This document shows, one piece after another, positions 1 through 21,257 of a stretch of 21,257 nt of DNA. Each line of letters opens with the position of its first letter. Within the stretch, counting starts at the first letter, position 1. The position numbers were made by a program, and so were the translations under genes. The stretch spans positions 1 to 21,257 of IMG/VR virus record IMGVR_UViG_3300037119_002466; one strand, 5' to 3'. Source of the stretch: a virus. A model generated the notes under the pieces. The model was given only the letters and a program-made list of their open reading frames with translations. It did no database searches and was not told the origin of the DNA.

Positions 1-1051
1 GGATGGCAATGGCGCTGGCGTGGTCCAGTGCCTCCACCGCCACGCTCTCCTGGTAGGGCTCACTCCAGACCACCGAGTTACCCAGGTGGGTCTCATTCCG
101 CGGCAGAAACGCCACCCGCACCCGCCGCACCGGCAGCCCACGCCGCTCCATGCCCCGCCCGTAGAGATGCACCTGCGCCCGGTAGAGATCTCCTGGCCCC
201 ACTGCCTTGACCTTTGCCAGCGTGGTCACGCCAACGATCTTCCAGTCAGTCACCTCAGCGGTTTCCATGTCATAGAGATCGGCTGAGCCGGTGATGGGCA
301 CGCCCAGGATCTCTCCCACGTTCACGCTCTGCTCCACCAGATACCGAGCCCGCTGCTGGCCATCGTTGGCCGCCATGAAAATCTCCGCCAGCGCCGCGTG
401 CACCGCACTGCCCACAAACGGCAGCCAGGCAAACCCTGGCCGCTCGGGCTCCCGCACGCCCGCCAACTTCTCCACCAGACACCGGTCACATGAGGTGCCA
501 ATCTCGCTGGGGCCAATGCGCCGCTGGAGGCTGCGTGGCGTGGCAGCGATGGCCCGCACGATCTCATCTCGATACCCCAGCCAGACCGCCTCTGCCGCTC
601 GGTCTACCGGCTGCCCAGCCAGGTGGGCCAGTGACACCGGCTGGCGCTCCAGGCGGGGCGCTGCGGGGCTGGGAGGAGGAGCGGGGGTGCTGGCACCCGC
701 CGCGGAGTTGGGGCGGTAGGGAGCCTCCTGGCGGCCACTGACATGCTCCGGCAGCACGTAGATCTGGGAGCCACCGCGGCGCTCGGTCAGCCGCGTGATG
801 AGCCCCGCTTTGTGCAGGTTGCTCAGCGCCCCGCTGACGGTTCCGTGGTGCTGCCCCGTGGCTGCGCTCATCTCCGCCCAGGTGATCCCATCGGAGCCGG
901 TGGCGGCCAGCAACTCCAGCGCGGTCTGCTGTGTGGCGGAGGTGAGCCCGCTGGCGTCAGCGGCCAGCGCGCGGTCACGGCTGCTCTCTGAGCCGGACCA
1001 CCCAGAGGTGGGCAACTCGCTGCCATAAGGCAGGATCGGGGGCAGGGTCAT
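1..1051 (-). CDS. Winged-helix / PD-(D/E)XK (RecB/Cas4-like) nuclease, 3' end outside window
   Basis: The frame opens at ATG 1051, overlaps the upstream gene's stop (ATGA) and stays open for 350 codons to the left edge, so the C-terminus is missing. Residues about 36-105 read as a winged helix-turn-helix (helix TWAEMSAATG, recognition helix TVSGALSNLHKAGLI, wing RRGGSQIYVL). A Pro/Ala-rich linker (about 110-135) follows. From about 175 there is a RecB/Cas4-type nuclease: PSEIGTSCDRC, then GSAVH with His218, GSADLYD with Asp258, TDWK with Asp269/Lys271, and QVHLYG with Gln293, which is the H-D-DxK-Q order of this superfamily. Such phage exonucleases act in recombination or DNA processing. Only one CxxC (residues 188-191) is visible; any C-terminal cysteine cluster of a Cas4-type Fe-S site would lie outside. 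It is the last visible gene of the 1-2043 operon. Confidence 0.85.
   Translation of the reverse strand, partial: MTLPPILPYGSELPTSGWSGSESSRDRALAADASGLTSATQQTALELLAATGSDGITWAEMSAATGQHHGTVSGALSNLHKAGLITRLTERRGGSQIYVLPEHVSGRQEAPYRPNSAAGASTPAPPPSPAAPRLERQPVSLAHLAGQPVDRAAEAVWLGYRDEIVRAIAATPRSLQRRIGPSEIGTSCDRCLVEKLAGVREPERPGFAWLPFVGSAVHAALAEIFMAANDGQQRARYLVEQSVNVGEILGVPITGSADLYDMETAEVTDWKIVGVTTLAKVKAVGPGDLYRAQVHLYGRGMERRGLPVRRVRVAFLPRNETHLGNSVVWSEPYQESVAVEALDHASAIAI
1020..1032 (-). promoter_or_regulatory. Exact dispersed operator-like element (TGCCTTATGGCAG)
   Basis: Lies 18 nt inside the nuclease gene in the sense orientation, identical to the copy at 17969. Confidence 0.55.
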
Positions 1052-1245
1052 GCGTCCACCGAGCCCAGGAAATCCAGCCGCATGGCGGCCAACTCGCACC
1101 GCGCGCAGGGGCAGGTGGGATAGCACCACTCATGGCAGTCATAGCACCACGCCCGGTGATCTCCCACCGTGCGGTGCTCTCCGCATAGGCGTGGTTCGAA
1201 ACCCTGGAAGTTGTGGTCATCATCCCAGACCTTGACCACCCTCAC
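1048..1245 (-). CDS. Small zinc-ribbon-like protein (65 aa)
   Basis: A 65-aa cysteine-rich protein. Conserved-looking elements are WDDDHNFQG near the N-terminus, then C21GEH, CYDCHEWC and CPCARC, giving seven or more Cys/His positions able to bind one or two zinc ions. Small proteins of this kind are common in early regions of actinobacteriophages and are thought to be DNA-, RNA- or protein-binding. It is translationally coupled on both sides, with ATG 1245 overlapping the upstream stop and its own stop overlapping the nuclease start (both ATGA). No specific function can be assigned. Confidence 0.7.
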   Translation of the reverse strand: MRVVKVWDDDHNFQGFEPRLCGEHRTVGDHRAWCYDCHEWCYPTCPCARCELAAMRLDFLGSVDA

Positions 1246-1430
1246 GGCTGCCCCTCAATAGCGCTCATGATCTGCTCTAGTTGCCAGCAATCCTCAGACG
1301 CCACCGTCAGCGCCTCCAGCGCGCTGCTCAGTCGGGGGTTCTCACCGTGCGTCATGAGCGCCAGCCGCACCGCGTCAGCCACCGCGCCCGCCTCCTCAAA
1401 CGTGAGCGTCACCCGCACGCGCGTATTCAC
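1242..1430 (-). CDS. Hypothetical small alpha-helical protein (62 aa)
   Basis: A 62-aa protein beginning MNTRVRVTLTFEEAG, which looks like a short beta strand followed by helices. There are no cysteine clusters, no signal peptide and no TM segment. It is in an unbroken operon with ATGA overlaps at both ends, which is the main evidence that it is real. Codon use matches the neighbouring genes. I do not recognise a family. Confidence 0.6.
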   Translation of the reverse strand: MNTRVRVTLTFEEAGAVADAVRLALMTHGENPRLSSALEALTVASEDCWQLEQIMSAIEGQP

Positions 1431-1609
1431 TCCGCCGCCTCATAACGGTCATCCAGGTATGCGGCCAGCGCTTCCGAGTAGTTGGCCATAGCCCAGGTCA
1501 TGACGCGCCCCCGCTGCTCAGTGCTGAGCCCCTGCAACGCCTTTGCCACATCTCGCATGGCTTTGGTCTCCCGCTCCACCGCGGCCATCTCGGGCTCCAG
1601 GTCGCTCAC
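1427..1609 (-). CDS. Hypothetical acidic helical protein (60 aa)
   Basis: A 60-aa, probably all-helical protein (MSDLEPEMAAVERETKAMRD...) with net acidic character and a C-terminal AYLDDRYEAAE. Both ends overlap neighbours by ATGA, so it belongs to the same polycistron as the nuclease. Nothing in it indicates catalysis or membrane insertion. A small phage-encoded regulator or host-interaction protein is possible, but this is a guess. Confidence 0.6.
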   Translation of the reverse strand: MSDLEPEMAAVERETKAMRDVAKALQGLSTEQRGRVMTWAMANYSEALAAYLDDRYEAAE

Positions 1610-2043
1610 TTCACTGCCACCTTCCAGGGGTAGTCATCCCAGCATTGGGCGGCCAGGTCCGGCTCCCCCATCAGCGTCAGGGTCTCCTCAAAGCGCTCTC
1701 GATCCACGGTGAGCACGTACCGGCACGCCCGCTCCGCCAGCCCTGGAGATCCAGCCGCCGCCCGCTCCTGAGCGATGGTCAGCGCCCGCTCCTGGTTGAA
1801 TCGGCGGTTACGCGCCAGGGTCAGGGTCAGCCCGTTGGCGCAGGGGTAGGTGCCCAGATCCGCCACGCTGGTGCGGATGCTTTCAGCCAGGCTGGACTCC
1901 TCCTGCTCCAGCCGAGCCCGCTCCGCCCGGATGACCGCCAGCCGCTTCACTAGGTCATCCAGGTTGGCGGAGAGATCCAGCGGCATGGGGGTGTCACCCA
2001 TGACCCACTCTGTGCCGCGGGCAGGCGTGCGCCTACTCACCAT
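1606..2043 (-). CDS. Hypothetical coiled-coil protein, first gene of the nuclease operon
   Basis: About 145 aa. A heptad-like segment (DDLVKRLAVIRAERARLEQEESSLAESI) predicts an N-terminal coiled coil. It is followed by a compact domain with TYPCANGLTLTLARNRRFNQ and an aromatic C-terminus (CWDDYPWKVAVK). The start is uncertain: ATG 2043 has a weak upstream GGTGA, while in-frame ATG 2001 and ATG 1986 would drop the arginine-rich N-terminal residues, which have less typical codons, so a later start is quite possible. The stop overlaps the next gene by ATGA. It is the first recognisable coding sequence after a 180-bp gap, so it should carry the operon's leader. Function is unknown; a siphovirus recombination accessory protein is possible from context. 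Confidence 0.65.
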   Translation of the reverse strand: MVSRRTPARGTEWVMGDTPMPLDLSANLDDLVKRLAVIRAERARLEQEESSLAESIRTSVADLGTYPCANGLTLTLARNRRFNQERALTIAQERAAAGSPGLAERACRYVLTVDRERFEETLTLMGEPDLAAQCWDDYPWKVAVK

Positions 2044-2115
2044 CACTCATCACCGAGCCCCTGCAATCGTGGTGATGACGCGCGCTCATACCGCCCGCCA
2101 GGATTCTGCCCCTGC

Positions 2116-2139
2116 GGCAGTCCGGGTCTAGGGACTGCC
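2116..2139 (-). other. Leader hairpin upstream of the nuclease operon
   Basis: Perfect 8-bp inverted repeat GGCAGTCC / GGACTGCC with an 8-nt loop, inside the gap 2044-2221. It would lie in the 5' leader of minus-strand transcripts starting near 2158. No U-tract follows, so attenuation or RNA stabilisation are only possibilities. Confidence 0.4.
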
Positions 2140-2163
2140 CTCCTGGGAAAGTGCTTGGGTACT

Positions 2164-2193
2164 GTCTTACGGCATGATGGATGCCTAATGCAA
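2164..2193 (-). promoter_or_regulatory. Candidate minus-strand promoter with an operator-like site
   Basis: On the minus strand, TTGCAT (2193-2188) is followed 18 bp later by TAAGAC (2169-2164), a weak sigma70-type pair. The -10 region overlaps a one-mismatch copy of the dispersed element (TGTCTTACGGCAT, plus strand 2163-2175). The gap 2044-2221 has lower GC and no convincing gene, which fits a regulatory region for the 1-2043 operon. Confidence 0.3.
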
Positions 2194-2221
2194 CTCTTGA
2201 TCCTCCAAGGCTCTTGGTGCA

Positions 2222-2458
2222 TCATGACGCCCTCCGCCGCCGCGGTTCGGTGATGATGGCGGCCAGCCGAGCCCGCCCCTCAGCGGTTGGTGCCGGTGGC
2301 CGCGCCAGCAGCAGCCGGATCTTTGCGGCTGCATACGCTTCGTTATAAGACCTGCGGAGTTCCGTCACATCAGCCGCAGGATCTGCGGCCAGGGTGCTGG
2401 CTATCTTCGCTCGATACCAGACCCAGGAGCGCAGCGGCTCAGTAGCCCGTGCGGGCAT
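2222..2458 (-). CDS. Hypothetical basic helical protein (78 aa)
   Basis: I start this at ATG 2458, which has GAGG 8 nt upstream; GTG 2467 in the same frame would add three residues. The product is an arginine/alanine-rich helical protein (LRSWVWYRAKIAS..., then DVTELRRSYNEAYAAAKIRLLLA) ending in a basic tail, EPRRRRAS, so nucleic-acid contact is possible. It stands alone between the 256-bp post-integrase spacer and a 180-bp gap. An 8-bp tandem repeat lies in its immediate upstream region. I do not recognise the family. Confidence 0.6.
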   Translation of the reverse strand: MPARATEPLRSWVWYRAKIASTLAADPAADVTELRRSYNEAYAAAKIRLLLARPPAPTAEGRARLAAIITEPRRRRAS

Positions 2459-2493
2459 GGGGTGCACCTCATCCGGTGGTCAGCGGTTGGCAT

Positions 2494-2538
2494 GAGATCC
2501 GAGATACCGAGATACCGAGATGCCGAGATACCGAGACC
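2494..2538. repeat. 8-bp tandem repeat (GAGATACC)n
   Basis: Five full or near-full units plus a partial one: GAGATCC, GAGATACC, GAGATACC, GAGATGCC, GAGATACC, GAGACC. They sit 36 bp upstream of the 2222-2458 gene, in the spacer behind the integrase. The array reads as GGTATCTC units on the transcribed strand. It could be iteron-like protein binding sites or simple slippage. Confidence 0.85.
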
Positions 2539-2646
2539 GTGCGGCTCAGCCCCTAGAGGCGTGAGGTGGTGCTGAGGAGCCACCCTGGACCCATCCGGCT
2601 GGCTGAGTCAACCCACCGCGGCGTGGTGTCTTGACAGCCGGACATG

Positions 2647-2691
2647 ACACCACCCCCGCACCTAGCAGGGGCTGGGGTGCGGGGGTGGTGT
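2647..2691 (-). terminator. Strong hairpin downstream of the integrase, probable terminator
   Basis: Perfect 16-bp inverted repeat, ACACCACCCCCGCACC at 2647-2662 and its complement at 2676-2691, with a 13-nt loop. It begins 23 nt past the integrase stop. There is no U-tract on the minus strand, but very stable GC-rich hairpins without U-tracts often end transcripts in actinobacteria. It would insulate the integrase from the 1-2458 genes. Confidence 0.6.
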
Positions 2692-2714
2692 TGACTCGGG
2701 AAGGTGGCGGCAGC

Positions 2715-4067
2715 CTACGCCACCCAACGCATTTCCGCTGCCCTCACCGTGGCAGACACCCGAGCCCCACGCCCGAGCGGCTGGCACACCGGCACGCCAG
2801 GCAGCGCCCGCAGCGCCGCCCGCTGCTGCTCCAGGCTCAGCGCCTCCCACGCCACCGCCACATCCTCAGCGCCCAGCAGCGGAGCCAGCGGGCTGGTGCC
2901 CTCCGCCGCCGCCAGCGCCCGCTCCGCCTCCAGGATCTGTGGCCCGAGCGCCTTTGCCTGGTCCACCACCTTGGTGCGAGAGACGCCCAGCGCCAGGAGA
3001 TCCACCAGCCCGTCACGCTGCTCCACCAGATCCGCCAGCCGAGCCCGAGCCACGCCCAGGTCATCCACCCGCAGCAGGTCTGTGGGGTCCGTCATCTCCG
3101 TGACATAAGTCAAGACCGCCTCAGTGATGTGCTCATCAGTCACCGCCTGGTTGCGGCTCAGGTGGCAGCCAGCGCAGCGGTAGATCTTCACCGGCAGCGG
3201 CAGCCGCTTGCCTGAGTTGACCGCGCTAAACATCGGGCCACCGCAGCGGCCACACTCCAGGATGCCGGTTAGCAGGTAGCGGGCTGACCGCTCCGTCACC
3301 CGAGCCCTGCGCCTGGGGTCACCCAGCAGCGCCAGCAGCCTGGCGTGCGTCTCGGGCTCCACCACTACCGGGCCATGGGTGCCATAGTCCACGCCAGCCT
3401 TGGTCACCACGCGCCCAGCCAGGCGGGGCGCTGACAGCATCCTGCGGAGCGTGGAGACGTGCCAGGGGCCACCCTCGGTGGTGGACACCCCGCGGGCATT
3501 CCAGTCCCGCACGATGCCAGCCAGGCTCTCTCCCGCCAGCACCCCATCAGTGGCTTTGCGGATCTCCGCTGCCTCCACCTCATCCACGCTGCCATCACGG
3601 TGGAAGCCAAACGCCCGGTGCCGCCCCATCGGCTGCACCCCGCGGCTGCGCTCCTGGATGGTGGCCGCCTCCTGGCGCTTGCTCTTACGCTCGATCTCGG
3701 CAGTGGCCACGGCACACATCAGCCGAGCGGTCAGCCGCCCATCCACGGTGGTCAGGTCCACCACTGAGCCGGTCACTGAGTGAACCGAGATCTCCAGCGC
3801 AATGACCTTCTCCAGATCCGGACCCAGCCGCGCCAGCCGATCCTGCGCCCAGCAGACAATCACCTCGGGGCGGCTGGCCAGCATCTCATCAAACGCCCTG
3901 CGTGGCTTTCCGTTGGTGGCGCTGCGGTTATTGTCCCGGTACACCGGACCCACGTCGAAACCGAGCCGAGCGCAAAGGTCACGGCACTGCGCCTCCTGGC
4001 GCTCTACCGCCAGCCCTTCTCCTGAGCGGTCTTTGCTTTGGCGCACATAGATGGTGGCGGTGGTCAT
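2715..4067 (-). CDS. int: Large serine recombinase (phage integrase)
   Basis: 450 aa. The N-terminal resolvase/invertase domain (about 1-140) starts IYVRQSKD with nucleophile Ser11, followed by CWAQDRLARLGPDL (catalytic arginines around 77-80) and the long E-helix LTARLMCAVATAEIERKSKR. A recombinase domain follows (about 145-260: GRHRAFGFHRDG, GVSTTEGGPWHVSTLRRML). A zinc ribbon has ECGRCGG (Cys272/275) and YRCAGC (Cys298/301), and a helical coiled-coil region (about 325-410) ends the protein. This is the architecture of phiC31/Bxb1-type integrases; at 450 aa it is at the short end. GAGGAG lies 7 nt before ATG 4067. It catalyses site-specific integration between attP and a host attB, and the likely attP lies just upstream. 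Confidence 0.95.
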   Translation of the reverse strand: MTTATIYVRQSKDRSGEGLAVERQEAQCRDLCARLGFDVGPVYRDNNRSATNGKPRRAFDEMLASRPEVIVCWAQDRLARLGPDLEKVIALEISVHSVTGSVVDLTTVDGRLTARLMCAVATAEIERKSKRQEAATIQERSRGVQPMGRHRAFGFHRDGSVDEVEAAEIRKATDGVLAGESLAGIVRDWNARGVSTTEGGPWHVSTLRRMLSAPRLAGRVVTKAGVDYGTHGPVVVEPETHARLLALLGDPRRRARVTERSARYLLTGILECGRCGGPMFSAVNSGKRLPLPVKIYRCAGCHLSRNQAVTDEHITEAVLTYVTEMTDPTDLLRVDDLGVARARLADLVEQRDGLVDLLALGVSRTKVVDQAKALGPQILEAERALAAAEGTSPLAPLLGAEDVAVAWEALSLEQQRAALRALPGVPVCQPLGRGARVSATVRAAEMRWVA

Positions 4068-4082
4068 GGCGGATCTCCTCAG

Positions 4083-4117
4083 CAGGTGTGGCCAGGCTGC
4101 TCCTGGCCCCTCACCTG
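4083..4117 (-). other. Hairpin in the integrase leader
   Basis: Inverted repeat CAGGTG-t-GGCCAGG / CCTGGCC-cct-CACCTG (7 + 6 bp with an asymmetric bulge, 5-nt loop). It lies between the attP-like site and the integrase Shine-Dalgarno. In minus-strand RNA it folds directly before GAGGAG, so it could reduce read-through from the upstream small-gene operon or affect integrase translation. Confidence 0.45.
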
Positions 4118-4118
4118 C

Positions 4119-4166
4119 GAGTTTACCACGGTGACGCCTGGACCTAGGCTAACCCGTAGACCACTC
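4119..4166. other. attP: Candidate phage attachment site attP
   Basis: A 48-bp imperfect inverted repeat. The left arm (4119-4138, GAGTTTACCACGGTGACGCC) and the reverse complement of the right arm (4147-4166, GAGTGGTCTACGGGTTAGCC) match at 12 of 20 positions around an 8-bp centre, TGGACCTA. Length, imperfect dyad symmetry, non-palindromic centre and position just upstream of the integrase gene fit attP sites of large serine integrases. The right arm reaches the stop codon of the 4165-4344 gene. The exact core cannot be fixed without attL/attR. Confidence 0.5.
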
Positions 4167-4344
4167 AGTCACCGTTCTGGAGATCCAGCAGCCCCTCCTC
4201 TGCCAGCACCGCCTGGGCCAGCACCCGCTGGCGGTCACGCACCGCCAGCCAGAGCGCAGGCAGGTGGTCATCCCACGCCCCCGAGCGGATGGCTTCATGG
4301 GCAGCAAAGGCAGCAGCGGCCACGCCTGGCTGCTGCTCGGTCAC
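4165..4344 (-). CDS. Hypothetical helical protein (59 aa), last gene of the small-gene chain
   Basis: Starts at GTG 4344, which overlaps the upstream stop (GTGA). 59 aa: MTEQQPGVAAAAFAAHEAIR then DDHLPALWLAVRDRQRVLAQ, predicted helical and soluble. The stop lies at the outer edge of the attP-like dyad, so this is the last gene before the attachment site. No family is recognised; the overlap chain is the main support. Confidence 0.6.
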   Translation of the reverse strand: MTEQQPGVAAAAFAAHEAIRSGAWDDHLPALWLAVRDRQRVLAQAVLAEEGLLDLQNGD

Positions 4345-4469
4345 TGCTCGCACCCACCCTCTGAGTCATCCGCCAGCCACCAGAGCCACCACGCCCCCAG
4401 CCGCCTCAGCCAGTCCACCAGCGTGGCCCGCCATCCGTCAGCATGGCCACCGCCACCGCGGTCAGCCAC
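4341..4469 (-). CDS. Tryptophan-rich small protein (42 aa), possible membrane-interacting peptide
   Basis: GTG 4469 follows one base after the stop of the upstream microprotein, and the TGA at 4341-4343 overlaps the next gene's GTG. The product begins MADRGGGGHADGWR and continues ATLVDWLRRLGAWWLWWLAD, an amphipathic, Trp-rich helix that could lie at or cross the membrane, then an acidic tail ending GGCEQ. A competing reading in another frame (GTG 4474 to stop 4406, 22 aa) also shows a GTGA overlap. I prefer this frame because its stop couples to the next gene. Confidence 0.5.
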   Translation of the reverse strand: MADRGGGGHADGWRATLVDWLRRLGAWWLWWLADDSEGGCEQ

Positions 4470-4470
4470 C

Positions 4471-4560
4471 TCACCGCAGCCCCGAGTTGCTGAGCACCCA
4501 GAAGAATGCCACCGCCACCAGCAGCGCCAGGAGCACCACCGCCACCTCCCTTGCCTTCAC
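4471..4560 (-). CDS. Single-TM microprotein B (29 aa), paralogue of the upstream gene
   Basis: GTG 4560 overlaps the upstream stop by GTGA. The protein begins MKAREVAVVLLALLVAVAFF and ends WVLSNSGLR: a short positively charged N-terminus, one hydrophobic helix of about 17 residues, then a polar C-terminus. It aligns gaplessly with microprotein A over its length (shared ARE, AV, AL, AF, W, S, G, terminal R), so the two arose by tandem duplication. It may be a holin/antiholin-like, exclusion or membrane-regulatory peptide. It is too short for usual gene-calling cut-offs. Confidence 0.6.
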   Translation of the reverse strand: MKAREVAVVLLALLVAVAFFWVLSNSGLR

Positions 4561-4649
4561 CGGAAGTACCCCGCGTGGCTGACGGTCCAGAGAAACGCCA
4601 GCGCAATCAGCAGCGCCACGATGGCCACCGCCCACTCACGCGCTCTCAC
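4557..4649 (-). CDS. Single-TM microprotein A (30 aa)
   Basis: GTG 4649 overlaps the TGA of the 4646-4843 gene (GTGA). The product begins MRAREWAVAIVALLIALAFL and ends WTVSHAGYFR: basic N-terminus, one TM helix, short polar tail. The same layout and many of the same residues occur in the next gene. N-in/C-out topology is expected from the positive N-terminus. Function is unknown. The GTGA overlaps at both ends and the paralogue next door are the evidence that it is translated. Confidence 0.6.
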   Translation of the reverse strand: MRAREWAVAIVALLIALAFLWTVSHAGYFR

Positions 4650-4843
4650 GGCTCCGTCACCTCCCACACCAGATCTCTGAGGAGATCCGCAGGGTGGCGG
4701 TTGCAGCCAACGCACTTGCCATCATCCGCAGTGGCCACCGCTCCGTCACGCGCGTTGCATGGCGTCATGTCGCTGGCAGCGCGGGGGCAGCCGATGTGGC
4801 TGGGGGCATCGTCATACCGCCCATAACCGCCTGGCCCCTTCAT
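4646..4843 (-). CDS. Small zinc-binding protein (65 aa)
   Basis: I start at ATG 4843, which overlaps the preceding gene's stop (ATGA); upstream in-frame codons give a low-complexity Gly/Ala extension typical of antisense shadow. The 65-aa product has C19PRAASDMTPC, then DDGKCVGCNRHPADLL, i.e. C-x9-C ... CxxC-x-x-H, able to bind one zinc. It ends WEVTEP. It is a member of the zinc-knuckle-rich early operon 4165-5794. Confidence 0.65.
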   Translation of the reverse strand: MKGPGGYGRYDDAPSHIGCPRAASDMTPCNARDGAVATADDGKCVGCNRHPADLLRDLVWEVTEP

Positions 4844-5301
4844 GCCGCGGGCGGGTGGGCACGCTGGTGTTGCGTCATGCCCAGATAGGTGGCGTGCTCC
4901 AGCGGGCAGGCACCGCAGGTGAACCTGCGCCCCACCTCCCGCTCCACTTTGGCCAGCGCCTCCTGGTGCACCACTCGGCAGTGGGTAGCGGTGGCGGAGC
5001 GAGTTGGCCCCGAATACTCGCACCGCGGGCAGGTGCGCCCGAGCCGTTGCCACTCCGTCTCTGGTGCGTCAGGGTCCAGGAGGCTCCGCCCGGTGCTGGG
5101 ATTGGCGCTGCTGGCCCGCGGGCTGCTGCGGGCTCTGCGCCCATGGGTCTCCAGGAGGCTCAGCAGCCCCTCTAGCGGGCCAGAGTCATCTGGGCATAGG
5201 TCAACCTCCAGCCGCTGCCCATCCAGCGTCAGCGCGTGCTCTGTGGCTTTCTCCGCCCCGCATACGTCACACCGGACCACCCGCACTAGTTCGCTAGTCA
5301 T
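4840..5301 (-). CDS. Multi-zinc-finger protein (153 aa)
   Basis: ATG 5301 overlaps the upstream stop and has GAGAGG 8 nt before it. The N-terminus holds a CDVCG knuckle and a short beta domain (LTLDGQRLEVDLCPDD), a pattern found in small actinobacterial DNA-associated proteins. A Ser/Arg-rich linker follows (about 52-85). The C-terminal half carries RTCPRCEYSG with CRVVH, then FTCGACPLEHATYLGMTQHQ, which ends like a C2H2 finger (C..C-x12-H-x3-H). DNA or RNA binding is likely. The cell partner is unknown. Confidence 0.7.
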   Translation of the reverse strand: MTSELVRVVRCDVCGAEKATEHALTLDGQRLEVDLCPDDSGPLEGLLSLLETHGRRARSSPRASSANPSTGRSLLDPDAPETEWQRLGRTCPRCEYSGPTRSATATHCRVVHQEALAKVEREVGRRFTCGACPLEHATYLGMTQHQRAHPPAA

Positions 5302-5447
5302 CTCCACACCCTCTCCACCGCATGGGTGCCATCGTCCCGGTGCCGCACCCGCAGGTGCACCGGCTGGCGTTTCGCATCTCGGATGGGTGCAGAGGAGATC
5401 CACGCCCCGCAGGCGGGGCAGCGGACACCCTTTGGTGCTGGGCTCAT
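5298..5447 (-). CDS. Small CPxC zinc-knuckle protein (49 aa)
   Basis: ATG 5447 overlaps the stop of the 5444-5794 gene (ATGA) and its TGA overlaps the start of the next gene (ATGA), which sets its frame. It begins MSPAPKGVRCPACGAWISSA and continues with basic, His-containing residues (HLRVRHRDDGTHAVERVWR). One CPAC knuckle is present; with the two histidines it may form a zinc site. Without this gene the operon would have an unexplained 140-bp gap. Confidence 0.65.
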   Translation of the reverse strand: MSPAPKGVRCPACGAWISSAPIRDAKRQPVHLRVRHRDDGTHAVERVWR

Positions 5448-5794
5448 GACGCCCGCTGCCCGCGGCGCTTGGCAGTGATGGGTGTGACGTTCAGCCAGCG
5501 AGTGACGGTCTCCAGCCGCAGCGCGTCTCGGGCTGCTCCGTCCAGCCGCCCCAGCCCCTGGTGGGTGTAGCCATCGGGGTACGAATAGGAGCCCTTAATG
5601 GTGGCCCCAAAGGCACTGAGCCACTGCGTGCGGGTGGTGCTGCACCGTCCGCACTCCAGGGTGCGCTCATAGGCGTGCATCTCCCCATCCCACCTGGCGG
5701 TGCGTGCCCGCCAGGTGTGCCCATAGTCCCTGCACTCCAGGAACGCCTCAGGTAGCGAGTGAACGAAATTGGCTGACTCTGGATCTGTTGGCAT
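5444..5794 (-). CDS. Actinophage zinc-finger-like protein (116 aa), first gene of the small-gene operon
   Basis: 116 aa. The core (AFLECRDYGHTWRARTARWD ... RTLECGRCSTTRTQWL ... SYSYPDGYTHQGLGRLDGAARDALRL) resembles a family I recall from actinobacterial prophages and phages, with Cys21, His26 and a CGRC knuckle giving a zinc site and a conserved YPDGY. Function is not established; it is probably a nucleic-acid-binding early protein. AAGGGG lies 6 nt before ATG 5794. It heads the chain of eight overlapping genes and has a candidate promoter 40-70 bp upstream. Confidence 0.75.
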   Translation of the reverse strand: MPTDPESANFVHSLPEAFLECRDYGHTWRARTARWDGEMHAYERTLECGRCSTTRTQWLSAFGATIKGSYSYPDGYTHQGLGRLDGAARDALRLETVTRWLNVTPITAKRRGQRAS

Positions 5795-5832
5795 GATGCC
5801 CCTTGCCTATCGGTGGAAACGTGACAGGCAGC

Positions 5833-5861
5833 ACCCTAGAGCCTCTGAGCGCGTAGGACAG
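5833..5861 (-). promoter_or_regulatory. Candidate promoter for the 5794-4165 operon
   Basis: On the minus strand, CTGTCC (5861-5856) and TAGGGT (5838-5833) are separated by 17 bp, a weak sigma70-type pair about 30 nt from ATG 5794. A near copy of the dispersed element (AGTCTTAAGGCTG, 5871-5859) overlaps the -35. Confidence 0.35.
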
Positions 5862-5863
5862 CC

Positions 5864-6022
5864 TTAAGACTCGGGTGTGTCCCAATCACCTCTGGCCCGC
5901 CGCCGCTCCCGCTCCTCATCATCGCGCCGCTCAGCGTCGAAACCGCGGCGCTCCTCCTCAGTGGGGTGCAGGCGGCTGGGGAAGCGCGGAGGGTCGCTCT
6001 GGTCGCTGGTCTGGTCGCTCAT
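5864..6022 (-). CDS. Small highly charged protein (52 aa)
   Basis: ATG 6022 overlaps the endolysin stop (TGATG). The 52-aa product starts MSDQTSDQSDPPRF and continues with a strongly charged helix (TEEERRGFDAERRDDEERER), ending DWDTPES. It is soluble, with no cysteines. The TAA stop lies inside a copy of the dispersed CTTAAG element. It is the last gene of the rightward-to-leftward late operon. It could modulate lysis, by position only. Confidence 0.6.
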   Translation of the reverse strand: MSDQTSDQSDPPRFPSRLHPTEEERRGFDAERRDDEERERRRARGDWDTPES

Positions 6023-6339
6023 CAGCCGGTCACCCGCCCGGTGACCACCGCAATCAGCACCAGCAGAGTCAGCAGGTTGGCCAGCACGCTGAAAGCCAGC
6101 GCCGCCAGGTGGTTGCTGCTGGAGCGGCTGCCAGTGCCGATGGAGTTAATGGCTTCCACGATTTCCTTGGTGCCATTGTGGTACGGGTCACCGGCTCCGC
6201 TCATCCCTTCCGAGCGCCACACCCCCACCTGCTCATCCATGCGCTGCTTAATCAGCGCATTACCGTTGGCGTTGGGGTCTCCGCTGCCAGAGATGCCCTC
6301 CGAGCGCCACGCGGCCACAAACTCATCAATATTGGGCAT
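6022..6339 (-). CDS. Nested in-frame product of the endolysin gene: repeat domain plus TM anchor (105 aa)
   Basis: Inside the endolysin frame, ATG 6339 (Met161) is preceded by a perfect AGGAGG 7 nt upstream, better than most start sites in this window. Translation there gives 105 aa: two 30-residue repeats, each with WRSEGxSGxGDP (at full-length residues 171 and 201), then a Ser-rich linker and one strong TM helix (full-length about 238-259, LAALAFSVLANLLTLLVLIA). It could be a holin-like or anchoring subunit made separately from the enzyme. Known endolysins from other phages use internal starts to make binding-domain subunits; here it is an inference. Confidence 0.5.
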   Translation of the reverse strand: MPNIDEFVAAWRSEGISGSGDPNANGNALIKQRMDEQVGVWRSEGMSGAGDPYHNGTKEIVEAINSIGTGSRSSSNHLAALAFSVLANLLTLLVLIAVVTGRVTG

Positions 6340-6819
6340 GTCATCCTCCTGTGATTGGTCATAGGTCTCCCAGGTCACGCCAACCCATTGGCGTGGCCCA
6401 TCGTCAGCCGCCCCGGATGCCAGCCCGTTGCGCCCCTCGTAGTAATCCACCACCTGGCCATGGGCACCGCTGCTGAGGCAGCCGCGGTCACCCTTCCCGC
6501 CAGGCTGCACCGCTATGCCGTGGAGGTGCCAGGGCCAGTCACTCTGGCTGGGGTCACGTATCCACATCGCCCAGCCCACCTGGCGGCCAGCGTCACGGAT
6601 GGCCACGCGGTCATCCTGGGTCATACCGCTGTCTTGCCCCGCCAGATCTATGGCCCCGCCACCGTCATGGGTGCCGCCGCTGGCGGCCACCCCGCCCGAG
6701 TAGGAGCCCTGGGTGGGTCGCACTTTGGCCGCCACGCCAGCGGGCAGCAGGTCAACCAGCCCTTGCATCATCTCGGCAGAGCGGTCATCCAGATACGCGC
6801 CCCGCCAGTAGGTGCTCAC
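6022..6819 (-). CDS. lysA: Endolysin, M15-type peptidase with C-terminal membrane segment
   Basis: 265 aa. Residues about 1-135 match the peptidase M15-like endolysin fold: SGGVAASGGTHDGGGAIDL with zinc ligands His51 and Asp58, and WPWHLHG with His98/His100 (the HxH motif). DYYEGRNGLAS is typical of the end of the actinobacterial domain. It should cut peptide bonds in peptidoglycan stem or cross-links. The usual catalytic Glu three residues before the HxH is not obvious (Trp/Asp there). The C-terminal part has two WRSEG repeats and a TM helix instead of a LysM or SH3 wall-binding domain. ATG 6819 overlaps the upstream stop by ATGA. Confidence 0.85.
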   Translation of the reverse strand: MSTYWRGAYLDDRSAEMMQGLVDLLPAGVAAKVRPTQGSYSGGVAASGGTHDGGGAIDLAGQDSGMTQDDRVAIRDAGRQVGWAMWIRDPSQSDWPWHLHGIAVQPGGKGDRGCLSSGAHGQVVDYYEGRNGLASGAADDGPRQWVGVTWETYDQSQEDDMPNIDEFVAAWRSEGISGSGDPNANGNALIKQRMDEQVGVWRSEGMSGAGDPYHNGTKEIVEAINSIGTGSRSSSNHLAALAFSVLANLLTLLVLIAVVTGRVTG

Positions 6820-7013
6820 TGCTCACCGGCTGGCAGCGTGGTGATAACCGGTGGGTCGGGCTCGGGCTCGGTGTCTGGCGCTGGGAAATAGGAGGAGGTG
6901 GCCAGCAGGATCTCCACCACCTCCTGGGTCAGCGTGGCTGCCCCTTCACTGTCATAAGTCACATCTACGGTGGACACGGTGTTGTCATATGCCACCTTCT
7001 GGTATTCAGCCAT
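6816..7013 (-). CDS. Small tail-tip region protein (65 aa), function unknown
   Basis: I start at ATG 7013, with GAGGAG 8 nt before it. The product begins MAEYQKVAYDNTVSTVDVTY and shows alternating beta-type residues, then an acidic Pro-rich tail (PAPDTEPEPDPPVITTLPAG). Such short proteins commonly sit between tail fibres and endolysin in actinophages, but their role is not known. Its stop overlaps the endolysin start by ATGA. An exact copy of the dispersed 13-bp element lies within it. Confidence 0.65.
   Translation of the reverse strand: MAEYQKVAYDNTVSTVDVTYDSEGAATLTQEVVEILLATSSYFPAPDTEPEPDPPVITTLPAGEQ
6949..6961 (-). promoter_or_regulatory. Exact dispersed operator-like element (TGACTTATGACAG)
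   Basis: Within the 65-aa gene 6816-7013, sense orientation; codons ACT TAT GAC. Confidence 0.5.
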
Positions 7014-7027
7014 AGCGAGATCTCCTC

Positions 7028-7534
7028 TCAGGCGGGCTGGGTGGGCATGAATAGCCCCGCCAGGGTGAAAGTGTTTCCGTTGCACGCCTGGGCGGTACGC
7101 CAGCCCCAGGAGCACATCTGGCCCGCCGCGGTAAATTGGTGCATGCCAGCCAGTGATGCACGGTCAGCGCCACCGCCATACCAGTTGACTAGGAATAACT
7201 TGGAGGAGCCGGGTGGGTTATTCCAGCCCATCCGCGTGGTGTCAGCGGGCAGGTAGAATAGTGCCGCCCAGACAAACACCCCAGGCACCTTACTGACGAT
7301 TCCGTCAGTGGCTGCGGTCACCACACTGCTCCCCGCGGTAACGGTTACCGGACCCACGCCATAGTCAGTATTGGCGGGCAGGTTTACCCCGCTGGTGGCG
7401 CTAACCCAGGTCCAGCGGTCATTAGACAGCACCAAATCCACATCCTGAGCCAGCGTCTGCCAGTGCTCCCAGGTGCGGGTGTGGTCGGTGCTCTCTGGGT
7501 AGGTGAGTTGGTAGCGGGTGGTTTTCTTGCTCAT
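7028..7534 (-). CDS. Minor tail protein (168 aa)
   Basis: 168 aa, rich in Gly, Thr, Trp and aromatic residues, with beta-structure predicted throughout: RTWEHWQTLAQDV near the N-terminus, then GVNLPANTDYGVGPVTV and LFLVNWYGGGADRASLAG. It begins within the preceding gene's stop (ATGA) and lies in the tail-tip cluster before the endolysin. Probably a receptor-facing or tip protein; no named family is recognised. Confidence 0.65.
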   Translation of the reverse strand: MSKKTTRYQLTYPESTDHTRTWEHWQTLAQDVDLVLSNDRWTWVSATSGVNLPANTDYGVGPVTVTAGSSVVTAATDGIVSKVPGVFVWAALFYLPADTTRMGWNNPPGSSKLFLVNWYGGGADRASLAGMHQFTAAGQMCSWGWRTAQACNGNTFTLAGLFMPTQPA

Positions 7535-8310
7535 GCTGGTCTGCTCCAGTCAATTCGTAGGGCCATGGATGCGGCATCAGCGTTGCGCCCCTTCACCTGC
7601 ACATAGGGGCTGGCTGAATTCACATAGATGCCAACGCCATCCGCGGTGGCCGCTATGAGTTGCTGGCCCCAGGAGTTGGGCAGCGTCACATCAGCGCCCT
7701 GGCCAATAGACAGCGCTGGCCCCGCCTGGCTGGCCAGCACCTGGGGCGGTGCGCTCGGGCCAGCCGGACCCAGCAGCACCAAGGTGGGAGCCTGGGCAGC
7801 GCCAGTGCCGCCCTCTCCCCTGGTGATGTGCACGCTGACAGCGTTGGCGGTGGCGTTGCCCAGCCCCTTTGCCTGGAAGCCATAGAAACCCGCTCCGGTA
7901 TTGATACCGCGGCTGGTCCAGTCACCCTGGTATAAGTCAGAAGTATCACCACGCCAGCCGCCCCGATACGTACCGGTGAAGTTGGGCAGAAACGTATTGG
8001 AGCCCGCGGTGCCCTGCGGTGGGTCCGGTGGCTTTGGCGCTACCGGTGCCCCTGGCTGCGTGCCAAACGCTCCCAGCACCCAGCCCGCTGAGCCCGCCCG
8101 CAGCACCAGCACCACATCACCCACCGCGGGTGCTGAGCCGGAGATGCGATAGGAGCGCAGCAGCGGAAAGGTCAGCGTCTGGGTGGCGTTCACCACCGTC
8201 ACCCCGTTACCGCTGGCGCTCTGCACCGTCCACAACTCCACGGATGCCATCTGCTGACGCCCGTTGGTGTCGGCAGCCTGGGCCAGCGCCTGCTCCAGTG
8301 AAAGGGTCAT
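7531..8310 (-). CDS. Minor tail protein (259 aa)
   Basis: ATG 8310 overlaps the upstream stop (ATGA), which decides the start over codons further upstream. The N-terminal half (to about 95) has an OB/beta-barrel-like stretch (VELWTVQSASGNGVTVVNA, VGDVVLVLRAGSAGWVLGAFG), as in hub- or spike-associated proteins. A Pro-rich hinge (APKPPDPPQGT) follows, then a Gly-rich beta domain with YRGGWRGDTSDLYQGDW that resembles tail carbohydrate-binding or fibre modules. Inferred role: tail tip or fibre. Confidence 0.7.
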   Translation of the reverse strand: MTLSLEQALAQAADTNGRQQMASVELWTVQSASGNGVTVVNATQTLTFPLLRSYRISGSAPAVGDVVLVLRAGSAGWVLGAFGTQPGAPVAPKPPDPPQGTAGSNTFLPNFTGTYRGGWRGDTSDLYQGDWTSRGINTGAGFYGFQAKGLGNATANAVSVHITRGEGGTGAAQAPTLVLLGPAGPSAPPQVLASQAGPALSIGQGADVTLPNSWGQQLIAATADGVGIYVNSASPYVQVKGRNADAASMALRIDWSRPA

Positions 8311-9386
8311 GACCGCCCACCCAGCAGGTGGCACTGCATCTCCATCACGCCAGAGCCTCCTGGCATAAGGTCAAACGCTATGGAGTCAACCCGCCCCACG
8401 CCCGCCACCTCCGGTGAGGTGACTCGGATTACGTCACGCGCCTGGAGCCTGGGGTCTATGGCCGCCTGCACCACGAAACCCAGAGCGTTGCTCTTGACAT
8501 TCCCCAGCCGCGTGGTGGCCGCCGCCACGCAGGAGTCATAGGTGCTCAGCAGCGGGCTGGCATAGAACATCGGCACCTGCCCATAGGGGCCATTCCAATT
8601 GGTGGGGCTATTGGGGTCCAGGTCAAAGACCACCGCAGATACCGGTGGCACGTCACCGCTCTGCTCCCCCATTGCCTTCACTGCGTTATAGACGCCATCA
8701 CGCTCGGAGGAGCGGTTAACGCTCACCAGCGTGCCGCCCTGGCCCCCAATGAAATTGGCCACCACGGGGTCAGTGGCATCGTTGGCTGCGGGGCTGAATA
8801 CCAGCGTGCCATTAGCATCCACGGCACACACCGCGGGCCAGGTGTCTGCCAACTCATAGAGCGCATCCAGGCGGTTATCCTGCCAGGATTTGCTGCTGCT
8901 GCTGCGGTCAGTCACGTTGCTTACCATCGGCAGTAGCCCGCCCACCAGCGTCTGGGCGGTGCCCGCATAGGAGCCCGACGTTTGCACCGGATCTAGCAGG
9001 CGTGCATCATCCAGGATGGCCGCCAGCCCTACCGCCTCCACGGTGACCGATCCGCCTGCTACCTCATAGGATTGGATGCGCACCCAGCCCAGCGTCAGGT
9101 ATTCGGTCTCTCCGGTGTCCGGCAGCACCACGCCCCTGGAGATCCGCAGCCGCTGCCCCTTATCGCTCAGCGGGCTCTGCATTCCGGTGGGCAGATACTC
9201 GGGGGTAGCGGGCACGGTGAGGGTCACCCGCTCGGGCACGTTATTGGTTCCGTCCACCTCCCAGGTGGCTGACTCCACCTGGAGATCCGCAGCCAGCAGC
9301 GCACCGCCCCGCCAGGAATCCACCCGCAGCGCTGCCAGCCTGCTGGTGGTCATGGTGGCCGCAAAGCGCGCGCTGGAGGTGAGCAC
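8307..9386 (-). CDS. DUF5047-like tail (hub/baseplate) protein
   Basis: 359 aa from GTG 9386, which shares one base with the upstream TAG; ATG 9353 is an alternative start without a visible ribosome site. The pattern LRVDSWRGGALLAADLQVES ... VTLTVPATPEYLPTG ... LRISRGVV ... YLTLGWVRIQSYEV is that of DUF5047 phage tail proteins, which occupy the tail hub position in many actinophages. The central part has a beta-rich gp27/hub-like layout (AGTAQTLVGGLLPMVSNV, DALYELADTWPAVCAVDANG). It is expected at the distal tail, joining the tube and tip. Confidence 0.8.
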   Translation of the reverse strand: MLTSSARFAATMTTSRLAALRVDSWRGGALLAADLQVESATWEVDGTNNVPERVTLTVPATPEYLPTGMQSPLSDKGQRLRISRGVVLPDTGETEYLTLGWVRIQSYEVAGGSVTVEAVGLAAILDDARLLDPVQTSGSYAGTAQTLVGGLLPMVSNVTDRSSSSKSWQDNRLDALYELADTWPAVCAVDANGTLVFSPAANDATDPVVANFIGGQGGTLVSVNRSSERDGVYNAVKAMGEQSGDVPPVSAVVFDLDPNSPTNWNGPYGQVPMFYASPLLSTYDSCVAAATTRLGNVKSNALGFVVQAAIDPRLQARDVIRVTSPEVAGVGRVDSIAFDLMPGGSGVMEMQCHLLGGRS

Positions 9387-10189
9387 TAGAGCACCGCCAG
9401 ATTGGTGGTGGCAATGTCCAGGAGAGCCCCTGGCCAGCGCGTGGCGATTGCCTGGAGCGTGGTGGGCACCACCCGCTGGAGATCGTTTAGCGTGTCTCCG
9501 GTGGATGCGATACCCACCGCGGGCACGCCCACCTCCTGCACCTCCAGATCATGGAGCCGAGCCCAGCCCTTCCCTGGGTCTCCCCTGCGGCTCTCCACCC
9601 GCCGCCCGATGGCCAGATAGGCGGTCTCCACGCCATCACAAACGGGGCGCAGCAGCAGCACCTTGCCTGGGTTCAGGCTGGCCCGTAGGGCTCTCAGATC
9701 GCTCTCTGTGGCGGTGTAGAGGGTGAGCGTGGAGGTGGGGGCAATCATGGCCCCGCTCTCCACGATGGGATACCACGCGCCCACCACCGGCACCGTGGCG
9801 GTGCGCCCCTGCACTGACCACTCTGGCCAGGTCACCACCGTGGTGGTAAAGCCTTGCCCCGTAACCGGATCAGTGATCCAGGGGCGGGTGGCGGTGATGG
9901 TCACCGCGGGGGTGCTGGTGGCTTCATCCAGGATGACGCCCGAGCGGGTGACCGCAGCCACATAGGTGACCGCCTCCCCAAAGGGTGCCTCCAGATCCAC
10001 CAGCACCGCGGTGCCTGCGGTGAGTTGGCTGGCGGTCAGCGGTGATGGCCGCAGCGGCGTGCGGTTACCGTCCACGACTCGGTACACAGTGCAGGCGGTG
10101 GCGGCTGGAGATCCGCCCAGCCCGTTCACCACCACCAGCACCCGCTGCGGGTTGCCAGCCTGGACCGTGGCAGTAATGGTGGTGGCCAT
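9386..10189 (-). CDS. Distal-tail-type minor tail protein (267 aa)
   Basis: 267 aa immediately after the tape measure (TGATG overlap). It is beta-rich: an N-terminal Ig-like stretch (ATVQAGNPQRVLVVVNGLGG, TYVAAVTRSGVILDEATS), then WPEWSVQGRTATVPVVGAWY and TSTLTLYTATESDLRAL, and an adhesin-like or Dit C-terminal part. Position after the tape measure and length fit a Dit/minor tail protein. The assignment rests on position and composition rather than a clear motif. Confidence 0.75.
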   Translation of the reverse strand: MATTITATVQAGNPQRVLVVVNGLGGSPAATACTVYRVVDGNRTPLRPSPLTASQLTAGTAVLVDLEAPFGEAVTYVAAVTRSGVILDEATSTPAVTITATRPWITDPVTGQGFTTTVVTWPEWSVQGRTATVPVVGAWYPIVESGAMIAPTSTLTLYTATESDLRALRASLNPGKVLLLRPVCDGVETAYLAIGRRVESRRGDPGKGWARLHDLEVQEVGVPAVGIASTGDTLNDLQRVVPTTLQAIATRWPGALLDIATTNLAVL

Positions 10190-11877
10190 CAGTACCGCAC
10201 CCCCGTGGCCATGCGCCTGGTCTGCTGACCTAAGACACGGCCAGTCTCTATGCGGGCACGGCTGGAGATCTCTTTGCCATCAATCTGCACCGTGACATTC
10301 ACATAGTTCTGTGGCCCGCTCTGGGCCAGCAGGGTGCGCAGCATGCGCTCAGGAGCCACGATCTCTGGCCCCCGCTCACCCACCAGCGCCAGGGTGGGGC
10401 TGGTGATGTAGCCACCGGCTGCGAGTTGTGGAATGTGTGGCCCGTTGAAATCCCAGGTTTTGCCACCAATGCCTGGCACCCAATCTGGGATTGGCCCCAC
10501 CGAGAAATGCACTCCAGAGATAGTGCTGGCTACGCTATTCCAAACACCTTTGATCTTATCCACTATGCCGCGGATGATATCGGCTGCCTTCTCAAAGGGT
10601 GACGATAGCGCGCTGGTCACGCCGCTCCAGGCGTTACCCACCCAGCCCGCAAACCCTGATATCCAGCCCTTGATATTGTCCACGCCAGTCTTGACCGCTC
10701 CGGAGATATTGCCCCAGATACTAGACACCATGCCGGTCAGCCAATTCCAGGCAGCCACCACTCCGTCAGCCATTGCCTTTGCAGCATTGGCAATATTGGT
10801 GCCAATATTATTCCACTGCGCCTGGATCCAATCACCGGCTGCCACGATGGCATTGGCCGCGGTCTTTACTGCGCCAGAAACGGCATTCCATACCGTCTCA
10901 CTAATGCCCCATATCCAATTCCACGCAGTGACGATAGCCTCTGCCACCATTCCCACTTGGTCAATAGTTGCACCGAATGCGGGAATAATATTATTCATAA
11001 TGAAGTCAACCACTTTAATGGAGACCTGGAGGAGCCATAGGAATGCGGGCAGGAGTTTCTGCCCCAGCGCCGCCTGGGCATCCTCCGTGGCAGCAGCCAG
11101 CACCCGCTGCTGGTTGGCCACCCCATCCTGGGTGCGTGAGAAATCGCCAGCCGCGTCACCTAGTTGCTTCATGATGACCGCGTGGCTGGCCAGCACCTTC
11201 TGCTGCGGGGTCAGCGCTTCCTTGGTGGTCTTGGTGATGCCCATGGCCACCGCCTCCTGGCGTAAGGCAGCATCATCCAGGAGTATGCCGTACTTCCGCA
11301 GCGGCTCAGACTCACCGCGGAGCCCAGCGGCCAGCGCGGTCATAGCCTCCTCCGGTGAGGTGTTTTTGAACGATGCGAGATCCGCCGCGGTGCCGGTCAG
11401 CCCCTCCGAGAATTTCACCAACTCATCACCGGTGAGCCCGCCAGCCTTGCCCAGCGTGGCAAAGTCAGCAGCGGCATCCAGCGCAGCCCGTTGGCTCATG
11501 CCCATGGTCTTTGCTGCGCTCTTGCCCCAGAGCGTCACGCCTGGTGCCTTAGGGCCAAACACCGCATTGGTCTTGCTCAGGGTCTCATTCAGGTCTGAGG
11601 CTGCGGTAATGGATTTCTCCAATTGGTCCACAATAACCGAGCCAATCTGCTCCACGCCACCTGCTATCAGCCCGCCCAGGAATCCGGCACCAATCGCCAT
11701 CCCATGCGATTTGATTTTGCTACCAAATCCCTTGATCTTGCCTTCACTCTTGGTCAGGTTGGTATCTAGGTCCGTAGCGATATTGTCACCAACACCGCCA
11801 ACGGATTTCTTCATGCGGTCTATTTCGCGGATAGCGCCCGACGTTTCCGCGTCGAATTCCACGACCACCTTAGGCAT
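10189..11877 (-). CDS. Tape measure protein
   Basis: 562 aa. The N-terminal helical part is followed by a hydrophobic segment (HGMAIGAGFLGGLIAGGV) and then the conserved TP901/lambda-H-type stretch TALAAGLRGESEPLRKYG with ILLDDAALRQEAVAMGITK. The central third is Trp-rich helical repeats (AAWNWLTGMVSSIWG, IKGWISGFAGWVGNAWSG). The C-terminus has an Ala/Gly-rich tail-attachment part (GERGPEIVAPERMLR). At roughly 1.5 angstrom per residue it suggests a short tail of about 80-85 nm. It follows the chaperone GT stop by 3 nt. Two exact copies of the dispersed element occur in it and each creates a rare TTA leucine codon. Local GC is lower than in the neighbours. Confidence 0.93.
   Translation of the reverse strand: MPKVVVEFDAETSGAIREIDRMKKSVGGVGDNIATDLDTNLTKSEGKIKGFGSKIKSHGMAIGAGFLGGLIAGGVEQIGSVIVDQLEKSITAASDLNETLSKTNAVFGPKAPGVTLWGKSAAKTMGMSQRAALDAAADFATLGKAGGLTGDELVKFSEGLTGTAADLASFKNTSPEEAMTALAAGLRGESEPLRKYGILLDDAALRQEAVAMGITKTTKEALTPQQKVLASHAVIMKQLGDAAGDFSRTQDGVANQQRVLAAATEDAQAALGQKLLPAFLWLLQVSIKVVDFIMNNIIPAFGATIDQVGMVAEAIVTAWNWIWGISETVWNAVSGAVKTAANAIVAAGDWIQAQWNNIGTNIANAAKAMADGVVAAWNWLTGMVSSIWGNISGAVKTGVDNIKGWISGFAGWVGNAWSGVTSALSSPFEKAADIIRGIVDKIKGVWNSVASTISGVHFSVGPIPDWVPGIGGKTWDFNGPHIPQLAAGGYITSPTLALVGERGPEIVAPERMLRTLLAQSGPQNYVNVTVQIDGKEISSRARIETGRVLGQQTRRMATGVRY
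10225..10237 (-). promoter_or_regulatory. Exact dispersed operator-like element (TGTCTTAGGTCAG)
   Basis: Near the 3' end of the tape measure, sense; it creates a TTA leucine codon. Identical to the terminase copy at 20291. Confidence 0.6.
11257..11269 (-). promoter_or_regulatory. Exact dispersed operator-like element (TGCCTTACGCCAG)
   Basis: Within the tape measure, sense; it creates a TTA leucine codon. Confidence 0.5.
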
Positions 11878-11880
11878 GAC

Positions 11881-12269
11881 TCACCACCACTTCTCTGCCT
11901 TAAGACCCATGGCGGTATCCATGGCGCGCGGATCTTCCAGCCACGCCTGGGCTGGCACTCCGGTGAGGATCGCTAGACGCACGGCGGTCTCCCCTAGACC
12001 GCCGCGCGGGTAGGGTCCGGCTCAGCGCTCTCTGCTCCGTCCAGCGCCTCCACCTCATCCAGCACGTCCACAAACGCATCCAGGTCAGTGGGTATGGGGA
12101 GATCCAGCCGGAGCATGGCCGCGTGCACCAGCCGGAAGGTGGTCCAGACACCGCCGCTGGTGGGGCCATCGTGGTCCACCTCAGCGTTAGCCATATCCCT
12201 AGCGCTGGTGCGCACCTCATACTCTGAGCCATCCACCACAACGTGGAAGCGGTGCCGCAGCGTGGTCAT
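11881..12269 (-). CDS. Tail assembly chaperone GT (product of -1 frameshift)
   Basis: The frame at -1 relative to chaperone G is open from a TGA (about 12015) to the TGA at 11881-11883. Its C-terminal reading is RLAILTGVPAQAWLEDPRAM then DTAMGLKAEKWW. The stop lies 3 nt before the tape measure ATG, and this frame would otherwise leave 117 bp unexplained. Slippage must occur between about 12012 and 11997; CGGACCCTACCCGC in that interval offers a CCT-to-CCC single-codon slip, not a textbook heptamer. The roughly 129-aa fusion would be the G-T chaperone that helps tail tube polymerise on the tape measure. Confidence 0.6.
11895..11907 (-). promoter_or_regulatory. Near-exact dispersed element (GGTCTTAAGGCAG)
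   Basis: At the end of the GT frame, 18 nt before the tape measure ATG; one mismatch, with a full CTTAAG centre. Confidence 0.5.
11994..12269 (-). CDS. Tail assembly chaperone G
   Basis: 91 aa: MTTLRHRFHVVVDGSEYEVR, then an acidic helical tail (PTDLDAFVDVLDEVEALDGA). Position between the neck/tail-tube genes and the tape measure, together with a -1 frame continuing to the tape measure start, identifies it as the upstream chaperone. ATG 12269 overlaps the preceding stop (TGATG). It works in the cytoplasm during tail assembly and is not expected in virions. Confidence 0.75.
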   Translation of the reverse strand: MTTLRHRFHVVVDGSEYEVRTSARDMANAEVDHDGPTSGGVWTTFRLVHAAMLRLDLPIPTDLDAFVDVLDEVEALDGAESAEPDPTRAAV

Positions 12270-12637
12270 CAGGCACCCCGGATCTTGCTAGCAGCGGTCT
12301 GGGTCTGCTGGTCATAGACCTGCTGAATGGCGGGCTCAGCAGCGGCCACCACCCGATCCGCAAATCGGTTCGGTCTTATGCCACGCCTGGGCACGCCCGA
12401 GATCACCGGAGCGGCATAACGCACGCCCACCACCACCCGCGTGTCACCGGCTGAGCGGCCAGGAGCAATGCTGGCGGAGAGCGCCCCGGTGCGATGGGGT
12501 GCACTACTCCGCAGCCTGCCCACTAGCAGCGCCGCAGCCTCAGCCTCTGCCTTCTCCTGGTGCGCCAGCGAGTCAGCAAAGGTGCCTAGTGATTCTGCGA
12601 GTTGGCGGGCTCCCTTTACGGTCACCCTGGCGCTCAT
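12269..12637 (-). CDS. HK97 gp10-like head-tail (tail completion) protein
   Basis: 122 aa: VTVKGARQLAESLGTFADSL, LRSSAPHRTGALSASIAPG, VVGVRYAAPVISGVPRRG, the pattern of the HK97 gp10/neck family (SAP-x-RTGAL, Y-A-x-x-x-x-G). These proteins join or complete the head-tail junction. ATGA overlap with the tail tube gene upstream. The order here (tube before gp10) differs from the usual connector-before-tube order, so it may act as tail completion. Confidence 0.75.
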   Translation of the reverse strand: MSARVTVKGARQLAESLGTFADSLAHQEKAEAEAAALLVGRLRSSAPHRTGALSASIAPGRSAGDTRVVVGVRYAAPVISGVPRRGIRPNRFADRVVAAAEPAIQQVYDQQTQTAASKIRGA

Positions 12638-13152
12638 GCGGGCACGGGCTCCCGCTCGGGCTCAGCCTTTGCGGTGGCGGTGCGGGCAGCCGGTGGGATA
12701 CCGGTGGCCAGCCCGCGGCTCGGGGTGCCGATAATGGCAAACTCCCAATCCGTGGTCAGGCGGGTGTTTACGTCTCCACCCTCCTCCAGCGCAATCACCG
12801 TCAGCATCCCAGCCCAGAGCGGCGCGGTGGTGTTTGCCTGCCAGGTGAAGCCAACGTCAGTCAGCCGCTCATCAAAGCAGTACGCCAGGAAACCCTCTGG
12901 GTTATCAAAGTCTTGGATAGAGGTTCCCGCCAGCACCCATGATTCTTTCTTGCCCACGCCCAGCGAGTCTCCGCAGAGCACCTCCAGGGCATCTCCGTCA
13001 TCCTCATAATTGGGGGTCACCCTCACGTTGGTTGCCTGGCAGGCAAATGAGGTGCCGCCCGTCACCGTCCAGACAGGCGGGGTGCCAGCCTGGGTGGCGG
13101 TGCCGCCCAGAGTGAGAATGCCAGTCTTTTGCTTTGATTCTACGATGGCCAT
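12634..13152 (-). CDS. Major tail protein (tail tube)
   Basis: 172 aa. The beta-rich sequence starts MAIVESKQKTGILTLGGTAT and contains FACQATNVRVTPNYEDDGD, then VLCGDSLGVGKKESWVLAGT and WEFAIIGTPSRGL, consistent with the tube protein fold of siphoviruses (gpV-like). A Pro/Ala-rich C-terminal tail (about 150-172) is likely exposed. The start follows the upstream TAA directly. Two to three genes before the chaperones is the standard tube position. Confidence 0.8.
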   Translation of the reverse strand: MAIVESKQKTGILTLGGTATQAGTPPVWTVTGGTSFACQATNVRVTPNYEDDGDALEVLCGDSLGVGKKESWVLAGTSIQDFDNPEGFLAYCFDERLTDVGFTWQANTTAPLWAGMLTVIALEEGGDVNTRLTTDWEFAIIGTPSRGLATGIPPAARTATAKAEPEREPVPA

Positions 13153-13587
13153 TTAGACCTTCTCCTCTATGGTGGCGGTATCTGTGTAAAGCGGCATAAG
13201 GCAAAGTGTGTCGGCAGAGATATCCACATCTGCGGTAATCACGTAAAGCCTGGATGATGGCCCGCCCACGTCCCGAGCCCATGGGGCTGCTAGGGAAACG
13301 GCGGCATCCTCGGTGCCATTAATGGCATCCCAGATCTGGGCCACCGCAAAGTCAAAGGCAGCCGCCTGGGCATGGTCGCTGCCATCCAGGGCAATGACGA
13401 TGGGGAACGATGCCACCACCCATGGGATCTCCCGCGTAACGGTGGGGTAGTCAATCCAGACGCAGGGGCTCACCACCTCAGTGGGCGGGTAGCGGTGGAA
13501 GCGCCACGGCGGCAGGTCACTCTGGATGGCAGCCAGAGATGCCAGCAGCCGCGTGCGGGCTACCTCCAGAGCGCTGACCGCTGGCAT
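13153..13587 (-). CDS. Tail terminator / head-tail connector protein (144 aa)
   Basis: 144 aa: ALEVARTRLLASLAAIQSDL, then PPTEVVSPCVWIDYPTV and FPIVIALDGSDHAQAAAFDF, a pattern of tail terminator (gpU-like) proteins, directly before the tail tube. An operator-like element (TGACTTATGCCAG) spans the start ATG at 13587. The start is 3 nt after the upstream stop. Confidence 0.75.
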   Translation of the reverse strand: MPAVSALEVARTRLLASLAAIQSDLPPWRFHRYPPTEVVSPCVWIDYPTVTREIPWVVASFPIVIALDGSDHAQAAAFDFAVAQIWDAINGTEDAAVSLAAPWARDVGGPSSRLYVITADVDISADTLCLMPLYTDTATIEEKV

Positions 13588-13593
13588 AAGTCA
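13581..13593 (-). promoter_or_regulatory. Exact dispersed operator-like element (TGACTTATGCCAG)
   Basis: Spans the junction of two genes: TGA stop of 13591-13968 and ATG of 13153-13587 are both inside it. Confidence 0.55.
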
Positions 13594-13968
13594 CCACACC
13601 CCAAATGACAGCCGGTATGGGGAGATCTGGGTTTCCACGCCCTTGATCCAGTCAGTGCCGATCCGCAGCGGACCCATTTCGTCAGTAACGCTCCAGCCGC
13701 TGGCCACACCAAACGGGGCATCCTTACGGCGGTAGATCTCCACGGTTGCCTGGACCGTTGCGCCCAGCACCGGCTCTGGGAGATCTCCGGTGGTGAAGTA
13801 GTCAGCGCCGCGGTCCAGGTAGTCATCCACCAGCCCCGCAGCAGCAGCGGCAGCCTCAGCCACCCGCTGCTCATCCTGGTCACCAGACTCCAGCCGGAGC
13901 ACCGCCATGGCCCGAGAGATCACCTCTGTCAGATCCTCGGTCCACGGCGGTGCTGGGGTCACTGTCAT
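13591..13968 (-). CDS. Head-tail connector protein (gp6-like, 125 aa)
   Basis: I start at ATG 13968 (ATGA overlap). MTVTPAPPWTEDLTEVISRA and helices through AAAAAAGLVDDYLDRGADYF fit the all-helical Ad1 connector / HK97 gp6 class, which attaches to the portal. The C-terminal half has ATVQATVEIYRRKDAPFG and GPLRIGTDWIKGVETQISPY, typical of actinophage connectors. The role is in closing the packaged head. Confidence 0.75.
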   Translation of the reverse strand: MTVTPAPPWTEDLTEVISRAMAVLRLESGDQDEQRVAEAAAAAAGLVDDYLDRGADYFTTGDLPEPVLGATVQATVEIYRRKDAPFGVASGWSVTDEMGPLRIGTDWIKGVETQISPYRLSFGVW

Positions 13969-14222
13969 GGTGCCTTGCCCACCACCCACGCAACGCCATT
14001 CCACCAGCGCTGGTCACCGTTGGCCGCCTGCACCCATTGGCCCGTGGTCCACGCGGTGGCTGGCGTGGCGGGCAGTGAAGCGACAGCCCCACCCGTGGCT
14101 GGTGCCGCAGCACCAGCGGGGGTGAAGGTGCCAGGGGTGCCAGCCGTAGCCCCGGTGGCAGTGATGGTGCCACCGCCCCAGAGGCTGGGCGGGTAACTCT
14201 GGTCGAAGTAGCCCAGCGTCAT
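13965..14222 (-). CDS. Head-fibre / decoration-like protein (85 aa)
   Basis: 85 aa: the N-terminus MTLGYFDQSYPPSLWGGG, a Gly/Ala/Thr-rich linker, and a C-terminal motif WTTGQWVQAANGDQRWWNG followed by VAWVVGKAP. That motif (WTTGQ-x-V...DG..WNG-AW..G.AP) is a repeated module in actinophage head fibre and decoration proteins. Located two genes after the capsid. ATGA overlaps at both ends. Confidence 0.65.
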   Translation of the reverse strand: MTLGYFDQSYPPSLWGGGTITATGATAGTPGTFTPAGAAAPATGGAVASLPATPATAWTTGQWVQAANGDQRWWNGVAWVVGKAP

Positions 14223-14515
14223 CTCTGAGGCTCCTCTGCGGGCTGCTCAGTGCCTTCCGGGTCCGGTGGGGGTGGCACGTCCTCCTCCTCCGGTGCGGGC
14301 TCCTCCGTGGCTGCGGTGGCTTCCGGGTCCGGATCAGGCGGAGGTGCCACCACCTCCTGCCAGTGCTCCGGCTCTCCGTTGTCATTCCACTCGGGCTCCG
14401 GTGCCCCGTTGTCATTCCACTGCGGCTGGGGTGCTCCGTTGTCGTTAAACACCTCATCCGGGGTGGTCTGCTGCTCGGGCTCCGGTGCATCAGGGTTCTG
14501 GCTTACGTCAGTCAT
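14219..14515 (-). CDS. Acidic repeat protein between capsid and connector genes (98 aa)
   Basis: 98 aa, very acidic and Pro-rich, with no hydrophobic core. Three copies of a 10-residue unit, FNDNGAPQPQ, WNDNGAPEPE, WNDNGEPEHW, are also visible as DNA repeats. The rest is Pro/Asp/Glu (PPPDPDPEATAA, EEPAPEEEDVPP). GGAGG precedes ATG 14515 at the capsid stop. Disordered; could be a decoration, scaffold-like or virion-surface protein, by position only. An exact copy of the dispersed element lies just inside the start, antisense. Confidence 0.65.
   Translation of the reverse strand: MTDVSQNPDAPEPEQQTTPDEVFNDNGAPQPQWNDNGAPEPEWNDNGEPEHWQEVVAPPPDPDPEATAATEEPAPEEEDVPPPPDPEGTEQPAEEPQR
14499..14511 (+). 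promoter_or_regulatory. Exact dispersed operator-like element (TGGCTTACGTCAG)
   Basis: Just inside the start of the acidic repeat gene; the only exact copy antisense to local transcription. Confidence 0.5.
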
Positions 14516-14524
14516 GGCTGCCTC

Positions 14525-15781
14525 CTACGGGGCAATGTGAACGGCACCGTTCTGCTCAGCCGGTGGGACGTTGCCCGCTCCCGCTTCCTTGGTGGTGGGG
14601 CGGTAAAAGACCATGGATGACGCCACTGCCACCTGGCGACCCAGCAGGCTGGGCTCAATCGCTTCCAGCAGCGGGTAGCGGTACTCATACGCTTCCAGCG
14701 CGGTGGAGTTGCCCACCCAGAAGGTGGCGTCAGTGATGGCAGGGGTGACCACCGTCTGGAGCCCAGCCGGACCCACCAAGTTGAAGTCAGTGGCCCGTGC
14801 GGAGCCGTTGGCGTTGGTGGCTCCCAGGTAGGGGAACATCGGGCGGCCAGCGAGATCCGAGAGACCGCCCAGCCGAGCCCAGCCCTGCGGACCCATGGCC
14901 AGCCAGGTGGCCAACTCTCCGGTGTTGGCGTACACCAGCGCGCTGGCGTCATAGATAGCCTTTAGCACCGTGGCCGCGTCAGCACCGGCTGCCAGCGTCA
15001 CCTTTGCGGTTGACTTCTGGAGTTCGGTAACGGCTGCCTTCTCCGTGGCCCGAGCCAGCCGCTTATTCAACTGCCCCACGATGATATCGAGAGACGATGC
15101 CACCAGCGAGATGAGTTGCTGGGAGACGTTCAGATATCCGCCCACCGTCTGGAGGGTCAGCGGGTCAGTGGCAATGTCGAATTTCTTGCTGGCTAGTTCA
15201 GACTTCTCCAGCCCCTGCGGACCCACGCCCGTGTCGATATTGGGATCCACGATGCGTGGCCGCATGAAAGCCAGAGACGATGGGGCAGGCGTCACGCCCA
15301 GCACCGTCAGGAATGGGCGGCCAGCAGGCACCACATCAATAATGGGGCCATACACCTGGGAGACAACCAGCCCGCCCAGCCCACCCGCGGTGGGCACGGT
15401 GGCGGCAGCGGTAGTGCCCATGTGCTGCGCCGCACGGCTGCTGAATTTCTCATAGCGCCTGCGCGGCTCATGCTCCCCCATGTGCAGCACGTCCCAGAGG
15501 AGTTCCCCAGCGCTGCGGTAGGTGACCGGTGCGTTATCCATGTCGCTGGCTACGGCAGCAATGCGCCCAGCCACCTCATGGTTCATCTCCACATCAAACG
15601 AAACCAGATCAATCAGCCCATCTAGTTCTTTGATACGTCCCTGCCAGTCAGCCAGCGCCTGGCGGTCTTGCTCGGATAGTTCCCGCTTCTGCTCGATAGA
15701 GGTTGCCTTGACACCCTCAATACGGGAAACGATGGTTTCGCGCTCTTTGAGATAGCGCTGGGTAATGGCATCAGCGGGCAT
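14525..15781 (-). CDS. Major capsid protein (HK97 fold)
   Basis: 418 aa. The N-terminal ~100 residues form a charged helical delta domain (REQ-type: KERETIVSRIEGVK, KRELSEQDRQALADWQGRIK), normally removed by the protease encoded upstream. The HK97 core follows: GGLVVSQVYGPIIDVVPAGR, FLTVLGVTPAPSSLAFMRPR, TVGGYLNVSQQLISLVASSL, WLAMGPQGWARLGG, FWVGNSTALEAYEYRYPLLE. AGGAG sits 10 nt before ATG 15781. The island 16100-17331 separates it from its protease, unlike the usual compact order. Confidence 0.93.
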   Translation of the reverse strand: MPADAITQRYLKERETIVSRIEGVKATSIEQKRELSEQDRQALADWQGRIKELDGLIDLVSFDVEMNHEVAGRIAAVASDMDNAPVTYRSAGELLWDVLHMGEHEPRRRYEKFSSRAAQHMGTTAAATVPTAGGLGGLVVSQVYGPIIDVVPAGRPFLTVLGVTPAPSSLAFMRPRIVDPNIDTGVGPQGLEKSELASKKFDIATDPLTLQTVGGYLNVSQQLISLVASSLDIIVGQLNKRLARATEKAAVTELQKSTAKVTLAAGADAATVLKAIYDASALVYANTGELATWLAMGPQGWARLGGLSDLAGRPMFPYLGATNANGSARATDFNLVGPAGLQTVVTPAITDATFWVGNSTALEAYEYRYPLLEAIEPSLLGRQVAVASSMVFYRPTTKEAGAGNVPPAEQNGAVHIAP

Positions 15782-15794
15782 AGCAGATACTCCT

Positions 15795-15818
15795 GGAAAG
15801 TTGGGGCTATCACTTTCC
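15795..15818 (-). other. Hairpin directly upstream of the capsid ribosome site
   Basis: Perfect 7-bp inverted repeat GGAAAGT / ACTTTCC with a 10-nt loop; the 3' arm abuts AGGAG. In capsid mRNA it may stabilise the 5' end or affect initiation. Confidence 0.45.
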
Positions 15819-15891
15819 GGGGTGCCGCTCCGAGCCTCCAGGGGTGCCGCTCAATCGTCGGGGTGCCTGGCCGCCTGCCGCACGGGGTGCC
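15819..15891. repeat. Four spaced GGGGTGCC repeats in the capsid leader
   Basis: GGGGTGCC at 15819, 15841, 15860 and 15884 (intervals 22, 19, 24 bp); the first two extend to GGGGTGCCGCTC. A fifth copy lies at 16036 in the plus-strand promoter. They fill the left half of the 318-bp gap 15782-16099, which holds no gene. Confidence 0.7.
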
Positions 15892-15953
15892 GGTCAGGGC
15901 AAGACGCTACCCCCCAGACCTTACCTAAGGCAAGACCTTCTCCACCATGACAA

Positions 15954-15982
15954 ACTCTGACATAAGACAGCGCCAGAGTCAA
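15954..15982 (-). promoter_or_regulatory. Candidate capsid promoter with an operator in its spacer
   Basis: On the minus strand, TTGACT (15982-15977), 17 bp, then CAGAGT (15959-15954). An exact copy of the dispersed element lies in the spacer and -10, as in the two plus-strand promoters. The -35 is good and the -10 weak. Confidence 0.45.
15957..15969 (-). promoter_or_regulatory. Exact dispersed operator-like element (TGTCTTATGTCAG)
   Basis: In the candidate capsid promoter; a one-mismatch copy (TGCCTTAGGTAAG) lies 37 bp downstream at 15920-15932. Confidence 0.65.
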
Positions 15983-15992
15983 ATCCAGCGAG

Positions 15993-16036
15993 TGTGGCGC
16001 AGGTCACACTCTCAGGATTTGCTGTCTTAAGCCAGG
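15993..16036 (+). repeat. 44-bp duplicated promoter module, copy 1
   Basis: Matches 16940-16983 at 42 of 44 positions. It begins with TGTGGCGCAGGTCACA (15993-16008), close to the CRP/GlxR consensus TGTGA-N6-TCACA, continues through a -35 TTGCTG and ends with the operator-like element. Confidence 0.9.
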
Positions 16037-16047
16037 GGTGCCATACT
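16019..16047 (+). promoter_or_regulatory. Promoter of the metallopeptidase gene
   Basis: TTGCTG (16019-16024), 17 bp, CATACT (16042-16047). The dispersed element TGTCTTAAGCCAG occupies 16023-16035, overlapping the -35 end and spacer, so a bound protein should block RNA polymerase. The start would be near 16054, about 46 nt before the gene. Confidence 0.7.
16023..16035 (+). promoter_or_regulatory. Exact operator-like element in the metallopeptidase promoter
   Basis: TGTCTTAAGCCAG, spanning the -35 end and spacer. Confidence 0.7.
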
Positions 16048-16099
16048 AGGTACATCGGAAGGGGAAACGCCCCGCCCGCTACCTGCTGAGGAGCACACC

Positions 16100-16888
16100 A
16101 TGAGCACCACCGCCAACACCACCGCCCCTAAGACCACCGCTGGCAAGCCTGGCAAGGTCGTTGTGAAGTTGGGCGCTGACCTGAGCCCCGCTGTCAAGGC
16201 TCTGGAGACCGCCTACCGCATGATTCAGCGCCGCTACGCTGACGCCCCCAACGTGACCATTGTGGTTAAGCGCGACATGGTGGCATGGGGTCACACCACC
16301 ATTGCCCAGGTCTGGGCACCTAAGGCTGGCACCAAGGCTGGCCAGCCGGTCAAGGCTGACCGCTTTGAAATCATGATCTCCGGTGAGAATCTGGCGCGTG
16401 GCGCTGAGGCTGTCGCTGGCACGCTTCTCCATGAGGCAGCCCACGCCCGCAACCTGGCCCGCGGCATCCTTGACACGGATGTGAATGGCCGCCACAACGC
16501 CAAATTTAAGGCTACGGCTGAGGAGCACGGGCTGACGGTTACCGGTGAAGGGTGGCGCGGTTTCAACTCCACCGCCCTGGAGGCTCCTGGCCAGGAGACC
16601 TGGAAAGCCATGGTTGCCACCATCCAGCGCGGGCTGGATAAGTCAGCCCAGACCGCTGAGGCGCACCTGGATCACCTGGGCGTGGATGCGGTCAAGGGTC
16701 TGGTGCCGGTTGGCCCTGGCCGCCGCACCAAGGGCACCCCGGTGGCTCCGGTTGGCCCCCGCCGCCGCGGTGACCGCAACCTGGCCAAAGCCACCTGCGG
16801 CTGCGGTGACTCGATCCGCGCCAGCCGCGGTGTGCTGGAGCGCTGCGCCCCCACCTGCCAGGTGTGCGGCCAGGCGTTCACCGTCTGA
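16100..16888 (+). CDS. SprT-like zinc metallopeptidase with C-terminal zinc ribbon
   Basis: 262 aa. After a Thr/Lys-rich tail (1-20), helix AVKALETAYRMIQRRYADAP, then the zincin helix TLLHEAAHARNLARGI with His111-Glu112-His115 (HEAAH) and a downstream GRHNAKFKATAEEHGL in which His132 can be the third ligand: the SprT-like pattern. Residues about 205-230 form a basic linker, and C233GCG ... CAPTCQVCG a zinc ribbon. SprT/Spartan proteins digest DNA-bound proteins; in phages the target is unknown. GAGGAG is 7 nt before ATG 16100. It runs opposite to the structural genes, with its own promoter and terminator, as phage morons do. Confidence 0.85.
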   Translation: MSTTANTTAPKTTAGKPGKVVVKLGADLSPAVKALETAYRMIQRRYADAPNVTIVVKRDMVAWGHTTIAQVWAPKAGTKAGQPVKADRFEIMISGENLARGAEAVAGTLLHEAAHARNLARGILDTDVNGRHNAKFKATAEEHGLTVTGEGWRGFNSTALEAPGQETWKAMVATIQRGLDKSAQTAEAHLDHLGVDAVKGLVPVGPGRRTKGTPVAPVGPRRRGDRNLAKATCGCGDSIRASRGVLERCAPTCQVCGQAFTV

Positions 16889-16900
16889 GAGCCGGAGCCA

Positions 16901-16938
16901 GGAGCCCCGCCCCGAGAGGGTGCGGGGCTCCTCCGTTT
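16901..16938 (+). terminator. Terminator of the metallopeptidase gene
   Basis: Stem GGAGCCCCGC (16901-16910) and GCGGGGCTCC (16922-16931) with an 11-nt loop, then TCCGTTTG, a short T-rich tail. It starts 12 nt after the TGA. Confidence 0.8.
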
Positions 16939-16939
16939 G

Positions 16940-16983
16940 TGTGGCGCAGGTCACCCTCTCAGGATTTGCTGTCTTAAGTCAGG
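16940..16983 (+). repeat. 44-bp duplicated promoter module, copy 2
   Basis: Same module as 15993-16036, with two differences (A to C and C to T). It starts 9 nt after the terminator stem. Confidence 0.9.
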
Positions 16984-16995
16984 TCATGCCATACT
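16966..16995 (+). promoter_or_regulatory. Promoter of the second island gene
   Basis: TTGCTG (16966-16971), 18 bp, CATACT (16990-16995); element TGTCTTAAGTCAG at 16970-16982 and a partial one at the -10 (CTTAAGCCAT, 16994-17003). Start expected near 17002, about 66 nt before ATG 17068. Confidence 0.65.
16970..16982 (+). promoter_or_regulatory. Exact operator-like element in the second island promoter
   Basis: TGTCTTAAGTCAG, spanning the -35 end and spacer; the closest copy to a perfect dyad (CTGNCTTAAGNCAG). Confidence 0.7.
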
Positions 16996-17067
16996 TAAGC
17001 CATGGCCCAGAACATCACCCGCAGTGCCCAGCAGCAGGCTGGCACTCTTACCCGAAAGGGGAGCCCC

Positions 17068-17331
17068 ATGGCTCGCACGCTTGACCTGACCCTCACCCAC
17101 CGTGATGGCACCACGGTGCCGATGGTGGGGCTCCGCCCGGTGGAGGTGCGGGCTGCTCTCCTGGGTGGCCGCACCCGCAGCGGTGGCTGGGCAGCCGCTG
17201 GCTGGGATGACGCCCGCTGCGTCACCTGCGGTGATGTGGCAGCCTTCTGCCCCGATGTGCAGCGGGTGCTCTCCACCACGCTGGCTGGCCGCGTCTGGCT
17301 GGCTGAGCGCCAGGAGGCGCTGGTGGGCTGA
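17068..17331 (+). CDS. Small Cys-containing protein of the plus-strand island (87 aa)
   Basis: I choose ATG 17068, which has AAGGGGAG 5-8 nt upstream; in-frame ATG 17002 would start exactly where the transcript is predicted to begin and would be leaderless. 87 aa: MARTLDLTLTHRDGTTVPMV, VRAALLGGRTRSGGWAAAGW, then ARCVTCGDVAAFC with a CxxC-x6-C cluster and a helical C-terminus. No family recognised; a moron-encoded superinfection or host-modifying role is possible. Followed directly by a strong terminator. Confidence 0.7.
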   Translation: MARTLDLTLTHRDGTTVPMVGLRPVEVRAALLGGRTRSGGWAAAGWDDARCVTCGDVAAFCPDVQRVLSTTLAGRVWLAERQEALVG

Positions 17332-17341
17332 GCCCAGCCCC

Positions 17342-17378
17342 GAGCCCCGCACCCTCATACGGTGCGGGGCTCTTTGCG
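17342..17378. terminator. Bidirectional terminator between the island and the protease gene
   Basis: 12-bp stem GAGCCCCGCACC (17342-17353) / GGTGCGGGGCTC (17361-17372), 7-nt loop, then TTTGCGTCTCTC on the plus strand. It lies between the convergent ends of the 17068-17331 gene and the minus-strand protease (stop at 17383) and should serve both. Confidence 0.8.
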
Positions 17379-17382
17379 TCTC

Positions 17383-18072
17383 TCAGGCAAAGCGCTGACG
17401 CAGCGCCTCCTGCTGCTGCTGCACCTCATCCGCCCACTCCAGCCAGCGCACCTGCTCCAGCGCCGCTGCGGCTGCCTCCACCACGCCCTGGGGCTCGGGC
17501 ACCGGCTGCGGCTGCTCGGGGCTCTCCGTGGCTCCTGGAGCCTCCTGGGCGGTCATTTCGTCCCTAGCCCGCATGGCCAGAATCCGAGCCTCTGCGTATT
17601 GCCCCTCAGGCACCGCAGCGGCGTGCCGGACAATGACCGCAGAGCGGACCACCAGCGCACCCTCACGCTCTGAGCCAGCCCGCGGGTTTAGGGAGGTGAA
17701 TCCCACGCTGACGCTCCGGTGGCTGGAGCCCAGCACGTCTCTGGCTTTGGGGGCGGTTGACTCATAGAGCCGGAACCGTCCAGTCAGCCCCTCCTCATCC
17801 TCTCGGAATTGCGCCCCATAGCCCAGCGTGGCCCCGAACGTCTCATCATGGAGATACGTGAGGCTGACGCGGTTGGGAGCCTTGACCGCCCGAGCGCAGG
17901 AGCCCCGAGTGAACATCTCTCGGTAGCAGCGCACCCCATCGGGGGTCAGGTCCACCGCCTGGATCTCTCTGCCATAAGGCACCACCAGCGCCTCCACGGT
18001 GAGCCCGTCCACGGTCTCATCCACCCTCAGGTGCAGGTCATCAAATTGGCGCACCAGCATTTCGTCATCCAT
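17383..18072 (-). CDS. HK97-family prohead protease (S78)
   Basis: 229 aa. VEALVVPYGREIQAVDLTPD, then RVSLTYLHDETFGATLGYG with catalytic His75, and SSHRSVSVGFTSLNPRAG with nucleophile Ser122; VIVRHAAAVPEGQYAEARIL is the conserved C-terminal strand. It cleaves the capsid delta domain and itself during head maturation. The C-terminal ~60 residues (TAQEAPGATESPEQPQP and Gln-rich helix) may be a scaffold-like tail. ATG 18072 overlaps the portal stop by 8 nt. Confidence 0.9.
   Translation of the reverse strand: MDDEMLVRQFDDLHLRVDETVDGLTVEALVVPYGREIQAVDLTPDGVRCYREMFTRGSCARAVKAPNRVSLTYLHDETFGATLGYGAQFREDEEGLTGRFRLYESTAPKARDVLGSSHRSVSVGFTSLNPRAGSEREGALVVRSAVIVRHAAAVPEGQYAEARILAMRARDEMTAQEAPGATESPEQPQPVPEPQGVVEAAAAALEQVRWLEWADEVQQQQEALRQRFA
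17969..17981 (-). promoter_or_regulatory. Exact dispersed operator-like element (TGCCTTATGGCAG)
   Basis: Within the protease gene, about 90 nt after its start, sense orientation. Confidence 0.5.
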
Positions 18073-19405
18073 TAGGTATCAACTCCTGGGCGGCATCCAC
18101 CGCGGCAGCGGCTCCTGGTGGCGTACCCACCGCAGCCTGGGGTGAGGTAGCGCTGAGCGCAGCGGGTGCGCTCTGCGTGGTAAAGCGCTCCATGGCGCGG
18201 ATCTCCGGCACGGTCAGTGCCCCGATACCCGCCATGATCTGGTAGCCCTGGGCTCTCTCCAGGAATCCTGGCCGCACGTACTCATCACGGTTGACTTCTA
18301 TGGCGGTGCCCCGTGGCAGCAGCCAATTGCTCAGCGCGTCCAGCCCCATGCTGGCTAGCGGTCTTAAGCCAGAGCGCCAGTGGTAATCAAAGATGCTGGA
18401 TACGTTGGAGTAGGTCATGGAGTCACCGCTGGGCAGCCCCACTAGGAATGGTGGCACCCGCAGCAGCACCGCCAGCCGAGCCTCACTAAATTGGCTCATC
18501 TCACTCAGCGCCATATCCTTTGGCGTGGTGAGCGGGCTGAGTTCCGCACCATCCGCCAGGATGGCTGGCACGCCCATGGCCGCCCGACGTGCCTCTATCC
18601 AGTCACTCTGCATCTTCCGCATTTGCTGGTTATTCAGCCGCTTAGGCACCTTTAGCACCGCCCAGGGTATGCCGCCGCGGTCAGCCATCTCATAGGTGAA
18701 TTTACTCAGCGCCTCCACTGCCAGCATCCGAGCCCCAGCCGCTTCCAGTGGCCCCTGGCCATGCGCCTGGTCTGGGCTGGTGGTGAGGTAGCGGACATGG
18801 AGCACATCGGCAGTAATGTCCTCTCCACCCAGCGCATAATGGCGTATCCCATCCTGCACCTCTATCTGGACAAACGCAGGGTTAAGCGTGATGAAACGCA
18901 GCGGGTAACCTTCCGCATTCCGCCTGGTGCAGTAGACAATCACCTCACCGGTGCCCTGGAAACTCCACCAGAATGACCTGGCAAACTCCGTCCAGCCGGA
19001 GTAAACCAGCGGCTCTGGATTGGTCAGCCAGGTGGGAGCCTCCTGGGGCATGGTGCCCTTGACCACATACGGCGGCATGGTGGCCAGGATGCTGGAATTG
19101 AGATCCAGGCAGGCAAAGACCACATCTAGCCTGGTTTGCCAGCCGCCCATCCCATTCCACGCTGGCGTGGCCCAGCCATCGGGCCAGCCGCTCCACGCCT
19201 GCACATCCATGGGCATATTGGGGCTCATCACCATGGAGTTGCCAGCACCCTGGCTGGCGTTTGGCCCCACCGAGATCTCCGGTGAGTAAGGCTCTCCGCT
19301 ATCCACCAGCGGGTTATCGTTCGGGGCATTGTCTCGGGGTGGCAGCGCGGTACGGCGGTTGTCCACCACCACGATGCCTGACCTAGTGGTGTAAGACAGG
19401 GGCAT
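18065..19405 (-). CDS. Portal protein (HK97 family)
   Basis: 446 aa from ATG 19405, which has GGAGGAG 6 nt upstream; the longer frame upstream lacks such a site and overlaps the preceding gene. Typical portal features: GWQTRLDVVFACLDLNSSIL, ATMPPYVVKG, RSFWWSFQGTGEVIVYCTR, DITADVLHVRYLTT, MSQFSEARLAVLLRVPPFLV then GLPSGDSMTYSNVSSIFDYH, and GFLERAQGYQIMAGIGALTV. Twelve copies form the DNA gate at one capsid vertex. An antisense copy of the dispersed element lies at 18360. Confidence 0.93.
   Translation of the reverse strand: MPLSYTTRSGIVVVDNRRTALPPRDNAPNDNPLVDSGEPYSPEISVGPNASQGAGNSMVMSPNMPMDVQAWSGWPDGWATPAWNGMGGWQTRLDVVFACLDLNSSILATMPPYVVKGTMPQEAPTWLTNPEPLVYSGWTEFARSFWWSFQGTGEVIVYCTRRNAEGYPLRFITLNPAFVQIEVQDGIRHYALGGEDITADVLHVRYLTTSPDQAHGQGPLEAAGARMLAVEALSKFTYEMADRGGIPWAVLKVPKRLNNQQMRKMQSDWIEARRAAMGVPAILADGAELSPLTTPKDMALSEMSQFSEARLAVLLRVPPFLVGLPSGDSMTYSNVSSIFDYHWRSGLRPLASMGLDALSNWLLPRGTAIEVNRDEYVRPGFLERAQGYQIMAGIGALTVPEIRAMERFTTQSAPAALSATSPQAAVGTPPGAAAAVDAAQELIPNG
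18360..18372 (+). promoter_or_regulatory. Near-exact dispersed element (GGTCTTAAGCCAG)
   Basis: Within the portal gene, antisense, one mismatch from TGNCTTANGNCAG. Confidence 0.45.
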
Positions 19406-19664
19406 CAGGCTCTCCTCCGTAGCGGTGCAGGTACTCCTGGCGCACGTACTCATCCCAGGCAGCGGCATGCTCGGGGCAGAGGAGCACCCGCTGCTGGCTG
19501 GCTCCGGTCATGTCAGAGACCTGCCGCCAGGCGGAGATCTCCTCAGAGCCCCTGAGCGTGGCTGAGCGGCAGCCTGGGTAATCACACCCCCACCACGCTC
19601 CACGCCCCGCAGCGGGGCTCCTGGAGGCTCCTGAGAGCCATTCCGCCAGGGTCGGGCCACTCAT
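19383..19664 (-). CDS. Small zinc-binding protein between terminase and portal (93 aa)
   Basis: ATG 19664 overlaps the terminase TGA (ATGA); longer in-frame starts would run deep into the terminase. 93 aa: MSGPTLAEWLSGASRSPAAG, then WWGCDYPGCRSATLRG and RVLLCPEHAAAWDEYVRQE, a CDYPGC...CPEH pattern for one zinc. Its 3' end overlaps the portal start by 23 nt. Position suggests a packaging or head accessory protein; no HNH motif is present. Confidence 0.7.
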   Translation of the reverse strand: MSGPTLAEWLSGASRSPAAGRGAWWGCDYPGCRSATLRGSEEISAWRQVSDMTGASQQRVLLCPEHAAAWDEYVRQEYLHRYGGEPDAPVLHH

Positions 19665-21257
19665 GCCGCCACCGCCTGCACCAGCGCAGCCTCCTGCACC
19701 GCCCAGAGCGTGGCCCGCACCAGATCCAGCCGCCCCACGCCACCGCGGTGCCACGCCAGCCCCACGCCCGTGGCGGTGGCTACGGTGCGGGCTCCCACCA
19801 TTGCCTGCACCAGCGCATCCACGTCTGGATCATCGTTAAAGACCACTCGCCCCTGGCTGGCCAGCGCTCGGAATAGCGCCAGCGCTTTCTTTAGTTCGGT
19901 CGCACCCCGCGGCTCCGCATAGGTGTCATCCGCCTCAGGGTCATTGCTCAGCGTGGCCCCTACCAGCACGCGGGCATCCCAGACCGCCCCATCCGCCAGC
20001 GTTGCCTGGAGATAGCGCCAGCCCGCGGCTCGGGTGGGCACGGTGGTGCCGGTGACTCGGATGGTGCCGGTGGCATCCTGCTGCGCCAGCACCACACACT
20101 GACCGGTGCCGCCTGCGTTGTCCTCCATCACCAGCACCGGAGAATGGTCACCGTCTGGACCCACGCCCCGCACCAGCAGGCTGGGAGCCACCAGCAACTC
20201 CTCACGCACCGCGGCAGCCACCACGGGCCAGACGTTCAGCCATTGGCTTCTGAAACTCTCCACGGGGTCATCATCATCACCTGGCTGGCTCTGACCTAAG
20301 ACAGCACGCTGACAGGCTCGGGCCACCAGCGCCTCACGTCTGGGTGTCCAGTGCGGGCTGGCAGCGCGCCACGCCTGGCGGTCACCGATGGCTGCGCTGC
20401 GGGGCGCTGACCACTCGATTAGGAGCGTGTCGCCAGGCTCGATCATCTCCCGCAGCGCAGCCGCCCGCCGCTCCGGCACCAGCGGGGTGGCACGCCTATG
20501 GGCGGTGCTGGTGATCCAGACCTGCGCCTCAGCCCGCTCCACGCTGGTGGGCTCAATACCGTCATCCACCACGCCAGGGGCCACGCCCCAACCCTCATCC
20601 ACGGCGGCCACATTCACCGAGTAGCCATAGACCCCGTTACGGCTGCGCAGCAGGAATCTGCTGCCATCCGGAGCCACGATCTCCTCCTGGCCATTGGCGT
20701 TGCGGGTGGTCCAGCCCAGCGCCTCACGCCTGGCATCCATGGCCCAGAGCCGAGCGGGGCGCTGGATCTCTCGGATTACCGGCAGATCCTTGCCAGTCAG
20801 GAGCACGGTCTGCTCCTCACCGAACCGCTCCCGCTGCTCTATGCGCCACATCAGCAGCAGCCGCAGCAGCGTGGATTTCCCCACCTGGCGCGCGGTGGTC
20901 AGGATGACGCTGGCCCAGCAGAGTGAGCCGGTGGCGTCCACCTCCAGCACCCGCACCGCCACCAGCACCTGCCACCAGCGCAGTGGCCGCCCTTCCCGCT
21001 CCTCCGCCCACGCCACAAACTCCGCCCCGAGAGATCCCACTGCGTTGGGGTGCGGTGCGGTCATGTAGCGGGGCCAGGTGGCATGGTCGGGCACGTCTCG
21101 GTCTAGCCACGGCACATCCCAGAGTGAATCCTCCTGGGTAGCAACGGAATCCAGCGGTTCTGCGCCCCATAGCCCCGAATTGCCTTCTCCTGCAACGGAA
21201 TTGGCCAGGTCAGCCCCGAGCCGGCCAGGAGGGGGGGAGCCCGCGCCAGAGGTTCTC
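19661..21257 (-). CDS. terL: Terminase large subunit, 5' end probably outside window
   Basis: The ATPase is clear: PLRWWQVLVAVRVLEVD, Walker A ARQVGKST, TGKDLPVIREIQRPARLW (motor adenine/C-motif side), Walker B VNVAAVDEGWG, and coupling motif ITSTAH. The C-terminal nuclease half has VLVMEDNAGGTGQC and acidic NDPEADDTY. It packages DNA into the head. The frame is open to the right edge. GTG 21115 is the furthest downstream plausible start (484 aa) but its AGGAGG lies 14 nt away, and upstream codons encode an in-frame 17-residue repeat (NSVAGEGNSGLW / DSVATQEDSLWD), so the protein likely starts further right. Confidence 0.9.
   Translation of the reverse strand, partial: RTSGAGSPPPGRLGADLANSVAGEGNSGLWGAEPLDSVATQEDSLWDVPWLDRDVPDHATWPRYMTAPHPNAVGSLGAEFVAWAEEREGRPLRWWQVLVAVRVLEVDATGSLCWASVILTTARQVGKSTLLRLLLMWRIEQRERFGEEQTVLLTGKDLPVIREIQRPARLWAMDARREALGWTTRNANGQEEIVAPDGSRFLLRSRNGVYGYSVNVAAVDEGWGVAPGVVDDGIEPTSVERAEAQVWITSTAHRRATPLVPERRAAALREMIEPGDTLLIEWSAPRSAAIGDRQAWRAASPHWTPRREALVARACQRAVLGQSQPGDDDDPVESFRSQWLNVWPVVAAAVREELLVAPSLLVRGVGPDGDHSPVLVMEDNAGGTGQCVVLAQQDATGTIRVTGTTVPTRAAGWRYLQATLADGAVWDARVLVGATLSNDPEADDTYAEPRGATELKKALALFRALASQGRVVFNDDPDVDALVQAMVGARTVATATGVGLAWHRGGVGRLDLVRATLWAVQEAALVQAVAA
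20291..20303 (-). promoter_or_regulatory. Exact dispersed operator-like element (TGTCTTAGGTCAG)
   Basis: Within the terminase gene, sense; it creates a TTA leucine codon and equals the tape measure copy at 10225. Confidence 0.55.

Follow-up and report, generated by a model that had tools for sequence, protein, structure and literature searches.

Do two frames of 30 and 29 codons, set end to end in a phage genome, encode proteins, and if they do, what would such small membrane proteins do for the phage? The question arises at positions 4,471 to 4,649 of IMG/VR virus record IMGVR_UViG_3300037119_002466, which we analysed over its whole length of 21,257 bases (the window). Read from right to left, the minus strand carries terminase, portal, protease, major capsid, tape measure and tail genes, followed by a lysis-type gene (6819-6022), a chain of small genes and a serine integrase gene (4067-2715). 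Two genes on the opposite strand lie within the head module (16100-16888 and 17002-17331, plus strand), and the product of 16100-16888 has a HEAAH metalloprotease-like motif and matches phrog_6361. The phage relatives of the tail hub and phrog_4480 genes are actinobacterial phages, as are most of those of the integrase, so the host is probably an actinobacterium. The features from the lysis-type gene to the integrase are as follows.

6022-6819, minus strand: lysis-type gene, with a peptidase-like N-terminal half and a C-terminal TM helix
5444-5794, minus strand: phrog_4480 protein, 116 aa, conserved in actinophages beside Lsr2 genes
5298-5447, minus strand: small gene for a Cys-containing product of 49 aa, flanked by those for phrog_4480 and the Lsr2-like protein, with a weak coding signal
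4840-5301, minus strand: Lsr2-like N-terminal/zinc-finger protein, 153 aa (phrog_4061, E 1.3e-6; phrog_6509, Lsr2-like, E 0.006)
4646-4843, minus strand: 65-aa Cys/His-containing gene upstream of C, its start overlapping the previous stop
4557-4649, minus strand: microprotein C, 30 aa, GTG start, VRAREWAVAIVALLIALAFLWTVSHAGYFR
4471-4560, minus strand: microprotein D, 29 aa, GTG start, VKAREVAVVLLALLVAVAFFWVLSNSGLR, paralogue of C
4406-4474, minus strand: 22-aa frame, VRWLTAVAVAMLTDGGPRWWTG, its GTG overlapping the stop of D as GTGA
4341-4469, minus strand: 42-aa Trp-rich frame, starting 1 nt after the stop of D
4165-4344, minus strand: gene F, 59 aa, GTGA-coupled to the 42-aa frame and the final gene before the integrase
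4128-4135 and 4168-4175: perfect 8-nt inverted repeat (ACGGTGAC/GTCACCGT, 32 nt apart), candidate attP core
2715-4067, minus strand: serine integrase (Resolvase, Recombinase, zinc ribbon)

The frames of C and D, their overlaps, their paralogy, their coding-like codon use and the selection on their hydrophobicity were computed from the DNA. A sequence-only reading had placed two adjacent, GTG-started single-TM microproteins here, and both frames lie exactly where it put them, each start overlapping the stop before it as GTGA (4649-4646 for C, 4560-4557 for D), an overlap of -4 nt in both cases. The basic N-terminus and single TM helix that it described hold as well. Each protein has one strongly hydrophobic stretch at about residues 6-23 (KD17 2.8 and 3.1 for C and D), with the helix of C at about residues 7-23 and followed by a short polar tail; in both, about six residues extend past the helix. 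By the positive-inside rule, C and D are predicted to be N-in, with about six residues outside. A strong Shine-Dalgarno sequence, GGGAGGTGA at 4665-4657, stands 7 nt before the start of C, whereas D has just GGGG at a similar distance, a weak site that fits re-initiation after C. No sigma-70-like promoter was found near the two genes, and terminator-like matches inside C and D were read as chance, since they fall within coding sequence and their T-runs are interrupted.

The two proteins had also been described as paralogues that align without gaps, which the alignment bears out. It is ungapped over 27 residues with identities in 16 of 30 columns, and its score of 79 compares with 19 +/- 9 in shuffles kept within the N-terminal, helix and tail segments, none of 20,000 being as good. 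At the DNA level the copies are 75% identical over 64 nt, and the neighbouring DNA is not part of the duplication. The conserved positions were not found to gather on one helix face, and there is therefore no sign of a shared C/D interface. The 22-aa frame after D was considered as a third copy and rejected: it has a 12-nt word in common with C and nothing more, and it is not significantly similar to either protein.

Whether C and D are translated genes was approached through codon use and the pattern of their divergence. Codon log-odds trained on the large genes of this phage give 11.8 bits for C and 20.8 bits for D, where coding windows average 11.8 and wrong-frame open windows -8.3; only 0.2% of the latter reach the score of C and none of 8,906 that of D, a result that is not proof by itself because hydrophobic proteins use codons that score well. 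The best coding frame changes exactly at the gene borders, from the 65-aa gene to C and from C to D. Stop-start-coupled hydrophobic frames of this size did not occur in 200 dinucleotide shuffles of the strand, and both strands of 157 kb of loosely related phage DNA hold two coupled hydrophobic microprotein pairs only, C/D and a pair in the IMG/VR phage L007. Such tiny coupled membrane-protein pairs are thus rare. Between C and D, changes at codon positions 1, 2 and 3 number 12, 5 and 9, and dN/dS is about 0.8, a value that by itself shows no constraint. We simulated neutral divergence from each copy, scattering the same number of changes at random. Plain identity was not unusual against this simulation, but replacements as conservative as those observed were rare (P 0.007 from C, 0.001 from D), as was hydropathy as high (P 0.0006 from C, 0.03 from D). 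Since neutrally diverged copies rarely stay this hydrophobic or change this conservatively, both copies look selected, with the hydrophobic helix kept in each. Chance openings or untranslated relics would agree with the GTG starts, the dN/dS near 0.8 and the lack of relatives outside this record; set against the log-odds, the shuffles, the selection-like replacements and the strong Shine-Dalgarno sequence ahead of C, they are a highly improbable explanation of the pair.

Downstream of D the picture is less simple than the sequence-only reading had it, in which the next gene was the 42-aa Trp-rich one. That frame exists, but it does not overlap D, and the GTGA-coupled frame is the 22-aa one. 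There the coding score gives the 22-aa frame a slight edge, with 7.7 bits for its 22 codons compared with 4.5 for the 20 codons of the 42-aa frame that overlap it. No TM helix is predicted for the Trp-rich frame, and a later start at 4418 would yield 25 aa. Its end, at least, is probably coding, because the tail DDSEGGCEQ recurs with synonymous differences in L003 and L004, directly after the phrog_4480 gene. Gene F has no family match. The further claim that the chain lies next to attP is plausible only, resting on the position of the 8-nt inverted repeat upstream of the serine integrase gene. A GC-rich hairpin at 4082-4118 (GCAGGTGTGGCCAGG...CCTGGCCCCTCACCTGC), in the gap that separates gene F from the start of the integrase, may be a terminator or a site regulating the integrase.

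At the other end of the chain, the lysis-type gene has no family match. Its AlphaFold model is unusable (mean pLDDT 35, the C-terminal TM helix being the sole confidently modelled part), so that the enzyme class is a reading of the motif THDGGGAID...WHLHG in the N-terminal half. Inside this gene (6337-6350, minus strand) AGGAGG stands five bases before an in-frame ATG (6339), which could start a separate 105-aa product carrying the C-terminal TM helix only. At the equivalent place the lysis-type gene of the relative L003 also has an in-frame ATG, with GAAGAGG ahead of it, although its C-terminal part lacks a TM helix. Downstream of that gene, L003 also has a 34-aa single-TM frame (7009-6904, minus strand) with a good Shine-Dalgarno sequence, MGWLVGIGIVVGAAVVVAVAAERYASWYQRGGGS, head-to-head with a two-TM frame (7022-7342, plus strand).

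Homologues of C and D were found neither in phages and viral contigs nor, with D alone as the query, in plasmids, and in ten virus records, this one and nine related ones, the only matches were C and D themselves. Scanning genome contigs with the phrog_4480 and lysis-type genes gave no result, and searches with the tail hub and Lsr2-like genes were also without success. Profiles from Pfam, PHROGs and PADLOC gave no significant match to either protein, the best being at chance level (E 0.07 or worse), and no PADLOC defence family matched. In the collections searched C and D thus appear to be orphans, and without a homologue conservation across species cannot be shown.

Positional analogues do recur. 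We reached related operons through phrog_4480, and the gene names given for them are our reading of the translations. The L005 operon runs terminase, phrog_4480, Lsr2-like gene, a GTGA-coupled 44-aa single-TM protein and portal. L007 has a replication region, a coupled pair of 31- and 54-aa TM proteins, HNH, phrog_4480, an Lsr2-like gene and a GTGA-coupled two-TM protein. In L018 several single-TM microproteins surround phrog_4480, and a TM protein of 39 aa, GTGA-coupled, separates phrog_4480 from a TM-anchored lysis-type gene. Small coupled membrane proteins beside phrog_4480/Lsr2 genes are therefore a recurring arrangement. The L007 pair (4477-4572 and 4569-4733) comes closest to C/D in form, in that its members are adjacent and stop-start-coupled (by ATGA) and the first, of 31 aa, has one helix and a charged N-terminus; unlike C and D, they show no evident paralogy, the second is longer, and the pair sits in an operon after a large replication-type gene. 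Alignment scores of the L005 and L007 proteins with C and D do not convincingly beat shuffles, and shuffles also ruled out the L005 microprotein as a homologue of C on a W-x-S-x-G alignment. The bacterial protein YohP (27 aa) is likewise essentially one helix of about 30 residues, but it is the product of a single host gene and not of a tandem phage pair (PMC7549839). C and D thus belong to a broad class of phage single-TM microproteins, and it is their tandem coupled duplication that is unusual. As a separate observation, phrog_4480 followed by an Lsr2-like/zinc-finger gene forms a two-gene module in the window (5444-5794, 4840-5301) and in L005, L006, L007, L008, L014 and L018, at varying positions: in the terminase-portal gap (L005), near replication genes (L007) or beside lysis-type genes (L008, L018).

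Among possible functions, the sequence-only reading had offered holin/antiholin or exclusion factors. A holin/antiholin-type pair that times lysis with the lysis-type gene 1.4 kb upstream could well lie downstream of that gene on the same strand, as C and D do; several TM proteins are common in actinophage lysis cassettes (PMC9671378), F1 phages use two holin-like proteins (PMC13056207), and the 39-aa protein of L018 is placed next to a lysis-type gene. However, actinophage one-TM holin-like proteins are 79-145 aa long and N-out-C-in, with a cytoplasmic C-terminal tail of 52-115 aa (PMC9671378). LysF1b fits this type (PMC13056207), whose members are, like C and D, single-helix proteins made by actinophages, often encoded near other TM proteins and the endolysin, but have a large charged tail. 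C and D, at 30 and 29 aa, are nearly tail-less, and their basic N-termini suggest the opposite orientation. Nor do they share an array with an endolysin and at least two further TM genes: they lie about 1.4 kb away, separated from the lysis-type gene by several zinc-finger/regulatory genes, and the lysis-type gene has a TM helix of its own. Because their size and predicted topology differ from those of the holin-like type, and because the L007 pair lies outside the lysis region in a replication-gene operon, the holin side of the proposal is weakened to the point where we regard it as quite doubtful. Exclusion is a possible role, because C and D lie between the lysis-type gene (6022-6819) and the integrase (2715-4067), a location that fits an exclusion protein.

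There are two further explanations. C and D could be early microproteins, unrelated to lysogeny, that take over or regulate the host by binding one of its membrane proteins during lytic growth. The operon had been called early-looking, and the Lsr2-like/zinc-finger and phrog_4480 genes do have early or replication genes nearby in L007, L014 and mycobacteriophages. Operons of this kind often contain small membrane proteins among those compared here. In the window, however, the late strand carries the chain, between the lysis-type gene upstream and the integrase, and a search near the genes gave no early promoter. This explanation is next in likelihood after an accessory membrane pair, though we would still call it unlikely. 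Type I toxin peptides are about 30 aa long with a single helix, and C and D would fit a small toxin pair of this kind, whose induction would depolarise the membrane. Neither an antisense RNA nor an Rfam match nor a promoter of their own was found, and embedding in a coupled gene chain argues against tight separate control, which makes a toxin pair very unlikely.

Our preferred reading, held tentatively, is that tandem duplication gave rise to a pair of small accessory membrane proteins, C and D, which may work as a hetero-oligomer in exclusion or in modulating the membrane. Their role is probably an accessory one in the membrane of the infected cell and not one in lysis. We favour an accessory pair because the holin type fits poorly, because the lysis-immunity interval of cluster N phages holds defence genes and because -4 overlaps are commoner in genes for heteromers. 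In cluster N mycobacteriophages this interval is variable and contains several membrane proteins and mapped defence genes (PMC7542560); in the Charlie prophage a single membrane protein excludes DNA injection (PMC6426606); and -4 overlaps are over-represented in genes that encode partners in a heteromeric complex (PMC10666635). In phage Rando14 the arrangement is as in the window: lysis genes, small genes and a serine integrase. The defence proteins of cluster N and related prophages (Charlie, Butters gp31, Sbash gp31, CarolAnn gp43) are, like C and D, membrane proteins, the cluster N genes lying in a comparable position between lysis and immunity genes, and some belong to two-gene systems. 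Compared by description, Butters gp31, Sbash gp31 and CarolAnn gp43 differ from C and D in being larger four-helix proteins with a cytosolic partner.

Expression, topology, oligomerisation and function we infer, and on that basis we can offer a rough proposal. C and D would be two real genes that arose by duplication in tandem within a chain of small, overlapping genes of one orientation. At the GTGA overlaps a ribosome ending one gene could start the next; through this coupling C and D would be made together in a fixed ratio, and a mixed oligomer would be possible. Each protein would span the inner membrane with one helix, its Arg/Lys-containing end on the cytoplasmic side and some six residues exposed outside. 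The position of the chain, between the lysis-type gene and the integrase with its candidate attP, would be the site where temperate actinophages carry variable accessory genes, and the pair would most likely modulate the membrane, either in the lysogen or at an early stage of infection, superinfection exclusion being one example. A more specific version, in which C and D are a minimal two-component device forming a mixed channel or plug in the lysogen membrane that excludes or aborts other phages, is a long shot; if true, such a device would be smaller than the two-gene prophage exclusion systems compared here.

The pair, which comes from a soil phage that probably infects actinobacteria, is a clean case of duplicated genes whose products are close to the smallest size for membrane proteins, and both copies are arguably used. 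If C and D form a complex or exclude phages, they would serve as a model of very small size for both helix-helix assembly and prophage defence. More generally, very small coupled genes between the lysis and integration modules of phages can be real and are easily overlooked.
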